Positions 1 through 64,000 of a DNA stretch of 64,000 nt are shown piece after piece. The DNA lies in NCBI RefSeq assembly GCF_000337175.1, contig NZ_AOIJ01000051.1, positions 210,777 to 274,776 of the forward strand, read 5' to 3'. Both the position numbers and the translations under genes were made by a program. The DNA is from Natrinema gari JCM 14663. GTDB taxonomy: Archaea; Halobacteriota; Halobacteria; Halobacteriales; Natrialbaceae. Positions within the stretch are counted from its first letter, which is position 1; every line of letters starts with the position of its first letter. The notes beneath the pieces were generated by a model that saw nothing but the letters and a program-made list of their open reading frames with translations, did not search any database and was not told the origin of the DNA.

Positions 1-507
1 CGGAACCGCCACCACGCCCCAGTCGCCGGTATCGACGAACGTGTACCCCTCTCCGGAACCGTCCCCCTCCTGTTGGCTCCCCCGCCGCTCGGTCGGCATC
101 GCGTACCGAATCGTCGCCTCGTCGGCGTCGCCGGTCCACTCGAACGTCCGTTCGTCCGTCCGCTCGACCCCCGCAGTCTCCGCGACGGTCGCGCCCGGCT
201 CGAGTTCGATCTCGAGTCCCGTCACGGCCTCGGGGATGTGAACCGTCGTCTCCACCTCGAAGGTGTCGGGGTCGTCCTGCCGGTGGCGGAGGACGGTCGT
301 CCGGGAGAGGATGTCATCGGAGTCGCTGCTCGCCGTCGACCCGGCACTCGTCCCAACCGAGGCGGGCGACTCGCCGACGGGCCCGATATCGATGCCGGCT
401 GCCGACGGCGAGTCGTCCGCTCGAGACGGCTCCCCGGCACCGACACCGGCCGGCAGACTTCCGACAAGCAAGACGACGACCGCGAGGACGACGACACGGG
501 AGTTCAC
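1..507 (-). CDS. Secreted or surface protein, N-terminal part (gene runs off the window)
   Basis: This is the first 169 codons of a gene that continues beyond position 1. The GTG start at 507 gives a short hydrophobic signal-like stretch (VVVLAVVVLLVGSLPAGVGA) at residues 5-24. A Ser/Asp/Gly-rich linker to about residue 65 follows, then a segment that reads as a beta-rich extracellular domain (TTVLRHRQD, WTGDADEATIRYAMP, FVDTGDWGVV). It looks exported. I recall similar haloarchaeal surface proteins, sometimes with a downstream metallopeptidase-like domain, but that part is outside the window. Function is unknown. Confidence 0.7.
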   Translation of the reverse strand, partial: MNSRVVVLAVVVLLVGSLPAGVGAGEPSRADDSPSAAGIDIGPVGESPASVGTSAGSTASSDSDDILSRTTVLRHRQDDPDTFEVETTVHIPEAVTGLEIELEPGATVAETAGVERTDERTFEWTGDADEATIRYAMPTERRGSQQEGDGSGEGYTFVDTGDWGVVAVP

Positions 508-783
508 TACTCGGTTCTGGTGAGTCAGCGATCAAGACGTTTGTGGCAGCGACACTGTCACGTTCGGGTGACTCCCTTCGGGCGGTACTGGTTACACACA
601 TATCCAGCTCAAAACCAACCGGCTCACCGCCCACGGGCCACTCCGTTCCCTGCTCAGGGCCGAGGGCCTCGCGTCCGCGTCGCTCTCGCGACGTTCGGCG
701 GCCGCGATACTACCGACTGCGACGGTCGATACACGATCACACAGCCTCGTCGAACGGGTGTGCGGTGACGATCGGTAGCTTCG

Positions 784-3700
784 CTAGTCCGACGCCTCCG
801 CCGCTGCCAACGGTTCGATCGCGATCTCCATCGACACGTCCTCGACGTCCCACTCCTTCCGATGGCCGTCCTCGACGGGCCGACGTTCGTCGGCACGGAC
901 CTCCTCGCGGATCACGTCTTCCCGTTCGTCGACGAGGTCGGCGATACGGTCGTCGTCGATCGCGAACTCGAGTGCGATCCGCTCTTCGACGTCGAGTTCG
1001 AGGTCCTTGCGCATCTCCTGGACGCGACGGATGACCTCGCGGGCGTAGCCCTCGCTCTCGATGTCGTCGGTCAGCGAGGCGTCGACGTAGGCCACGCCCC
1101 GGTCGTCGCCGTCGGTGCTAAACGCGGTGCCGGCGACGCTGTCCGGCGTCTGGGTCACGAAGGAAACCATCTCGTCGGTGATCTCCTCGCCGTCCTCGAG
1201 CACGTCCCCGACGGCGTCCTCGATCGCCGCGAGGCGCGGCTCGTCGATCCGGGCCTCGTTTAACGCGTTCATGACCCGACCGGCGCGGTCGCCGAACGCC
1301 GGGCCGAGTTCACTCATATCGGCCTCGGCGCTGTACTGGAGTTCGCCCCAGCGCTCCTCGGGCGAAACGAGTTCGACCGCCCGGGCGTTGAGCCGGTCCT
1401 CGAGCAGTTCGGTGTGGCGGGAAACGGCGTCGACGACCCGCTGGTCGTCGGCGGCCACGACGACGCGCGGAACGGGCCAGCGAAGCTTGCGGCCGGCCTG
1501 CTGACGGGCGTTCGCGCCGGCTTCCTCGATCGCACGCAGGAGAGCCACGTCGGTCTCGAGTTGAGTGTCCTCCCAGTACTCGTCGACGGCGGGCCAGTCC
1601 TCCATGTGGACGGTGTCGAACCCGTCGTTGCCGGTAAGCGTGCCGTAGATTTCCTCGCTGATAAAGGGCGCATAGGGCGCGAGCAGGGCAACGCTCTCCC
1701 GGAGCACGCGGTAGATCGTCGCGTAGGCGGCCGTCTTCGAGCCGCTGTCTTCTTCGGCCCACATGCGCTCGCGGACCGCCTGCACGTAGAACCGCGAGAC
1801 GTCTTCGACGATGAACTCGATCAGCGCGTCGATCGCCTTGTCCTGGCGGAACTCCTCGAAGTGCTCGGTCATCTCCGCCTTCGTGGACTGGAGGCGGGCG
1901 AGCACCCACTCGTCGATCAGTTCGAGGTCCGAATCGACATCCTCCAGCGCCGTCTCCTGGGGATCGAACTCGTCCAACCGCATGTACGGCAGCGGGAACC
2001 GGAAGACGTTCCACAGCGTCCGGAGGTGGTTCTCCATCGTCTGCATCCCGTCCCAGTCGAAGCGCATGTCCTCGCCCTGCGGGTTGTTCGAGAGGAGGAA
2101 CAGCCGCATCACGTCCCGGCCGTGGCGATCGATCGCCTCGTGGGGGTCGATCAGGATGTCCTTGGACTTGCTCATCGCGCGGCCGTCGGGCATGAGCGCG
2201 TGGCCGTGCATCAGGACCTCCTGGTACGGGCTCTCGCCGAGCGCCGCGGTCCCCATCCCCAACTGGGACCAGAACCAGCCCCGCGTCTGGTCGTGGGCCT
2301 CGAGAATGAGGTCGGCGGGCCAGAGGTCGTCGAACCGGCTGTCGTCCGCGGGGTAGTCTAACGTCCCCCACGAGGCGACCGAGGAGTCGAGCCAGACGTC
2401 GAACACGTCCGGAACGCGCGTGTAGGTGGTCCCGTCTTCGGTGATCGTCAGATCGTCGACCGTGTCCTTGTGGAGGTCGACGGCGTCCGGGTCGATGTCC
2501 TGATCGACGCGGTCCGCGAGTTCCTCGCGATCGCTGATGACGATCCGTTCTTCGTCGTCGTCCCGGTCTTCGGGCGTCCAGATCGGGAGCGGAATGCCCC
2601 AGTAGCGCTGCCGAGAGACGTTCCAGTCGGGCGCTTCCTCGACGAAGTCACGGAAGCGGTTGTCGCGGGCCCATTCGGGATGCCACTCGCTGTCCTCGAT
2701 GTTCGCGAGGAGTTCGTCCTTGACGTCGGTGATCGTGATGAACCACTGGTCGGTGACGATCTGGAGGATGCCCGTGTCACAGCGCCAGCAGTGCCCATAG
2801 CTGTGCTGGACCGTCCCCGAGGCGAGCAACGCGCCGTTGTCCTCGAGGTCGGCCGTGATCTCCGGATCGGCGTCTTTGACGAACTGGCCCGCGTACTTGC
2901 CGGCCGCCTCGGTGTAGACGCCGTCGCCGCCGACCGGACAGAAGATCGGGAACCCGAGTTCGCGGCCGCGTTCGAAGTCCACTTCACCGTGGCCGGGCGC
3001 GGAGTGGACGAGCCCGGTACCGTCGCCGTCGGTATCGACGTAGTCGGCCGCGTAGACCTCGAACGCCCCCTCGTCGTCGACGTGGTCGGGCACCTCCTCG
3101 GCGAGCGGGTGCTCGTAGGCCCAGCCGAGCAGGTCCGCGCCGGACAGTTCCTCGACGACCTCGTAGTCGTCGTACCGACCCTCCCGCAGGACCGACTCGT
3201 GTTTCGCCTCGGCGACGTACAGCAGTTCCTCCTCGCCGTCCTTCTCGGCGCGGACGCCGACGTAGTCGCCGTCCTCATCGACGGCGACGAACGTGTTCGC
3301 CGGAATCGTCCACGGGGTCGTCGTCCAGACGACGAGCTGTCCCTCGCGATCCTCGAGATCGAACGTGACGTAGACCGAGGGGTCTTCGACGTCCTCGTAC
3401 TCGACCTCGTTGTTCGCGATGGCAGTCTCACACCGGGGACACTGCGAGATCGAGCGGTGGCCCTTCTCGACGAGTCCGCGGTCGGCCGCCTTCGAGAACC
3501 CCCACCAGGCGGCCTCCATGTACTCGGGTTCGACCGTCCGGTAGGGATCGTCCCAGTCCATCCAGACGCCGAAATCCTGGAAGTCCTCCTGGAGCCCCTC
3601 GAGTTGCTCGTCGGCGTAGTCCTTACACTCCTGGATGAAGTTCTCCTCGCCGAACTCCTCGATATCCTGTTTATTCTCGAACCCGAGCCGTTCCTCGACG

Positions 3701-3990
3701 CGGGTCTCGATCGGGAGCCCGTGCATGTCGTAGCCCGGCCGATCGGTGACGTCGTACCCCTGCATTCGCAAAAAGCGGAGGTAAACGTCCTTCAGCGACT
3801 TGTTCCAGGTCGTTCCCATGTGCGCCGAGCCCGACGTGTACGGCGGGCCATCGACGAAGAAGAAGGACTCGCCGTCCGATCGGTGCTCGACCGTCTGCTC
3901 GTAGGCATCGACGTCGTCCCAGTACTCGAAGACCCGCTGCTCGAGTTCGTGTGGGTCGTACTGGTCGTCGACCTCGCCGAACCTGCTCAT
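784..3990 (-). CDS. ileS: Isoleucyl-tRNA synthetase
   Basis: A 1068-residue class I aminoacyl-tRNA synthetase that charges tRNA-Ile in the cytoplasm. The HIGH-type motif is seen as HMGT near residue 50, inside PPYTSGSAHMGTTWNKSLKD. The KMSKS motif appears as AMSKSKDIL. CPRC and CWRC pairs fit the zinc-binding and editing (CP1) region, and the C-terminal anticodon-binding part is full length for an archaeal or eukaryotic-type IleS. The frame is open upstream to 4041, but the ATG at 3990 (MSRFGEVDDQYDP) is chosen because a TATA-like box lies about 25 bp before it and this matches the usual N-terminus. It is monocistronic as far as can be seen. Confidence 0.97.
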   Translation of the reverse strand: MSRFGEVDDQYDPHELEQRVFEYWDDVDAYEQTVEHRSDGESFFFVDGPPYTSGSAHMGTTWNKSLKDVYLRFLRMQGYDVTDRPGYDMHGLPIETRVEERLGFENKQDIEEFGEENFIQECKDYADEQLEGLQEDFQDFGVWMDWDDPYRTVEPEYMEAAWWGFSKAADRGLVEKGHRSISQCPRCETAIANNEVEYEDVEDPSVYVTFDLEDREGQLVVWTTTPWTIPANTFVAVDEDGDYVGVRAEKDGEEELLYVAEAKHESVLREGRYDDYEVVEELSGADLLGWAYEHPLAEEVPDHVDDEGAFEVYAADYVDTDGDGTGLVHSAPGHGEVDFERGRELGFPIFCPVGGDGVYTEAAGKYAGQFVKDADPEITADLEDNGALLASGTVQHSYGHCWRCDTGILQIVTDQWFITITDVKDELLANIEDSEWHPEWARDNRFRDFVEEAPDWNVSRQRYWGIPLPIWTPEDRDDDEERIVISDREELADRVDQDIDPDAVDLHKDTVDDLTITEDGTTYTRVPDVFDVWLDSSVASWGTLDYPADDSRFDDLWPADLILEAHDQTRGWFWSQLGMGTAALGESPYQEVLMHGHALMPDGRAMSKSKDILIDPHEAIDRHGRDVMRLFLLSNNPQGEDMRFDWDGMQTMENHLRTLWNVFRFPLPYMRLDEFDPQETALEDVDSDLELIDEWVLARLQSTKAEMTEHFEEFRQDKAIDALIEFIVEDVSRFYVQAVRERMWAEEDSGSKTAAYATIYRVLRESVALLAPYAPFISEEIYGTLTGNDGFDTVHMEDWPAVDEYWEDTQLETDVALLRAIEEAGANARQQAGRKLRWPVPRVVVAADDQRVVDAVSRHTELLEDRLNARAVELVSPEERWGELQYSAEADMSELGPAFGDRAGRVMNALNEARIDEPRLAAIEDAVGDVLEDGEEITDEMVSFVTQTPDSVAGTAFSTDGDDRGVAYVDASLTDDIESEGYAREVIRRVQEMRKDLELDVEERIALEFAIDDDRIADLVDEREDVIREEVRADERRPVEDGHRKEWDVEDVSMEIAIEPLAAAEASD

Positions 3991-4010
3991 ACCACACCTA
4001 ATCGCCTCCG

Positions 4011-4020
4011 ACAGTAAAGA
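4011..4020 (-). promoter_or_regulatory. TATA-like box of ileS
   Basis: On the minus strand this reads TCTTTACTGT, centred about 25 bp upstream of the ATG at 3990. This spacing predicts an essentially leaderless ileS transcript, the usual haloarchaeal arrangement. Confidence 0.5.
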
Positions 4021-4182
4021 GGAATCGATATTGCGGGTCACCGCCCGGTCGCCACCGTTCGCTGGCGGCGGCTATCGGAGCCGCTGATAGCCGGGCACAC
4101 CCGTCACACGACGGCTGTGTGATCAGTGTGTACAGTTCAGTACCAGTCTACGAATTCGAACCCCGAGCCAGTCCCGCGACGC

Positions 4183-4413
4183 TCAGACGTACTGCGAGAG
4201 CACCTTCTGATAGCCCAGTCCGTACGCGCCGGCATAGAGCATGACGCCGCCGAGTGTGGCCAGCCACAGCGCGATCATCGCCTCGCCGGACCCGTAGTGC
4301 TGGACGCTCGCCTGTTCGACGAGGACGCCGCCGACCGTCAACACGGCGCCGATAAGGGTGTAGAGGCCCAATTGGAGTGATTCCGCGAGTAGTTCCGGAC
4401 CGATCGATGTCAT
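4183..4413 (-). CDS. Small membrane protein, unknown function
   Basis: A 76-residue protein starting at ATG 4413 (MTSIGPELLAES). Two hydrophobic segments, about residues 15-33 and 46-66, suggest a two-pass membrane protein ending in a short polar tail (QKVLSQYV). Charge and codon use match the neighbouring chromosomal genes. It lies 3' to nothing on its own strand and is divergent from the uracil-DNA glycosylase gene. I do not recognise a family with a known function. Confidence 0.7.
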   Translation of the reverse strand: MTSIGPELLAESLQLGLYTLIGAVLTVGGVLVEQASVQHYGSGEAMIALWLATLGGVMLYAGAYGLGYQKVLSQYV

Positions 4414-4529
4414 TAGCACGCCGTTAGCCGCCCGTCCAAGGTAAACTTGTCCCCTCAAATGTGACGGGACAGCACTGCTCACACAGTCGGAATCGACCGG
4501 CCTAAACCGCTGGAGACGTATCCCCGACC

Positions 4530-5249
4530 GTGCCCGCGTCCGACTCCGATACCGACGCTGACCCCCACTCCGCAGGCACCGCCGACCCCACCTATCCGAC
4601 CGGTCACAACGTCCTCGAGCCCGGCTGTACCCGTTGTCCGGCCCTCGCCGACTCCCGGGAATGCATTTCGTGGGGGACCGGCGACCGCGACGCCAGCATC
4701 GTGGTCGTCGGCGAGGCACCCGGCCGCGGCACCCCTGACGCCGACCGCTGGCGGGGCGGAAACTGGACCGGCAAGGCCTACACCTCGTGCCACTCCGGCC
4801 GGCGCATCCGCCGGCTGCTCGCCGACGTGGGCTACGGCGACGACGCCTACTACACGAACGCGGTGAAGTGTTTTCCCGCCGATCCCGAGGAGCCGACAAG
4901 CAACCGAGAACCCACCCCCGAGGAACGGGAGAATTGCCGGCCGCACCTGCTGACCGAACTCGAGCAGGTCGAGCCGGCGGTCGTGCTGGCGACCGGCAAA
5001 CACGCGACGAAAACAGTGCTTTCGGCCGAAGGGCGGGACCTCGAGGGGTTCGTCGACAGCGTCCTCGAACCCGTCCGGTGTGACCGACTCGAGGTGTGGC
5101 TCGTCCCGATACTACATCCATCGTACCAGGACGTCTGGATCGGGCGACTGGGGTACGACCGCGAGGAGTACCTCGCGGCGATCGGCGAAACGCTCGACGA
5201 ATGCTGTAGTCCTTCCAGCGAGGGAGGGGACGCCTATAGTAGCAATTGA
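4530..5249 (+). CDS. Uracil-DNA glycosylase family protein, Fe-S type
   Basis: A 239-residue member of the family 4/5-like uracil-DNA glycosylases, which remove uracil from DNA to start base-excision repair. The active-site loop is seen as VVVGEAPGRGTPD (about residues 58-70) and the second motif as LHPSYQDV near residue 195. Cysteines C33 and C36 (CTRC), C114 and C136 are placed like the four ligands of the 4Fe-4S cluster of family 4 enzymes. The start is the GTG at 4530; the first 20 residues are an acidic extension. The last residues and the stop codon lie inside a palindromic element (see 5237-5316), so the C-terminus may have been altered by it. Confidence 0.85.
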   Translation: MPASDSDTDADPHSAGTADPTYPTGHNVLEPGCTRCPALADSRECISWGTGDRDASIVVVGEAPGRGTPDADRWRGGNWTGKAYTSCHSGRRIRRLLADVGYGDDAYYTNAVKCFPADPEEPTSNREPTPEERENCRPHLLTELEQVEPAVVLATGKHATKTVLSAEGRDLEGFVDSVLEPVRCDRLEVWLVPILHPSYQDVWIGRLGYDREEYLAAIGETLDECCSPSSEGGDAYSSN

Positions 5250-5316
5250 AACGAGTGACACACTGATCCCAACGCTGTCGTGCGATCAGGTGTGTACTGA
5301 CGTTCAGTTGCTACTA
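5237..5316. repeat. 80-bp imperfect palindrome overlapping the end of the uracil-DNA glycosylase gene
   Basis: The outer arms at 5237-5250 and 5303-5316 are TAGTAGCAATTGAA and the near-perfect inverse TTCAGTTGCTACTA (one mismatch in 14). The inner arms at about 5252-5267 and 5284-5299 (AGTGACACACTGATC against GATCAGGTGTGTACT) also pair with small offsets. No ORF of its own. The symmetry and position at a gene end suggest a small mobile or palindromic repeat unit. I recall similar sequences scattered in related genomes but could not search. Confidence 0.7.
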
Positions 5317-5440
5317 GAGACATCTCGAAGCGACCGTGCTGCGATGGACACATCGCGGCCGCCGCCAACTGCACGATCGAAGCCGATCCCCGGTCGAATC
5401 GTCGGTAACCTTCATACGGCGAGCCGACTCATACTCGCGT

Positions 5441-5860
5441 ATGAGTACGATCTTCAGCCAGATTGTGGAGGGAGAGATCCCGGCACGAATCGTGTACGAA
5501 GACGAGACGACCGTCGCGTTCCTCGACGCCAACCCGCTGGCTCCGGGCCACACGTTGGTTATCCCGAGAGACGAGTATGAGCGACTGAACGACGTTCCGG
5601 ATGACATCGCCGCGGACCTCTACGACACGGTTCACCGCATGGTCCCCGCCGTCGAGGAGAGCGTCGACGCCGATGCGACGACCGTCGCGTTCAACAACGG
5701 CGAAGCGGCGGGCCAGGAGGTCCTCCACGTCCACTGTCACATCGTCCCCCGCTTCGAGGGCGACGGCGGCGGCCCCATTCACGCCATCGCGGGCGATCGG
5801 CCCGACCTCGACGACGACGACCTCGACGACATCGCCGCGGACATCGAGTCTCGAGCCTGA
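5441..5860 (+). CDS. HIT family hydrolase
   Basis: A 139-residue histidine-triad protein. The signature HVHCHIVPR (HxHxH type) near residue 100 is the nucleotide-binding and catalytic motif of HINT/HIT hydrolases, which act on nucleoside phosphoramidates or dinucleoside polyphosphates. The N-terminal SQIVEGEIPARIVYEDE is typical of HINT proteins. ATG 5441 is chosen over the longer open frame from 5336 because homologues begin MSTIFSQI. The C-terminus is a run of Asp, as expected for a halophile. Substrate unknown. Confidence 0.92.
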   Translation: MSTIFSQIVEGEIPARIVYEDETTVAFLDANPLAPGHTLVIPRDEYERLNDVPDDIAADLYDTVHRMVPAVEESVDADATTVAFNNGEAAGQEVLHVHCHIVPRFEGDGGGPIHAIAGDRPDLDDDDLDDIAADIESRA

Positions 5861-5987
5861 CCCGGGCGTGGGAGTCGCGCTCGAGCGACCGACACCGACG
5901 CATCGCGAAGACGATGCTGTCGGCGACGGCTGCCGTCGGCGGTCCCAGTGCCGTGACGTTTTTGCCGTCCGCGTGTGTGGCTCGGGT

Positions 5988-6218
5988 ATGGCCCTCGCCG
6001 GCATCGTCGCCGAGTTGCGTGCCCATCCCGTCGCCGTGGCTCTCGAACTCGGCAGCGTCCTCGTTTGCTGTCTGTTGTTCGCCGGGACGTTCGTCCTCCT
6101 TGCGACGGGCGCACCGACCGGCAGGGGCGACCCGTGGCTGGCACTGATCGGCGTCGGCGTCGCCTTCGTGCTCTTCTGGACGGTGCTCGTCCCGCTGTAC
6201 GAGCGGACACGGACCTAA
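5988..6218 (+). CDS. Small two-pass membrane protein, unknown function
   Basis: A 76-residue protein with hydrophobic segments at about residues 19-40 and 51-70, separated by a short polar loop (GAPTGRGDPW), and a charged C-terminus (YERTRT). ATG 5988 is the first plausible start after the HIT gene, 127 bp upstream. No recognised domain. Probably a real haloarchaeal hypothetical because the hydrophobic pattern is coherent over the whole frame. Confidence 0.65.
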   Translation: MALAGIVAELRAHPVAVALELGSVLVCCLLFAGTFVLLATGAPTGRGDPWLALIGVGVAFVLFWTVLVPLYERTRT

Positions 6219-6274
6219 CGAAGGTCTGGATGTCCCGTTCGGAACGTGGGGATCCGTGGACTCTGACAGCAAGT

Positions 6275-6284
6275 CATTTACTTA
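6275..6284 (+). promoter_or_regulatory. TATA-like box for the Tat-exported protein gene
   Basis: CATTTACTTA ends 23 bp before the ATG at 6307, the normal spacing for a leaderless haloarchaeal transcript. Confidence 0.45.
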
Positions 6285-6306
6285 CGTGACGACTCGTTAG
6301 AAACGA

Positions 6307-7317
6307 ATGCCCTCCGGCAAGTCACGACGACGGCTCCTCGCCGGTGCCGGTAGTGTCCTATTCGGCGGCAGTGTCGCAGTCTTCGGCGGTGACACCATCA
6401 CCGCCAATTTGGAATCCACTGGGTCCACCCAACTCGGCGCTACTGATCTCACCACGGGAACGATGCCAGCGAGTGCAGACACGCTCGCCGTGGCGCAGGT
6501 CGACCGAACGGAGCCGCCAGAGGCTGTCCGCGCCGTCGCCGGATTGATCGCCGAAACCTGTCCGTTTGCTTCAGTTCCCGCGCGACTTCGCGGACTGGTA
6601 TCCACGGATTCGTCTCAGACCGTCGATCCGTCACGCATCGGGAAACTCGCATTCGTCGGTTCGGCCGACGGTCGCGGTGCAGTCGTCGTCTGGGCAGACT
6701 GGACGGAAGATCACTTCGCTGATGTCGTTAGCGTGGGTGGTTCCACCGACCGCCGGACTGAAATGCGCTACGGCAGGCCGATGTACATCGCCGGAGACAC
6801 AGCCGGGAGCGTGCTCGCAGAGACGGCGTTCGTCGTCGGACATCCGTCCATCGTCGTGGACACCATCGGGGTCTGGCACGGCGACGAGGGACCAGTCGGT
6901 GAATCGACGCTTTCGACATACTCCCTGACCCGACGGCAGTCTCCGTTTCGGTTCACTCTCGGCGAAGTTCAACCACTGTGTGACTGCAGTACAGACGTTC
7001 GGAAGTCACCGGTGTACGATCACGTCACACGTCGGTATGGGTTCATCTCGAACGCAGGAGTGCTCCGTGTGTCAATGGCGCTGGACTCGAAGAACTCGGA
7101 AAATACCGCGGCACTTGCGGCCGCTCTCCGTCGGGACCTCGGTCTCACGGAGGGGGTGGCTGCTCGGGTCGAACTTCCGAGCGAGGCCGGTTCCGAACTC
7201 TCCGTCCGTGAGGGGATCGACGCCGTGACGGTCCGATTCTCTCCCGCGGACACACCACACCCGAGTACGCTTACCGATCTCTTCGGTGGCCTTTCACAAC
7301 TCGTTGCAGGGGAGTGA
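6307..7317 (+). CDS. Tat-exported protein of unknown function
   Basis: A 336-residue protein whose N-terminus carries a twin-arginine signal (SRRRLLAGAGSVLFGG, residues 6-21), so export by the Tat route is likely. There is no lipobox cysteine right after the hydrophobic stretch. The mature part mixes beta-type segments (KLAFVGSADGRGAVVVWADW, LAVAQVDRTEPP) and contains an isolated CDCS motif near residue 224. No catalytic family recognised. GC is a little lower than in flanking genes but codon use is not clearly foreign. It has its own promoter-like sequence. Confidence 0.7.
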   Translation: MPSGKSRRRLLAGAGSVLFGGSVAVFGGDTITANLESTGSTQLGATDLTTGTMPASADTLAVAQVDRTEPPEAVRAVAGLIAETCPFASVPARLRGLVSTDSSQTVDPSRIGKLAFVGSADGRGAVVVWADWTEDHFADVVSVGGSTDRRTEMRYGRPMYIAGDTAGSVLAETAFVVGHPSIVVDTIGVWHGDEGPVGESTLSTYSLTRRQSPFRFTLGEVQPLCDCSTDVRKSPVYDHVTRRYGFISNAGVLRVSMALDSKNSENTAALAAALRRDLGLTEGVAARVELPSEAGSELSVREGIDAVTVRFSPADTPHPSTLTDLFGGLSQLVAGE

Positions 7318-7459
7318 CGAAGCCGTGGTGTCCCAACATCTTATCAAGAGTTGTATGCTGGTCTCCATTGACGGACAGTTGTCGTAGATCATTGCTATTG
7401 ATCAGTGTCTCCGATTCGCCTGAACGACGGCTCGAGTCGTCGTTCTCGTCGCTGTCCGA

Positions 7460-7711
7460 TTATTCTGCGGCGTCGGCAGGTCGAATCCAGATAGCACGGC
7501 GCGGTTCTGTCTTTTTCTTCCGGATGCGACCGCTGTCGGCAAGGTCGGTGAGAAATTTGTACGCCGTCCGGCGCGGAATGTCCAGTTTGTCGGCGATTTC
7601 TCGACTGGTGTAGGGTTCAAGTGGCTCCATCGTCTCGTAGACATCGTCCGCAGTGACGTCGTGTTCCGCAGTAAATTGTCCTCGAGCGTTCCGTTCCCGG
7701 TTCTCGTCCAT
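7460..7711 (-). CDS. Small winged helix-turn-helix DNA-binding protein
   Basis: An 83-residue protein with a single winged-helix fold: TADDVYETMEPLEPYTSREI as the first helices, then the recognition helix in KLDIPRRTAYKFLTDLADSG, and a wing IRKKKTEPRRAIWIRP. The start is ATG 7711; a TATA-like GGTTTTAACA lies 23-32 bp upstream on the minus strand. It is divergent from the hairpin-rich locus that begins near 7795, and the two promoters sit within about 60 bp of each other. It could therefore regulate that locus, but this is inference. Confidence 0.8.
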   Translation of the reverse strand: MDENRERNARGQFTAEHDVTADDVYETMEPLEPYTSREIADKLDIPRRTAYKFLTDLADSGRIRKKKTEPRRAIWIRPADAAE

Positions 7712-7763
7712 GGATGGCGTTCGGTATCCCTGATGTTAAAACCTTGCCCAACACGGCACCGGA

Positions 7764-7774
7764 AACTTTATTAC
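7764..7774 (+). promoter_or_regulatory. TATA-like box before the putative structured RNA
   Basis: AAACTTTATTA is AT-rich in an otherwise GC-rich region. About 25 bp downstream, at about 7795-7800, begins a hairpin-rich stretch with no good ORF. Confidence 0.45.
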
Positions 7775-7794
7775 CCACACCTTACAAGGCACGG

Positions 7795-7995
7795 ATACGG
7801 AAGACCAGTCCCTCGGGGCGTGACTGTCGAGGAAACGCCCGCGTGCTGATGACACGCGGACTGGGCTTCTGTGGGCAGAAACCCATGTCGATGAAGACAG
7901 TCGCCGGACTTCAGGATTCCGGCACGGCCACAGATCGTCTGCCAAACAGGGCGGCTGTAGCGCGTGGGCGTTCGATGACGGTTTCACGCGCGTTG
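7795..7995 (+). ncRNA. Putative structured non-coding RNA, family unknown
   Basis: No convincing reading frame occupies this stretch, yet it holds a nested set of perfect or near-perfect helices. An outer 7-bp helix (7822-7828 with 7896-7902) encloses two hairpins: 7839-7845/7853-7859 (CCGCGTG/CACGCGG, loop CTGATGA), and 7862-7871/7876-7885 (ten pairs with one mismatch, loop TGGG). Two more follow: 7903-7908/7918-7923 and 7960-7966/7985-7991 (GCGCGTG/CACGCGC). A TATA-like box sits at the right distance upstream. It does not show the conserved blocks I know for SRP RNA, RNase P RNA or tRNA. The same structure could instead be a leader of the gene at 8033. Confidence 0.45.
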
Positions 7996-8032
7996 CCTGC
8001 TCGAGCCGAGCGGTCGTTTCGGGTGAGCGCGG

Positions 8033-8359
8033 ATGAGCGACGCGGACGTCGATTCCGAGACGGCCGAATCGCTCGCCCGCGCACGGCTCGCCGAGGCGCT
8101 CAGACATCCCGGCGAGTCGACGGGAAGCGACATCGCCCGGCTTGCGGAACTCGCCGACGCCATCACGACCGCGCTGGACCGTGGCGAGAGACCCGAGAAA
8201 CGCACCGTCGAGGAAGCCCGCTTCCGTGCGGACCGGATCGAAACGCGGCTGGACGAGGTGACGGCACTGTTCGGCTGGCACCCGCGGGATGCGGGCGCGA
8301 ACTGGGGGGTCCCTGCCCGACGACCGACGGGCCGAGATCGAGGCCCGCGACTCGGGTGA
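8033..8359 (+). CDS. Small helical protein, unknown function
   Basis: A 108-residue acidic protein from ATG 8033. Residues 5-80 look entirely alpha-helical (SETAESLARARLAEALRH, DIARLAELADAITTALD, VEEARFRADRIETRLDEVTA), and the tail is Gly/Arg-rich. It follows the putative structured RNA by about 40 bp and is convergent with the prepilin peptidase gene. No family recognised. The tail from about residue 90 is less protein-like, so the exact end may not reflect the ancestral gene. Confidence 0.55.
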   Translation: MSDADVDSETAESLARARLAEALRHPGESTGSDIARLAELADAITTALDRGERPEKRTVEEARFRADRIETRLDEVTALFGWHPRDAGANWGVPARRPTGRDRGPRLG

Positions 8360-8428
8360 CGATACCGGGAGAGGAACCGGGAACGGCATCCGCCCGCCCG
8401 ATCGAGTCGAAAATCGGAGGAAGAGGAG

Positions 8429-9454
8429 CTAGAGGAGCGTCCCGATGAGGAGATCCCCATAACAGATCGCGATCAGCAGTCCGACGAAGATCGGCACCAG
8501 AAACGGCGTCCCGGGCGAGATCCAGACCGTCTCCGCGGTCGCGAGCACCTCGAGCCCGTCGCGGAGCGTCTCGGGCGTCGTCCCGTAGGCCGAGCCGTCG
8601 ATATCGTCCAAGAACGCCGCGGCACCCCAGGGATCGTCGGACGGCGAGGCCATCTCGGACCCCCGTTCGAGCCCCGCGTCCTCGGCGGTCGACTCGAGCG
8701 TGCCGCCGTCCCCGCGAACGGGTCCATCCGCCGTCACCGCGCCGTCGGTCGGCGGGTTCGGCTCGGCCGGCAGCGTCGCCGGATCCCGGTACCGATCGGG
8801 TCGCTCGCGAAGCTCAGCCAGCGAGAGCCCCCGCCAGCGGAGGTACATCCGCAGCGCGTCGAGATCGAGCCCGCCCTGAGAGAGCCCCGCAGGCGTCTCG
8901 AGCAGGCGGCCGTGGGTCTCCGGCACCCGATCCCACGCGACCGGCCAGCCGACGATCATGACCGGGGCGATCCGTCCCGCGGCGGCGTTGCGGACGGCGA
9001 GAACGAGCGGCAACACGACACCGACCAGGACGGCGTTGGTGAGGATGGTAAACGAGAACGCGCCGACGGTCGTGGTCGACTCGAGCGGGAGCGTCCACGA
9101 GCCAAGCGTGTATTCGGGAAACGTCGGGAAGAGGACGGCGAGGACGAGCAGGGCCTTCGCGTCGGCCCCGCCGAAGCCGCCGAACCACCAGAACAGGTAG
9201 GCGATGGGAACGACCAGGCCGAGACTGATCGCCGTCGGAATCAGGAACGCGTCGGTCCAGGCGGTTCCGCCGGCGGTCCAGGCCAGCCAGCCGTCCCAGA
9301 GCAGCAGCGCAGTCCCCAGCAGGGAGAGGGGGATCCAGACGGTGCTCGAGACCCGGCGGGTCTCGATGTCGCGGTAGGCGGTCCAGGCGAAGACGGGGAC
9401 GGCGACGAGTCGAAGGAGGTCCGGACCCGTCGCGACGGCACCAGCGAGCGTCAC
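8429..9454 (-). CDS. Archaeal prepilin/preflagellin peptidase (A24 family)
   Basis: A 341-residue membrane aspartyl protease that trims class III signal peptides of archaellins and type IV pilins. Catalytic aspartates are placed as in PibD/FlaK: D29 in AYRDIETRRV, and D98 in GGFGGADAK (GxGD-like motif). Several membrane helices occupy residues 10-150, and a distinctive polar, probably cytoplasmic, insert of about 120 residues precedes two C-terminal helices ending FVGLLIAICYGDLLIGTLL. The insert makes it longer than most PibD proteins but is common in haloarchaea. ATG 9454 is the first start of the frame. Confidence 0.88.
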   Translation of the reverse strand: MTLAGAVATGPDLLRLVAVPVFAWTAYRDIETRRVSSTVWIPLSLLGTALLLWDGWLAWTAGGTAWTDAFLIPTAISLGLVVPIAYLFWWFGGFGGADAKALLVLAVLFPTFPEYTLGSWTLPLESTTTVGAFSFTILTNAVLVGVVLPLVLAVRNAAAGRIAPVMIVGWPVAWDRVPETHGRLLETPAGLSQGGLDLDALRMYLRWRGLSLAELRERPDRYRDPATLPAEPNPPTDGAVTADGPVRGDGGTLESTAEDAGLERGSEMASPSDDPWGAAAFLDDIDGSAYGTTPETLRDGLEVLATAETVWISPGTPFLVPIFVGLLIAICYGDLLIGTLL

Positions 9455-9620
9455 GACCGTTCCTCGGAAGCGCGGTCCCCTTACGTTTTCGGCCTTCCGG
9501 GCGGACGGTCACGGAACGAAGCAACGACCGGTATCGGCCACGGACCGCCGGTCATGCGCCTGGTCCCCGAAAAGCAGCGGAACAAACGGTATATCCGTCG
9601 GTACTGACAAGGGACCGCCC

Positions 9621-10133
9621 ATGAAAGAGGGCGCAGTGTGTTCGACCCTGTACGTCGGCGTGCTGCTTGTGGTTCCGGGCCTGCTGGCCTGGCTGACCGG
9701 TCAGGCGTTTATTTTCCCGAGTCTGGACCCCACTGCCTTCCTGTTAGCGACGGTTCGAGACGGGGACGTGACCGCGCCGCGGCGCGTGATCGGCGGTCAC
9801 GCCATCGGCGTCGTGGCAGGGCTAGTCGCGTATCACGCGATCGCGCCCGAGTTCGGTGTGAGCATGCCCACGGCCGCGCCGATGCTCGCGACCGCACAGC
9901 TCCGCGTCGTCGCCAGCGGCGTGGTCGCCGCCGTCCTCACGACGGGCGGGATGCTCGCGACCGAGACGGTCCACCCGCCCGCCTGTGCGACGACGCTGAT
10001 CGTCTCCCTGGGGCTCCTCCCGTCGCTCGTCGACGGCGCGCTCATCGTGGTCGCCGTCGTCGTCCTCGTCGCCGTGCACGAACTCGTCGTGCACGGGCCG
10101 GCGTTCAGCGGCTCCTCTCGGGGGCGTCGCTGA
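9621..10133 (+). CDS. HPP family membrane protein
   Basis: A 170-residue integral membrane protein with about five hydrophobic segments. The motif ETVHPPACATTLIVSLG (about residues 115-131) contains the HPP that names the family, and PSLDPTAFLLA near residue 35 is also typical. Some bacterial and plastid HPP proteins transport nitrite; the substrate here is unknown. The last 29 bp overlap the 3' end of the convergent phosphatase gene at 10105. Confidence 0.85.
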   Translation: MKEGAVCSTLYVGVLLVVPGLLAWLTGQAFIFPSLDPTAFLLATVRDGDVTAPRRVIGGHAIGVVAGLVAYHAIAPEFGVSMPTAAPMLATAQLRVVASGVVAAVLTTGGMLATETVHPPACATTLIVSLGLLPSLVDGALIVVAVVVLVAVHELVVHGPAFSGSSRGRR

Positions 10134-10563
10134 ACTCGTCGAAGAGCGCGGCGACGCGGTCCTCGATCCCGTCGCGGATTGCACGGACTGCCTCGAGCTC
10201 GCGACCGTCCGGGTCCTCAAGCGCCCAGTCGCGAACGTCGACGGCTGCGTCCACGTCGCCGAGTTCGAGCGTCGAACAGCCCATCGTCGCGACGGTGTCA
10301 CACGAGCGGAGGGTGTCGGGGGTGATCTCCCGGGGTGTTCGGTCGGTGAGGTCGACGCCGACTTCGTTCATGACGGCGATCACGCCCTCGTGAACGCCGT
10401 CGGCGGGACGGGTGCCGCCGGTCAGGATTTCGACGCGGTCCACGAGGCCACGGCGGTCACGTTCGCGTTCGGCGAACGCGGTGGCCATCTGGGAGCGGCC
10501 GGCGTTCTGGACGCACACGAAGGCGATACGAATCGGGTCGTCTACAGTGGGTTCTGTTGCCAT
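10105..10563 (-). CDS. Low-molecular-weight phosphatase / ArsC-type arsenate reductase
   Basis: A 152-residue protein with the phosphate-binding loop CVQNAGR (CX5R) at residues 17-23 in IAFVCVQNAGRSQMA, the hallmark shared by LMW protein tyrosine phosphatases and thioredoxin-coupled arsenate reductases. TGGTRPADGVHEGVI and ITPDTLRSCDTVATMGC fit the ArsC branch, and C95/C102-type cysteines could act as the resolving pair, but no ars operon surrounds it. It is convergent with and overlaps the HPP gene by 29 bp. Confidence 0.85.
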   Translation of the reverse strand: MATEPTVDDPIRIAFVCVQNAGRSQMATAFAERERDRRGLVDRVEILTGGTRPADGVHEGVIAVMNEVGVDLTDRTPREITPDTLRSCDTVATMGCSTLELGDVDAAVDVRDWALEDPDGRELEAVRAIRDGIEDRVAALFDEFSDAPERSR

Positions 10564-10768
10564 GATTGTGGGTTGCGTGGGTAGTCGTCGGTCGGTGATT
10601 CGGCTGTCGTTGCCTCAAGGCGTTCTCGACAGTCGCCAAGCACCAGCACCGCGGTCAGCCTCGAGAACGCGCCGGTCGCGGACACGTCAGTAACGAAAGT
10701 GAAACGCGATCCCGAAATCGGGATCGCCGGCAATAGCGCACGAAGCGCCGGTATCGGTTCCATCCTGT

Positions 10769-10777
10769 TTTATAACT
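10769..10777 (+). promoter_or_regulatory. TATA-like box of the AT-rich four-gene operon
   Basis: TTTATAACT lies 21-29 bp before the ATG at 10798, so a leaderless transcript is likely. The base composition changes from GC-rich to AT-rich at about this point. It is the only good promoter-like site seen in the operon, whose four genes are joined by 4-bp gaps or overlaps. Confidence 0.6.
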
Positions 10778-10797
10778 CTCTTGGACCACCATGTAGT

Positions 10798-11598
10798 ATG
10801 GAGATCGAGCCGAAGATTCGATTTGCAATTGAACACATCACCTTCGGATACGGTGTTCACTATCTTCTGCAGGTTCTTCTTCTCCAGTTCGCATCACTAT
10901 TTCTATCATTCCAGTTCTCTAAGGATCTTGTATTGGAAGTTGAAAAAAAGAGCCTCTTTATGATAGTATACAGTGGTGCCTCAGTCATATTCGTTCTAAT
11001 ACTACTTCTGTTCGTCAAAAGAATGAGCGAGCGGACTCTTTCACCAAAACTCCACAGAAAATCTAATATTTTGGTCTCGGCAGCAGGGTACTTTCTCGCG
11101 TCTGGTGTGATAGTTGTTTTCGGATATGTTATTCTGATCCATGCTACCTCCCGTGGAACAGGAATTGGGGCGCTTGATTACGTATTCTCAGTCATGCTTA
11201 CAGCACTATTTGCAACTCTACTTGCTGTTGGTTATCACGCTCGCGTAGTTGATGACCAACCTGACCGAGATCGTATCATCAATACGATCTCCAAGTGGGA
11301 GGAATCTTTCTCTTGGGTCGAATACGAAGAAGGTACGGAAGGCCGGAAGTCGACACGTGAAGAGTTTGGATCTTCATTAGAAGAAATATCTGACCTACTA
11401 TCCATGGCAAAGACAAAGGACGGACGCGAATTGAAAGATGAATTTGAATCATGGAGGTCGTCTTTTGAACAGCATAGTCAGCTATCCAAAGAAACAATTA
11501 TCAGGGGACAGCAGAACAAAGGGAATGAACGGTTAGAACAGGAACACAAACAACTAGAGGAAATTCGGGACCAGTTTCAAGTGATAAAAGGGTCATAA
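10798..11598 (+). CDS. Four-pass membrane protein with coiled cytoplasmic tail (first gene of the candidate defence operon)
   Basis: A 266-residue protein, starting at ATG 10798 rather than the in-frame ATG at 10699 because a TATA-like box lies between them. Hydrophobic segments at about residues 17-38, 50-70, 86-108 and 122-143 suggest four membrane passes. Residues 150-266 are polar and largely helical (EEFGSSLEEISDLLSMAKTK, ERLEQEHKQLEEIRDQFQVI), probably coiled coil in the cytoplasm. No recognised domain. Codon use is AT-rich (many AAA, ATT, GAA), unlike neighbours outside the operon. Being a membrane protein at the head of an ATPase operon, it may be the effector or sensor; that is inference. 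Confidence 0.8.
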   Translation: MEIEPKIRFAIEHITFGYGVHYLLQVLLLQFASLFLSFQFSKDLVLEVEKKSLFMIVYSGASVIFVLILLLFVKRMSERTLSPKLHRKSNILVSAAGYFLASGVIVVFGYVILIHATSRGTGIGALDYVFSVMLTALFATLLAVGYHARVVDDQPDRDRIINTISKWEESFSWVEYEEGTEGRKSTREEFGSSLEEISDLLSMAKTKDGRELKDEFESWRSSFEQHSQLSKETIIRGQQNKGNERLEQEHKQLEEIRDQFQVIKGS

Positions 11599-11602
11599 GA
11601 CA

Positions 11603-12109
11603 GTGCAACCGTATAAGAAATTAGAGGACGTGGTTCCTCACGAGGAGAATATACTGATCCTCACTACTAGTGATACCTGTTTCAATTACGATTTTTCGGA
11701 TATTGTTGAAGAGATTCGGGAAGGAATCCGCGGAGACAAATTACTTATTGAAGAATATTACCATTCTCTATCAGATTTGTCTAACCGAGACAAGTTGATT
11801 CAAAACAGTGTTTGGGTCATCCATTGGAATGAATGCCTAAAGGATGACCAGTACCCCCAGTTAGGATTTTATTTGGAGACACGAAGTTACCCTAATGAAG
11901 CAGAAGTTATCATCTGCGTTGACGGTGGTTCTGCCACAGTATCCAAAGTAGAGTCAGAATATCCGCATCTTACTGTTGCATCCAGCAAAGAGCAGTTAGT
12001 AGCATACTCACGGGGTCATTTGAATACCGCGAACCCGATAACAAAAGGCGGCCGCAAGAAGATCAAGCGGTGGAATGAAGAGGTTTGTGAAGACTTGGGG
12101 GTGATCTGA
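11603..12109 (+). CDS. 168-residue protein of the candidate defence operon, unknown function
   Basis: It starts at GTG 11603, only 4 bp after the upstream stop, and its stop overlaps the next ATG (TGATG at 12107). The pattern of short hydrophobic strands and helices (ENILILTTSD, QNSVWVIHWNE, EAEVIICVDGG, HLTVASSKEQLVAYSRG) suggests an alpha/beta sandwich, perhaps Rossmann-like or TIR-like, but no catalytic motif is certain. The C-terminus is basic (KGGRKKIKRWNEEV). Translation coupling on both sides argues that it works with its neighbours. Candidate enzyme-type effector or adaptor. Confidence 0.75.
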   Translation: MQPYKKLEDVVPHEENILILTTSDTCFNYDFSDIVEEIREGIRGDKLLIEEYYHSLSDLSNRDKLIQNSVWVIHWNECLKDDQYPQLGFYLETRSYPNEAEVIICVDGGSATVSKVESEYPHLTVASSKEQLVAYSRGHLNTANPITKGGRKKIKRWNEEVCEDLGVI

Positions 12110-13044
12110 TGCCTAGTGAATGGAAGGTACTGAAACGGGCAGTTGAGTCGCTTGACCTTACTAGTGATGAATTTGAAGATTATGTAATGGTCATCACAGA
12201 TGTATACGGTGATGCCATTGCTAGCTCCGGCGATTTTGAAGACTTTAGCGAGGAATACTATGATTTCCTCAATAGAAAAGTGTTCCCGCACGAGAGGGTG
12301 ATTTCAACTCTTAGAGAAGCAGGAGTATCCGAAGAAGACTTGATTGTCTTTCAGGATGGCGAGGTCCCTTGCGATGATCTTGTGAAGACATGGAACAAGA
12401 TCGAGTTTAATATTGACGAGCTTGTGGACATGGCGATGATGCTCAAATTGGTGAAAGATTATTCCTTTTATTCTGAGAACGATATGATCGAATCTCGATA
12501 CCGTTTCCAGAAATTGCTGTATTTCATCAATAAATACCTCAAGAAAGAAGAATCCTATACCATCAGTAACTCTGTGGGTGGAGAACTCGGAATGCTGGAC
12601 AGAACAGGTTATCGTTACCGGTTCACGAGACGAGATTCAGGACCGTATTCCAACGTGGCCTATGAGGATAAGAATCGTCTGTACGCATGGAGTTTGATAG
12701 ATGAACTAGTCGTTTCGGAGGATGGTACTGGCGAGGTCGCTGAACGAAACCGACGATACGGAATAAAATTAACCCCACGAGGAGAGGCGATGGTAAAACG
12801 GGTCTACGACCGGATCGAAGAATCAGATAGTGTCATAATCTACTCATGGAACGACACCCAGAACAAGGTCGTTAGAGAGATCGCAGGGATGTCACATGAC
12901 GAACTAACTAATATGGTTAAAGGAGATAAAAGCCTACTGCGAGCAGAGAGCGGAGATGAGTTACTGGTTGGTCCAGAGAAAAAGTTCCAAACTAGTGAGA
13001 TCAATTTCGTGGAAGAACTAACGGAGGAGATCGCTCATGGCTAG
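12109..13044 (+). CDS. YwgA-like protein of the candidate defence operon
   Basis: A 311-residue protein. Residues about 125-230 resemble the YwgA/Panacea-like helical DNA- or partner-binding fold: RFQKLLYFI at 132-140, YRYRFTRRDSGPYS at 168-181, and a winged-helix-like end YGIKLTPRGE at 217-226. The N-terminal 120 residues are helical and acidic with no known match. Its start overlaps the previous stop by one base and its end overlaps the next gene by 8 bp, so it is tightly coupled to the ATPase gene. In known three-component ABC ATPase systems a middle component joins ATPase and effector; this gene has the right position for that, which is inference. Confidence 0.8.
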   Translation: MPSEWKVLKRAVESLDLTSDEFEDYVMVITDVYGDAIASSGDFEDFSEEYYDFLNRKVFPHERVISTLREAGVSEEDLIVFQDGEVPCDDLVKTWNKIEFNIDELVDMAMMLKLVKDYSFYSENDMIESRYRFQKLLYFINKYLKKEESYTISNSVGGELGMLDRTGYRYRFTRRDSGPYSNVAYEDKNRLYAWSLIDELVVSEDGTGEVAERNRRYGIKLTPRGEAMVKRVYDRIEESDSVIIYSWNDTQNKVVREIAGMSHDELTNMVKGDKSLLRAESGDELLVGPEKKFQTSEINFVEELTEEIAHG

Positions 13045-15088
13045 TCGCGAAGAAGTGATTAGTAGCGTTGTTTCTGATCTCGAACAGAAAAAAGGCATTG
13101 AGCCAGAAGACATTGAAGAAGGCGAAAATATCCTACGAGAGAATTATGATACTCTTGATTTCCCTGTAGGTCGAGTCACTCTACAGCGTATTTGGATAGA
13201 TAAATTCAGAAATCTAAATGATGAAGATGTCCGATTTGAGAATCAGAATACAGTTCTTTATGGAGAAAATGATAGTGGGAAAACAGCTGTCTTGGAAGCT
13301 ATTCGGTTTAACTTATTTGGACGGCAAGAGAGGCAGAGAATAACACTCCCCGACCCCATTCAACATGACAAAAACTCACTCACTACTGTCGGAAATTGGA
13401 CGGTAGACAGTCAACACCATCTTATTCGACGATCTATGGAAAAAGAGGGGTCGGCATATGTTGGTCATCAACGTCCAAAATTAGTTTTCGACCCTAATTC
13501 CGAAGATGCCAATCCACATCAAGCCCGAAATACCCAACAGGATATCTCAGAAGCATTTGGTCTCTGGCCGGTTGAATCCCGTGAGTTAGGCCGCTATAAT
13601 ATATTCTCACTATTCTGTTTGATGGCTCCTGACTTTAAGACCTTCCTGAGGTGGCAGGACAAGGACGACTTCCTAGACCTCCTGTTTGGGATGGACATGG
13701 CGAGTGCGATCAATCAAAGCAAGACTCTGAGGCAGAATAAGTACGCAATATCTGACGAGGAGAAAACAGCACCAGAAGAGTTGGCAGTTGCAAAAAGCCG
13801 CATAGACGAAATTGAAGAGAGACTATCAAAGCTGTATGGATATAAAGAGCGAGTAAACGAGATTATTTCAGCCAAGAAAGACGAGCTGCGTTCAGTCAAT
13901 GACGTAATTCAGAGGGATGATGAGTATCAGAGACTCAAAGAACTCGAATCAAAGCGGCTTCGGCTGGAACGCCAAGTGAGTAAACTGGAATCTGAAAAAC
14001 GAGAAACGCGTGGCGATCTCCGGCAAAAACGAGTGCGCATAGAGCGGTTGGAAGAGATGCAGATGGGCGAGGACCTTCATTCCACCGCTCAGGAACTACA
14101 GAAGTACATGAATGTACCCGATCGGTGTCCTGTCTGTACCAACGATGTAGATGATACCCAGCGCCGTCGGCTACTGCAAGAGGGTAGCTGCCCCCTTTGT
14201 GCAAAACCTGTTCCAACGGAACGAATCGAAATTGGATCGGAAAGAGATGTTGAAGAATCAATTGAGGAACAGGAGAAAATGGCAGAGGAGTTGGTCGAGC
14301 TGCGAGACGAAGAGAGGAAATTAGAGGGAGAATTTAAGAGACTGGTTAGGGAACTTCAGGAGAAGGAGTCTGAGCTAGAGCGAGTAGAAAGCCAGATAGA
14401 GGACAACAGTGCGGAAAGACTTCTCGAATATCAGGATGAATTAGAGAAGACGGTTTCTGACCTAGAGGGAACGGCCACCGCGATCCAAGTCGAAGTAAAC
14501 GCTAACAAGAGGGAGTTAGAGAGTTTGGAAGAGGAGATGGATAAACTTCAAGGTGCATATGAATCCCGCAAATTAAAATCTCGAAAGATACAGGCTCTAT
14601 CGTCTTTTGAGAAGTCTGTGAATTATCATATAGAGCAAGAACGGGCCAGTCTAAAGAATGAACTTGAATCAGAAATGAACACTCTACTAAAGTATTTCAA
14701 AGAGGGATCTTTCGCAGATGCGGACGAGGTGACGTTCGATAGCCAAGGCGGGTATAATTTTACTGTTGAGATGGATGTGCAAGATGACATTCCGTCAAGT
14801 CGTCATAATCAGAATTCGAACGAAGGCAAAATCCTTGCCCTGCTGTTCCATACTACAGTACTAAAACTGCTTTCAAAGCAGAGCAATACCATCCCAATTC
14901 GGATGTTCTTAATTGATTCCCCTTATTCTGATGCACCTGATACTGGAAATGCTCCCGACATCACCCGATTTTTATCAGCACTTCCCGACATCCTTCCTGA
15001 CTACCAAATCATTCTTACAGTAGCCGACACCTCAATGGTTGAGAGGCAGGACTTTAGCGGCGATTATAAAATACGGAATTTCTCATAA
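13037..15088 (+). CDS. Rad50/SMC-like coiled-coil ATPase of the candidate defence operon
   Basis: A 683-residue protein. Walker A is GENDSGKT at 76-83. Long coiled coils run at about 240-360 and 400-550. Between them is an apex with CPVC (364-367) and CPLC (385-388). An ABC signature-like segment is NSNEGKILALLF near 593-604, and Walker B is MFLIDSP near 623-629. Order and spacing match Rad50/SbcC/RecN-type ATPases but the protein is shorter than Rad50 (about 850-900). The apex has two CxxC pairs instead of the single zinc-hook CxxC. No Mre11 partner is encoded nearby. AT-rich codon use. A DNA-end or foreign-DNA sensing ATPase is the likely role; OLD nucleases are excluded because no Toprim domain is seen. 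Confidence 0.88.
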   Translation: MASREEVISSVVSDLEQKKGIEPEDIEEGENILRENYDTLDFPVGRVTLQRIWIDKFRNLNDEDVRFENQNTVLYGENDSGKTAVLEAIRFNLFGRQERQRITLPDPIQHDKNSLTTVGNWTVDSQHHLIRRSMEKEGSAYVGHQRPKLVFDPNSEDANPHQARNTQQDISEAFGLWPVESRELGRYNIFSLFCLMAPDFKTFLRWQDKDDFLDLLFGMDMASAINQSKTLRQNKYAISDEEKTAPEELAVAKSRIDEIEERLSKLYGYKERVNEIISAKKDELRSVNDVIQRDDEYQRLKELESKRLRLERQVSKLESEKRETRGDLRQKRVRIERLEEMQMGEDLHSTAQELQKYMNVPDRCPVCTNDVDDTQRRRLLQEGSCPLCAKPVPTERIEIGSERDVEESIEEQEKMAEELVELRDEERKLEGEFKRLVRELQEKESELERVESQIEDNSAERLLEYQDELEKTVSDLEGTATAIQVEVNANKRELESLEEEMDKLQGAYESRKLKSRKIQALSSFEKSVNYHIEQERASLKNELESEMNTLLKYFKEGSFADADEVTFDSQGGYNFTVEMDVQDDIPSSRHNQNSNEGKILALLFHTTVLKLLSKQSNTIPIRMFLIDSPYSDAPDTGNAPDITRFLSALPDILPDYQIILTVADTSMVERQDFSGDYKIRNFS

Positions 15089-15310
15089 CTTGCCTCGGTG
15101 TGATTTCGTTCTAAATATGAATCTCGAGTTTGTCAAGCCAATAATCCAGTAACATTGCTCAACCAGTACACTATCCTCCCTTCTACCATTTCGAGTCTTA
15201 AACTGGGAGATTCCAAGAACTGCGAGAAGCGAAGCTATCGACGCCCAAAAATATGGAAACCGGGTTTATGAACCGCGTCCCGGCTGTTAACAATTATTAG
15301 CTGCTGTGTC

Positions 15311-15700
15311 TTAGATGACGCGGTTCTGCAGGTAGTCGAGGTGCTTGGCGTTGTAGACGATTTTGACCTCGTCAGTCTCGGCGGACCCGATGCAGGTCAG
15401 GCGGACGTTTTTCTCCTCGACCTCTTCGTCGGAGAGGATCTGCTGCATGTCCATGTCGATCTCGCCCTCGAAGACGATCGCGGCGCAGTTCGCACAGGCA
15501 CCGGCGCGACACGAGAAGGGCCAGTCGTAGCCCTGTGCTTCGGCCGCCTCGAGGATGTATTCGCCCTCGGCGACTTCGAGCGAGCCGTAGTCCTCCTCGT
15601 CGAGGCCGGCATCGGCGGCCTGCTCGAAGAGGTCGTCGTCGTCCATGTCCCAGCCCTGATCGTCCAGTACTTCGTAGTTGAGGTATTCTACCGTGGGCAT
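15311..15700 (-). CDS. fdx: Haloarchaeal [2Fe-2S] ferredoxin
   Basis: A 129-residue plant-type ferredoxin, the electron carrier used by haloarchaeal 2-oxoacid oxidoreductases. Cluster ligands are C64, C69, C72 and C103 (CRAGACANC plus RLTCIG). Residues 10-42 form the acidic insertion ([15 protein letters not shown]) characteristic of halophilic ferredoxins, and the C-terminus [13 protein letters not shown] is typical. ATG 15700 gives the usual [14 protein letters not shown] start; the frame is open upstream to 15790 but without a better start. Normal GC content returns here after the AT-rich operon. Confidence 0.96.
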
Positions 15701-16226
15701 CACTCTGCGATTCGAGTCCCGCACTGGTATAGCTTGCTGTTCAGTCCTAAATTGTCTTTGAGCCAGAATTGACCAATTCGGAGGAAACAATGCCTCGGTT
15801 CGTTACAAGAGGAGTGCTCGAGCGGCAGAGGAAGCAGAAATGTCCGAACGTATTCGCAGGACCGGTGCGTTCGTTGCCGGGTCCGAAATTCAGGGGGGAC
15901 GCCCATTGACATGCCGCCGAGTCGAGGGGATGGTCCGACGGAGCGCGACAGCGGGACGAGGAGAAAGAACACGTCCGCCAACCCGGCCGAGGCGAAGGGG
16001 ATGCTCCTCAAGGCGATTGCAGAACCGACGGCCCCGTCGGGACGGCATTACAGCAGCGAGGTCACGAGGTCCGGTGACGGTGAACCGAGGGCCGGCATTG
16101 GCACCGATGGGCCGGCACTGTTGCCGCATGCGGGGTCGTAGCTCCAACGAAAGCAGACGGCGTCTTGCCGGAACTACCCGGATCGGATACCGGAGACGGC
16201 TGTTCCGGTCGAGCACCGCCGTCGGA
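15701..16226. other. 526-bp intergenic stretch with no convincing gene
   Basis: Between the ferredoxin start and the 3' end of the first PiT-like gene. Several frames are open but their translations are Arg/Pro-rich and show neither the acidic composition nor the third-position GC pattern of real genes here. It presumably holds the ferredoxin promoter (AT-rich CAATTTAGGA on the minus strand near 15745-15755). I see no repeat, tRNA or recognisable pseudogene. Confidence 0.5.
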
Positions 16227-17408
16227 TCAGAACCCGAAAATCGGGATGAACCGGAACGTGAGATAGGCACCGACCGTCGAGATCGCCGGCACGACGTTCT
16301 GCATGAGGATCACGCGAGCGGTCGTCGAAGGATCGAACAGGTCCGACGCCTTCGGGATGTCTTCGGGTTCCTCCTCGCCGATCTCGGGCGACTGTTCGCC
16401 TTCTTCCTCGGCGGTCAGCGCGCCGACCGAAACGCGAGTCTCCTCGCCGGCCCTGACGCCCGACAGCGTCGTCGTCCGGGTCGCTCGGCCCCAACCGAGA
16501 CCGATAATACTCATCGTCGCCACTACGACGAAACTCGCGGGAATACCGATGATCGACAGCGAAATCACGATCGCCGATGCGACGACTGCGACGACGATCG
16601 CCGCTGTCAGCGGGAGGTTCGTGATGTCGTTGCCGAGCGTGTCGAGCGTTCGGCGAGCGATGGTGAAGCAACCGACCGTGACCGCCGCCGACCCGATGAG
16701 GATGAGCGGGACCATGTCGACGTCGCCAGTCCCGTAGATCGGTGCGATGGCGTTCGCGATGTTACTCGTCCCCGAGGAAAACGCCATCAGACACCCGATC
16801 CCGACGACGGCGAACGCACCGGAGATTTCCCGCCGCGTCGCGTTCTCCCCGAACCGGAGCCGGGGGACGAAACCAGAGTAATCGATCGTGATCATCTGTC
16901 TGCCACCATCGTTCCCCTCGATCGCGATCCAGGCGTTGATCCGCGGGTAGAAGTACCGGCCGACGACTCCCGCCACCCAGAAGCCGATGATCGGCGCGAC
17001 GATCCACCAGACGACGATCTCACCCATCACCGCCCAGTCGAGTTCGCCGGTCGCGAGTCCGAGCGCGGCGATCGCGCCGACGGCCGTCATCGATGTCGAC
17101 GCGGGGACGCCGGCGTAGTTCCCGATGAACAGCGCGCCGCCGATGAAGAAGAGCACGGCGACGTTCGACCGCGTGGTGAAAATGCTGGAATCCCGCACGA
17201 GCTCTTGGCCGAGCGTATTGACGACCTTCGGGCCGATGGTGATCGCCCCGAGGAAAAAGAAGATCGACATCAAGCCCGCTGCCATCAGTTTCGTGATCAC
17301 GTTGGCACCGACGGCCGGCCCGAACGCGGGGCCGGTGGTCGAACCGCCGATGTTGAATCCGACGAAGATCGCGACGAGAATCCCTACGATAAGCAGTACT
17401 TCTGGCAC
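16227..17408 (-). CDS. PiT-family inorganic anion (phosphate) permease
   Basis: A 393-residue membrane protein with about ten hydrophobic segments and the internal duplication of the PiT/PHO4 family: GPAFGPAVGANVITKLM at 26-42 and SSGTSNIANAIAP near 216-228. The second repeat matches the GANDxANA signature with Asn replacing Asp. A polar, acidic loop (about residues 310-350, LTAEEEGEQSPEIGEEEPED) separates the last helices. It is one of a pair of same-strand paralogues flanking a universal stress protein. Phosphate is the expected substrate but the altered signature leaves this open. Confidence 0.88.
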   Translation of the reverse strand: MPEVLLIVGILVAIFVGFNIGGSTTGPAFGPAVGANVITKLMAAGLMSIFFFLGAITIGPKVVNTLGQELVRDSSIFTTRSNVAVLFFIGGALFIGNYAGVPASTSMTAVGAIAALGLATGELDWAVMGEIVVWWIVAPIIGFWVAGVVGRYFYPRINAWIAIEGNDGGRQMITIDYSGFVPRLRFGENATRREISGAFAVVGIGCLMAFSSGTSNIANAIAPIYGTGDVDMVPLILIGSAAVTVGCFTIARRTLDTLGNDITNLPLTAAIVVAVVASAIVISLSIIGIPASFVVVATMSIIGLGWGRATRTTTLSGVRAGEETRVSVGALTAEEEGEQSPEIGEEEPEDIPKASDLFDPSTTARVILMQNVVPAISTVGAYLTFRFIPIFGF

Positions 17409-17533
17409 GGCAGATAACTCGTACGTCCGACCGTAAAAACGCGCCTATTTGCGGTTCCCATCGTTCGACCGGAGACGCGCGGAGCGTCGAGACGCGCGTC
17501 GTTCCGGGGCGGATGAAACGGCGGGTCAGCAGC

Positions 17534-17959
17534 TTACCGGACGACGACGACCGGAACTGGGGACCCCTGAACGACCTTCTCGGCGATGTTGCCGACGAAG
17601 ACGCGATCCACCACAGACCCACTGTGGGTGCCGATCACGACCGTCTCGTAGTCGTTGGCCCGGTCGATAATCGCACGAGCGGGATTGCCCAGTTCGATCC
17701 GGGTCTCGAGTTCCGCGTCGCCGCCGGCGTCCGCGACGATTTCGCGTGCGCGATCGAATATCGGCTCCGCGTGTTCCGCCGCTGCGTCCTCGAGATCGTC
17801 GGCGAGCGCGAGCCCCGTCGCGTGTCCCCACATCTGGGACGGCTTGCCGACGACGTGCAAGACCGTTATCTCGGCGTCGGGATAGACCTCAAGGGCGTAC
17901 TCGAGGGCGCGTTCGCTCATTTTCGAGTCATCTATCGGAACCAAGACGCGTGAGACCAT
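17534..17959 (-). CDS. Universal stress protein (UspA family)
   Basis: A 141-residue single Usp domain. The N-terminal VLVPIDDSKMSERALEYAL and C-terminal VVIGTHSGSVVDRVFVGNIA (GxHxG...G(S/N) nucleotide-binding motif), with VPVVVVR at the end, are typical of ATP-binding Usp proteins. It lies between two PiT-like permease genes on the same strand (125 and 154 bp gaps), an arrangement that suggests a regulatory or accessory link to the transporters. Confidence 0.93.
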   Translation of the reverse strand: MVSRVLVPIDDSKMSERALEYALEVYPDAEITVLHVVGKPSQMWGHATGLALADDLEDAAAEHAEPIFDRAREIVADAGGDAELETRIELGNPARAIIDRANDYETVVIGTHSGSVVDRVFVGNIAEKVVQGSPVPVVVVR

Positions 17960-18113
17960 AGGTCACATTCCACGCCGGGAAGAATAAACACGCAGGAACG
18001 GCACGGTCCCGGACCGGCGACCGAGCGGGTTCGGGGCACGGTCTGTGGCTCGACGAGCGCGAGACGAGAGTGGGACGAGTGTGCAGTGTCTCGAACTGAG
18101 TGGCTGCCTCGAG

Positions 18114-19292
18114 TCAGAGTCCGAAGATCGGAACGAACCGAAACGTGGCGTACGCACCGACTGTCGCGATGAGCGGGACGATGTTCTGCATGAGGACGAC
18201 GCGGGCCGTCGTCGCCGGATTGAAGAGGTCGACCGCGCTGGGAATCCGTTCCGGGTCCTCGTCGCCGATCGACGGCAGCTCGTTGCCCTCCTCGTCGGCG
18301 GTCAGCGCGTCGACCGAGACCGGGACCGACTCCTCGCCCCGGACGGCGTCGGCCACCGTTATCGGGCGCGTCGCCCGCCCCCAGCCGAGACCGATGATAC
18401 ACATCGTCGCGATGATGACGAAACTCGCGGGAATGCCGATCGCGGAGAGAAAGATGACGAGCGAGGCGCTCACCGTCGCGGTGACGATCGCCGCCGTCAA
18501 CGGGAGCTCCGTGAGTTCGTTCCCCATCGTCTCGAGGGTGCGCCGCGCGATCGTGACCGTGCCGATCCCGACCGCGGCACAGCCGATGACGATCGCGGGA
18601 TTCATCTCGAGTTCGCCGCTCCCGACGAGCGGGGCGATCGCATTTGCGATGTTCGAGGTCCCGGAGCTGAACGCCATCAGACAGCCAATGGCGATCACCA
18701 TTGTCACGCCCCCCAACTCGCGCCAGGTCGTGGTGTCGGTCGGGAACGGAATCGGAACCCGACGGGACCGGTCGATCCGGTAGAGGGGCCCCGCACTGCG
18801 CGTCATCGCGAGCCGTCGATTGAGAGACGAGTAGAAGTAGCGGCCGATAATCAGCGAGACCCAGAACCCGATAAACGGAGAGACGATCCACCAGATAGCG
18901 ATCTCGCCCATGACTGCCACGTTGAGTTCGCCGGCGGCGAGTCCGAGACCCGCAATCGAGCCGACAGCCGTCATCGACGTCGACGCGGGGACGCCGAAGA
19001 AGTTGCCGACGAACAACGCAGCACCGATAAAGAAGAGGACGCCGATACTCGCCTCGAGCGTGAAGACGCTGGGATCCCGGACGAGTTCGCGGCCGAGAGT
19101 ATCGACGACGCGGCGACCGATCGTCCACGCCCCGACGAAGAAAAACACCGTCATCAGCACGCCGGCCGCGGTCTTCGAGATGGCATCGGCACCGACGGCC
19201 GGGCCGAACGCCGGGCCGGTCGTCGCACCGCCGACGTTGTATCCCACGAAAACGGCCACGAGAATGCCGACGAGAAGCAACACGGAAACCAT
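18114..19292 (-). CDS. PiT-family inorganic anion (phosphate) permease, paralogue
   Basis: A 392-residue paralogue of the product at 16227-17408, aligning along its whole length (GPAFGPAVGADAISK, GNFFGVPASTSMTAVG, FSSGTSNIANAIAP, IGIPASFVIIATMCIIGLGW, and the C-terminal TFRFVPIFGL). It has the same acidic loop before the final helices. The GANDxAN-type Asp is again Asn or Thr/Ser. It was probably produced by local duplication together with or around the Usp gene. Confidence 0.88.
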   Translation of the reverse strand: MVSVLLLVGILVAVFVGYNVGGATTGPAFGPAVGADAISKTAAGVLMTVFFFVGAWTIGRRVVDTLGRELVRDPSVFTLEASIGVLFFIGAALFVGNFFGVPASTSMTAVGSIAGLGLAAGELNVAVMGEIAIWWIVSPFIGFWVSLIIGRYFYSSLNRRLAMTRSAGPLYRIDRSRRVPIPFPTDTTTWRELGGVTMVIAIGCLMAFSSGTSNIANAIAPLVGSGELEMNPAIVIGCAAVGIGTVTIARRTLETMGNELTELPLTAAIVTATVSASLVIFLSAIGIPASFVIIATMCIIGLGWGRATRPITVADAVRGEESVPVSVDALTADEEGNELPSIGDEDPERIPSAVDLFNPATTARVVLMQNIVPLIATVGAYATFRFVPIFGL

Positions 19293-19409
19293 ACTGAGAG
19301 ACAGCTATCACGTCGATTCGGATATTCGTTATGCCGTCTCGTACGCTGAGAGGATCGACAGCCGTCGGACGCGAGTCTCGATCGACGAAACGGGAGACGG
19401 CGACGAAGG

Positions 19410-19793
19410 TTATCGAGCGGCGTTGCCGGTCTCGTCCTCTCCGCCCGCCGTTTCGTCGACGACCGTCTCCTCGAGGAGATCCTCGATTTCGTCCTCGCGT
19501 GGACGACGTTCGATGCGTTCATCGACGGTTTCGATCCGTTGCTGGACCGTGTCGACTTGCTCGCCGATCGTCTGTTCGACGGCTTCTTCGACCGTCTCTT
19601 CCATCTCCCTCGTCATCCATTCCGGATCGAAGCGCGCCATCTTCCAGATCACATGTAATGCGTACGATACGAGGACGCCCAACCCGAGCGCTAACCCGAC
19701 TCGCGTTCCCTCAACGACGATCAAGGCGACCGAGACGAAAATCAGGCCGCCGTAGGCGAGATCGATGATCGCGTCGAGATGGCGCGGCTTCAT
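19410..19793 (-). CDS. Membrane-anchored coiled protein, unknown function
   Basis: A 127-residue protein from ATG 19793 (MKPRHLDAII). Two hydrophobic segments at about 12-29 and 31-50 are followed by an acidic helical tail from residue 55 (MTREMEETVEEAVEQTIGEQ, VDTVQQRIETVDERIERR), likely a coiled coil in the cytoplasm. The frame is open upstream to 20189 but the extension reads as non-coding. No family recognised. Confidence 0.65.
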   Translation of the reverse strand: MKPRHLDAIIDLAYGGLIFVSVALIVVEGTRVGLALGLGVLVSYALHVIWKMARFDPEWMTREMEETVEEAVEQTIGEQVDTVQQRIETVDERIERRPREDEIEDLLEETVVDETAGGEDETGNAAR

Positions 19794-19918
19794 CGCTCGA
19801 TCAGCCCCTGCAGCGCAGTTGCGAGTTGGTTTCGGACTCGATCCATACGGGGTCGCACCACGTGCCGTCATTTCAGGGTACCGTGTGAAGTCACTTTGGG
19901 GAATCTGCAGCAGACGCC

Positions 19919-20101
19919 TCAGAAGAACGTGCTTCCGAAGACGGTGGCCACCGACAGCAGTAACTGCAGCGGCGCGTCGATGCGAACGGAGTCGGTAAAG
20001 CGGGAACCGCCGGGGCCGTAGACGAACAGGATCGTCCGATAGCCGATCGGGCCCAGGAAGGCAGTGCTCGCGGCGCTGGTCGGTCGGCGAAACCGTCGCC
20101 T
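19919..20101 (-). pseudogene. C-terminal fragment of an SLC13/DASS-type anion permease
   Basis: A 60-codon open stretch whose translation contains AFLGPIGYRTILFVYGPGGS and then RFTDSVRIDAPLQLLL. This is the conserved last-helix region of SLC13/ArsB-NhaD-like permeases (consensus around TPIGYQTNLMVYGPGGYRFxDFxRxGxPL). It ends at a TGA at 19919. Upstream the frame is closed by a TAA at 20102-20104, and hisA begins on the other strand at 20131, so only the terminal 12 percent or so of the permease remains. No start codon. Interpreted as a deletion remnant. Confidence 0.65.
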
Positions 20102-20108
20102 TTACTCG
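20100..20108 (+). promoter_or_regulatory. TATA-like box of hisA
   Basis: CTTTACTCG ends 22 bp before the hisA ATG at 20131. It overlaps the end of the permease remnant on the other strand. Confidence 0.4.
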
Positions 20109-20130
20109 CGCCGGCCCCGCGCACTCGAGT

Positions 20131-20883
20131 ATGACCGACGACGCGAGCGGCGAGGACGAGAGCTTCGAGGTGATACCGGCGGTCGACATCCAAGACGGCG
20201 AGGTCGTCCAGCTCGTGCAGGGGGAGCGCGGGACCGAAAAGACCTACGGCGATCCAGTCGCGGCCGCCCAGCGGTGGATCGACGCCGGGGCGGAAACGCT
20301 GCATCTCGTCGATCTCGACGGTGCGTTCGAGGGCGAACGGGGGAACGCAGCGGCCATCGATGCGGTGATCGACGCCGTCGACGTACCGACACAATTGGGC
20401 GGCGGAATCCGCACCGCCGAGGACGCGATCGATCTGCTCGAACGCGGCGTCGATCGGGTCATCCTCGGTACCGCAGCGGTCGAGCGCCCCGAAATCGTCG
20501 CGGCGATCAGCGAGGACCATCCCGGCAGCGTCGTGGTCAGCCTCGACGCGAAAGACGGCGAAGTCGTCGTCGAGGGATGGACCGAAGGGGCGGGCATCAG
20601 TCCCGTCGAGGCCGCCCGCCGGTACGCGGATCTCGGGGCCGCCGCGATCCTCTTTACGAACGTCGACGTCGAGGGGCGACTCGAGGGCGTCGCCACCGAG
20701 CCGGTCCGCGAACTGGTCGACGCGACCGACATTCCCGTGATCGCCAGCGGCGGCGTCGCGACGCTCGCGGACGTACGGGCCCTCGAGGACGCCGGTGCGG
20801 CAGCGGTCGTCGTCGGGAGCGCGCTCTACGAGGGGAATTTTACGCTCGCAGAGGCACAGGCGACGGTCGACGCCGACGAGTAG
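20131..20883 (+). CDS. hisA: ProFAR isomerase (1-(5-phosphoribosyl)-5-[(5-phosphoribosylamino)methylideneamino]imidazole-4-carboxamide isomerase)
   Basis: A 250-residue TIM barrel that performs the fourth step of histidine synthesis. The catalytic aspartates are in IPAVDIQDGEVVQLVQG near residue 19 and in IDATDIPVIASGGVATLADV near residue 196. Phosphate-binding loops are QLGGGIRTAEDA and VVVGSALYEG. It has a short acidic N-terminal extension (MTDDASGEDES). hisB lies 0.8 kb downstream on the same strand, separated by one small membrane-protein gene, so the his genes are loosely clustered rather than in one operon. Confidence 0.95.
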   Translation: MTDDASGEDESFEVIPAVDIQDGEVVQLVQGERGTEKTYGDPVAAAQRWIDAGAETLHLVDLDGAFEGERGNAAAIDAVIDAVDVPTQLGGGIRTAEDAIDLLERGVDRVILGTAAVERPEIVAAISEDHPGSVVVSLDAKDGEVVVEGWTEGAGISPVEAARRYADLGAAAILFTNVDVEGRLEGVATEPVRELVDATDIPVIASGGVATLADVRALEDAGAAAVVVGSALYEGNFTLAEAQATVDADE

Positions 20884-21168
20884 CCCGCGGTCGTTCCCCG
20901 CATCTCGATTCGACGAATAGTCAGGGAGTCGATACCGACCAGTAAAGCTGTCGAACACGCCCGGATAGTCGCGTGTGTTGTCTTCCTCCGGCAATGGTGG
21001 TCATCGGGCCGCTCACCGCTAGTCGCGGCCTTGCCGTCGTGCTCGGCGCGTCCCGGGCACGAGTCGGCCGACAGTGAGGCGGTCGGACGGCGTCACGGGT
21101 CGACCGAGAGAGGCACCGACTTCGAGGCGTGAGAGGGCGGCGTGTGACTCGCGGAGCGCCCAGCCGGC

Positions 21169-21435
21169 TTAGCTGTTGTAGCCGTGCCCGACGTAGAGGG
21201 CGAGGACGTTGGCCGCCAACAGGAGGAGGAAGGTCAGCGTGACTGACGGATCGCCGAGACCCTGTGCGAGGAGGGGGAGATGCACGAAGGGCAGGGCGAT
21301 GGCACCCCAGAACGACAGGAACTGGGTGGGCCCTTTGAGCGAGTGGACGAACCGCTCGGCGTAGTCGCGGCTCGGCTCCGTCTCAGGGCTGGATGGGGCG
21401 ATCGATTCGTTCGAAACGGGGGAGGGGTTGGACAT
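21169..21435 (-). CDS. Small two-pass membrane protein, unknown function
   Basis: An 88-residue protein from ATG 21435. The N-terminal 28 residues are polar (SNPSPVSNESIAPSSPETEP). Two hydrophobic segments at about 37-57 and 65-82 end in a short tail (YVGHGYNS). It sits antisense between hisA and hisB. I recall similar small haloarchaeal proteins but none with a known role. The 285 bp between it and hisA hold no gene I can support. Confidence 0.65.
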   Translation of the reverse strand: MSNPSPVSNESIAPSSPETEPSRDYAERFVHSLKGPTQFLSFWGAIALPFVHLPLLAQGLGDPSVTLTFLLLLAANVLALYVGHGYNS

Positions 21436-21671
21436 CGAAACGGGTCACCTCTTCTCGAGTACGACATTCAGCTACCGGATCATATAATCAGCCGAAGATT
21501 GGCGTCGTTTCGGACCGTTTCATTCCCGCTAATGAGAGGCAAACGACGTTTTGAAACTCGATCTAACGTACGGAGACATTTTATAGCCCATTTTCAGCCA
21601 ATAATCACGAATTCCGACTGACGCGGGAACTGGACTCGATCGATCCCGTTGACGGCGACGAGCGGAACCGC

Positions 21672-21680
21672 CTTGTATCG
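21672..21680 (+). promoter_or_regulatory. TATA-like box of hisB
   Basis: CTTGTATCG lies 20-28 bp upstream of the hisB ATG at 21700. A more AT-rich patch (ATTTTATAG near 21580) lies farther up and could be an alternative. Confidence 0.35.
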
Positions 21681-21699
21681 GGGGCGGCATGACTCTCCC

Positions 21700-22287
21700 A
21701 TGAGCGAGCGAACGGCGACTGTCACCCGTACGACCGCCGAGACGACGATCGAGTGTACGCTCGAGCTAGACGGCAGCGGGACGGCCACGGTCGAGACCGG
21801 TATCGGCTTCTTCGATCACATGCTGACGTCGTTCGCCAAACACGGCCTGTTCGACCTCGAGGTCGACTGTGACGGCGACCTCGGGATCGACGACCACCAC
21901 ACGGTCGAGGACGTCGCGATCGTACTCGGTGAGGCCATCGACGACGCGCTGGGTGACCGGGCGGGAATCGTCCGCTACGCCGATCGGCGGGTGCCGCTCG
22001 ACGAGGCCGTCGCGGGGGTCGTCGTCGACGTCAGCGGGCGGCCGCGATTCTACTTCGACGGCAGCTTTTCGCAGGCACGGATCGGCGGGTTCACAAGCGA
22101 CATGGCCCGCCACTTCGCCGAATCGCTGGCGATGAACGCCGGGCTCACACTCCACCTCGAGGTCGACGGCGAGAACGCCCACCACGAGGTCGAGGCGCTG
22201 TTCAAAGCGCTCGCCCGGAGCCTCGACGACGCGACGCGACGCGACGAGCGACGCGAGGGGACGCCGAGCACGAAGGGAACGCTGTAG
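21700..22287 (+). CDS. hisB: Imidazoleglycerol-phosphate dehydratase
   Basis: A 195-residue enzyme for the dehydration step of histidine synthesis. Duplicated metal-binding motifs are visible: [20 protein letters not shown] with [11 protein letters not shown] in the first half, and [20 protein letters not shown] with [18 protein letters not shown] in the second. These supply the two manganese sites. ATG 21700 is preferred over the frame's upstream ATG at 21649 because homologues start [15 protein letters not shown]. Monofunctional, as usual in archaea. Confidence 0.96.
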
Positions 22288-22354
22288 CCGTCTGCCGCGC
22301 GGTATGCCGGGAACGCGTCCGGACGTGGAATCGAAACGGGCGTGGGCCGTCAGC

Positions 22355-23131
22355 TTACGAGCGCCGCAGCTTGCCCCCTTTTTCGACGAACTCGCCCTCG
22401 GCGACGGCGTAGTCGACGATCGCCGCTGCTTCGGGGCGCTCGAGGTCGTAGGCTCCCGCCGCCAGCTCCTCGACGGCGCTGCGTTCCATCGGAAACTCGC
22501 GGTTGCGGAGGAGGCGAATAACCTTGCTGTAAGCCGTCGGCGGGCCGGTCGGCGCGTCGGTCGTAGCTTCGTCGGGCGGCGACTCGTCGGCTGCCTGGTC
22601 GGTCGAACCGGCCGCGGCCGCCGTCCCTGTCTCGGTCCCGTCCGACTCGGTCGAGCCGTCGCCGGCCGCCCGCTCGGTGCGCTCGAAGGTGATCCCGTCT
22701 TCGAGGACCGACTCCGCGGGCGCTCCCGACTGCGATCCCGAGCCGGGGTCAGGGTCACCCTCGGCCCCCGCCCCGTCTCGAGGGCCCGTCCGCTCATCGC
22801 GCTCCGCTGCCGCGTCCGAGACGGTCGCGTTCGGACTGGTGGTCCGCCGTCGCTTCTCCGTCGATCGGTCGGCGCTGGCCACCACGTCCTCGGAGCCGTC
22901 GGCTGGGTCGGTGGGACGTCCGTCCCGATCGCGATCCGCAGCGTCGGGGCCGCGCTCGGCACCGGCCCGTGCGAGCAGCGGTTCGAGCAGCGTCTCGAGT
23001 CGGTCCTTGCAGTCACGGCAGGGAACGACGCGGCGCTGTTCGGTCTCGGTCGGCTCGAGTTCGGGGGGAACGATCTCGAACGCGCCGATCGCCTCGGCAC
23101 CGCAGAAGTCACAGCTCCGGAGTTCGCGCAT
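22355..23131 (-). CDS. Zinc-ribbon protein with long disordered linker and helical C-terminal domain
   Basis: A 258-residue protein. The N-terminus has C7/C10 (CDFC) and C38/C41 (CRDC), a zinc ribbon. Residues about 55-185 are low-complexity Ser/Asp/Glu/Thr/Arg and probably unstructured. The last 60 residues form a compact domain (AYSKVIRLLRNREFPMERSA, VIDYAVAEGEFVEKGGKLRR-like end) resembling a small winged helix. ATG 23131 is chosen. It is convergent with hisB, 67 bp away. Likely a nucleic-acid-binding protein; function unknown. Confidence 0.75.
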   Translation of the reverse strand: MRELRSCDFCGAEAIGAFEIVPPELEPTETEQRRVVPCRDCKDRLETLLEPLLARAGAERGPDAADRDRDGRPTDPADGSEDVVASADRSTEKRRRTTSPNATVSDAAAERDERTGPRDGAGAEGDPDPGSGSQSGAPAESVLEDGITFERTERAAGDGSTESDGTETGTAAAAGSTDQAADESPPDEATTDAPTGPPTAYSKVIRLLRNREFPMERSAVEELAAGAYDLERPEAAAIVDYAVAEGEFVEKGGKLRRS

Positions 23132-23237
23132 AGTGTCGGCCTGCACGGGAACGGTGAAAAATCATCCGTCAGACGACGTTCCGGGCGGCCGACCGCGAGC
23201 GGATCGCCGACGCCGCCGGCCGAGGCCGATCACCGGA

Positions 23238-23246
23238 CATTATACC
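23238..23246 (+). promoter_or_regulatory. TATA-like box of the ACT-domain regulator
   Basis: CATTATACC lies 26-34 bp before the ATG at 23272, consistent with a leaderless transcript. Confidence 0.5.
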
Positions 23247-23271
23247 GGCGCAGCCGTACACTCGGCAACGA

Positions 23272-23775
23272 ATGTTCGACGAGATCATGGAGAAGTTCGA
23301 GGGATCGCCGAGCCAGCAGGCGGTGATCCGGCTGCTACTCGAGCGCGGGTTCTCGGTCAACGACGACGGCCGGGTCGTCTCCGGCGGCATCGAAATTCCG
23401 AACACGGGAATCGCCCGCGAGATCGGCGTCGACCGACGGGTCGTCGACTCGACGACGGATGTCATCCTCGAGGACCCCGAGCTACGGCGGATCTTCCAGA
23501 ACATCTCGCAGGTCCCGAGTCTGATGGATCTGGCACCGGTCCTTGATCTGACCGTCCTCTCCGTCGAAGTGACCAACGCCGAACAGGAGGGGATCGTTGC
23601 CGAAGTCACCGGCACGCTGGCCGACCACGACATCTCGATCCGCCAGACGATCAGCGAGGACCCCGAGTTCACCGACGAGCCGCGGCTCTACCTGATCACC
23701 GACGAGGAGCTCTCGGGCGAGGTCATCACCGCGATCCGCGACCTCTCGTTCGTCCGAAAGATAGAGATTCAGTGA
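23272..23775 (+). CDS. ACT-domain regulator with N-terminal helix-turn-helix
   Basis: A 167-residue protein. Residues 10-65 look like a helix-turn-helix (SPSQQAVIRLLLERGFSV, IAREIGVDRRVVDSTTDVIL). Residues about 90-167 form an ACT domain (LDLTVLSVEVTNAEQEGIVA, TLADHDISIRQTISED, VITAIRDLSFVRKIEIQ), which usually binds an amino acid. An amino-acid-responsive transcription regulator is the natural reading; target genes are not evident from the neighbourhood, although hisA and hisB are close. Confidence 0.85.
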   Translation: MFDEIMEKFEGSPSQQAVIRLLLERGFSVNDDGRVVSGGIEIPNTGIAREIGVDRRVVDSTTDVILEDPELRRIFQNISQVPSLMDLAPVLDLTVLSVEVTNAEQEGIVAEVTGTLADHDISIRQTISEDPEFTDEPRLYLITDEELSGEVITAIRDLSFVRKIEIQ

Positions 23776-23782
23776 CCGACCG

Positions 23783-24190
23783 TCAGTCGTCGCCCCCGAC
23801 CGCGACGGTGTCCGCGAAGTCGTCGAGGATCGACTCGAGCGCGCTGGTGAGTTCCTCGAACCGTTCCATCGACATGTCGTCGGTCGTCACCCAGACGCCG
23901 TGTGGCCCGCGAATGACCCGCGAGAGGTACCCGTTCTCGAACATGCGGATGGTCGCCTGATACTCGCCGAGTTGCGTGTTCCGGTAGGCCGACTGGGAGC
24001 GAAAGCCCAGCCGCTCGTGTTCGGCGAAGCCGATCAGGTCCGCGGTCTGTTCCAGATCCGACCGGAGGTACAACTGCTCGATGTCGTCCTCGGTAAAGTA
24101 CGTGATGCTGCGCAGTTCGTCACCCACCGTCGTCCGACAGCTACTGTAGATCTCGTCCGCGAGTTCGGCGTCGATGGTCTCGCCGTTCAT
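23783..24190 (-). CDS. Conserved haloarchaeal hypothetical protein
   Basis: A 135-residue protein from ATG 24190. It has one alpha/beta domain: an N-terminal helix containing ADEIYSSCRTTVGDELRS, then SITYFTEDDIEQLYLRSDL, SAYRNTQLGEYQATIRMFEN and GPHGVWVTTDDMSMERFEEL. Several such one-domain proteins occur in haloarchaeal genomes, often near sensory or regulatory genes, but the function is not known to me. Convergent with the ACT regulator, 7 bp apart. The 197 bp upstream hold no gene. Confidence 0.75.
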   Translation of the reverse strand: MNGETIDAELADEIYSSCRTTVGDELRSITYFTEDDIEQLYLRSDLEQTADLIGFAEHERLGFRSQSAYRNTQLGEYQATIRMFENGYLSRVIRGPHGVWVTTDDMSMERFEELTSALESILDDFADTVAVGGDD

Positions 24191-24387
24191 GTGTCCACAC
24201 AGCGCATGGAAGACCAATAGCGTACGGGTCCCAGCGAAACGTTCACACGAGACTGCTCCGTCTCCCCGACGCGAAACGGACGGGACCGACGGTCTCTTTT
24301 CGCGGCCCGGCGTAGCACCGCTATGACTCGCTTCGAGACGCCATCTCCGCGTCGGAACGGCCGCCGACGAGACGAGGGAGGGCGGCC

Positions 24388-25005
24388 GTGAGCCGGGCGT
24401 ATCGCACCGTTCCGGAACCGGCCACCGCCGAGTTCGTCGTCCAGGGCTCGGAGTTCATCGGGCACGTCCGGCCCGTCGAATCCGTCGACGCGGCCGAAAC
24501 CTTCGTCGACGCCGTCCGCAAGGAGTACGCCGACGCGACCCACAACGTGCCCGCCTATCGCGTCCGGGCCGGCGACGAGGAGACGGACGGCCACTTCCTC
24601 CGGGAGTACTCGAGCGACGACGGCGAGCCCTCCGGCTCGGCCGGGAAACCGGCGCTGAACGTCCTCGCGCAACAGGACCTCGAGAACTGTGCGGTCGTCG
24701 TGACGCGCTACTACGGCGGGACGAACCTCGGCGTCGGCGGCCTCGTCCGGGCCTACTCCCGCGCCGTGAAAGAGGCAGTCGAAGCGGCCGGCATCGTCGA
24801 GGAGCGGCCACACGAACAGGTCGTGATCACCGTCGCGTACGACGATTCCGGAACCGTGCGATCGATCTTGGAGAGCGAGGGCTACGAGTTCGCGGCCGAC
24901 TACGAGGCTGCAGTCACCTTCGACGTGCGCGTCCCGCGTGCGGAGGGCGAGGCGTTCCGGGATCGCATTCGAAGCGCAACGAGCGGGCGCGCCGACCTCG
25001 AGTGA
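24388..25005 (+). CDS. YigZ/IMPACT family protein
   Basis: A 205-residue protein. The UPF0029 N-terminal domain has the signature AQQDLENCAVVVTRYYGGTN with LGVGGLVRAYSRAVKEAVEA (about residues 93-134), and the smaller C-terminal domain follows (EQVVITVAYDDSGTVRSILE). The family is related to IMPACT, a regulator of translation control in eukaryotes; the prokaryotic role is unclear. It begins with GTG 24388. An ATG at 24323 is out of frame. Confidence 0.9.
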   Translation: MSRAYRTVPEPATAEFVVQGSEFIGHVRPVESVDAAETFVDAVRKEYADATHNVPAYRVRAGDEETDGHFLREYSSDDGEPSGSAGKPALNVLAQQDLENCAVVVTRYYGGTNLGVGGLVRAYSRAVKEAVEAAGIVEERPHEQVVITVAYDDSGTVRSILESEGYEFAADYEAAVTFDVRVPRAEGEAFRDRIRSATSGRADLE

Positions 25006-25047
25006 TGGACTGACTCGGGGGACGACCGGCAGCCGTCGCGAGGAGCA

Positions 25048-25266
25048 TCAGCCGACGGATCGGTTCGGGAGCCGTCGTTCGATTTCCTCGTGTGCCGCCT
25101 CGAGGGCCGCGAGTTCGTCGCGTTCGAATCGCACGTCGAACAGGCCGCGAGAGACGACGAGTTCGTCGTTGCGAAGCCGGACGTGGGAGACGGTCGATAA
25201 AATAGGATCTTCGAGAGAGTATCCAACCCGATAGATACCGTGTACATACCAGCCGATAGTCGTCAC
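25048..25266 (-). CDS. Small conserved-looking protein, unknown function
   Basis: A 72-residue protein, taken from a GTG at 25266 (TTIGWYVHGIYRVGYSL). The in-frame ATG at 25335 would run over the divergent peptidase promoter and add an unlikely basic segment. Residues 28-70 alternate strands and an acidic helix (VRLRNDELVVSRGLFDVRFE, LAALEAAHEEIERRL), suggesting a small antiparallel beta domain. Unknown function. Confidence 0.55.
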   Translation of the reverse strand: MTTIGWYVHGIYRVGYSLEDPILSTVSHVRLRNDELVVSRGLFDVRFERDELAALEAAHEEIERRLPNRSVG

Positions 25267-25305
25267 GCTTCTTCGAATCGCTCTCGAGGTCCGGATCGAG
25301 GGTCG

Positions 25306-25315
25306 AAATATATAA
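25306..25315 (+). promoter_or_regulatory. TATA-like box of the S9 peptidase gene
   Basis: AAATATATAA lies 23-32 bp before the ATG at 25338. Strong AT contrast with surroundings supports it. Confidence 0.6.
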
Positions 25316-25337
25316 CCGATCGAATGCGACAGCAAAT

Positions 25338-27446
25338 ATGAACAAAATCGAGGCGGCGGACTACCACGCTATCGCGGGCGTCGAGGACCCCCAACTCTCG
25401 CCGGACGGCGAGCGCGTCGCGTTCGTTCAACGGCGTCCCGAGGACGAGGAATCGTACGCGGCGACGATTCACGTCGTTCCGATCGGCGGCGGCGGACCGA
25501 CGCAGTTCACCGTCAGCGACGGCGTCGACAGTGAGCCCCGGTGGAGTCCCGACGGCGAATACCTCGCGTTCGCCAGCACCCGCGGCGAGGGAGACGATCG
25601 CGAGCAGCTCTGGATCGTCCCGACGAGCGGGGGTGAGGCCCGACGTGTCACGTCGGTCGTTGGCGGCGTCACCGATCTCGCGTGGAGTCCGGACGGCTCC
25701 CGACTGTGCTTCACCCAGCGGGTCACCGCGGCCGACCGAGAGACGGGACGCGATCGGGCGGTCGACTCCGAATACGAGCGCGACGAGCCTGATCCGCGCG
25801 TGATCGACCGCATGATCTACCGCGCGGATACGGCGTACCTCGACGGTCGGCGTAATCACGTCTACGTCCTCGCGGTCGAGACGGCGCTCTCGAATACCCC
25901 AGAGCCCGACGGCGACGCGATCACGCGACTCACTGGCGACGGGGAGCCAGCCGGCGCGGACGTCGACTACGTCGCCCCAACGTGGGGTGACGACGAGACG
26001 ATCTACTACGCCGCCAAGACCGGCGACGAGGCCGACGACTCGCTGGAATACGAGCTGTACGAGCACGACCTCGAGTTGGATGCGGTCGACGCGTTCACGG
26101 AAACGACCGGCTGGCTCGAGTCGATCGATGCCACCGCGGACGGCAAGGTTGCGTTCGAGTACACGCCGGAAGAGCGGGCCTCGATGCGCCAGACGGAACT
26201 CCGCGTCCACGACCGCGAGAGTGGGTCGGAGACCACCCCGACGGAGCCGCTGGATCGAACCATCGGCCACCGGTGTGAGTTCCAGTGGGGACCTGACGGT
26301 GATGTGCTCTACTTCAGCACGCCGGACGAGGGATCGCGCGTCGTCTGGTCGGTACCCGGAGACGCGAGCGAGGAGCCGACGGCGGTCTACGGCGACGGCG
26401 TTACCGTCGAGTCGTTCGATGTCGGTCGGAACGCGATCGCCTACGTCCAGAGCGAGTGGGACCACCCCGGCGATGTCTTCGTGACGACACGGGGTGGAAA
26501 CGAGACGACCCGGCTGACCCGGGTCAACGACGAGTATCTCGCGGATCGGGCCGTCTCCCAGCCGGAAGCGGTCCGGTTCGAGAGCGACGGCGCTGCCGGC
26601 CAGCTACAGGGGTGGCTTCTCACCCCACCCGACTTCGATCCCGACGAAACCTATCCGCTCGTCGTCGAGATCCACGGCGGTCCACACATCCACTGGACGA
26701 CGGCCGGCACGATGTGGCACGAGTTCCAGACGCTCGCAGCGCGGGGCTACGTCGTCTTCTGGTGTAACCCGCGGGGATCGACCGGCTACGGCGAGGACCG
26801 GGCGACGGCCATCGAACGCGACTGGGGAGCGGTCACGCTGACCGATGTCCTCGCCGGCGTCGACGCGGTCTGCGAACGCGACTTCGTCGACGCCGACGAC
26901 GTGTTCGTCACCGGCGGCAGCTTCGGCGGATTCATGACCGCCTGGACGGTCGGCCATACTGACCGCTTCCGCGCGGCCGTCTCCCAACGGGGGGTCTACG
27001 ATCTCACCGGCTTCTACGGCTCGACGGACGCCTTCAAACTCCTCGAGGGGGACTTCGGGACGACGCCCTGGGAAGAGCCCGGCTTCCTCTGGGAGCAGTC
27101 ACCCGTCGCTGCCGTCCCAGATGTCGACACGCCGACGCTCGTGTTGCACTCGGATCGCGACTACCGCACGCCGGCGAACACCGCAGAGCTGTTCTACCAC
27201 GGGCTGAAGAAACACCGCGTCGACACCCGGCTCGTCCGCTATCCCCGCGAGGGCCACGAACTCTCCCGCTCCGGCGAGCCAGCACACGTCGTCGACCGCC
27301 TCGAGCGCATCGCCCGCTGGTTCGACGGCTACTCGGCTCACCACGAGACACCGCCAGCACTCGAGCGCGACCGCGACGCGGGCCTCTCCGCGCAGTCGGA
27401 CGAAGCGGACGAGGACGAGACGGCGGGCGACGACACGGCGGCGTGA
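25338..27446 (+). CDS. S9 family serine peptidase (acylaminoacyl-peptidase/prolyl oligopeptidase type)
   Basis: A 702-residue peptidase. The N-terminal part (about 1-400) is a WD40-like beta-propeller with repeats such as LSPDGERVAF, RWSPDGEYLAF and AWSPDGSRLCF. The C-terminal alpha/beta hydrolase domain has nucleophile S528 in GGSFGGF, D608 in SDRDYRTP and H640 in REGHEL as the likely triad. The tail is acidic. No signal peptide, so it is probably cytoplasmic and degrades short peptides. Own promoter; length is normal for the family. Confidence 0.93.
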   Translation: MNKIEAADYHAIAGVEDPQLSPDGERVAFVQRRPEDEESYAATIHVVPIGGGGPTQFTVSDGVDSEPRWSPDGEYLAFASTRGEGDDREQLWIVPTSGGEARRVTSVVGGVTDLAWSPDGSRLCFTQRVTAADRETGRDRAVDSEYERDEPDPRVIDRMIYRADTAYLDGRRNHVYVLAVETALSNTPEPDGDAITRLTGDGEPAGADVDYVAPTWGDDETIYYAAKTGDEADDSLEYELYEHDLELDAVDAFTETTGWLESIDATADGKVAFEYTPEERASMRQTELRVHDRESGSETTPTEPLDRTIGHRCEFQWGPDGDVLYFSTPDEGSRVVWSVPGDASEEPTAVYGDGVTVESFDVGRNAIAYVQSEWDHPGDVFVTTRGGNETTRLTRVNDEYLADRAVSQPEAVRFESDGAAGQLQGWLLTPPDFDPDETYPLVVEIHGGPHIHWTTAGTMWHEFQTLAARGYVVFWCNPRGSTGYGEDRATAIERDWGAVTLTDVLAGVDAVCERDFVDADDVFVTGGSFGGFMTAWTVGHTDRFRAAVSQRGVYDLTGFYGSTDAFKLLEGDFGTTPWEEPGFLWEQSPVAAVPDVDTPTLVLHSDRDYRTPANTAELFYHGLKKHRVDTRLVRYPREGHELSRSGEPAHVVDRLERIARWFDGYSAHHETPPALERDRDAGLSAQSDEADEDETAGDDTAA

Positions 27447-27577
27447 CGCGAGCGGCGCTCGAACGTCCGCTTCGTCTGGGTTCGATCGAGACGATTTTGG
27501 CCGGCGAAAATCGGGTTCGACCGGAAACGTGGAGGTGAGGGAGCAGCTATACGTACGCTCACGTTCGTCGTTTCAAC

Positions 27578-27784
27578 ATGGACAGAAACGTCGGCGGAGC
27601 CGACCGCATCGGACGGGTCATCCTCGCAGCGATACTGCTCTCGCTGGGCTATCGACACCGGCAACACACGCTCGGAACGCTGGCGTTTATCGCCGGCAGC
27701 GATCTCCTCGCAACGACGGTCATCCAGCGGTGTCCGGTCAACGCCGTGCTGGGAATCAATACCGTCGAGACGGACGCGTCGTAG
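27578..27784 (+). CDS. DUF2892 / YgaP-like small membrane protein
   Basis: A 68-residue protein: NVGGADRIGRVILAAILLSL, a second hydrophobic segment FIAGSDLLATTVIQRCPVNA, and the end VLGINTVET. The NVGxxDR start and QRCPVNxxLGINT end are the family hallmarks. Two membrane passes. The conserved Cys may matter because relatives occur fused to rhodanese domains. Function unknown. Confidence 0.88.
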   Translation: MDRNVGGADRIGRVILAAILLSLGYRHRQHTLGTLAFIAGSDLLATTVIQRCPVNAVLGINTVETDAS

Positions 27785-27839
27785 CGGTGCGATCGATGCG
27801 AACTGAGAAGCGGGAGGCGTCACGAGAACGAGCGACTGC

Positions 27840-28212
27840 TTACTCGGCGGGATCGGAGGGCGCGACGTCGTCGACCGACGGTGCGCCGATGGCGACGACC
27901 GAGACCGATCCCTCGGCGTCGTCGGGATTGTACGCTCGGTGTGGCGAGTCTAGCTGGGCCGCGAACATCGAGCCTGCGGAGACGACGCATTCTCCCGCCG
28001 GCGTCTCGACGTGAAGCGTTCCCGAGAGGACGAGAAACGCCTCCTCCTGCGTTTCGTGGACGTGGCAGGCCAGCGGAACAGTTCGTCCGACTCCGCGTCG
28101 AACGGTTGATCGCGACGGTGTTCAACCCCGCCGCCTCGTTCAGTCGGCGGAGGTCGCAGAAGCATTCGGCGACTCACCCGAGGCCGTCAGGATCGACGAC
28201 ATCGTACTCCAG
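27840..28212 (-). pseudogene. Decayed cupin-domain gene (start lost, one stop, two frameshifts)
   Basis: Read from 28212 to the TAA at 27840-27842, a cupin can be pieced together. The likely old start ATG is now CTG, giving LEYDVVDPDGLG, then an in-frame TGA. Next comes ECFCDLRRLNEAAGLNTVAI, a one-base loss before FDAESDEL, and a second shift before LACHVHETQEEAFLVLSGTL. The last frame then stays open through VETPAGECVV, the DSPHRAYNPDDAEG segment and SVVAIGAP to the stop. The metal-binding HxHxxxxE...H pattern is still visible. The intact form would be about 120 residues. Decay looks recent because all segments remain readable. Confidence 0.8.
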
Positions 28213-28286
28213 AGGCGGTTAGTTCGGGGCGACCCGCAAAAGTCCGTCACTACCCGTTCGCTCGCCGACAGTTGGCAGTCGAGCAC

Positions 28287-28964
28287 TCAGGTCGTCCGGA
28301 ACGCGCGGTCACCGGCGTCGCCGAGGCCGGGGACGATGAAGCCGTCGTCGTCGAGGCGGTCGTCGATCGAGACCGTCAGCAGGTCGGCCTCGTCGAACTC
28401 GTCGTTGACTCGAAGCAGCCCCTCCGGTGCCGAGACCGCAGAAAGGACGATCAGATTCTCCGGTTGGACCGCGTTCTCGACGACGTGCTCGAGGACGGTA
28501 CACATCGTACTCCCCGTTGCGAGCATCGGATCGGCGATGATGACGGTGTCCTCCTCGTGGATCTCGGGGAGTTTCACGTAGTCGACCGAGATCGGGAACG
28601 AACCGTCCTCCGCGCGGCCGGCTTCCTCGTCGCGGCTCGCGCTGATGACACCCTGTCGCGCCCGCGGGAAGGCCTTCAGCAGTCCCTCGACGAACGGCGT
28701 CGCCGCGCGCAAGACGTTGATGATGACGACATCGTCGAGCCCGCGGACGCGCTCGCCCATCGTCTGCTCGAGGGGCGTCTCGATCTCGACGTACTCGGTT
28801 TCCATCCGACCGTCGATGATCTCGTAGCCACAGATCCGGCCGAGTTTGACCAGCCCCTTCCGGAAGCTGACCTGCTCGGTCTCGACATCGCGCAGGCGCG
28901 AGAGCGTGTCCTTCGCCAGTCCATGCGTAATGAGATAGGCGTTGTCCCGGTTTTCGATCGGCAT
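28287..28964 (-). CDS. upp: Uracil phosphoribosyltransferase
   Basis: A 225-residue enzyme that makes UMP from uracil and PRPP (pyrimidine salvage). The PRPP-binding motif [14 protein letters not shown] lies near residue 140. Other family features are [33 protein letters not shown] and the C-terminal [16 protein letters not shown] 28964 ([15 protein letters not shown]) is preferred to the open upstream frame reaching 29132. It lies 75 bp from the decayed cupin gene on the same strand. Confidence 0.95.
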
Positions 28965-29238
28965 ACCCGTACAGCCACCCGCCGGGTAGTTCACAGTGTC
29001 GATCACCGGCGACCGCGTGTCGGCTCGCGATTCGAGCTGGTGGAGGCGCGGGAAATACCGTCTTGAAACCGCTAATCCGCTGTTACCGGGCCGTCGATGG
29101 ACCAGCGATCCGCGTTCGCGTGTCGTCGTCACGAGGTGAAAACGGCGGTTTGCGGCCGGAAACGATCGTAACAGTGGGTCCGGTTTAATCGACCCACCGG
29201 TGTAGCGCTCGATGCCTCATCACGGGCACTGAACTACG

Positions 29239-29916
29239 ATGGGACACCAGTACGAGCAACAGCAACGGCAAGGACGGACCGAACAGCAGCCGACACGAAT
29301 GCCCAGCAAGCGGCCGATGAGCGGCAACCAGGGAACGAGCGGTCAACAGCCACGGCCGATGGGTGGCGGACAGCAACCGATGACCAGTGGGCAACAGCAA
29401 CCGACGGCCGGCGGCCAACAGCCGATGAGCGGCGGGCAACAGCCCTCCGGCCAAGCGATGGCCGGACAGGAGGCCCAGGGCCGGCAGTCGTTCGAGAACC
29501 ACCTCACCAACGAGCTTCGGATCGCGCTCGAGGACTTCACGGAACTGTCGCACATCGCCGACTGGTGTGCGAAGATGTGTGCGTCGGAGGGCCCACAGCT
29601 CGCGACGTGTGCGGCGATCTGTCGTGACATCGCGGAACTGGCCGCGTTCAACGAGAAGCTGATCGCGCGCGACTCGATGTTCGGCCCCGAGGTCGCGGAC
29701 ACGTTCGTCCGGATCGCCGAGGAGAGCCTGCCCGAACTCCGGCAGTTCCAGCAGCACTCGCACGTCGCCGAGACGATCGCGGCGATCGATCGCACGATGG
29801 ACTCCTGTCTGACGCTGCTCGAGACGGTCGAGGGCGGCCGACAGATGGGCGGCCAGCAGATGGGTGGGCAGCGAATGGCAACACAGCAGCCAAGCGGCGG
29901 GCGGACGAGGGGATAA
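29239..29916 (+). CDS. Gln/Gly-rich N-terminus fused to a cysteine-containing helical bundle
   Basis: A 225-residue protein. Residues 1-85 are low complexity with tandem Q-Q-P and G-G-Q-Q units (QQPTAGGQQPMSGGQQ). Residues 88-200 are helical with a cysteine pattern HIADWCAKMCASEG and LATCAAICRDIAEL that resembles DUF326-type four-helix metal- or copper-binding proteins, though with fewer Cys. The C-terminal 25 residues return to Q/G/M repeats. A cytoplasmic protein prone to disorder; real function unknown. Confidence 0.75.
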   Translation: MGHQYEQQQRQGRTEQQPTRMPSKRPMSGNQGTSGQQPRPMGGGQQPMTSGQQQPTAGGQQPMSGGQQPSGQAMAGQEAQGRQSFENHLTNELRIALEDFTELSHIADWCAKMCASEGPQLATCAAICRDIAELAAFNEKLIARDSMFGPEVADTFVRIAEESLPELRQFQQHSHVAETIAAIDRTMDSCLTLLETVEGGRQMGGQQMGGQRMATQQPSGGRTRG

Positions 29917-30004
29917 TCGGCGGCCAGTAGACGGCGAGCGAGGCAACGACCGGGGAGCGGTCGCTCCCTGCTGACCACCCCCGTCCAAGCGGTCGACGGG
30001 AGAA

Positions 30005-30013
30005 GTTTATACC
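30005..30013 (+). promoter_or_regulatory. TATA-like box for the gene at 30043
   Basis: GTTTATACC lies 30-38 bp upstream of ATG 30043, within normal range for a very short leader. Confidence 0.5.
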
Positions 30014-30042
30014 TATCCGCACGCTACCACTCGGCCAGCCGA

Positions 30043-30765
30043 ATGGAAGAGAGCATCTCGGGGTTCAAAGTTCGCGGTGACTGGGGCGACATCGTCGAAC
30101 ATGGCGAGCGTATCACGCGCGCGCTTCGGGACGTCGACGTTCACGATCCTGACGGAGAGACCGGTGCGCGCTTCGCGCGTGCCTTTGAGGAGTGGGAAGA
30201 GTGGCGTCCCAAAGCCCACGAAACCCTCGACTCCGACGTCAGCGAAAAAACAGCGGACCAGGCCAGCGTCGAAGAGGGAAAAGGCGAGAGAGCCGGGAAA
30301 GAGCCGGACGAGGACATCAAGACCGCCGGGGAGAAACTCTCGGAGTCCTACGAGCAACTCGAGGAGGACGATGCCGAGGCCGCGGTCGACAACTGGAAGC
30401 AGTCGGTCGATTACGTCGCGCGGGCGGCCGATTCGGCGAGTCGGAAGGCATTGCGCCGCGTCGAGGACACGGTCTATCAGAACGTGATGACCCAGCTCGC
30501 GCCCTACTACTTCGACAACGAACTCGTCAGTGCCAACGTCCAGCAGTCGACGCGCAACGGCGGCAACGGCGAACAGTTCGTCTTCGAGGTCAACGTCAAC
30601 GACGACGAACTGAAAGAGGAGGTCTCCGACCGCCTCGCCGAATACGAGGACGAGATCGACCGCTGGCACGTCGAGGTCGAGAAAAACACCGACGCCGCCG
30701 AAGCGATCGAGGGCGCAGAGCCGCCGCCGGATAACGGCGACAGCTCGAAATCGACGACGAACTGA
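30043..30765 (+). CDS. Conserved haloarchaeal protein (DUF5828-like)
   Basis: A 240-residue acidic protein beginning MEESISGFKVRGDWGDIVEH, which I recall as the signature of a haloarchaeal family annotated as DUF5828. Residues 55-110 are charged and probably disordered or helical. Residues 115-220 are helical with a beta-rich stretch (GEQFVFEVNVND). No membrane segment, no catalytic motif seen. Function unknown. Confidence 0.8.
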   Translation: MEESISGFKVRGDWGDIVEHGERITRALRDVDVHDPDGETGARFARAFEEWEEWRPKAHETLDSDVSEKTADQASVEEGKGERAGKEPDEDIKTAGEKLSESYEQLEEDDAEAAVDNWKQSVDYVARAADSASRKALRRVEDTVYQNVMTQLAPYYFDNELVSANVQQSTRNGGNGEQFVFEVNVNDDELKEEVSDRLAEYEDEIDRWHVEVEKNTDAAEAIEGAEPPPDNGDSSKSTTN

Positions 30766-30953
30766 CCGCTCGAACCGGTTCGAGTGAAGGATGTCCGCCG
30801 GGAGTGCCCTCGAGAGCGACGGAGACGCATCGATCGCAGCCCACGTAGTTGACTATGTTTTTAAATGATATAGTTAATATGTTTCCGGAGTGTCCGTCGT
30901 GACAGTAAACGCGGAGTGACGATGGGACTGACGAGACCCACGACGCGAAGCGG

Positions 30954-31436
30954 TTGCTCGAGCCGAATACGAACGAGACACCGTTCAGCGTCGGCATACT
31001 GGGCTGGTTAGTCCTTCTCAACGGACTGCGGATCGGTAGTCAAGGCATTGTGAGCCCGCTGGAGAACGGGCCGGCAATCGTCGTCGGTGTCTGTACAGTC
31101 GGAATCGGCTGGACGCTCATCACTGGCCGACCGGTCGGTCTCGCCGGTGGATTCCTCGGCTGGAGTTTCCACATTACAGCGGGGGGTGTTGGGATTCTCG
31201 ACTCGGGGACTGTCCAAGACGATGGTGACCTACTACTCGGGGTCATGACGGCTATAACACTCTGGCTGGTCGGGCTGTGGGTCCTGTACAAACACAGGGC
31301 GTTCTTTCTCGAGCACGCGCGGCCGATGCCGAGCCGGGCGAGTAAGTCGCCACGTTCGCAAGCGTGCTGGTGGTCGGGATCGCGAGCCGGTTCGTATCGT
31401 GGGCAAGCAGGGTCGACTCGAGCGGCGAATCGATAG
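30954..31436 (+). CDS. Membrane protein, possibly with damaged start
   Basis: A 160-residue frame with four hydrophobic segments (about 13-29, 39-57, 61-80, 95-112). The translation upstream of the only usable start (TTG 30954) is still protein-like (DDGTDETHDAKRLLEPN). A nearby ATG at 30922 would fit that sequence if one base were added. The start may therefore be frameshifted. The C-terminal 40 residues after YKHRAFFLEHARP are Arg/Ser-rich and may be non-native. An AT-rich promoter-like patch lies at about 30853-30885. Confidence 0.45.
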   Translation: MLEPNTNETPFSVGILGWLVLLNGLRIGSQGIVSPLENGPAIVVGVCTVGIGWTLITGRPVGLAGGFLGWSFHITAGGVGILDSGTVQDDGDLLLGVMTAITLWLVGLWVLYKHRAFFLEHARPMPSRASKSPRSQACWWSGSRAGSYRGQAGSTRAANR

Positions 31437-31444
31437 CGAAGCCG

Positions 31445-32494
31445 CTACTCGGTCGGCTCCTGCTGGCGACCCTCGGCACCGCCGAGTCCCGGGACTGCGA
31501 CGCGGCGTTCCACGCGGCCCATGACGTTCGTCGCCGACAGCACCAGGCCGAGATAGACGATCGCGAGCAGCCCGAAGACCGACGTGTACTCGAGGGTCGA
31601 GGAGGCGATGTCGCTGCCACGATAGTACAGTTCGGGCACCGTAATAAACCCCGCCAGCGAGGAGTACTTGATGAGGTAGACGAGTTCGTTCGTCCAAGCC
31701 GGAATCGCGTACCGTAACGTCTGTGGCAGGACGACGTGGCGGATGCCCTCGAATTTCGACAGCCCGATCGCGCGTGCAGCCGTCAACTGCCCTTCGTCGA
31801 CGGTCTCGAGCGCGCCGCGGATGTACTCGGCCTGGTAGGCCGAGCCGTTGATCGTGAATCCGAGGATGGCGATCCAGAACGCGTACCCGGGAACGAACCC
31901 GCGTCCGACGATGGAAAGATCGTTGAGCCAAGCTGACAGCGGTAGTCCGTAGTAGAGGACGAACAGTTGCGCGAGCAGCGGCGTCCCGCGGATCAGCTCC
32001 GTGTACGCGAGCGCGAGCCACCGCAGCGGGCCGCCGTAGACCCGCAGGATCGCGAGGGGAACTGCGATACAGAACCCGAGTACGATGCTGCTCAGCGTCA
32101 GGATGACCGTATACCAGGCACCGGTCGCCAGCGCCGGCCCGATCTCGACGCCGAGCGCCGCCGCGTTGGCTGCGGACGCGAGCCAGCCGAACGGGATGCC
32201 GAGCGGCCCGAGCGACCCAGCGGCGGAGGAAAGCGACGCGGCCAGCGCCTCGAACGGGGCCGGCGAGAGGAAGGCCTCGCCGGCACCCGGGCCGATGCCC
32301 GAGCCCGCGAGTACCCAGTCGTAGAGCCAGCGCGCCAGCAGCCAGCCCCAAAAGACGAGCCCGGCGAGTACCGTGAGCAGGTTCCCGGCGCGGTCGAACG
32401 AGCCACGGAGTCGGTCACGGGCAGTCGGTCCCGGCTCCGTCCCGGCGACCGGGTCCCGCTCGGTCGCCGTTGTGGCGTCGGTCCCCTCAGTCAT
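31445..32494 (-). CDS. Polar amino-acid ABC transporter permease (second)
   Basis: A 349-residue permease of the His/Glu/Gln family. The EAA loop is AARAIGLSKFEGIRHVVLPQ (about residues 235-254), and LIRGTPLLAQLFVLYYGLPL and GFTINGSAYQAEYIRGALET are typical family segments. It has an extra long N-terminus with an additional predicted helix and an Ala/Gly-rich insert (residues 60-110). ATG 32494 overlaps the ATPase stop by 8 bp, so the genes are co-translated. Last gene of the operon 35034 to 31445. Confidence 0.92.
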   Translation of the reverse strand: MTEGTDATTATERDPVAGTEPGPTARDRLRGSFDRAGNLLTVLAGLVFWGWLLARWLYDWVLAGSGIGPGAGEAFLSPAPFEALAASLSSAAGSLGPLGIPFGWLASAANAAALGVEIGPALATGAWYTVILTLSSIVLGFCIAVPLAILRVYGGPLRWLALAYTELIRGTPLLAQLFVLYYGLPLSAWLNDLSIVGRGFVPGYAFWIAILGFTINGSAYQAEYIRGALETVDEGQLTAARAIGLSKFEGIRHVVLPQTLRYAIPAWTNELVYLIKYSSLAGFITVPELYYRGSDIASSTLEYTSVFGLLAIVYLGLVLSATNVMGRVERRVAVPGLGGAEGRQQEPTE

Positions 32495-33332
32495 GGTCGT
32501 GGCTGATGTTCTCGAAGAACTGCGCGGTCCGCTCGTGGGACGGGTTCTCGAACAGTCGTTCGGGCGGCCCCCGTTCGACGATCTGCCCATCGGCGAGGAA
32601 CGTGATACCGCTGGCCGCGCCGCGGGCGAAGCGCATCTCGTGGGTGACGACGACCATCGTCATTCCCTCGTCGACGAGTTCGTCCATTACCGTGAGCACC
32701 TCGTTGCTCAGTTCGGGGTCGAGCGCGCTCGTGGGCTCGTCGAACAGCATCACCTCGGGGTCCATCGCCAGCGCGCGGGCGATCCCGACGCGCTGTTTCT
32801 GACCGCCGGAGAGCTGTGCCGGGTACGAGTCAGCCTGGTCCGCGAGGCCGACGCGGTCCAGTTCGGCATCGGCCCGCTCGCGGGCCGCTTCCGCGCTCAT
32901 CCCCCGGACTTTCCGGAGGCCGAGGGTAATGTTCTTGCGGGCGGTAAGATGGGCAAACAGGTTGATGTCCTGGAAGACCATCCCGATCTGCTGACGGATT
33001 TCGTTCGGATCGGTATCCGAAGCCGTCACCTCGGTGTCGCCGAGATAGATGTGGCCGCTGTCGATCTCGGTCAGGCAGTTGAGACACTGTAGCAGCGTCG
33101 ACTTGCCGCTCCCGCTCGGGCCGACAAGCACCTCGACATCGCCGCGATCGATCTCGAGGGAAACGCCCCGCAGGACCTCCTCGGCCCCGTAGGACTTGTG
33201 GAGGTCCTCGATCCGCAAGAGCGGGTCCGTCGCTGCGGTCGCGGACGACGGCGGAGCGGTCCGCTCGTCGCCATCGCCGCGTCGGTCGTCTGCTGTACGT
33301 CCATCACCGTCGTCCGTCCGAGGATTTGTCAC
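32487..33332 (-). CDS. Polar amino-acid ABC transporter ATPase (GlnQ-like)
   Basis: A 281-residue ABC ATPase: Walker A GPSGSGKST, Q-loop MVFQDINLF, signature LSGGQKQR, Walker B VMLFDEPTSALDP, H-loop VTHEMRFA. The first 38 residues are a disordered acidic extension. GlnQ/HisP group by overall sequence. It overlaps the upstream permease by 4 bp and the downstream permease by 8 bp, all in the same operon. Confidence 0.95.
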   Translation of the reverse strand: MTNPRTDDGDGRTADDRRGDGDERTAPPSSATAATDPLLRIEDLHKSYGAEEVLRGVSLEIDRGDVEVLVGPSGSGKSTLLQCLNCLTEIDSGHIYLGDTEVTASDTDPNEIRQQIGMVFQDINLFAHLTARKNITLGLRKVRGMSAEAARERADAELDRVGLADQADSYPAQLSGGQKQRVGIARALAMDPEVMLFDEPTSALDPELSNEVLTVMDELVDEGMTMVVVTHEMRFARGAASGITFLADGQIVERGPPERLFENPSHERTAQFFENISHDHD

Positions 33333-34192
33333 GACGAGTCACCTGGAATTGCGAAGTAGTTGCTTCCATAGTCGAGCGTCCGATTAACGACGAACGTCAG
33401 GACGAAGTAGATCAGACTCATAAAGAGGATGATTTCGAGGACCGCGGTGGTCTGCTGGAGGAACAGATCGTGGCTGCGCTTGAGCAGTTCGGCGAGGCCG
33501 ATCGCGAACGCGATCGAGGTGTCCTTGAGCACGATCGTGAACTCGTTTTGGAACCCGGGGACGCTCCGGCGGAGCGCCTGGGGAACGACCACGTGTCGAA
33601 TTCCCTCCAAGCGGCTCATCCCGATCGATCTGGCCGCGGCCAGTTGGCCCTCATCGATGCTCTCCAAAGCGCCGCGGAAGATCTGTGACTGGTAGGCCGC
33701 ACTCCGGAAGCCGAGCGCGAGCGTCGCCGCCATGAAGGGGCCCGGCACGCTCGTCGGCACGGTAAACGGCGTCGGCCCGAGTGCGGTGTCGACGGCCGTC
33801 AGGACCGCGACGATCGCATTGATCGGAATGTCGATGGGCAACACGTAGTAGGTGAAAATCATGATGACGATGATCGGCGTTCCGCGCAGCACCACGCCGA
33901 ACTTGCGGACGAGCGTCCGCAGGACACCGTCGCCGTACACCTCGATCGCCCCTGCGGGAAAGCCAAGCAGGAAGCCGAGCACGAGGCTGGTCACCGTGAG
34001 GAGAACGGTAAGTACCGTCCCCCCGAGCAGATAGTCGGCATTCGCCGTAACGAACTCCCAGTCACCGACCTGAAATGGCCCTCCTGCGACCGGATCGACC
34101 AGCGCCGGGGCCGTCTCCGCGACGGCGAGGACTCCGTCCGGCCGGTGTGCAAGCGCTGCCAGGGACTGTCCCAGCCAGAGCGTGAGATCCAT
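33329..34192 (-). CDS. Polar amino-acid ABC transporter permease (first)
   Basis: A 287-residue permease with about five or six membrane helices. The EAA loop is AARSIGMSRLEGIRHVVVPQ (about residues 190-209) and the conserved VLRGTPIIVIMIFTYYVLP is present. It differs clearly from the second permease, so the two may form a heterodimeric channel. It starts 15 bp after the binding-protein stop. Confidence 0.92.
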   Translation of the reverse strand: MDLTLWLGQSLAALAHRPDGVLAVAETAPALVDPVAGGPFQVGDWEFVTANADYLLGGTVLTVLLTVTSLVLGFLLGFPAGAIEVYGDGVLRTLVRKFGVVLRGTPIIVIMIFTYYVLPIDIPINAIVAVLTAVDTALGPTPFTVPTSVPGPFMAATLALGFRSAAYQSQIFRGALESIDEGQLAAARSIGMSRLEGIRHVVVPQALRRSVPGFQNEFTIVLKDTSIAFAIGLAELLKRSHDLFLQQTTAVLEIILFMSLIYFVLTFVVNRTLDYGSNYFAIPGDSS

Positions 34193-34206
34193 CTATGATC
34201 GCTCGG

Positions 34207-35034
34207 TTAGCCGCTGAACCACTCTTCGGAGATCTCGTCGTACTTGCCGTTCTCGCGGACCGCCGCCAGCCCCTCGTTGAGCGCCTCGAGCAGGTCGTCG
34301 TCGTCCGGCCGGACGGCGAAGCCGAACTCCTCGCCGGTCTCCTCGATGAACGCGACTTCCACGTCGCGCTCGGACGCGAACGTCTCCGCGACCGGATCGT
34401 CGAGTACGACGGCGTCGATCGTTCCGGATTCGAGTTCCTCCGTGGCCAACACGTAGTTGCCATAGGAGTTGAAGTCGCTCTCGGCGATCACGCCGGGTGC
34501 GATCAGGGAGTCCTTGACAAGCATCTCGCCGGTTGTTGCGCTCTGGGCCCCGACGGTCGTTCCCTCCAGGTCCTCGAGCGACTCGGGTTGAAAGTCGCCG
34601 TCGGACCGGACGAGAATCGCCTGGTCGGCGCTGTGGTACGGGTCGGTGAAGTCGAAGGATTCCTGGCGTTTCTCGTTGATCGTCATTGCCGCGGCAATGA
34701 CGTCGATCTTGCCGTCCTTGAGGGCTGGCGGGAGCCCATCGAACCCCTGGTCTTGCCACTCGGCCAGTTCGTACTCGGTCTCGCCGACGATGGCCTCGAG
34801 CAGGTCGATGTCGAACCCGACCAGATCGCTGCCCCGCTTCATCTCGAACGGCGGGAAGCCGGCGGCCGTTCCCGGGACGATCACGTTCTCGTCGTCGGGG
34901 TCCGGGGAGTCGCTGCCGCTGCCCTCGAGACAGCCGGCGAGTCCAGTTACAGCGATTCCCGCAGTACCCGATAGTTTCAGATACTGGCGGCGGTCGAGCG
35001 CATCCGTGTCGTCCGTCCGTTCCGTGGTCTCCAT
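34207..35034 (-). CDS. Polar amino-acid ABC transporter substrate-binding lipoprotein
   Basis: A 275-residue SBP_bac_3-type protein. The N-terminus carries a Tat-type signal with lipobox (RRQYLKLSGTAGIAVTGLAG then C), so it is exported folded and lipid-anchored at the cell surface, as usual in haloarchaea. The mature domain shows GFPPFEMKRGSDLVGFDIDL, AAMTINEKRQESFDFTDPY and GTTVGAQSATTGEM, typical of Glu/Gln/His-family binding proteins. ATG 35034 is chosen over the ATG three codons upstream. First gene of the operon. Confidence 0.94.
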   Translation of the reverse strand: METTERTDDTDALDRRQYLKLSGTAGIAVTGLAGCLEGSGSDSPDPDDENVIVPGTAAGFPPFEMKRGSDLVGFDIDLLEAIVGETEYELAEWQDQGFDGLPPALKDGKIDVIAAAMTINEKRQESFDFTDPYHSADQAILVRSDGDFQPESLEDLEGTTVGAQSATTGEMLVKDSLIAPGVIAESDFNSYGNYVLATEELESGTIDAVVLDDPVAETFASERDVEVAFIEETGEEFGFAVRPDDDDLLEALNEGLAAVRENGKYDEISEEWFSG

Positions 35035-35222
35035 ACCCAGCACTAGAATAGCAATGGTTTATGTGTTAAGATACGGGTCGAACGAGGAGGCGATCGACGG
35101 CCGGGTGGGAACGAGAGGGACGTGAGCGGATCGAACGGGTCCCGACCGTGTGTTGCCGTCCGCTCTGCCGGCAGCGGGAGGTCGGCACACACTTGTAGGG
35201 GCCGCTAATAGGGACCCAGTAG

Positions 35223-36419
35223 ATGGTCGATATCGCCACGTTCGGCACCTTTGCCGTGGCCGCAGTCGCGAGTCTCTTCATGGCCTGGGCGATCGGTGCC
35301 GGCTCGAGCGGCTCGACACCCTTCGCGCCGGCGGTCGGCGCGAACGCGATTTCGGTGATGCGGGCCGGCTTTCTCGTCGGCCTGCTCGGCTTCGCCGGGG
35401 CGGTCCTCCAGGGCGCGAACGTCTCCGAAGCGGTCGGCACGGAACTGATCGCCGGTGACGTCACGCTCTCGTCGGTGGCCGCGACGCTCGCCCTGCTTAT
35501 CGCAGCCGGGTTGGTGGCGATCGGCATTTTCACCGGCTACCCGATCGCGACGGCGTTTACGGTGACCGGTGCGGTCATTGGAACCGGGCTCGCCATGGGC
35601 GGCGACCCCGCGTGGGCGAAGTATACCGAAATCGCGACGCTGTGGGTTCTGACGCCGTTCGTCGGCGGCTCCATCGCCTACGCGGTCGCCCGCGCGCTCC
35701 GCTCGGAGGTGATCGCCGAGGAGTCCCTCATCATCGTGTTGGCCGCCGTCGTCGGCGCGATCGTCGCCAACATCGAGTTCGCGATCCTCGGTTCGTCGGG
35801 GGGCGGCGGCGCGTCGATCGCACAGGCCTCGAGCACGTCGCTTCCGGGTCCGGCGGTCGCCGGCACCGCCCTCGCGACGCTCGCGATCGCGGCGCTGTGG
35901 GCGGTCGCGATCGGGGTCGACCTTCGAAACGGGACGGAGCGAGGCGAACGCCACTTCCTGCTCATCCTCGGGGGGCTCGTCGCCTTCTCGGCCGGCGGCA
36001 GTCAGGTGGGGTTGGCGATCGGGCCGCTGATTCCCCTGTCGGGGGAGCTCGACCTCCCGCTGCTGGCGATGCTCGTCGGCGGTGGGTTCGGTCTCCTGGT
36101 CGGCTCGTGGACCGGCGCGCCGCGGATGATCAAGGCCATTTCGCAGGACTACTCCTCGCTGGGGCCGCGGCGGTCGATCGCCGCGCTCATCCCCTCGTTT
36201 ATCATCGCGCAGGCCGCCGTCTTCTACGGCATCCCGGTCTCGTTCAACGAGATCATCGTCAGTGCGATCATCGGGAGCGGTTACGCCGCGGCCGGTGCCG
36301 GCGGTGGCGTCAGCGCACGGAAGATGGGCGTTACCGTCCTCGCGTGGGTCGGCTCGCTGGCCGGCGCGGTCACCGTCTCCTTTATCGGCTACACCGCCGT
36401 CGCCGCGCTCGTGCTCTGA
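35223..36419 (+). CDS. PiT-like inorganic anion permease, divergent member
   Basis: A 398-residue membrane protein with about ten hydrophobic segments and a PiT-type internal repeat: GSTPFAPAVGANAISVMRAG near 29-48 and FSAGGSQVGLAIGPL near 246-260. The GANDxAN signature is more worn than in the pair at 16-19 kb (no Asp, no Asn in the second repeat). Related to but clearly distinct from those two; substrate uncertain. Divergent from the ABC importer operon across a 188-bp gap. Confidence 0.82.
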   Translation: MVDIATFGTFAVAAVASLFMAWAIGAGSSGSTPFAPAVGANAISVMRAGFLVGLLGFAGAVLQGANVSEAVGTELIAGDVTLSSVAATLALLIAAGLVAIGIFTGYPIATAFTVTGAVIGTGLAMGGDPAWAKYTEIATLWVLTPFVGGSIAYAVARALRSEVIAEESLIIVLAAVVGAIVANIEFAILGSSGGGGASIAQASSTSLPGPAVAGTALATLAIAALWAVAIGVDLRNGTERGERHFLLILGGLVAFSAGGSQVGLAIGPLIPLSGELDLPLLAMLVGGGFGLLVGSWTGAPRMIKAISQDYSSLGPRRSIAALIPSFIIAQAAVFYGIPVSFNEIIVSAIIGSGYAAAGAGGGVSARKMGVTVLAWVGSLAGAVTVSFIGYTAVAALVL

Positions 36420-36468
36420 TCGATGCGACATCGAACGGTCTTTACCCGAGAGGTCGTGAGTTCGACGC

Positions 36469-37209
36469 ATGGACGAGGACGCCGTCGACGGCACCGACAC
36501 CGCCGACGAAACGATACAGTGGCGTCGAGATGCCAGTACCTCACACACCGTACGACTCCTGTGGGCGTTCGGCGTCGGCACCTTCTTCGCCGCGATCGGG
36601 ACCGTCGTCTGCTGGCGACTGTACAGGCTCGGCAGCGAGGCTGCGGGCGATCCCGGCGGGACCGTCGTGCTCGCTGCCATCGCGGCGTTCGCGGTGACCG
36701 TTCTCGCACTGGCCGCCTCGAGCCACACCGAGGCCCACCTGGCGCGGATCGCCGATGGACTCCCCATCGACGCACCGACGGGAACGAGCCTGGATCGTGC
36801 AGTCGACGCCGCCGTCGGCACGGTCGTCATGGGAATGGTCATCGGCGTACTGATGGGTATCGGGCGGTACGTCTCGCAAAACGAACTGCTGGCCGTCGGT
36901 GCCGGCCCGTTCACCGGGCTTGCCGCCCTGTTGATTCCGGGGGCCCTCATCGCACTCGTCCTCGCCTCGTTCCTGCAGTCGGTCGGCGCACTCGACCGCG
37001 AGGAGGGGACGATCTACCTCTACGAACCCGAACAGCGAATCGATCTCGCGATGATCGAAACCGTCTCGGCCCGACAGATCGGGGATGCAACCGTCCTGAA
37101 TCTCAGGTACGCACAACCGGATAATCAGTACGTCCAGGGCCCACGCCGGGTCGTCGTTCCGCCGGCAGTCGCACGCGATGTCAGGGCGCTCGTCGGTTCG
37201 GAGGAGTAA
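36469..37209 (+). CDS. Membrane protein with C-terminal PH-like domain, unknown function
   Basis: A 246-residue protein with four hydrophobic segments (about 25-46, 62-84, 112-132, 142-167) and a soluble C-terminal portion (DREEGTIYLYEPEQRIDLAM, ETVSARQIGDATVLNLRY) that reads like the small beta domain found in many haloarchaeal membrane proteins. Only 49 bp from the upstream permease, so possibly co-transcribed. No known family. Confidence 0.7.
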   Translation: MDEDAVDGTDTADETIQWRRDASTSHTVRLLWAFGVGTFFAAIGTVVCWRLYRLGSEAAGDPGGTVVLAAIAAFAVTVLALAASSHTEAHLARIADGLPIDAPTGTSLDRAVDAAVGTVVMGMVIGVLMGIGRYVSQNELLAVGAGPFTGLAALLIPGALIALVLASFLQSVGALDREEGTIYLYEPEQRIDLAMIETVSARQIGDATVLNLRYAQPDNQYVQGPRRVVVPPAVARDVRALVGSEE

Positions 37210-37214
37210 CGCAG

Positions 37215-38618
37215 TCACTCGTCGTTTTCATCGGGTTCAACACGTGCGGGTTCACTGTCCGGCTCTTCGGTGCTGCCTTCCGCCGCCTCGAGTTTCGTCA
37301 GCCGGGCCATCATGATTCGGGTGTTTTCGACGTCTTCGACGGTGATACGAACGCCGTCGTAGGTGATCTCCTCGCCTTCCTCGACGAGCCGCCCGGCGCG
37401 GTTGAAGATGAAGCCGGCGATGGTCTCGAACTCCTGGCCCTCGGGCAGGTCGATATCGAGCGCCTCGTTGACGTCCTCGATGTTGACCTCCCCGCGGACG
37501 AGGACGGTGTCGTCGTCGATCTCCTCGATGGGCTGTTCCTCGCCGCCCTCGAGGATCTCGCCGATAATCTCCTCGATCATGTCCTCCATGGTCACCAGCC
37601 CCTCGGTGGTCCCGAACTCGTCGATGACGATCGCCATGTGCATCCGGTTTTCCCGCATCTCGGTCAGGAGTTCGTCGACGTTCTTCGACTCCGGAACGTG
37701 CAGCGTCGGCTGGATGAGGTCCGCGAGCTCGAGTTCGCCGTCGTCCGCCTCGCCGTAGTTCAGGTCCCGCACCAGATCGCGGATGTGGACGACACCTTGC
37801 ACGTTGTCGAGGCTGCCCTCGTAGACCGGAATGCGGGCGTGGCCGCTCTGGATACAGGTCTCGATCGCTTCGTCGATAGCGGCGTCTTTCGGGACCGCCG
37901 TCATGTCGAGACGCGGCGTCATCACCTCCTTGACGATGGTGTTGTTAAAGCGGAAGATCCGCGTGAGCATCTCGTGTTCTTCCTCCTCTAAGACGCCCTC
38001 GCGTTCGCCGGACTCGATCATCTCCTGAATCTCGTCGCGGGTGACGTACGGCGACTCGATCGGGCCCGTCGACCCGATGAGCTTGTTGATCTGTCGGGTG
38101 AGGTAATCGAAAAGGACGATCAGCGGAAAGAGGAGGTACTCCGTGGCCTTCAGCGGTCTCGCGATGCGAATCGACCACGCTTCCGTGTTCTCGACGGCGT
38201 AGGATTTGGGAACGCTCTCGCCGAACAGGAGCACGAGGGCAGTGATCCCGAACGTCGCCAGCAAGACGCCGGCCAGCCCCCCGAAGTGGATCGACAGGAT
38301 CGCCGTTGCGATCGAGGACATCGCGATGTTGACGACGTTGTTGCCGACCAGGATCGTCACGAGCAGCCTGTGAGGGTCGTCCTTGAGTCCCTTGACCAGG
38401 CTCGCACCCGGGATATCATCCTCGATCATCCTCTCGAGGCGGTGTTTCGGAAGGTTGAACATCGCGATCTCCGACGAGGAAAAGAACGCGGAGAGCCCAA
38501 TGAGGGCCGCGATAGCGACCACTCCGAGCACCGTCACTGTGGACTGATCGAACCCGACACCCACGACTGGGACCTCGTAGGCGGCCAACGGGACCGCAAA
38601 CAGCGGAGACAACGCCAT
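37215..38618 (-). CDS. CNNM/CorC (hemolysin-related) family membrane protein with CBS domains
   Basis: A 467-residue protein. An N-terminal DUF21 membrane domain (SAFFSSSEIAMFNLPKHRLE, LVGNNVVNIAMSSIATAIL) is followed by a CBS pair (EVMTPRLDMTAVPKDAAI, AIVIDEFGTTEGLVTMEDMI, EEIIGEI) and a CorC/HlyC C-terminal domain (GRLVEEGEEITYDGVRITVE). The family is linked to magnesium or cobalt homeostasis. Convergent with the gene at 36469, 5 bp apart. Confidence 0.93.
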   Translation of the reverse strand: MALSPLFAVPLAAYEVPVVGVGFDQSTVTVLGVVAIAALIGLSAFFSSSEIAMFNLPKHRLERMIEDDIPGASLVKGLKDDPHRLLVTILVGNNVVNIAMSSIATAILSIHFGGLAGVLLATFGITALVLLFGESVPKSYAVENTEAWSIRIARPLKATEYLLFPLIVLFDYLTRQINKLIGSTGPIESPYVTRDEIQEMIESGEREGVLEEEEHEMLTRIFRFNNTIVKEVMTPRLDMTAVPKDAAIDEAIETCIQSGHARIPVYEGSLDNVQGVVHIRDLVRDLNYGEADDGELELADLIQPTLHVPESKNVDELLTEMRENRMHMAIVIDEFGTTEGLVTMEDMIEEIIGEILEGGEEQPIEEIDDDTVLVRGEVNIEDVNEALDIDLPEGQEFETIAGFIFNRAGRLVEEGEEITYDGVRITVEDVENTRIMMARLTKLEAAEGSTEEPDSEPARVEPDENDE

Positions 38619-38730
38619 TGATATACAGCGTTATGGCTGGATCGGTTAACCGTTTCCCATTTTCCACCGACACATGGCCATCGACACCGGCGACGACACG
38701 TTTACCCGGCCGTTTCCCGTACAGGCGGCC

Positions 38731-39036
38731 ATGAGCGAGACCGGCGAGCCACCGATCACGTTCTACCGACTGCAGGGCTGTCCGTACTGTGAGCGCGTCA
38801 CCCGGCTGCTAAACGAGTACGACCTCGCGTACCGCTCGCGGTTCGTCGAGCCGATGCACTCCGACCGCGACGTCGTCAAACGCGTCGCCGGCGTCCGGAC
38901 CGTTCCCGTCGTGGTTGACGAGAATACGGGGGTCACGATGGCGGAAAGCGCCAACATCGCCGACTACCTCGAGGCCACCTATGGCGCGGGCGACCGCCCC
39001 GACGCGGCCGCGGCGAGCGCCGGAGGTGACGCCTGA
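38731..39036 (+). CDS. Glutaredoxin / glutathione S-transferase N-terminal domain protein
   Basis: A 101-residue thioredoxin-fold protein with the redox motif CPYC in TFYRLQGCPYCERVTRLLNE and the cis-Pro segment VRTVPVVVDEN, then MAESANIADYLEATYG as in GST N-terminal domains. ATG 38731 (MSETGEPPITFY) is preferred to the in-frame ATG at 38674 because TTTACC lies about 26 bp upstream and the longer N-terminus is not conserved-looking. Its stop overlaps the next start (TGATG), so it is coupled to the redoxin gene. Confidence 0.85.
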   Translation: MSETGEPPITFYRLQGCPYCERVTRLLNEYDLAYRSRFVEPMHSDRDVVKRVAGVRTVPVVVDENTGVTMAESANIADYLEATYGAGDRPDAAAASAGGDA

Positions 39037-39551
39037 TGCCGGCGTTCGATGTCGTCGAGTTGGGTCCGGCGGACCACCCCGACCCCGGCGCGGAAGCCCC
39101 CGACTTCACCCGGCCGCTCGTCACCGACGAATTCTGGGAGGACCGGACGCTCTCGAGGCTCGTCAGCGAGACCGACGGACCGACCGTCCTCGTCTTCACG
39201 CCGATGACTGGGTCCTTCCTCGCCACGTACGTCTGGGACGAACTCGCGGAGCGAAACTGGGACGACCGCGCGGGCCGGGTCGTCGGCGTCACGGCCTCGA
39301 CACCCTACGGCATCAAACGCTACCTCGACGACAACGGGTATCCGTTCGCGTTCTTCGCCGACCCGAGCAACCGGGTGGCGGCGTCGTACGGCGTCGACCA
39401 CGATCTCGACGGGATGACCGGTATCAGCGAACCCCGCGTCGCCTTCTTCGCGCTCGACGACGACCGCACGGTCGAGGGCGCGTGGGTCGCCACCGACTGG
39501 CCCGACTTCCCCGACTACGACGCGCTCGAATCGGAACTCGGCCTCGAGTAA
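39036..39551 (+). CDS. Peroxiredoxin-like (AhpC/TSA) protein without cysteines
   Basis: A 171-residue thioredoxin-fold protein (GAEAPDFTRPLVTDEFWEDR, DGPTVLVFTPMTGSFLATYV, RVVGVTASTPYGIKRYLDDN, ADPSNRVAASYGVDHD) that aligns with AhpC/TSA redoxins. Where the peroxidatic Cys should be (about residue 63-64, after FTPMTGSF) there is Ala/Thr, and the whole protein has no Cys. It cannot use the normal peroxidase chemistry. It is translationally coupled to the CPYC protein, hinting at a shared, perhaps structural or thiol-transfer, role. Confidence 0.85.
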   Translation: MPAFDVVELGPADHPDPGAEAPDFTRPLVTDEFWEDRTLSRLVSETDGPTVLVFTPMTGSFLATYVWDELAERNWDDRAGRVVGVTASTPYGIKRYLDDNGYPFAFFADPSNRVAASYGVDHDLDGMTGISEPRVAFFALDDDRTVEGAWVATDWPDFPDYDALESELGLE

Positions 39552-39605
39552 GGGCTCGAACCCGAACGATACCTTTTTGCTCGACATCCGCCGACTTCGA
39601 ACCGA

Positions 39606-40193
39606 ATGAGCGAACTCGACCGCGCGGCCGACGCGATCGAATCGGGGGCCCTCGTCGTCTATCCCACCGAAACGGTCTACGGCCTCGGCGGAGCGGCGCT
39701 CGAGCCAGAGCCCGTCGAGCGCATTTTCGAGGTCAAAGGCCGTGACCGCACGAAACCGCTCTCCTTCGCCGTGCCGTCGGTGCCGTCGGCGCTGCAGTAC
39801 GTCCGTGCGACCGACCGGGAGCGGCGGTTCATGGCGACGTTCCTCCCCGGGCCCGTGACGGTGCTCTGTCGGCGACGGGCGGCCGTCCCGGACGAACTCA
39901 CGGCGGGCCGCGAGCGCGTCGGCGTCCGCATCCCCGACAACGACCTCGCGCTCGCGCTCTGTGAGCGAGCCGGCACGCCGATCACCGCGACGAGCGCGAA
40001 CGTCAGCGGCCGCGAGAGCGCCCGCCGACTCGACGACCTCGACCCCGAAATCCGCGAAGCGGCCGCGGTCGTCCTCGACGGCGGCCGAACCGACGGCGGG
40101 ACCGAGAGTACCGTCGTCGACGTCTCGAGCGGGACGATCCACCGCCGTGGAGCGCAGGCCGACGAGATCGACGCCTGGCTCGAGCGCCACTGA
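39606..40193 (+). CDS. Sua5/YciO/YrdC family protein (threonylcarbamoyl-AMP synthase type)
   Basis: A 195-residue YrdC domain. IESGALVVYPTETVYGLGGA, IFEVKGRDRTKPLSFAVP, MATFLPGPVTVLCRR and ITATSANVSGRESARRLDDL are the nucleotide- and tRNA-related family motifs. The family makes the threonylcarbamoyl-AMP intermediate of t6A37 tRNA modification. It lacks the extra C-terminal Sua5 domain. Third in line after the redox pair, separated by 54 bp with TTTTTGC promoter-like sequence. Confidence 0.9.
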   Translation: MSELDRAADAIESGALVVYPTETVYGLGGAALEPEPVERIFEVKGRDRTKPLSFAVPSVPSALQYVRATDRERRFMATFLPGPVTVLCRRRAAVPDELTAGRERVGVRIPDNDLALALCERAGTPITATSANVSGRESARRLDDLDPEIREAAAVVLDGGRTDGGTESTVVDVSSGTIHRRGAQADEIDAWLERH

Positions 40194-40307
40194 CGGCGGG
40201 ACGAATTCGACAGCGGGCTGGGACGATCCGACGGTGGAAGCCGCTCGCGAACCGCTCAGATGGGAAAATTATTTGATTTCGGGCCAACATGTTTCGTACG
40301 TCACCGC

Positions 40308-40520
40308 ATGCACCGTCGTTCCCAACACACCGAGTCGTGGGTTCGGACGCATCCAGTGCTGTGGTTCGTCCTCGCTATCACCGTCCCCGGGCTCGGCTAT
40401 ACCGTGAGCCAACTCGTGATCGCCGATCGAGCGCTCGCGAGTGCAGCACCGGTCGGCCTCGTCTTCGGTCTCGTCTTCGCCGCCGGGACCGCGTTCCTGA
40501 AAGTCGCGCTGGATCGGTAG
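40308..40520 (+). CDS. Small two-pass membrane protein, unknown function
   Basis: A 70-residue protein from ATG 40308 (MHRRSQHTESWVRTHPVLWF). Two hydrophobic segments at about 16-38 and 44-64. The in-frame ATG at 40260 is less likely because the AT-rich promoter-like patch (AAATTATTT, 40266-40274) falls after it. Common type of haloarchaeal hypothetical; function unknown. Confidence 0.65.
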   Translation: MHRRSQHTESWVRTHPVLWFVLAITVPGLGYTVSQLVIADRALASAAPVGLVFGLVFAAGTAFLKVALDR

Positions 40521-40545
40521 GTCTCTCGAGGCGAGCCCATGTGGG

Positions 40546-41232
40546 CTACTCGATCCCTAACAACGATCGGAGCGTCCGCATCTTGACGCCACACTCCGCC
40601 ACGAACTCGCAGGATTCGCACTTCGAGCGGTTGGTCGTTCGCGCGGGTGGGCCATCCAACTCGCGGACCGCCCGAAGTGCGCTCCGATACTGCGCCGTCC
40701 GCCGCGTCGTCAGTTCGAACGAGCGGATCACGCCGTAGGCGGGATACTCGAGCCAGGCCCGGTCGACCGTCTCCTGGTGCTCCCAGGCCAGCGCCTTCGC
40801 GGCCGCGACCGCGTGGACGGACTGGGGTTCCCAGACGCCGTGTTCGGGCGGTCGTCCCGACGAGATCAGCGTCGGCTCGAGCGGATCGGCGAGAACCTTA
40901 TGAACAACGCCACGACAGTGGCGACCGGTCGCGAACACCGCTCGGTCAACGGGGGTACAGAGCCGGTCCCAGTGGCCCGCGTCGGCGAGTCGCTCGCGGG
41001 TCGCACCCAACCGATCGCGGTAGCGAGTGGCCGGAACGGCGATCGGTTCCTCCTCGAGAGCCCCCAGCGGGGACTCGAGCAGGTCGTCGTACCGGGTCGC
41101 AAGTGCCCGAATCGACTCGACCTCGGGCGGCGGCTCGCGGTCCTCGTCCGGCAGCCGTCGCTGGTAGTAACACTTCCGCGGACAGTAGGCGGCGGTCCGC
41201 AGATCGCTAAACGAAACCGGAGTCCGTGTCAC
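40546..41232 (-). CDS. Solitary Cas4-like Fe-S protein
   Basis: A 228-residue protein. N-terminal SFSDLRTAAYCPRKCYYQRR (C17, C21) and C-terminal C205, C208 and C214 (CESCEFVAEC) match the four-Cys iron-sulfur arrangement of Cas4/DUF83 exonucleases. The middle should hold the D...ExK nuclease core but reads LISSGRPPEHGVWEPQSVHA, where the Glu and Lys of the usual VEVKSG are not seen. It may therefore be inactive as a nuclease. GTG 41232 is chosen over ATG 41391 because CTTATACG lies 21-28 bp upstream of it. No CRISPR array or other cas gene in the window. Confidence 0.75.
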   Translation of the reverse strand: MTRTPVSFSDLRTAAYCPRKCYYQRRLPDEDREPPPEVESIRALATRYDDLLESPLGALEEEPIAVPATRYRDRLGATRERLADAGHWDRLCTPVDRAVFATGRHCRGVVHKVLADPLEPTLISSGRPPEHGVWEPQSVHAVAAAKALAWEHQETVDRAWLEYPAYGVIRSFELTTRRTAQYRSALRAVRELDGPPARTTNRSKCESCEFVAECGVKMRTLRSLLGIE

Positions 41233-41252
41233 ACCCCGTCTGGTCGCGGCTT

Positions 41253-41260
41253 CGTATAAG
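41253..41260 (-). promoter_or_regulatory. TATA-like box of the Cas4-like gene
   Basis: Minus-strand CTTATACG, 21-28 bp upstream of the GTG at 41232. It decides the start choice for that gene. Confidence 0.5.
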
Positions 41261-41413
41261 AAGTCTCGTCGCGGCGGCGGTCCTCGGAGAACGGATCGGT
41301 ACAGCCGCGATTGAACCCGACGGAGGAGCGAGGATGGCGACGATCCCGCGACGCGTTGATTCTCAGACACGGGAGACCGACGCCTGCTCACACGATCGCG
41401 GACGAAATCAGCC

Positions 41414-42004
41414 TCAGAAGTCCACGTCGGTCTCCATGCCCTCCGTCGCGTCCTCGAGACCGTCCTCGCGGAGGTCGGAAGTCATGCGCTCGGAGAGGTC
41501 GGCGTCAGCGAGGATGCTGTCGAACTCGTCACGATAGCGGTCGTTCGCGGCTCGTGACTGGTCTTCCGCATCGGCAACGCGGCGGTAGCGACGGATCTGG
41601 GCTTCGCTGACGTCGTACTCCGCGGCCAACGTCGTGTCGTCCGCCTCACGGTCGCGGATCGCCGCGAGATCGACCTCGTCGGCGTCGTCCTCCCCGACGA
41701 GATGCAGCGATAGTCGCGCCTCGAAGACCTCGGCCGCCTCGACGCCGAGTTCGTCGGCGATTGCCGCATCGCTGGTGTCGTCGTAGAAGGCTCTGGCGAC
41801 CCGTATTAGTTCGTCGTCCGAGAGTTCCGTCTCGAACTCGTAGCGCTCGCGCATCTGCTGGACGACGCTCTCGAGTCGGTCCGCGTCGGACCGCTCGTCT
41901 CGCTCGAGGGACCCGCGGGTGTTCTCCTGCGATTCGGTGACGGTTTCCTCGCCGTCAGTGACGTCGGTGAAAATATCTCGGAGTTCCTCGGTTTTCTCGT
42001 TCAT
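41414..42004 (-). CDS. Acidic helical protein, resembles conditioned-medium-induced protein family
   Basis: A 196-residue, very acidic protein beginning MNEKTEELRDIFTDVTDGEE. I recall this N-terminus from haloarchaeal proteins annotated as conditioned medium-induced protein 4. Residues 60-100 and 110-160 contain helix-turn-helix-like segments (DAAIADELGVEAAEVFEARL, TLAAEYDVSEAQIRRYRRVA), so DNA binding is possible. Divergent from the large Fe-S oxidoreductase gene. Function not established. Confidence 0.75.
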   Translation of the reverse strand: MNEKTEELRDIFTDVTDGEETVTESQENTRGSLERDERSDADRLESVVQQMRERYEFETELSDDELIRVARAFYDDTSDAAIADELGVEAAEVFEARLSLHLVGEDDADEVDLAAIRDREADDTTLAAEYDVSEAQIRRYRRVADAEDQSRAANDRYRDEFDSILADADLSERMTSDLREDGLEDATEGMETDVDF

Positions 42005-42154
42005 GGGTGGACACTCCAGACGGGAGTCTATTTAAGCCTGTTGCCAGATCACGTTGGGCGGCCGAGTCACACACGGTCGACAATTATAAACTCGAAATAG
42101 TGAGGAAATTTTCGCAAGACGGCGTCGGGGTTGTCGTCCAGACGGTGTGGCAAG

Positions 42155-42164
42155 AATTAAGTTA
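42155..42164 (+). promoter_or_regulatory. TATA-like box of the HdrD-like gene
   Basis: AATTAAGTTA lies 22-31 bp upstream of ATG 42186, supporting that start and a leaderless transcript. Confidence 0.5.
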
Positions 42165-42185
42165 CAGCCCTCCCCGTCATTGGAC

Positions 42186-44390
42186 ATGCACGCCCTCGCA
42201 CAGTCGGACGTGGCCAGGGAAACGTACTGGGGAATCACCAGCGTCGAGTACGCGGTGTTTTACTTCCTTGCGTTTACCGCCATCGCCGTCTTCACCTACG
42301 GCGTCTATCAGCGGTTCGCCCGCTACGCAGCGGGGGACGACGATTCGTTCCCCCGGCTCGATGACCTGCAGAGCCGCGTCGTGAGCGCAACCAAGATCGT
42401 GCTCTCGAACGAGAAACAGTTCAACAGGGACCTCTACGGCGGTCTGATGCACTCGTTTATTCTGTGGGGCTTCCTGACGCTGTTCGTCGCGACGCTCATC
42501 CTGATGGCCGAGGAGTACGCCGCGAAGAAACTCCTCCACATGTCGTTTTGGAACGGTGACTTCTATCTCGCTTACCAGTTCATGGTCGACGCGCTGGGAC
42601 TCCTCTTCGTCGTCGGCATCGGAATGGCGATGTACCGCCGCTACTGGGTCCGCAACACCCGTCTCTGGGATCGGCACACATCCAACGAAGACGATATCTT
42701 CATCTGGACGCTGTTCGCGCTCGGCATCGGCGGCTTCCTGCTCGAGGGGTTCCGGATCTATATCGCCGGGATTCCGGACCACGAAATCGTGAGCTTCGTC
42801 GGCTACGGACTCGCAACGGCGTTCGATGGGATCGGTCTCCCGAGCACCGAAGCCGCAGTGGCCGCCGGTCCCGAGTACAGCGCGTCCGCCAACCTCGGTG
42901 CCAACGCCGAGACGCTCCACTGGCTCACGTGGTGGTCCCACTCGCTGCTCGCCTTCTTTTTCATCGCGTGGATTCCCTACGCCAAGCCTTTCCACATGAT
43001 CTCCTCCTTTGCGAACGTCGTCACGCGCGACGAGAAAGCAGGGCAGCGCCTGCCCAACGTCCCGTCGGACCTGGACGCGACCAACGCCGACTCCATCGAC
43101 GACTTCACCTGGAAGGAACTCCTCGATCAGGACGCCTGTACCAAGTGCGGTCGCTGTTCGTCGGTCTGTCCGGCCAAGGCTTCCGACCGCCCGCTCGACC
43201 CGCGGAACGTCATCCTCGACCTGAAATCCTACCGGGAGGAGCTGGCCGCCGGCGGCGAGGAGAAACCGATCATCGCCGACGGCGGCACCTCGGTGATCAA
43301 CTCAGAGACGATGGACTCCTGTATGGCCTGTATGGCCTGTATGGACGCCTGCCCCGTCGAGATCGAACACCTCAAGAGCTTCACCCGGCTCAACCGCCAG
43401 CAGACCGATCAGGGCGATGTCTCCTCGAGCATGCAAGACGTCTTCCAGAACGTCATGCAGAACGGCAACACCTTCGGCGACTCGCCGCGCAACCGGGGCG
43501 ACTGGGCCGACGAACTCGAGTTCGACGTCACCGACGCCCGCGAGGAGGAAGTCGACTACCTCTGGTACGTCGGCGACTTCCCGAGTTACGACGAGCGCAA
43601 CAAGCAGGTCGCCCGCTCGCTGGCGACCATTCTGCAGGAGGCCGACGTCAGCTTCGGCATCCTCTTCGACGACGAGAAGTTCGACGGCAACGACATCCGA
43701 CGGGTCGGCGAGGAACTGCTCTACGTCGAACTGGCAGGTCACCACGTCGAGACGTGGGAGGACTGCGAGTTCGACAAAATAGTCTGTACGGACCCCCACT
43801 CCTACAACACGTTCAAAAACGAGTATCCGGAGGTCAACTTCGACGAGTTCGCCGACGACCCGATGATGCCATTCGAGTACGACGAGCAGTGGAACGACGA
43901 CGGCGAAATCGACGTCTACCACTGGACCCAGGCCGTCGAGGAACTCGTCGAAGAGGGCAAACTCGACCTGAACGGGACCGAACTCGACTACACGGTCACC
44001 TACCACGACCCGTGTCATCTGGGCCGATACAACGACGAGTACGAGGCCCCGCGCGAACTCATCAAAGCGACCGGCTGTACCCTCGACGAAATGCCCCGCA
44101 ACCGCAGTAACTCCTTCTGCTGTGGCGGCGGCGGCGGCGGCCTCTGGATGGACTTCGAGGAAGAACCCAAGCCCAGCGAGGAACGGATCCGCGAGGCGCT
44201 CGAGGACACCGACGCCGGCAGCGGGATCGAGAAGTTCGTCGTCGCCTGTCCGATGTGCATGACGATGTACGAGGACGGCCGCAAGACCGGCGACTTCGAG
44301 GACGAGATCGAGATCGTCGACGTGGCCGAACTCATCGTCGAGGCCATCGGCAAGGCAGACGAAGCGCAGGTCGAAGTCGCTGCGGACTGA
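42186..44390 (+). CDS. Membrane-bound HdrD/GlpC-like Fe-S oxidoreductase
   Basis: A 734-residue fusion. The N-terminal 290 residues have six or so membrane helices with His residues (MHSFILWGFLTLFVATLILM, LHWLTWWSHSLLAFFFIAWI) as in NarI-like cytochrome b. A ferredoxin domain follows with CTKCGRCSSVCPAKA and CMACMACMDACPVEI, binding two 4Fe-4S clusters. The C-terminal half carries CCG-type heterodisulfide-reductase motifs: YHDPCHLGRYN, FCCGGGGGG, VACPMCMTMYEDG. It probably transfers electrons between quinones and a soluble donor or acceptor. Substrate unknown. The same architecture is widespread in haloarchaea. Confidence 0.92.
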   Translation: MHALAQSDVARETYWGITSVEYAVFYFLAFTAIAVFTYGVYQRFARYAAGDDDSFPRLDDLQSRVVSATKIVLSNEKQFNRDLYGGLMHSFILWGFLTLFVATLILMAEEYAAKKLLHMSFWNGDFYLAYQFMVDALGLLFVVGIGMAMYRRYWVRNTRLWDRHTSNEDDIFIWTLFALGIGGFLLEGFRIYIAGIPDHEIVSFVGYGLATAFDGIGLPSTEAAVAAGPEYSASANLGANAETLHWLTWWSHSLLAFFFIAWIPYAKPFHMISSFANVVTRDEKAGQRLPNVPSDLDATNADSIDDFTWKELLDQDACTKCGRCSSVCPAKASDRPLDPRNVILDLKSYREELAAGGEEKPIIADGGTSVINSETMDSCMACMACMDACPVEIEHLKSFTRLNRQQTDQGDVSSSMQDVFQNVMQNGNTFGDSPRNRGDWADELEFDVTDAREEEVDYLWYVGDFPSYDERNKQVARSLATILQEADVSFGILFDDEKFDGNDIRRVGEELLYVELAGHHVETWEDCEFDKIVCTDPHSYNTFKNEYPEVNFDEFADDPMMPFEYDEQWNDDGEIDVYHWTQAVEELVEEGKLDLNGTELDYTVTYHDPCHLGRYNDEYEAPRELIKATGCTLDEMPRNRSNSFCCGGGGGGLWMDFEEEPKPSEERIREALEDTDAGSGIEKFVVACPMCMTMYEDGRKTGDFEDEIEIVDVAELIVEAIGKADEAQVEVAAD

Positions 44391-44469
44391 CCGCTATTCC
44401 GGTCGTCCGTAGCCGACGACTCGGATTCGGTTCGTGGCCAAGCGGGAGAATTCGAACGAGAGAGTACCG

Positions 44470-44910
44470 TTAGTCGTCGCTGATCATCGTCGGGTCGATT
44501 CGATCGACGAGCCCGTCGAAGTCGTCGTCAAAGCTGAGAACGGAATCAATACCGTGCCGCTCGACGATCGCGATCGTGTTCGCGTCCGTGAAACTGAGCG
44601 AATGATCCCCATAGTTCTCGAAAGTTTCGAGCGTCTCCTCGAACAGTTCCGGTGTCGTCTGCTGTAGTTCGATCCGATCCGGGTATCCACTACGGCCCAG
44701 GATCCGCTGTCCGATAGTCCACGCGGCGTCGTAGCTACCTGTTCGTTTCCGGGTAAGCGTGATCGATTCGTCGATCACGTAGTCGCTCGTGTATGGACGG
44801 CCGAGATTGCCTGCGAGGACTGTCTGCATTGCATTGGCTGCCGCTTCATGTCTCGCTGCGGCACGGTCATGCTGCGCGAAGAAAACACCAGTGTCGATAA
44901 ATACGCTCAT
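44470..44910 (-). CDS. PIN-domain ribonuclease toxin (VapC-like)
   Basis: A 146-residue PIN domain. Acidic residues of the active site are D6 (MSVFIDTGVFFA), E48 (YVIDESITL), D109 (SFTDANTIAI) and the DDDFD cluster near 128-132. VapC toxins are single-strand ribonucleases. ATG 44910 overlaps the antitoxin stop by 4 bp (ATGA), the usual toxin-antitoxin coupling. The hydrophobic core and length are normal. Confidence 0.88.
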   Translation of the reverse strand: MSVFIDTGVFFAQHDRAAARHEAAANAMQTVLAGNLGRPYTSDYVIDESITLTRKRTGSYDAAWTIGQRILGRSGYPDRIELQQTTPELFEETLETFENYGDHSLSFTDANTIAIVERHGIDSVLSFDDDFDGLVDRIDPTMISDD

Positions 44911-45185
44911 TCGCCGTACAGAACCGCATCGATGTCTTCTTCCGTCGTCTCGATACCTGAGTCGACGGTTCCGGACAGCCACCGATCGATCCCGTCCTCC
45001 GACAATGGCTCGAAATCGTCCCGATAGGAGTCGATTATCTCGTCTTTCGATTCGTACGTGTTCGTAACGATCCGTTCGAGGAGGTCCTGTTGAGTCACGT
45101 TCGTTCCCGTCTCGAGTCGAATCTCTGCTTGAAGTTCCTCGAGGTGTGATTTCGTGATATCCGTAACCTTGATCGAGGTACTCAT
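44907..45185 (-). CDS. VapB-like antitoxin
   Basis: A 92-residue protein from ATG 45185 (MSTSIKVTDITKSHLEELQA). A ribbon-helix-helix-like N-terminus for DNA binding and dimerisation is followed by an acidic tail (GIETTEEDIDAVLYGE) expected to wrap the toxin. It precedes the PIN gene with a 4-bp overlap, so the pair is most likely autoregulated and co-transcribed. Confidence 0.8.
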   Translation of the reverse strand: MSTSIKVTDITKSHLEELQAEIRLETGTNVTQQDLLERIVTNTYESKDEIIDSYRDDFEPLSEDGIDRWLSGTVDSGIETTEEDIDAVLYGE

Positions 45186-45307
45186 ATGCGCTAGTAGCGG
45201 ACTCCACTGAGAAAACTGTTCTCCCGCTACGAGCAATGGCTTCCGACAGGCGAATTCAGAACACTACAGTCGCTATCGAAGGACGGTCGAGCAGTAGAAC
45301 GGGCTAG

Positions 45308-46045
45308 TCAGTCGGAGCGAGCGACTCGAGTCGCAGTCCGATTGTCTGCCCCGGAATCGTCTCCGTCCGCCCGCACCTCGCGGACGAACTCGAGGAAGTT
45401 GTCGAAGACGAGTTTCGCTTCGCAGGCTTCCTGGTAGTTCTCGGCCGTGATCTCCGCGAGTACTGACTCGCGGCGGTCGTCGGAGAGGTCCTTACGGTGG
45501 ACGAGTTCGCGAGCGGTTTTCGTGTCGTACTCGGGATGGAACTGGACGCCGAAGACGCGATCCTTGCGGAAGCCGTGATTGGAGTACTCGTTCGCCGCGA
45601 GGGGATCGGCACCGGGCGGGAGGGTCGTCACCGCATCGGAGTGGCTGGTAAAGGAGCGGAAGGTCTCGTCGATGCCGTCGAACAGCCGCGACTCGCCGGT
45701 GTGTTCGATCTCGCTGTAGCCGACTTCGTAGACGCCCATGTCTTCGACGGTGCCACCGAGGACGTCGGCGAGCAACTGGTGGCCCCAACAGACCCCGAGG
45801 AAGGGAATGCCGCGATCGATCGCCTCGTCGACCCACTCCGTGACCGGTCGCATCCAGTCGTCGTCCCAGTAGACCGACGAGCGGGAGCCGGTGACGACGG
45901 CACCATCGTAGTCGAAGTCGTCCGGGACCGTCCCGTCGGTGGCGTCGAACTCCACCAACGAGGCGTCGAGTTCGCGCCGAAAGTTCCGCGTCGTGTTCGC
46001 GTCCTGGTGAGCCGCGTTCAGGACGGCGATTCGGGGTTGACTCAT
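45308..46045 (-). CDS. Class I glutamine amidotransferase
   Basis: A 245-residue GATase1 domain. The nucleophile is C86 in PFLGVCWGHQLLADVLGG. H170 and E172 in FGVQFHPEYDT complete the triad. ATG 46045 (MSQPRIAVLNAAHQDANTTR) is chosen over the open upstream frame. The family (GMP synthase-related, stand-alone) has uncertain amide acceptors; no synthetase partner is adjacent. The acidic C-terminal tail of about 25 residues is likely disordered. Confidence 0.9.
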   Translation of the reverse strand: MSQPRIAVLNAAHQDANTTRNFRRELDASLVEFDATDGTVPDDFDYDGAVVTGSRSSVYWDDDWMRPVTEWVDEAIDRGIPFLGVCWGHQLLADVLGGTVEDMGVYEVGYSEIEHTGESRLFDGIDETFRSFTSHSDAVTTLPPGADPLAANEYSNHGFRKDRVFGVQFHPEYDTKTARELVHRKDLSDDRRESVLAEITAENYQEACEAKLVFDNFLEFVREVRADGDDSGADNRTATRVARSD

Positions 46046-46205
46046 TACGCCATACTGCCCACTGAACAAGAATAGGCTTTCCGCCCGGTGCCGTGGTTGC
46101 CGCGACCGCCGACGGCGATCGGAGTCACTGAGACGAGTGGCACACCGTTGTCCTGCAACTCGAGTCGGTGACATCGACACCGATCACGGACCCGCGAGCG
46201 GCGGC

Positions 46206-47462
46206 TCATCGCAGGTGATAGCCCCCGGTGTCGTCCCGACGGAACCGGTCGCCCGTGTCGAACCAGCCGTCGGTGAACCGACTGCGATTATCGGCGTCGT
46301 CGTCCTCGGCGCTCGGGAGCGGAGCTGGCTCGGCCGACTGGTCGTCGTCGATTCCGGCAGGAGTTACGTAGCCGTCGGCGACGACCGGTCCCGAAACGTG
46401 GAGGCGGCCGACGGCTGCCCCCTCGAGGACCGTCCCCTCGTCGTCGACCAGCCGGGCACGACAGCCCGGAACCGGACGGCCGACCGGCAAGTCGTCGGCG
46501 TCGCCGGCTCGGGTATCGTCAGCGACCCCCTCGCTGGTGGCCGTCGGACACTCGAGGCGACCGTAGACCCGTGCGATCGGTACGTCTCGGTCCCGGTAGG
46601 GTTCGATCACGTCCTCGTCGACCGGCGCTTCGCAGATCGCCCGTTCGAGGGCGTCGGCGGCCGCGTCGAAATCCGATTCGGCCGCGATATCTCGGAGGAC
46701 CGTTGCCCGACCGGACAACAGCGTCGCATCCTCCATGGCGATGGCCCTCGTGGTGTCGCCGGGGTCGAAGGCCCGATCGAGCAGGAGCGTCCCGCCGACG
46801 TACAACACCGACAGGGCGACACGGACGAGTCCGTTCGGGGCGGCCAGCGGTGTCGTGAGCGGAACGACGTCGTTCGCGGCCAGTCCCCACGCGGCGATCG
46901 CCGTCCGGCAGTTGGACTCGAGCGTCTCGCTCGCGTAGCCCGCGACCGGGCGTCCCGACTGGCCGTGGAGAGCGAGCGGAGGGGACTCGCCCGGCCGCTG
47001 GGCGTCGACCGTGATACTGGCGCGGTCGGTCTCGGACAGTTCCGCGAGCGTCACCGACCGGTCGAACGGGATCGACCGCACGAGATCGCGCTGAGCCGGC
47101 TCCGCGACGACGATCTCGGGCTCTAAGACGTCGAACGGGCGTTCGACGGAGGCGGGCGTCAGGAAATGTGAGATCGGCGCGAGCGTCGCCCCGAGCCGTC
47201 GGCAGGCGAAGAACAGCCCCAGAGACACGACCCGGTTGCGGGTGACGAGACAGACCGTGTCGCCGGGACCGATCCCGAGCGCGGCGAGGCGTTCGGCGGT
47301 TCGGGTCGCGATCGCCGACAGCTCGCCGTAGGAGACTCGGTCCTCGTGGATCGTCGCCGCGGGCACGGACAGCCGATCCGCCGAGATGTCGACGACCGCC
47401 GTCCGATTGGGGAAGCGGTCCGCCCGGCGGGCCAGCGAGAGGGTCACAGCAGTCGCTTCCAC
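46206..47462 (-). CDS. Short AMP-dependent synthetase/ligase-like protein (ANL superfamily, C-terminal domain missing)
   Basis: A 418-residue protein from GTG 47462. The N-terminal domain is clear (SYGELSAIATRTAERLAALG, VCLVTRNRVVSLGLFFACRR, GATLAPISHFLTPASVERPF). The usual P-loop TSGTTGxPKG is replaced by LHGQSGRPVAGY, and the protein ends at WFDTGDRFRRDDTGGYHLR, so the roughly 110-residue mobile C-terminal domain with the catalytic Lys is absent. It may be a degraded or repurposed acyl-CoA ligase. Codon use is normal, which argues for a maintained protein. Confidence 0.8.
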   Translation of the reverse strand: MEATAVTLSLARRADRFPNRTAVVDISADRLSVPAATIHEDRVSYGELSAIATRTAERLAALGIGPGDTVCLVTRNRVVSLGLFFACRRLGATLAPISHFLTPASVERPFDVLEPEIVVAEPAQRDLVRSIPFDRSVTLAELSETDRASITVDAQRPGESPPLALHGQSGRPVAGYASETLESNCRTAIAAWGLAANDVVPLTTPLAAPNGLVRVALSVLYVGGTLLLDRAFDPGDTTRAIAMEDATLLSGRATVLRDIAAESDFDAAADALERAICEAPVDEDVIEPYRDRDVPIARVYGRLECPTATSEGVADDTRAGDADDLPVGRPVPGCRARLVDDEGTVLEGAAVGRLHVSGPVVADGYVTPAGIDDDQSAEPAPLPSAEDDDADNRSRFTDGWFDTGDRFRRDDTGGYHLR

Positions 47463-47539
47463 GCTCGCGTACGTAGTAGGGTGGGACTCAGTCGCAAGCA
47501 CGGGCTCGAGAGCCGAACGAACTACTGAGACGGCGCGCT

Positions 47540-47572
47540 GAGCAGCGATGAGCGAGGGGCGAATCGCTGCTC
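47540..47572. repeat. Inverted repeat in a GC-rich intergenic element
   Basis: Perfect 10-bp arms (GAGCAGCGAT at 47540-47549, ATCGCTGCTC at 47563-47572) in a 294-bp gap that also has several GATGAGCGAG-like short repeats. No ORF of note. It resembles the intergenic palindromic sequence near 63.5 kb in style, not in exact sequence. Confidence 0.45.
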
Positions 47573-47756
47573 GAAGCGCGAGGGATGAGCGAGCGGTGCG
47601 AGGGGTGAACGGAGTGAGTTCCCTCGGTACGCGAGCGAATCGGTTGGGGAGGACGTGGCGCACCCTGTTGTCGCAATCTCTCGAGTCGTCGTCGATGTCG
47701 CCGACCCGACGCCGCGGACTCTCCCTCTCGAGTCCTTCCACCGCTGCCCGACCGAG

Positions 47757-48542
47757 TCACTCGGAGGCGTCCGTCTGCGTCTCGAGAAAGCCCAACAACA
47801 GATCGTTGACCGTCCGCGAGCGCTCGATGAAACAGAGATGGCCCGCCCCCTCGAGCGCCCGGAACTCCCCGCGGGGCAGTCCGCGGGCCAGCTCCCGGCC
47901 GGCCGCGGGCGACACCAACTCGTCCGCGCCGCCGTGGATCACTCGCGTCGGCTGGGTCACCTCGACCAGCCAGTCGGTCGCGTCGAAGTCCGCGAGCGCC
48001 GCGGCCTGTGCCTCCCAGCCCGCCCGGTCGGCGTCGCCGTCGGCCCGCCAGTCGACGATCCCCTCGAGCGCGTCGGGTTGAGCTTCGCGAAAGTCCGTCG
48101 AGAGACCCACCGTCAGCGACTCGCGAAGCGCGTCGCGGTCGTCCGGCGGCGCGAACAGGGGCTCGAGGTCGACCGCCGCGCCCTCGGCCGCCGTGCCGAA
48201 CAGCGTCAGTGTCGCGACGCGACTCGAGGTTCGGGCGGCTTCGAGCGCGATTGCCCCACCGAGGCCACAGCCCACGAGGTGCGCGGAGGTGAGGTCGCAG
48301 TCGGCCAGCACCGCCTCGAGATCGGCGGCGAGCGTCTCGAGGTCGTAGGGACCGGGCGGCGAATCGGAACGCCCCGTTCCACGGAGGTCCCAGACGATGG
48401 CCTCGTGGGGGCCGGCGACGGCGGCGTGTTGCCAGCCCCACAGCCAGCCGCCGAGACCCGCTTCGGGGACGAAGACAACGGGGTCGCCCTCGCCAGCGCG
48501 GTCGTAGTACAGCGAGACGGCTCCGTTCGATGCGGTCGGCAT
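47757..48542 (-). CDS. Alpha/beta hydrolase with cysteine in the nucleophile position
   Basis: A 261-residue alpha/beta hydrolase from ATG 48542. The fold is clear (YYDRAGEGDPVVFVPEAGLG, IVWDLRGTGRSDSPPG, PTRVIHGGADELVSPAAGRE, ALEGAGHLCFIERSRTVNDL). The nucleophile elbow reads LVGCGLGG, so C92 sits where Ser is expected; Asp (HGGADELV) and His (GAGHLC) are present. Dienelactone hydrolases use Cys in this way. Substrate unknown. Confidence 0.88.
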   Translation of the reverse strand: MPTASNGAVSLYYDRAGEGDPVVFVPEAGLGGWLWGWQHAAVAGPHEAIVWDLRGTGRSDSPPGPYDLETLAADLEAVLADCDLTSAHLVGCGLGGAIALEAARTSSRVATLTLFGTAAEGAAVDLEPLFAPPDDRDALRESLTVGLSTDFREAQPDALEGIVDWRADGDADRAGWEAQAAALADFDATDWLVEVTQPTRVIHGGADELVSPAAGRELARGLPRGEFRALEGAGHLCFIERSRTVNDLLLGFLETQTDASE

Positions 48543-48765
48543 ACGTGGACGATCCGGGTGGAGCAAGGCGACGGTTTCGGTTCCGATCGATGACGCGCGT
48601 CACTGGGCGCGTGACGACGGGACCTACGCCGAGCAAGCGCGGCCGTGAACCGGGTCCGTGAAACTGCCGCCCCCGGCTGTAAAGACGAACCCAGCCGTGG
48701 AGGGCCGACGGTAGAAGTCACTGTTCGATGCATTTTTCGCAGGCACGTGTCAAGCAACAACGTCT

Positions 48766-49959
48766 ATGCGTACACATATCTCTCCTCCGCTGACGGACAC
48801 GCAGCAATCACGGACGGTCGTGATCATCTTTGCGAGTACGCTCGTGAGCGTCATGGGCGTCTCCCTGATCAGCCCGGTACTGCCGACGATTCAGACGGCG
48901 TGGAACATTTCGGCGAGTCAGGCCAGCCTGCTCATTTCGGCGTTTACCTTGCCCGGTGTCGTGCTGACACCGTTCGTCGGACTCGTCGCCGACCGCGTTG
49001 GTCGCAAGCGCGTCCTCGTCCCGGCGCTGTTCCTGTTCGGCGTGAGTGGCATTGCAATCGTATTCGTCGGCGGCTTCACGACTATTCTCGGCCTCCGCGT
49101 CGTCCAGGGAATCGCCGGCAGTGCGATTATGAGCCTCACCGTAACGTTGCTCGGTGACCTGTTTTCGGGAGCCGAACGGAGCCGCCTCATCGGATTGAAC
49201 GCGGCGATCCTCGCCATCGGCGCGGCCGGCTACCCCTTCCTGGGTGGGAGCCTCGCACTGCTCTCGTGGGCGGCCCCGTTCGCCTGTTTCGGGCTCGGGA
49301 TCGTCGTCGCGATCGCCGGCTCCGCGATCCTTACTGAACCCGAGGGAAGCGACAGTTCGTCCGGCCTCGCCTACGTCGCTAACGCGATCCAAGCGGTCCC
49401 ACTGTGGAGAGCGATCGGGCTGTATGCGGCTGTGTTCGGCATTTTTCTGATCCTTTACGGCGCACAGCTCACTGTCATCCCGTTCATTCTCGACGAATCC
49501 TACGGCCTCTCGTCCGGAACGATCGGGCTGTTGCTTGGACTCCCGGCAGTCACGATGGGACTGACGTCCTCGCAGTCGTCACGTCTCATTCGCCATCTCT
49601 CACCTCCGCGGCTCATCACGCTCGGTTTCGTGACCTACGGGGTCGGGATGACACTCGCCGCACTCACCCACTCGGTCATCGTCCTTGCCGGCGCGCTGTT
49701 CCTGTTCGGTATCGGGCAAGGGTTTGCGGAGCCGATTACTGATACCGCACTGAACACACTCGCCCCCGATGCGTTCCGTGGCGGTATTATGAGTATCCGA
49801 ACGAGCGTGCTGCAGTTCGGAACGACTGTCGGCCCGCCGGTGTTCGTTGCCGTCGCCTCGATCGTCGGGTACGCCAATACGCTCCTCGTCGCCGGGATCG
49901 CCGCCTTCGCCCTCGGTGTCTCCGCGTTCGGCTTGCTCACGTTTTCGGAGGTCTCGTAA
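48766..49959 (+). CDS. MFS transporter
   Basis: A 397-residue protein with twelve predicted membrane helices. The MFS A-motif is GLVADRVGRKRV (about residues 73-84). LRVVQGIAGSAIMSLTVTLL and the second-half LFGIGQGFAEPITDTALNT are family features. Drug:H+ antiporter-like by appearance (FIxxVLPTIQxxW). The start ATG 48766 has an AT-rich patch (CATTTTTCGC) 30 bp upstream. Substrate cannot be told. Confidence 0.92.
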   Translation: MRTHISPPLTDTQQSRTVVIIFASTLVSVMGVSLISPVLPTIQTAWNISASQASLLISAFTLPGVVLTPFVGLVADRVGRKRVLVPALFLFGVSGIAIVFVGGFTTILGLRVVQGIAGSAIMSLTVTLLGDLFSGAERSRLIGLNAAILAIGAAGYPFLGGSLALLSWAAPFACFGLGIVVAIAGSAILTEPEGSDSSSGLAYVANAIQAVPLWRAIGLYAAVFGIFLILYGAQLTVIPFILDESYGLSSGTIGLLLGLPAVTMGLTSSQSSRLIRHLSPPRLITLGFVTYGVGMTLAALTHSVIVLAGALFLFGIGQGFAEPITDTALNTLAPDAFRGGIMSIRTSVLQFGTTVGPPVFVAVASIVGYANTLLVAGIAAFALGVSAFGLLTFSEVS

Positions 49960-50030
49960 CCGGCGTCTCGTCGAACGGACACACGGCTCGGGGCGTACGA
50001 TCGGAACTCAAAAGAACGATCGTCGACCGA

Positions 50031-52808
50031 TCAGGCGTTCAGAACCTGCCGCAACACGTCGGGCGCGTCCTCGAGCGCCTCGTCGAGATCGTCGACATTC
50101 GGGCCGCCGCCCTGGGCGAAGTCCGGCGGGCCGCCGCCGCCGCCGCCGACCTTCGCGGCGAGTTCGCCGACGACTTCGCCGGCGTTGACGCCGATGTCGT
50201 CGGGGACCGCGACGACGAACTGTGCACCGCTCTCGCCGCTCCCGATAACGGCGATTTTGCCCTCGTCGGCGAGGGCGTTGGCAGTCGCTCGGAGTTCGTC
50301 CATGTCGGCGTCGAGGCGCTGGACGACGGCCGTCGCGTCGCCGACCGTGACTTCCTCGCCGCCACCACCGCCGCTTGCGCGGGCCGCGGCGAGCTGTTCT
50401 TTGAGGTCCTCGATCTGTTTCCCACGTCCCTTCCACTCCTCGAAGAACCGCTCGGCGGTTTCGGGGACGTCTTCGGGCGACACGTCGAGGATGGCGGCGG
50501 CCTCGTAGAGCGCGTCCTCCTTGTCCTGGGTCGCCTCGATGGCGGCCTCGCCGGCCGCGAAGGTGATCCGCTCGACGCCGTCCTGAACGCGCTCGGTGTT
50601 CAGCACCTTGATCGCCCCGATATCGCCGGTCCGGGCGACGTGAGTGCCACCGCAGGCCTGGGTGTCATCGTCGACGTGGATCAGCCGGATCTGCTCGCCC
50701 GGCGGAATCCCGCCCTGGTAGAGGTCGAAGCCGTGTTCGGCCTCGGCGTCGTGGCGGTCCGGCCACTCCTGGGAGACCGCGGTGTTGTCCATCACGATCT
50801 CGTTTGCACGGTCCTCGATCCGCTTGACGTCCTCGCGGCTGATGCGGTCGTAGTGGCGAACGTCGATCCGCGACCGCTCGACGCCCTTCTGGGCACCGGC
50901 TTGCCGGATGTGCTCGCCGAGGACCTGCCGTGCGGCGTGGATGACGATGTGGGTCGCCGTGTGATGGCGCATGAGCTGTCGCCGACGACTGCCGTCGACC
51001 TGCCCGTTGACCAGTTCACCCTTCCCGGGGTCCTCGTCGGTTCGGTGACAGATGACGCCGTCCTCGATCTGGACGTCTACGACCTCGACGGTCGTATCGT
51101 CCGTCGAGAGCGTCCCGGTGTCGGCGGGCTGGCCACCGCCTTCGGGGTAGAACATCGTCTGATCCAAGACGACGTCGTAGCCCTCGTCGCGCTCGAAAAC
51201 GTCGAGAACCACCGCCTCGAACTGGGTCCGCTGTTGATCGTCGTAGTAAAGCTTCTCCGTCTCGGGGAGGTCCTCGAGACGCTCGTCCTCGTCCTCCTCG
51301 GCCTCCGCAACCGTCTCGGGCGTGTCGTGGCGCTTCGCGACGAGGCTGTAGAAGTCGTCGGGGACCGCGACATCCGCGCCGGTTTCCGCGGCGATGTCCG
51401 CGACCATATCGGGCTGGATGCCGTGGGAGTCGTAGAGTTCGATCAGTTCGTCGGTCGGGATGGGCTCGCCTTTTGCGGCGTACTCCTCGGCCAGCGCTTC
51501 GACCCGGCGACCGCCGCGCTCGAGCGTCTCGCGGTACTTCTCGACTTCGGTGCGGACGATGTCACGGATCGTGTCGCGGTTCTCGTACGCGAGGCGCTCG
51601 GCCTGCATGTCGACGAGTTCGTCAAGCGGCGCGTCGACGCCGACCGTGTCACAGAGCCGCTTCGTCCGTCGGAGGACCATCCGCGCGAGGTAGCCGGTGC
51701 CGACGTTCGAGGGGACGATCCCGTCGCCGAGCATGTACGCGAGCGTCCGGCAGTGATCGGCGATGGCGTAGATATCCTCGAGGGGCTCCATCAGTGCCTC
51801 GAGGTCGGCGGCGTCGACATCGAGTTCGGCGGCGATCTCGCCGCGGGCGGTCGCCATGTCCTCGGCCTCGTCGATGTCCATGTGACCCGCGAGCTTGGCG
51901 GCCCGATGAATCAGGGCCTCCTGCTCATCGGTGTGATCGAGCCCGGCGTTGTCCTTCAGGAAGGCGATCATATCGGGGTAGACCGCTTCGTAGACGGTCG
52001 GGGTGCCCTGTGAGACCCAGGTCCAGCGCTCGAGCCCGTAGCCCGTGTCGACGATGTAGGTGTCCATCGGGCTGTAGCGGTTCCCGTCTTTCATCTCGTA
52101 CTCGCCGTCGGGGTCTTGCTCCATCGACATGAAGACCAGCGTGGCGAGTTCGACGCCCCGGTAGATGACTTCGATAGCGGGGCCGGCGTTGCCGCCGCCG
52201 ACCCACGGGTCTTCGATGTAGATGACTTCCTCGAGATCGACGCCCATCGAGTCGAAGAAGCCGTCACAGAGTTCGACGGTGCGGTCCTTCCAGTAGACCT
52301 CGCCGTGATAGGCGTACTCGTCTTCGGGAACGTCCTCGCGCGTGTTGAACGCGTGGTGGGCCATCATCTCGAAGGCCATCGTGTGTCGCCCGGTCTTGCC
52401 GACGTTGTCGATGTCCTGCATCCGGATGCAGGGCTGGGAGACCGTCAGCGGGTTCGCGGGCGGCGGCGTCTCGCCGCTGGTCACGAGCGGCTGGAAGTCG
52501 TAGATCGACGCCTGTGTCAGCAAGACGTCGTCGCGCCAGCGGTTCGCCGCGACCGGGTAGGGATCGATGCGCTCGTGGTCGTGGTCCTCGAAGTAAGAGA
52601 GAAACGCCTCGCGCATCTCGGTCAGGTCGTACGACTCGTCGAAGCCCGAGTTGTCGATGAAGTCGTACTCCTCACAGGGGGGCTCGCCGCAGGTTTCCCT
52701 GCTCCCGTCGCGCGTCCAGAAGTGAGCGCCACACGATGGGCACTCCTTGCGCTCGAATCCTTCCTCCTCGAAGTACTCGAGGCGGTACTCCTCCTCTAGT
52801 TCGCTCAT
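50031..52808 (-). CDS. alaS: Alanyl-tRNA synthetase
   Basis: A 925-residue archaeal-type class II synthetase. The N-terminal zinc-like region is [20 protein letters not shown] and the class II core follows. The editing domain has [18 protein letters not shown] and [12 protein letters not shown] (the HxxxH...CxxxH zinc site). A Gly-rich C-terminal segment ([18 protein letters not shown]) ends the protein. ATG 52808 ([20 protein letters not shown]) matches archaeal AlaS; a TATA-like GTTTTAC lies 26-32 bp upstream (52834-52840). Confidence 0.97.
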
Positions 52809-53216
52809 TACGCGTGTATTGCCCCTGCAGCGCGTAAAACAGTTCCGCAACTGACGCCGCGAACGGAGCGGCCGACGCGAACGTGATCGGCCGTCGACCG
52901 CCGACTCGTCGGGCGGCGGGTGAGACGGACGCGCTCGTCTCGCGAGACCGCACATCGGCTCCAACAGATCAGTATCCTAACGTTCTTTAGGATAGATTGC
53001 GTATCGCACGGATGCGCACGAAAGTGCGCCAAGCCGGAGTGCCACAGCATCCAACCAAGCACTCCGGCTCAACGGCCGCCCCCGCGTAGCGGGAGCAATC
53101 CACCATTGGCGTTGGCGAAATAAAGACCTGCCGACGTCCATCGACCAGTTGCGACTCTCGCTGGCTCGCTCGCTGGATTGTGTCCTGGCGCGTCGGGGCC
53201 AGTACACTGAAGAGAC
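52809..53216. other. 408-bp gap holding a hairpin cluster and the alaS promoter
   Basis: No convincing ORF. It holds the alaS TATA-like box at 52834-52840 and, from 52973 to 53093, a run of hairpins described separately. Translations of the open frames are Arg/Ser-rich and do not resemble a protein I know. Confidence 0.5.
52973..53093. ncRNA. Hairpin cluster, putative small structured RNA or mobile-element end
   Basis: Four strong hairpins in 121 bp: 52973-52980/52987-52994 (TATCCTAA/TTAGGATA); 53014-53019/53024-53029 (GCGCAC, loop GAAA, GTGCGC); 53032-53042/53059-53069 (eleven perfect pairs AGCCGGAGTGC/GCACTCCGGCT, 16-nt loop); 53081-53085/53089-53093 (CCCGC/GCGGG). The strand is unclear. 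The GAAA tetraloop favours a plus-strand RNA. A TATA-like TCTTTATTTC on the minus strand (53117-53126), about 25 bp from 53093, favours a minus-strand RNA of about 120 nt. Not a tRNA or a known archaeal RNA as far as I can tell. Confidence 0.4.
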
Positions 53217-53399
53217 ATGATTTCCAGCATCACACTCCACTGTGACTGTGGTACAGACATCCGTCTCGCGCCGACGGATCACACGACTACCTGTCCCGAC
53301 TGCGAAACGACGGTCGCGCTCTCGCTCGTCAACGACCCGGAGCACGATATCCATGCATCCAGCACTCGCTACGGCTCTCGATCGTATCGCGGCCCGTAA
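53217..53399 (+). CDS. Small zinc-ribbon protein
   Basis: A 60-residue protein with C9, C11, C26 and C29 (HCDCGTDI and TTCPDCETTV), a minimal zinc ribbon. The reading frame overlaps the start of the HalOD1 gene by 47 bp, and its last 15 residues (SSTRYGSRSYRGP) lie in the overlap and are low quality. The gene may therefore really end earlier or the overlap may couple the two. Weakly supported because of the short length, though the Cys spacing is sensible. Confidence 0.5.
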   Translation: MISSITLHCDCGTDIRLAPTDHTTTCPDCETTVALSLVNDPEHDIHASSTRYGSRSYRGP

Positions 53400-53571
53400 G
53401 GGCTGTGCTCCGACGGCCCTCCCGCCGCTGTACGAGGCCGTCGATCCCGAGGCGCTGGCGGCTGTCCTCGAGTCGAATCCGGACGTGACCGTCCGCTTCG
53501 AGTATGCGGGCTATCGGGTCGTACTCGGCCCCGGGCCCGACGAGGTCGGGGTGATCGACAGTCGTGGGTAG
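53353..53571 (+). CDS. HalOD1 domain protein
   Basis: A 72-residue protein. The segment CAPTALPPLYEAVDPEALAA with VRFEYAGYRVVLGPG is the HalOD1 output-domain signature, a short domain found in haloarchaeal signalling proteins and as stand-alone proteins. ATG 53353. It begins inside the zinc-ribbon frame and lies about 120 bp upstream of the sensor-kinase-like gene, suggesting a local signalling group. Confidence 0.85.
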   Translation: MHPALATALDRIAARKGCAPTALPPLYEAVDPEALAAVLESNPDVTVRFEYAGYRVVLGPGPDEVGVIDSRG

Positions 53572-53637
53572 GTGAGCGAGACACGGGAGGCGGGACGGGA
53601 TCGGACGCGTCCCGAACGGCTCGATACGGACGGCAAA

Positions 53638-53646
53638 CTTTTATCC
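53638..53646 (+). promoter_or_regulatory. TATA-like box of the sensor-kinase-like gene
   Basis: CTTTTATCC; the first ATG after the expected transcription start is 53689, leaving a short leader of about 20 nt. Confidence 0.4.
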
Positions 53647-53688
53647 TGACGGACGGTCTCGGGGTCTAGACGATTGCACAGCGACGGA

Positions 53689-55782
53689 ATGACGACGGCG
53701 ACAGCGACCCAGCGGCCGCGGACGGTGCTCTACGTGGCCGACGCGGAAACCGATGCCAGCGACGGCGCTGGCGCTCTCGAGGGGGTCGACGCCGGACCCG
53801 AGCGGTCGGTCCACGCCGTGACGGCCGTCGATCGCGTCCGTAACTGGGCACCCGACGCCGACTGTGTCGTCTTCGCCGAGACGCCGACGACGGCCGCGGG
53901 CGCATCGCTGCTCGAGGTGATCGAGGCCGCTGGCTCGACGCCGGTGATCCTCTTTACCGACCCGTCGTTCGCGCCGACCGCCGCACGGTCGACCGACGGG
54001 ATCGACGGCTACGTCCGCCGCGACACCGACGACGCCGTCGCCCACCTCGCGGACGAGATCGAGTGGGTCTGTCGCGAGACCGGAGACGCGGGGAGCGCCG
54101 ACCGCGCCGCGTCGGCCCCCGGACCCGCCGAGCGCTTCCTCGAGTCGGTCCCCGAGGTGGTGGCCTGTCGCGACCGTGACCGACTCTTCGAACGCCTGGT
54201 CGAGACCGCGGCGGACGCCCTCGACTGCGAGACCTGCTGGCTCTCGACGGTCCACTTCGGGGAGTTCACTCCCCGGGTGAGCGCGTCGGGGGTTCCGGAC
54301 GACGAACTCGAGCCAACCTCGCGCGACGGGGTCCTCGGCGAGACCCTTCGAACCGGCGAGGCGCTTCGGATCGACGAGATCGCGACCGACGATCGACTGA
54401 CGGCCCCCCTCGACGGGGTGACATCGCTGTGTTGCGTGCCGGTCGGCGATATCGGACTCCTGCAGGTCGCCGCCGAAGAGGCGGCCGCGTTCGACGACCG
54501 CGACTGTGACTCGCTCACCGCGTGGTGTCGCGTCGCCGCCGCGGTCCTCGAGCGGATCGACGCCGACGCGAGCCAGCGGACGGCTCACAAACAGTTACAG
54601 CAGGAGCGCGACCGGCTGGCCAGCGAACGGGACGAACTGGCGGCCGAGCGCGACCGCCTCGCCGACGAACGGGACCGCATCCGTGCGCTGTTCGCGGCCA
54701 TCCCGGAGCCCGCGGTCCACTACGGAATCGACGGCGGACGGGTGCTCGTCCGGGACAGCAACGACACCTTCAGCGAGGTTTTCGGGACCGATCTCGAAGA
54801 GGACGGCGACGAGGCCCCCGTCGCGCCGGGACTCGAACACCGGGGGGCAACGCTGCTCGAGTCGCTCCGGGCGGGCGAGCGCCGCCAACTCGTCAGTCGC
54901 CGGGAAACCGCCGACGGCATCCGCGAGTTCCTGCTGACGCTGGTTCCGGTCGACGCTGGCGCGAGCGACGGCGAGGCATCCGGCGCTCACGCTCCCGACG
55001 GGCTGCTCGTCTACAACGACGTGACCGAGGCGAGCCGCCGCGAACGGGCAGTCGCCGCCGCCGAGGCCCGACTCGAGACGATCGAGACGCTGGTCGAGGA
55101 GGAGATGCGGACGCCGCTGAACGTCGCCCGCGGCTACCTCGAACTCGCCGACGAAACCGGCGCTGCCGAACACTTCGCGGAGGTCGACGACGCGCAGAAG
55201 CGATTGGGGGAGCTCGTCGATCGGCTCGTCTCGATCGTCCGGCGGGACGACGTGCTCGTCGAGACCGAACCCGTCGCCATCCACGACGTCGCGCGGCAGG
55301 CCTGGGTCACCGTCGAGACCGGCGATGCGCGCCTCGTGACACGCACAGCCGACGACCGCGTACTCGAGGCGGACAAGGCGCGGCTACGGGAACTGTTCGA
55401 GCAGTTGCTGGGGACCGTGCTCGACGCGGCCGACGGGAACGACTGCGGAACGAACGGCGGCGACGAACCGGTCGTCCCGGACGACGCGACGGACGAGACG
55501 GACACCGAGCCGACCGTCGTCACCGTCGGAGCAACCGACGACGGGTTCTACGTCGCGCGACGCGACGCCGAAACCGACGCCGCGGACGCCGACGGCGGGA
55601 TCGAGACGACGCCCGTCCCCGACCAGTCGATCGCGACCGACGGCACCGGCTTCGGGCTCGACACCGTCGAACGCATCGCCGACGCCCACGGCTGGAACGT
55701 CGGCGTTGCGGCGGACGACGGGCGCATCGCCGTCGCGTTCCGCGGTGTCGACGCCGCGGACGGCCAGTATGGTGATCACTGA
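53689..55782 (+). CDS. Degenerate sensor histidine kinase (REC-like, GAF, PAS, HATPase)
   Basis: A 697-residue protein. Residues about 10-135 resemble a receiver-like domain; 150-300 a GAF domain (ESVPEVVACRDRDRLFERLV, ALDCETCWLSTVHFGEFTP); 305-345 a coiled coil (QERDRLASERDELAAERD); 345-450 a PAS domain; then a kinase core. The phosphoacceptor block reads VEEEMRTPLNVARGYLE, so the His of SHELRTPLN is E471. The N-box Asn is also absent (ELFEQLLGTVLDAAD). The G2-type GTGFGLDTVERIADAHGW remains. Likely a pseudokinase or a sensor that signals by other means. Confidence 0.85.
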   Translation: MTTATATQRPRTVLYVADAETDASDGAGALEGVDAGPERSVHAVTAVDRVRNWAPDADCVVFAETPTTAAGASLLEVIEAAGSTPVILFTDPSFAPTAARSTDGIDGYVRRDTDDAVAHLADEIEWVCRETGDAGSADRAASAPGPAERFLESVPEVVACRDRDRLFERLVETAADALDCETCWLSTVHFGEFTPRVSASGVPDDELEPTSRDGVLGETLRTGEALRIDEIATDDRLTAPLDGVTSLCCVPVGDIGLLQVAAEEAAAFDDRDCDSLTAWCRVAAAVLERIDADASQRTAHKQLQQERDRLASERDELAAERDRLADERDRIRALFAAIPEPAVHYGIDGGRVLVRDSNDTFSEVFGTDLEEDGDEAPVAPGLEHRGATLLESLRAGERRQLVSRRETADGIREFLLTLVPVDAGASDGEASGAHAPDGLLVYNDVTEASRRERAVAAAEARLETIETLVEEEMRTPLNVARGYLELADETGAAEHFAEVDDAQKRLGELVDRLVSIVRRDDVLVETEPVAIHDVARQAWVTVETGDARLVTRTADDRVLEADKARLRELFEQLLGTVLDAADGNDCGTNGGDEPVVPDDATDETDTEPTVVTVGATDDGFYVARRDAETDAADADGGIETTPVPDQSIATDGTGFGLDTVERIADAHGWNVGVAADDGRIAVAFRGVDAADGQYGDH

Positions 55783-55847
55783 ACGTCACAACACACCTGC
55801 TCGCACGACTGCGAGGCCACCGCTGTGTCCCGACTAGATCTCGCCGA

Positions 55848-56840
55848 TCAGGCGTCCGCGTCGAGCGCCAGCGACGCCAGCATCGCCTCGAGTTGCAGGC
55901 GCTCGTTTGCGCCCTCGGTAATGCGGTAATCGACTTCGCCGAGTCGCTCGAGCAGCCGCACTGTCGCCCGTTCGGGAACGTCGAACTCCCAGGCCGACCG
56001 GTGGAGTTGGTCGATGACGTCGCCACCGGCGAGCCCGCGCTCGGTCAAGAGGTCCTCCAGGGCGGCACGGGCAGCGGTGAAGTCGCCGTCGATGGCGTGT
56101 TCGACCATGGCTTCGACCTCCTCGGGGCGGGCGGTGGCGGTGATCGCGAAGACGGTCCCCTCGTCGACGGTTTCGCCCATCACCGCGGCGGCCTGCAACG
56201 CGTTGATCGCCTTGCGCATGTCGCCGTCGGCCGCGTAGACCAAGGCGTCGACGCCGTCGTCGGTCACCGCGATGTCCTCGGTGGCCGCGATCTCGCGCAC
56301 CTGGGCCTCGATCGCGTCCGCGGTGAGTTCGGTAAAGCGAAAGACCGCACAGCGGGACTGAATCGGGTCGATGATCTGGCTCGAGTAGTTACACGAGAGG
56401 ATAAACCGGGTGTTGTTCGAGAACTGCTCCATCGTCCGGCGCAACGCGGACTGGGCGTCGGAGGTCAAGGCATCGGCCTCGTCGAGGAAGATGATGCGAT
56501 GGGAGTAGCCGCCGAAACTCGAGCGAGCGAAGTCCTTGATCCGGTCGCGGACGACGTCGATCCCCCGCTGATCGGAGGCGTTGAGTTCGAGGAAGTTCTC
56601 CTGCCAGTCGTCGTCGTAGACTTCTCGGGCGATGCTTTTCGCTGCCGTCGTCTTTCCCGTGCCGGCCGGGCCTGCAAAGAGGAGGTGGGGGAGGTCGTCC
56701 TGTTCGACGTAGTTTTTGAGCCGCGGAACGATGTCCGTGTGGCCCTTGATGTCGTCGAGTCGCTCCGGACGGTACTTCTCGATCCAGACTTCGGTCTTGC
56801 CGGGTGTGGACTCCGCCGCCTCGGCGTCGGCCTCGCTCAT
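55848..56840 (-). CDS. rfcS: Replication factor C small subunit
   Basis: A 330-residue AAA+ clamp-loader subunit that places PCNA on DNA. Walker A is [17 protein letters not shown], Walker [13 protein letters not shown], the sensor/SRC motif is [14 protein letters not shown], and the N-terminus is [20 protein letters not shown]. No intein insertion. ATG 56840 ([20 protein letters not shown]) is the start; upstream codons in the frame look non-coding. Length is normal. Confidence 0.96.
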
Positions 56841-56967
56841 ACCGGTCGAAGGTGGGGCCGCAAGATAAAACGACCGAAGGTCGCCATCGGCTCGCGTCGC
56901 CGGCACCCTCGAGGTGGCGAACCGATCACGAGACGGGACAGTTTTCGTCCCTGACACGGTGGTGTCG

Positions 56968-56977
56968 GGTTTTACAC
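56968..56977 (+). promoter_or_regulatory. TATA-like box of the bactofilin-like gene
   Basis: GTTTTACACC lies 26-35 bp before ATG 57003. Confidence 0.45.
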
Positions 56978-57002
56978 CCTGCTCGGAGAAGGGACATCCA
57001 CA

Positions 57003-58097
57003 ATGGTTGGATCAAGCACACGATCGCGGCTCGTCGTCATCGCGGTAGTCGTTCTCGCCGTCGTCGGTACCGTCCCGGTGCTGGTCGCCGCACAGAGCAA
57101 CGGGCAAACCGGCGGGACGGTCGTCGTCGAGGAAGGCGAGACGGTCGAGACACTCGAGGGGATCGGCGGCTCAGTCGTCGTCCGCGGGACCGTCACCAAC
57201 GATGTCAGCGCCGTCGGGGGCGATGTCCGGGTCGAACGAACCGGTTCGGTCGGCGGTGACCTCGAGGCGGCCGGCGGGAGCGTGACCATCTCGGGGGCCG
57301 TCGAGGGTGACGTGGATGTCGGCGCGGGGAGTCTCACAATCGCCGAGAACGGGACCGTCGGTCAGGACCTCACGGCGGGCGTCGGGAGCGCGACGATCGA
57401 CGGCACGGTCGAGGGTGACGCCGAAATCGGGGCGGAAACGATCCGGCTGGGAGAGAGCGCCTCGATCGCGGGTAACCTCCGGTACGACGGCGACCTCGAA
57501 GGGAACACCGACGCGGTCGCGGGCGACATCGTGGAGGACTCCTCGCTCGGCGTCGATGTCGCACCGACGGTTCAGCCCTTCGCATCGTGGCTGTTCACGG
57601 CCTACGCGCTGGCAGTGAACCTGCTGCTCGGAGCCGCGTTGCTCGCGCTGTTCCCGCGGTTCTCCGACGGGGTCGCCGACCGCGTCGCGTCGGGTCCCGT
57701 TCGGTCCGGGCTCGCCGGGTTGCTCGTGTTCGTCGGGATCCCGGTCCTCCTGATCGCGCTCGCAATCACCGTCATCGGGCTTCCGCTGTCGCTCGTTGGC
57801 GGCTTCGCGTTCGGCCTGCTGCTGTGGATCGGGACCATCTACGGGCGTTTCGCCGTCGCCGCGTGGCTCCTGTCGCTGGTCAGGCTGGGCAATCGCTGGC
57901 TCGCGCTCGTCGTCGGGCTGGTGGCCGGCGCTGCCCTCGGTCGGCTTCCGGTCCCGTTCGTCGGTGGTGCGATCAACCTGCTCGTCCTCCTGCTGGGACT
58001 CGGCGCGCTCGTCCGCGCCCTCTACGGTCACTGGCGCGCCGGCCGGAAACGCGGTCGAGAGCAACGAGCCGGATCGGACGAATCAGCGGCGGAATAA
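57003..58097 (+). CDS. Exported bactofilin-like (polymer-forming) membrane protein
   Basis: A 364-residue protein. A signal peptide or anchor lies at residues 9-30 ([20 protein letters not shown]). Residues 40-185 are a right-handed beta-helix of short repeats ([58 protein letters not shown]) as in bactofilin/polymer-forming domains. The C-terminal 165 residues carry five or so membrane helices and a basic tail. The beta-helix would face outside. A role in envelope or shape is possible but unproven. Confidence 0.85.
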
Positions 58098-58156
58098 GCG
58101 GCGGCGCGCCGACCCGCGAGCGACGCGCTCAAGGCCACCGCGGCGTAACGGGGCGT

Positions 58157-58408
58157 ATGCACGTCACCGTCGATGTCAAGGGCGAGGACACCTACGAACT
58201 CGAACTCGAGGCGGTGACAGGGGTCGCGACCGACGGGGAGGCGACTGGCGATCCCGCCGACGCCACGCCGACGTACGCCGACCTGCTCCGCGAGGTCGGG
58301 TTGAGCCCCCACGAGGTGAGCGTCCTCGTCGACGGGCGTCCGGTGCCGGAGGATCAGCCCGTGGAGAGCGACCACGTGACGGTGTTGCGGCTGATCAAGG
58401 GCGGATAA
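58157..58408 (+). CDS. samp2: Ubiquitin-like small archaeal modifier protein (SAMP2-like)
   Basis: An 83-residue beta-grasp protein ending in LRLIKGG, the diglycine tail needed for activation and conjugation or sulfur transfer. The core YADLLREVGLSPHEVSVLVD with GRPVPEDQPVESDHVTVLRL closely matches what I recall of SAMP2 of Haloferax volcanii, including the Lys two residues before GG. An insertion of about 15 residues (TGVATDGEATGDPADATP) lies near the N-terminus. SAMP2 takes part in protein conjugation and tRNA thiolation. ATG 58157; 59 bp after the bactofilin-like gene. Confidence 0.9.
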   Translation: MHVTVDVKGEDTYELELEAVTGVATDGEATGDPADATPTYADLLREVGLSPHEVSVLVDGRPVPEDQPVESDHVTVLRLIKGG

Positions 58409-58702
58409 CGCTGGCGACGCGGTCCGTCGCGGCTCCGGTTCGGGGGAGCAGTTGCCACCCCGCATCCGAGTCGCTCGCCATGCATGCTCAGCTGGCAACG
58501 GTTTCTGTGGCACCGACCCGCTCAGTGAGTCCAGCATCACCGGGCGACGAATCAGACAGTGCTCGATCGGTGAAAGCCCAGCCGCTTTCCCGATCGATGT
58601 GGTACTCCACGTATGTCCCTGAAGACGGCCCTGCCGAGAACGAGAGTCGATCCAGCGACAATCGACGCGCTGTTGGCCCACGACGGCCGACGCTCCTGAC
58701 GC

Positions 58703-59131
58703 ATGTTCGTCCGTACCGCCACCGCCGACGACGTCCTGGAGGTCCGTCGCATCCTCGACGCAGCGATGCTCGAGCCGGGTGACGTAGAACGGCGAATCGA
58801 TGACGGAGACGTCTTCGTGGCCGGCGATCGGCGAGGCGGCACGGAGCCGGCCGCTGAATCCAACGGGAGCGAACGGGTGCTCGGCACGGCCGTCCTCGAA
58901 CCCCTCGAGAGCGAGCCGGGCGCACACGTCGGGGCGATCGGCGTCCGCCGTCGCCACCGGGGGCGGGGAATCGGCTCGGCGCTGATCGACCGGGCGCTCG
59001 AGCGGGAAAAACGGCTCACGGCCCGGTTCGACGACGGCGTCAGGCCGTTCTACGAACGACTGGGGTTTTCGATCGAACCGATCGACGACCACCGCCACCG
59101 CGGCGTGGCGGTGGCGGCTGGGTACGTCTGA
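58703..59131 (+). CDS. GNAT family N-acetyltransferase
   Basis: A 142-residue GNAT domain. FVRTATADDVLEVRRILDAA starts the fold; the acetyl-CoA loop is GVRRRHRGRGIGSALIDRAL (Q/RxxGxG/A type). YERLGFSIEPID ends the core. A short acidic insert (GGTEPAAESNGSE) is present. Substrate unknown. No gene is supported in the 294 bp before it. Confidence 0.9.
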   Translation: MFVRTATADDVLEVRRILDAAMLEPGDVERRIDDGDVFVAGDRRGGTEPAAESNGSERVLGTAVLEPLESEPGAHVGAIGVRRRHRGRGIGSALIDRALEREKRLTARFDDGVRPFYERLGFSIEPIDDHRHRGVAVAAGYV

Positions 59132-59203
59132 CGGCCCGGCTCATGGAGCCCCGTCGCCTGCCGGGGTAGTTTTATCCGGTCTGAACGTGGTACGTGCCCA
59201 AGC

Positions 59204-59566
59204 ATGGCGCTCCAACGGATGCTCAGCGGCGATCCGTCGAAGAGTTCGAAGGTCTATCTGGCGATCGGGCTTCTCTCGCTGGTGAAAGCGATCGCGGTCC
59301 GCAACGACCGGGACCGGTTCCGACGCGAGATCGTCGACGCCGGGTTGTTCCTCGGCGTCGGATTCGCGCTTCGCCGGTTCAGCAGGATGAAAGCGCAGAA
59401 ACGCCGAGAGCTCGAGTCACAGGTCCCCGATTGGGCGGCCGACGTGATACGGTCCGAAGCGACATCGAAGGGGCTGCAAACGATCGCGAAGCGACGATTC
59501 GGTCGATCCGAGCCCGAACCGAAGACGGTTCGAGAGCGAGCGCGCGGCGTTTTCTCGACCCGGTAA
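59204..59566 (+). CDS. Small membrane-associated protein, unknown function
   Basis: A 120-residue basic protein. Hydrophobic segments at about 17-31 and 45-58 are followed by an Arg/Glu/Lys-rich helical C-terminus (RRFSRMKAQKRRELESQVPD). Own promoter-like AGTTTTATCCG at about 59167-59177. No recognised family. Convergent with the tryptophanase-family gene. Confidence 0.65.
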   Translation: MALQRMLSGDPSKSSKVYLAIGLLSLVKAIAVRNDRDRFRREIVDAGLFLGVGFALRRFSRMKAQKRRELESQVPDWAADVIRSEATSKGLQTIAKRRFGRSEPEPKTVRERARGVFSTR

Positions 59567-59589
59567 CTCGTGTCGGCCGCGCCCGTCCG

Positions 59590-60969
59590 TCAGTCCGATC
59601 CCGCGTCGACAGTGGTCGCTGCTTCGGCCGAGATCGGCTCGAGCGACGCCGAAAAGTGACGCAGCTCGGGGACTGCGGGGTTGGAAACGATCTCGAGTCC
59701 GGACACCTCGTGTCGGTTCTCGAGGACGGCTTCGGCCGTCTCGACGACGTGCTCGAAGTGTTCGCGGTGGTATGTCCGGCGTGGGACCGCGAGCCGAACC
59801 AGTTCCGGCCGGTCGGTCTCGGGGAACGCGAAGCTCCCGAGTTCGACGCCCCTGACGCCACCTTCCCGATACAGTTCACAGACCAGCGCCTGTCCCGGGA
59901 ACTGCTCGGCCGGGATCTCCGGAAAGATCGCCCCCGCGTCGAGGTAGACCGCGTGCCCGCCGGTCGGCGTGTACACCGGCAGCCCGGCCTCCTCGAGCAT
60001 CGCGCCGAGTTCGCGGACCTGTTCGACCCGATCCTCGATGTACGATTCCTCGACGGCCTCGCGCAGGCCGACCGCCATCGCGGCGACATCGCGTCCGGCC
60101 ATGCCGCCGTACGTGGGGAACCCCTCGTAGAGGATCGCGCGCTGTTTACACTGCTCGAAGAGGGCCTCGTCGTCGGTCGCGACGAACCCGCCGACGTTCG
60201 CCAATCCGTCTTTCTTCCCGCTCATGACGAGCGCGTCCGCGAGTCCAAGTTGCTCGCGTGCCACCTCGGCGACCGTCGCGTCGGTGAACTCGTCTTCGCG
60301 CTGGGTCACGAAGTAGGCGTTCTCCGCGAACCGGCAGGCGTCGATCACGAACGTGGCGTCGATCTCGTCGGCGAACGCCCGGACGCGACGGGTGTTCTCG
60401 ACGCTGACCGGCTGGCCCGCCGTCGAGTTGTTCGTGATAGTGAGGATCACCAGCGGGACTTGGTCCGCACCGACCTCGTCGACGACCGCGCGGGCCTGCT
60501 CGATCGAGAAGTCACCCTTGAACGGCTCGTCCGTCGCCGGATCGTGGGCCCCTGGAACCGGACAGTCGACCGGATCGGCACCTTGATTCGAGACGTGCGC
60601 TCGCGTCGTATCGAAGTGCGTGTTATTGAGCGCGACGTCGCCCTCGGAGAGCAGGCTGCCGTAGAGAACGTTCTCGGCACCACGGCCCTGGTGGGCCGGG
60701 ACCACGCGTTCGAACCCCATCACGTCCGCGACCGCGGACTCGAGGCGATCGAAACTCGACGAGCCGGCGTACGCCTCGTCGCCCTGCAGCAGCGCGGCCC
60801 ACTGGTCGTCGCTCATCGCGCCCGTCCCGCTGTCGGTCAGGAGATCGATAAACACGTCGTCGGCGGGGAGATTGAACGCGTTGTATCCGGCTTCCTCGAG
60901 CGCCTGCGTTCGCCGTTCTTTCGATGGAAGGGTGATCCGTTCGACTACTTTCGACTTGTACGCGACCAT
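59590..60969 (-). CDS. tnaA: Tryptophanase / tyrosine phenol-lyase family enzyme
   Basis: A 459-residue PLP-dependent beta-eliminating lyase. PLP attaches at K253 in VMSGKKDGLANVGG; other family motifs are RITLPSKERRTQALEEAGYN, VPAHQGRGAENVLYG and ITNNSTAGQPVSVENTRRV. The reaction would split Trp to indole, pyruvate and ammonia, or Tyr to phenol. The sequence SGKKDGLANVGG does not by itself decide between them. ATG 60969. No permease (TnaB-like) gene is next to it. Confidence 0.9.
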   Translation of the reverse strand: MVAYKSKVVERITLPSKERRTQALEEAGYNAFNLPADDVFIDLLTDSGTGAMSDDQWAALLQGDEAYAGSSSFDRLESAVADVMGFERVVPAHQGRGAENVLYGSLLSEGDVALNNTHFDTTRAHVSNQGADPVDCPVPGAHDPATDEPFKGDFSIEQARAVVDEVGADQVPLVILTITNNSTAGQPVSVENTRRVRAFADEIDATFVIDACRFAENAYFVTQREDEFTDATVAEVAREQLGLADALVMSGKKDGLANVGGFVATDDEALFEQCKQRAILYEGFPTYGGMAGRDVAAMAVGLREAVEESYIEDRVEQVRELGAMLEEAGLPVYTPTGGHAVYLDAGAIFPEIPAEQFPGQALVCELYREGGVRGVELGSFAFPETDRPELVRLAVPRRTYHREHFEHVVETAEAVLENRHEVSGLEIVSNPAVPELRHFSASLEPISAEAATTVDAGSD

Positions 60970-61141
60970 ACCCGCTCAACGCCGTCGAGCGTGTTCAGTC
61001 TAGTTGAGAGGTTGTGCGCGTCGATGGCTCGAGACGGTCCCCGCCGGACGGATCGACGCATCGATGGACGGAATCGGTGGCCCACACGCGAACGGAGCCG
61101 ACGGTGACACAGTGTGGGCAGAGACGGTCACGCCCGCGGGC

Positions 61142-61369
61142 TCAGTGAGTGTCGACACAGACGCCGCCGAAGACATCGTCGGCTCGTCCCGTCCCGTCGG
61201 CATCGGTGGCGTTCGCAGCCGACGGCTTACCGTCCGTGACGGTCGCAACCGCCGTCTCGCCGGCGTCGACGAGGTCGGCGGGCGAGTCCGCGTCGAACGC
61301 CGTGAGGATCGCGTCCGGGTCGGCCTCGCCCTCCTCGAGGACCGCTGTCGCTGTCGGGTCGGTGCTCAT
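61142..61369 (-). CDS. Small acidic protein, unknown function
   Basis: A 75-residue protein from ATG 61369 (MSTDPTATAVLEEGEADPDA). It is acidic and mostly helical or disordered, with one Cys near the end (FGGVCVDTH). The frame is open upstream to 61477 but without a better start. Two 13-bp direct repeats lie 54-100 bp upstream. Weakly supported; codon use is normal for the genome. Confidence 0.55.
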   Translation of the reverse strand: MSTDPTATAVLEEGEADPDAILTAFDADSPADLVDAGETAVATVTDGKPSAANATDADGTGRADDVFGGVCVDTH

Positions 61370-61422
61370 GTGTCCGTCCGCGCCGACCACCGCCTTCGTT
61401 ACGCTGCTGTTACCGACGTAGT

Positions 61423-61469
61423 AGCGACTGCATACACCGGCCGTGCTCGCTGTAGCAGCGACTGCATAC
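61423..61469. repeat. Pair of 13-bp direct repeats upstream of the small acidic gene
   Basis: AGCGACTGCATAC occurs exactly at 61423-61435 and at 61457-61469, with starts 34 bp apart (about three helical turns). The spacing and position before the gene at 61369 would suit a regulator-binding site. Chance duplication cannot be excluded. Confidence 0.4.
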
Positions 61470-61566
61470 GCGGGCAATGACGGAGATACTAGCCAGCGGT
61501 CGCGTCCGGGTCGGCGACCCGAAAACGCGAGTCGTTCCCAGCACAGCCCCCGAGGAGTCGCTCGAG

Positions 61567-62745
61567 CTAGAACAGGTCCTGGGTCAACTCGAGGGTCTCC
61601 TCGCGGTCGTCCCAGTCGACGAACAGCGCGACGCTGGTGGCGCTGGTGATGATGTCCTGGAGGTGAATCCGGGCCTCGGCCAGCGGGTTGACGATCTCGC
61701 TGATGATCCCCGGCTGGTTGGGGAGTTCGCCGCCGGTCACGCGGATGACGGCGATCGGCGAGTCGACGGTGACACTCGAGAGTTCGTCGCGGGCGATGAC
61801 CTCGCGGTGGAGGATGTTTTCGGCGCGTTCGGCTTCCTCCTCGTCAATGTAGAACGTAATGGTGTCCATCCCGCTGGCGACGGCGTCGATATTGATGTCG
61901 CTCTCCGCGACGGACTCCGAGAGATGGTTGAAGATACCGGGCTGATTGCGGATGGCACGGCCGGCGACGGTCAGACAGGCAAGCGGCCGCTCGCGCAGGT
62001 CGACCAAGTTCTTGAACTCGCCTTCGATGCTCGTGCCGCCCGACAGGAGATCGCCGTGCTGGTAGTGGACGACGCGGACATCTAGCTGCCCGTCCTTGTA
62101 CGACAGCGCGGACGGGGCGACGACCTCGGCCCCGCGGAACGACAGGTTCCGGAGTTCGTCGACGGAGATCTCGCCGACGTTGCGAGCCCCTTCAACGACG
62201 TGGGGATCGCCGGTCATGACACCCTCGACGTCGGTGACGATGACGACCTCGTCGGCGTCCATGTACTTACCCATCATGACGGCCGTGGTGTCGCTGCCGC
62301 CTCGACCTAGCGTCGTGATCGAACCGTCCGGCCCCTCGGCGAGGAAGCCGGTGATGACCGGCACCGTCCCGTCGAGATCCGCCGCGACCTCCTGGGCGCG
62401 TTCCTGGGTTTCGTCGACGTTGACCTCGCCGTACTCGTCGGTGACGACCGGCCACCGATCGCTGCCCGGCTCGAGGAAGATCGCATCGATGCCGCGCGCC
62501 GACAGTGCGGCCTTGAGCATGCGAACTGACGTCCGTTCACCCATGCTGACGATCTGCGCGCGGTCGGCCTCGTCGGTCTCGAAGGAAATCTCGTCGAGCA
62601 GTTCGTCGGTGGTCGATCCCATGGCACTGGCGACGACGGCGATCTCGTGGCCGTCCTCGACGGCCGCGGCGATCGAATCGGCGGCGCGGTTGATCCGGTC
62701 GCCGCTGCCGAGACTCGTCCCGCCGAACTTGGCTACAACGCGCAT
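61567..62745 (-). CDS. lysC: Aspartate kinase
   Basis: A 392-residue enzyme that phosphorylates aspartate, the entry step to Lys, Thr and Met synthesis. The kinase domain begins RVVAKFGGTSLGSG and includes VVASAMGSTTDELL, TLGRGGSDTTAVMM and TDVEGVMTGDP. Two ACT domains fill the C-terminus (LACLTVAGRAIRNQPGIFNH, IAVIRVTGGELPNQPGIISE), so feedback control by an amino acid is expected. Monofunctional, without homoserine dehydrogenase. Confidence 0.94.
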   Translation of the reverse strand: MRVVAKFGGTSLGSGDRINRAADSIAAAVEDGHEIAVVASAMGSTTDELLDEISFETDEADRAQIVSMGERTSVRMLKAALSARGIDAIFLEPGSDRWPVVTDEYGEVNVDETQERAQEVAADLDGTVPVITGFLAEGPDGSITTLGRGGSDTTAVMMGKYMDADEVVIVTDVEGVMTGDPHVVEGARNVGEISVDELRNLSFRGAEVVAPSALSYKDGQLDVRVVHYQHGDLLSGGTSIEGEFKNLVDLRERPLACLTVAGRAIRNQPGIFNHLSESVAESDINIDAVASGMDTITFYIDEEEAERAENILHREVIARDELSSVTVDSPIAVIRVTGGELPNQPGIISEIVNPLAEARIHLQDIITSATSVALFVDWDDREETLELTQDLF

Positions 62746-62957
62746 ACTGACACCTCACGGGCCGCGAGCGTGACGATAGTGTGACTCATACTCCGTCCGT
62801 AACCAGAGCGGGCAAATAACTGTGTTCATCGTCCGCATTTTTACCTGGGACAGTAATCCCCGCTCCCCCACAGGCACGGCGCCGACGCGAGCGCACGGCG
62901 AACGGCGACGGATGCGCGACCGGGATTTATTGTCGTGCACCGCATTACCATACGCCG

Positions 62958-63395
62958 ATGAACGTACGGGACGCACTCGAGGCCGACGCCGACGCGCTCG
63001 CGTCGATCGCCGACTCCCCAACGGACGTGATGCGGAATCTCGTCCACGACCGAACGGTACGCGTCGCCGAGGATGGGAATCACGATCCGAACGCGGACGT
63101 TTCGGATTCGCAGTACAGCGGCTCCGATCCCGAGGACCTGCTGGGGTTTATTAGCTTCGACGCACGCGAGGAGACCGTCCACGTCACCCAACTCGACGGC
63201 ACCTGCGAGGCCTGCAAACGGTTGCTGGCCGAACCCGTCCGGTTCGCCGAACGCGAGTCGATGGCCGTCGAAGTGCTGGCAGCACAGGACGCCGATTCCA
63301 TCGAGACGGCCGCCGAGGATCTCGGCTTCGAACGGCGCGGCCACGGCCCGCGGTTCAACGGTTCCCCGACGGTTCGGTTTCGGCTCGAGCCGTGA
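62958..63395 (+). CDS. GNAT-like protein, haloarchaeal
   Basis: A 145-residue protein that fits the GNAT fold in outline: N-terminal MNVRDALEADADALASIADS, a central strand pair (LLGFISFDAREETVHVTQLD), and RFAERESMAVEVLAAQDADS then LGFERRGHGPRF at the end. The acetyl-CoA loop RxxGxG is not present; instead there is a CEAC pair (residues 94-97, DGTCEACKRLLAEP). Function unknown, possibly a non-catalytic relative. Divergent from aspartate kinase (212-bp gap). Confidence 0.75.
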   Translation: MNVRDALEADADALASIADSPTDVMRNLVHDRTVRVAEDGNHDPNADVSDSQYSGSDPEDLLGFISFDAREETVHVTQLDGTCEACKRLLAEPVRFAERESMAVEVLAAQDADSIETAAEDLGFERRGHGPRFNGSPTVRFRLEP

Positions 63396-63444
63396 CGGGG
63401 TGGTCCCGAAGCTTCGAAGCGAAACTGTGGCAAAAGTGGTTATT

Positions 63445-63469
63445 CCGAGAGCGCCGGAGGCGCTCTCGG
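63445..63469. repeat. Perfect 11-bp inverted repeat
   Basis: CCGAGAGCGCC (63445-63455), loop GGA, GGCGCTCTCGG (63459-63469). It lies between the GNAT-like gene and the PolD small subunit gene, within a palindrome-rich intergenic element. Confidence 0.6.
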
Positions 63470-63527
63470 GCCGACGACCGATGCGAGCGAGTGGAACGAG
63501 CGAGCGGAGGGAGGAGTGCTTTTGATC

Positions 63528-63571
63528 GAAATTTTGCCGAGGGCCAGTTTGCTGGCCCTCGGCAAAATTTC
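63528..63571. repeat. Perfect 20-bp inverted repeat directly after the PolD small-subunit stop codon
   Basis: Arms 63528-63547 and 63552-63571 are exact complements over 20 bp (core TTTTGCCGAGGGCCAG), with a 4-nt loop TTTG. The right arm ends 1 bp before the TAA of the PolD gene (63573-63575). On RNA it would form a very stable hairpin; it could end transcription, protect the 3' end, or be a repeated intergenic element. Confidence 0.7.
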
Positions 63572-63572
63572 G

Positions 63573-64000
63573 TTAGGAGAACTTCTGGACGGTCACGTCC
63601 AGCGTATCCAGGTCGACGATCGGCGCGAAGCCGGCGTCGGGGTCGATGTTGACGCTCTTCTGGAAGTCGGTCTGGGCCTGCCAGCAGCCGGAGTTGATCG
63701 CGAGCACGTCGTGGTACTTGCCGAAGCCGAGTTTGTGGACGTGGCCGGTATGGAAGATGTCGGGGACCTCGTCGATGATGAGGTAGTCCTTCTCCTCGGG
63801 AGCCAGACGAGTGTGACCGCCGAACTGCGGCGCGACGTGGCGCTTCTTGAGGAGGTGGTACATCGCCTTGTGCGGGTCGTCGTAGCTGGCTTTGTCCTCG
63901 GGTAGTTCCGCGATCACCTCGTCCAGCGAGACGCCGTGATACATCAGGACGGAGACGCCCTCGAGGGTCACCGTCGACGGGTTGCTCACGATCTGTGGGT
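63573..64000 (-). CDS. polB: DNA polymerase II (PolD) small subunit, C-terminal part
   Basis: The final 142 codons of the DP1 exonuclease/phosphoesterase subunit of archaeal PolD; the rest lies beyond 64000. VLMYHGVSLDEVIAELPEDK, KKRHVAPQFGGHTRLAPEEK and IFHTGHVHKLGFGKYHDVLA (with the GHVH metal-ligand motif), then SGCWQAQTDFQKSVNIDPDA, are diagnostic. With the DP2 catalytic subunit it forms the replicative polymerase found only in archaea. The frame enters the window as PQIVSNPSTV. Confidence 0.95.
   Translation of the reverse strand, partial: PQIVSNPSTVTLEGVSVLMYHGVSLDEVIAELPEDKASYDDPHKAMYHLLKKRHVAPQFGGHTRLAPEEKDYLIIDEVPDIFHTGHVHKLGFGKYHDVLAINSGCWQAQTDFQKSVNIDPDAGFAPIVDLDTLDVTVQKFS

Follow-up and report, generated by a model that had tools for sequence, protein, structure and literature searches.

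A hairpin-rich locus in the 64,000-nucleotide stretch of Natrinema gari DNA analyzed here (the window) carries a member of a conserved RNA family that lies in the 5' leader of a protein-coding gene. Within this leader, one strand (B) has coevolved with two partners: strand A, with which it forms the outer helix P1, and strand C, with which it would form an alternative helix, P4, abutting the start codon. Comparison of sequences makes the reality of the family, its leader position, and the coevolution of its competing helices well supported, and we consider it probable that the element is a new cis-acting translational switch. Coordinates are given in Table 1.

Table 1. Features of the leader locus in the window
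Feature	Position	Strand	Evidence
Divergent winged-helix regulator gene, 83 aa	7460..7711	-	TrmB-type HTH, Pfam E 1.6e-7
BRE/TATA-like promoter (GGAAAC-TTTATTA)	7761..7773	+	Fits proposed haloarchaeal BRE CGAAA / TATA TTWT (PMC4983044)
Core leader RNA, three-way junction	7797..7871	+	Covariance-model match (R1, 87.9 bits, E 5e-18); covariation
Strand A, 5' side of outer helix P1	7798..7811	+	Pairs with 7858-7871
Hairpin P2 (7816-7821/7835-7840), loop GACTGTCGAGGAA	7816..7840	+	Pairing in 96.1% of cells; GRAA retained in loop
Hairpin P3 (7841-7845/7853-7857)	7841..7857	+	99.8% of cells paired; double changes at 5/5 pairs
Strand B, 3' side of P1; 3' part 7863-7871 alternatively pairs with C	7858..7871	+	A:B z -23.3, B:C z -11.2
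Strand C (CAGAAACCC); with 7863-7871, putative alternative helix P4, foot directly before ATG	7876..7884	+	Coevolution with B
Small ORF behind leader (MSMKTVAGLQDSGT...), frameshifted in window	7885..8036	+	L002 and L003 sequences; ORF positions
In-ORF nucleotide motif CTTCAGGATTCCG, +25..+37	7909..7921	+	Fixed spacing from ATG in unrelated ORFs
Second operon gene, 108 aa	8033..8359	+	ORF list; same start region after first ORF in L002, L003, L007, L022

A covarying RNA family of haloarchaea

Can the fold of a single sequence establish such an element? Folded singly, the window sequence was mildly better than random (z of -2.27 against dinucleotide shuffles), which is insufficient by itself to settle whether the element is real; comparison with relatives settles the matter. 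The aligned relatives have the same order of parts in common (A, P2, P3, B, a short linker with C, and ATG), and in the window P1 contains one A.G mismatch. The original prediction, which was made from the window sequence alone, had described an outer 7-bp helix over two hairpins; the nesting was borne out by P1 enclosing P2 and P3, but P1 is longer than 7 bp. Two further stems had been listed, and both the TTCTG/CAGAA hairpin (loop TGGG) and the CCGGA/TCCGG stem exist, although the former competes with lower P1 and is not an extra helix. The later stems of that list sit within or beside the conserved ORF. With regard to elements thought to be conserved, the loop CTGATGA reads CTGAGAA in the nearest relative and CTGGAA or TTGGAG elsewhere, and the only purine patch to be retained is the GRAA of the P2 loop.

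Of the 125 genomes from the same taxonomic family, 17 contained dispersed relatives by DNA search, and several of these 17 had more than one copy. We then used a covariance model (R1) that covered the core only (P1-P2-P3) and left out strand C and the ATG. At E <= 1e-3, this model matched 54 of the 125 family genomes and 164 of 392 genomes of the class, representing 61 of 86 genera; in a phylum-wide sample, all of the matches listed fell within the same order. Because E-values are rough and the weakest near-threshold matches may include chance ones, our analyses were restricted to 109 nonredundant members above about 45 bits. In the alignment of 108 members, the share of helix cells that paired was 96.1%, compared to 30 to 48% when the partners were slid. 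Compensatory double changes were found at 21 of 23 pairs, and double-changed cells numbered 472 versus 120 in shuffles. P1 alone was paired in 94.6% of cells, with double changes at all 12 of its pairs. Kinship can inflate covariation counts, and swap and slide controls were used for this reason. G.U cells outnumbered A.C cells in the helices (190 versus 42), which indicates an RNA read from this strand.

Searches of known RNAs did not account for the element. Rfam 15 at the gathering threshold gave no match in the window (best E of 0.91 in a lax search), and in the loci of 19 relatives it detected solely 5S rRNA and tRNA genes elsewhere in L065; a tRNA/tmRNA search found none. Together with the strong covariation, the lack of an Rfam match upholds the original suggestion of an uncatalogued, conserved haloarchaeal RNA.

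Competing helices at the start codon

Is the element a freestanding RNA or part of an mRNA? The original prediction had favored a promoter-driven RNA without an ORF. The TATA-like box was confirmed (TTTATTA at 7767-7773, preceded by GGAAAC); however, the element runs up to an ATG (7885-7887) that opens an ORF also conserved in the relatives (MSMKT.AGLQDSG...), and essentially every relative likewise forms the 5' leader of a gene that encodes a protein. Both promoter position and ATG spacing are features outside model R1. A TATA-like word was present 21 to 34 nt before P1 in 94 of 109 members, compared to 37 of 432 control windows, and haloarchaeal promoter spacing places the predicted transcript start at strand A. 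An ATG followed P1 in 106 of the 109 members at a median distance of 15 nt (5th to 95th percentile, 11 to 21). Shine-Dalgarno (SD)-like words were found upstream of 37 of 106 starts versus 64 of 530 in controls, the majority of starts thus having no SD. A conserved upstream ORF was discounted, an ATG being present inside the core in just 40 of 106 members. Inverted repeats near the TATA box, which differ from locus to locus, could be operators.

Strand C, immediately ahead of the ATG, is a repeat of the 5' portion of A and is complementary to B. We compared the predicted B:C duplex energy of each member with that obtained after swapping C among members: own partners gave -10.1 kcal/mol and swapped partners -7.8 kcal/mol (z of -11.2, n = 106). 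The controls in this swap test (ORF start, upstream region, and P2 against C) gave z values of -2.1, +1.7, and +1.6, and A:B gave -23.3. Covariation between single columns of B and C was weak because the length of C is variable. The foot of P4 lies 0 nt from the AUG in 84 of 106 relatives. Lower P1 and P4 draw on the same nucleotides of B and are therefore mutually exclusive; upper P1, P2, and P3 are compatible with both states. P1 is predicted to be more stable than P4 by a median of 4.9 kcal/mol. The default state is thus probably the one with P1 formed and the AUG free, P4 would need a trigger, and without one the modeled energies suggest that P4 may be rarely populated.

Related leaders of different sequence follow the same plan. 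A joint MAFFT alignment of types 1 and 2 misaligned P1, and the types were therefore modeled separately. Type 2 (model R3), found in 27 of 242 class genomes, has the same P1/P2/P3 arrangement with helix covariation, keeps the placement of C against the AUG (B:C z of -8.2), and keeps the in-ORF motif. An apparent third subtype, missed by both models, was recognized by eye in four winged-helix loci (L250, L251, L258, and L261) as CACGAACC ... GGTTCGTG ... CGAACC-ATG before divergent ORFs, and its in-ORF motif appears to be shifted by one base.

Readings of the leader

How might such a leader act? In the switch that we propose, an mRNA would be transcribed from about 7795-7798, and its leader would act in cis on translation. 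With P1 formed, C would be single stranded and the AUG accessible; with P1 opened or never formed, P4 would stand directly against the AUG and block the ribosome. The balance could be set by a candidate signal, a protein or small molecule bound at the P2/P3 junction, and the divergent winged-helix protein may add a second, transcriptional layer by controlling the shared promoter region. That translation is switched at all, in which direction, and by what trigger are the parts that we infer. In Haloferax, structures that mask the AUG repress translation (PMC8241225), which we count in favor of the switch.

The leader might instead be constitutive, with P1, P2, and P3 serving as a stability or ribosome-recruitment element or as the site of one host protein, and with P4 merely spacing or presenting the AUG. 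The energetic preference for P1 and the diversity of the downstream genes are consistent with this explanation, and the excess of SD-like words makes recruitment possible. We nevertheless regard it as rather unlikely, since B and C coevolve although B is already partnered by A, and since the three-strand design recurs in type 2 and apparently in the third subtype. Far less probable is a small RNA that acts in trans from a promoter of its own, as first conceived, and for which the downstream ORF would be incidental: the promoter-like sequence and compact fold would suit it, but the narrow ATG spacing in 106 of 109 members (about 15 nt from the helix), the fixed in-ORF motif, and the coevolution with a strand touching the AUG argue against it. 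We give equally little credence to a DNA-level element, be it an operator, a recombination site, or an att site, in which inverted repeats mimic RNA and the in-ORF motif is a crossover that swaps downstream genes; the same leader and N-terminal DNA precede different ORFs, one downstream operon stands behind different leader types (L001/L002 versus L003), and inverted repeats lie near the TATA box, yet the G.U excess is an RNA signature and P1-P3 form a junction with conserved loop nucleotides.

The switch that we favor resembles several known systems. As in riboswitches, a conserved structured RNA occupies the 5' UTR of the controlled gene, and coevolution on overlapping B nucleotides points to two helices that exclude each other, one of which extends to the initiation region. 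We liken the leader, which would work like a translational riboswitch, to that class and do not assign it to the class. Translational riboswitches, among them the fluoride (crcB) riboswitch of archaea, likewise are structured 5' leaders in cis that set a closing helix against a start-codon helix; the present family differs in having no Rfam match, in preceding genes without a common pathway, and in a P4 that abuts the AUG instead of covering an SD. Synthetic theophylline riboswitches in Haloferax volcanii demonstrate that AUG masking controls expression in haloarchaea, but those were designed and mask the SD as well (PMC8241225). Like ribosomal-protein/L7Ae k-turn leaders, ours could be read by a protein, and a subset in Natrialbaceae has a tandem G.A-like P2 loop; however, no ribosomal-protein genes lie downstream, and the P2 loop is not conserved family-wide. 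A broader proposal, which we put forward tentatively, is that the family is a widespread natural class of riboswitch or protein-sensing RNA of haloarchaea and their mobile elements, an AUG-abutting platform that would read the in-ORF element jointly with a dedicated divergent transcription factor.

Other classes were considered and rejected. A family-wide L7Ae k-turn (3-nt bulge, tandem G.A) does not fit a P2 loop that varies from about 6 to 18 nt with no conserved k-turn. A C/D box guide RNA (RUGAUGA and CUGA boxes) was discarded because relatives do not retain the TGATGA found in the P3 loop, and a hammerhead drawn from CTGATGA...GAAAC has the wrong order and lacks conservation. A transcription attenuator or intrinsic terminator was discounted, as there is no U-run and the AUG comes directly after P4.

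Most haloarchaeal mRNAs have no leader (72% are leaderless in Haloferax), and a genome-wide start-site study found structured-leader translational control not to be typical there (PMC4983044). Experimental proof existed for only a single natural archaeal riboswitch as of 2021 (PMC8241225). A leader family that is present in 61 of the 86 genera sampled, in several copies per genome, that covaries strongly, and that is built like a switch would run counter to the view that such control is not typical. It offers a testable handle on archaeal initiation without an SD sequence and on the control of plasmid, viral, and accessory genes.

Downstream genes, divergent regulator, and carriers

The original prediction probably missed the small ORF because of a 1-nt deletion in the window: one base is missing near 7933/7934 (relative L002, CACAGCATCG; window, CACAGATCG, aligned as CACAG-ATCG). 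In relatives, this ORF ends in a TGA that overlaps the next start. The deletion (within 7925-7940), which makes the small ORF read through the next gene, reflects either gene decay or an error in sequencing. The in-ORF motif has the pattern C[AT][AT]RARNNYNNCG at +25..+37 (A29, 92%; C36, 92%; G37, 94%). Its wobble positions are constrained despite differing proteins, with C at position 3 of codon 12 in 92% of cases versus 37% in the background, and its position is fixed relative to the AUG and not relative to the leader. Covariation between the motif and the leader loops (a pseudoknot idea) gave no convincing pair, and a hairpin around the motif was found in the MSMKT group only. The motif may be a binding site read as RNA or DNA.

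The proteins encoded downstream of the leaders vary widely (SWIM zinc fingers, one weak match to a zinc ribbon, and unknowns) and have no common pathway, hence no hint of a ligand. The 108-aa second-gene product had no Pfam or PHROG match in family searches, and the SWIM protein had no match in phages. Leader type and downstream operon are shuffled among L001/L002 versus L003, L018, L010, L011, and L022, with the first ~15 codons alike, which suggests recombination at the ORF start.

In 76 of 108 relatives, the leader has a divergent winged-helix gene at a distance of ~90 nt on its upstream side, compared to 0 of 108 in the downstream control; 13 further members have another small family (phrog_26393) in the divergent position, again with none in the downstream control. 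In the converse test, a protein search yielded 30 winged-helix genes, 16 of which had a type 1 leader where the divergent arrangement predicts one. Haloarchaeal viruses and plasmids contain divergent repressor/early-gene modules that similarly pair a small winged-helix regulator with accessory genes, but in our case the accessory gene is preceded by a structured leader that is conserved.

Named carriers of the leader include Haloarcula marismortui pNG500 and plasmids of Halobacterium and Halococcus, with Halobacterium salinarum BOL4-2 and Halococcus dombrowskii among the strains that have a copy; type 2 is carried by H. salinarum pNRC200 and five IMG/VR viral contigs of 29 to 41 kb. BLAST of the window leader against phages gave no match, nor did R1 in phiCh1, NVIV1, and ChaoS9, which have related winged-helix genes. 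The first IMG/VR pattern matches (L094 and L095) failed the model and were set aside. On some contigs, three or four leaders stand before successive genes (L074-L076); these arrays, in L074 (G365:C108), L075 (G280:C24), and L076 (G301:C34), include SWIM zinc-finger genes and divergent winged-helix genes, and a VapC-like gene lies near L074. Beside the leader locus in the window, a four-gene island spans 10699-15088. Three of its genes had no confident match, and the last encodes an AAA/SMC-type ATPase that matches LmuB (Lamassu) models (E of 6.6e-36); by sequence, the island is a possible divergent Lamassu-like defense system.
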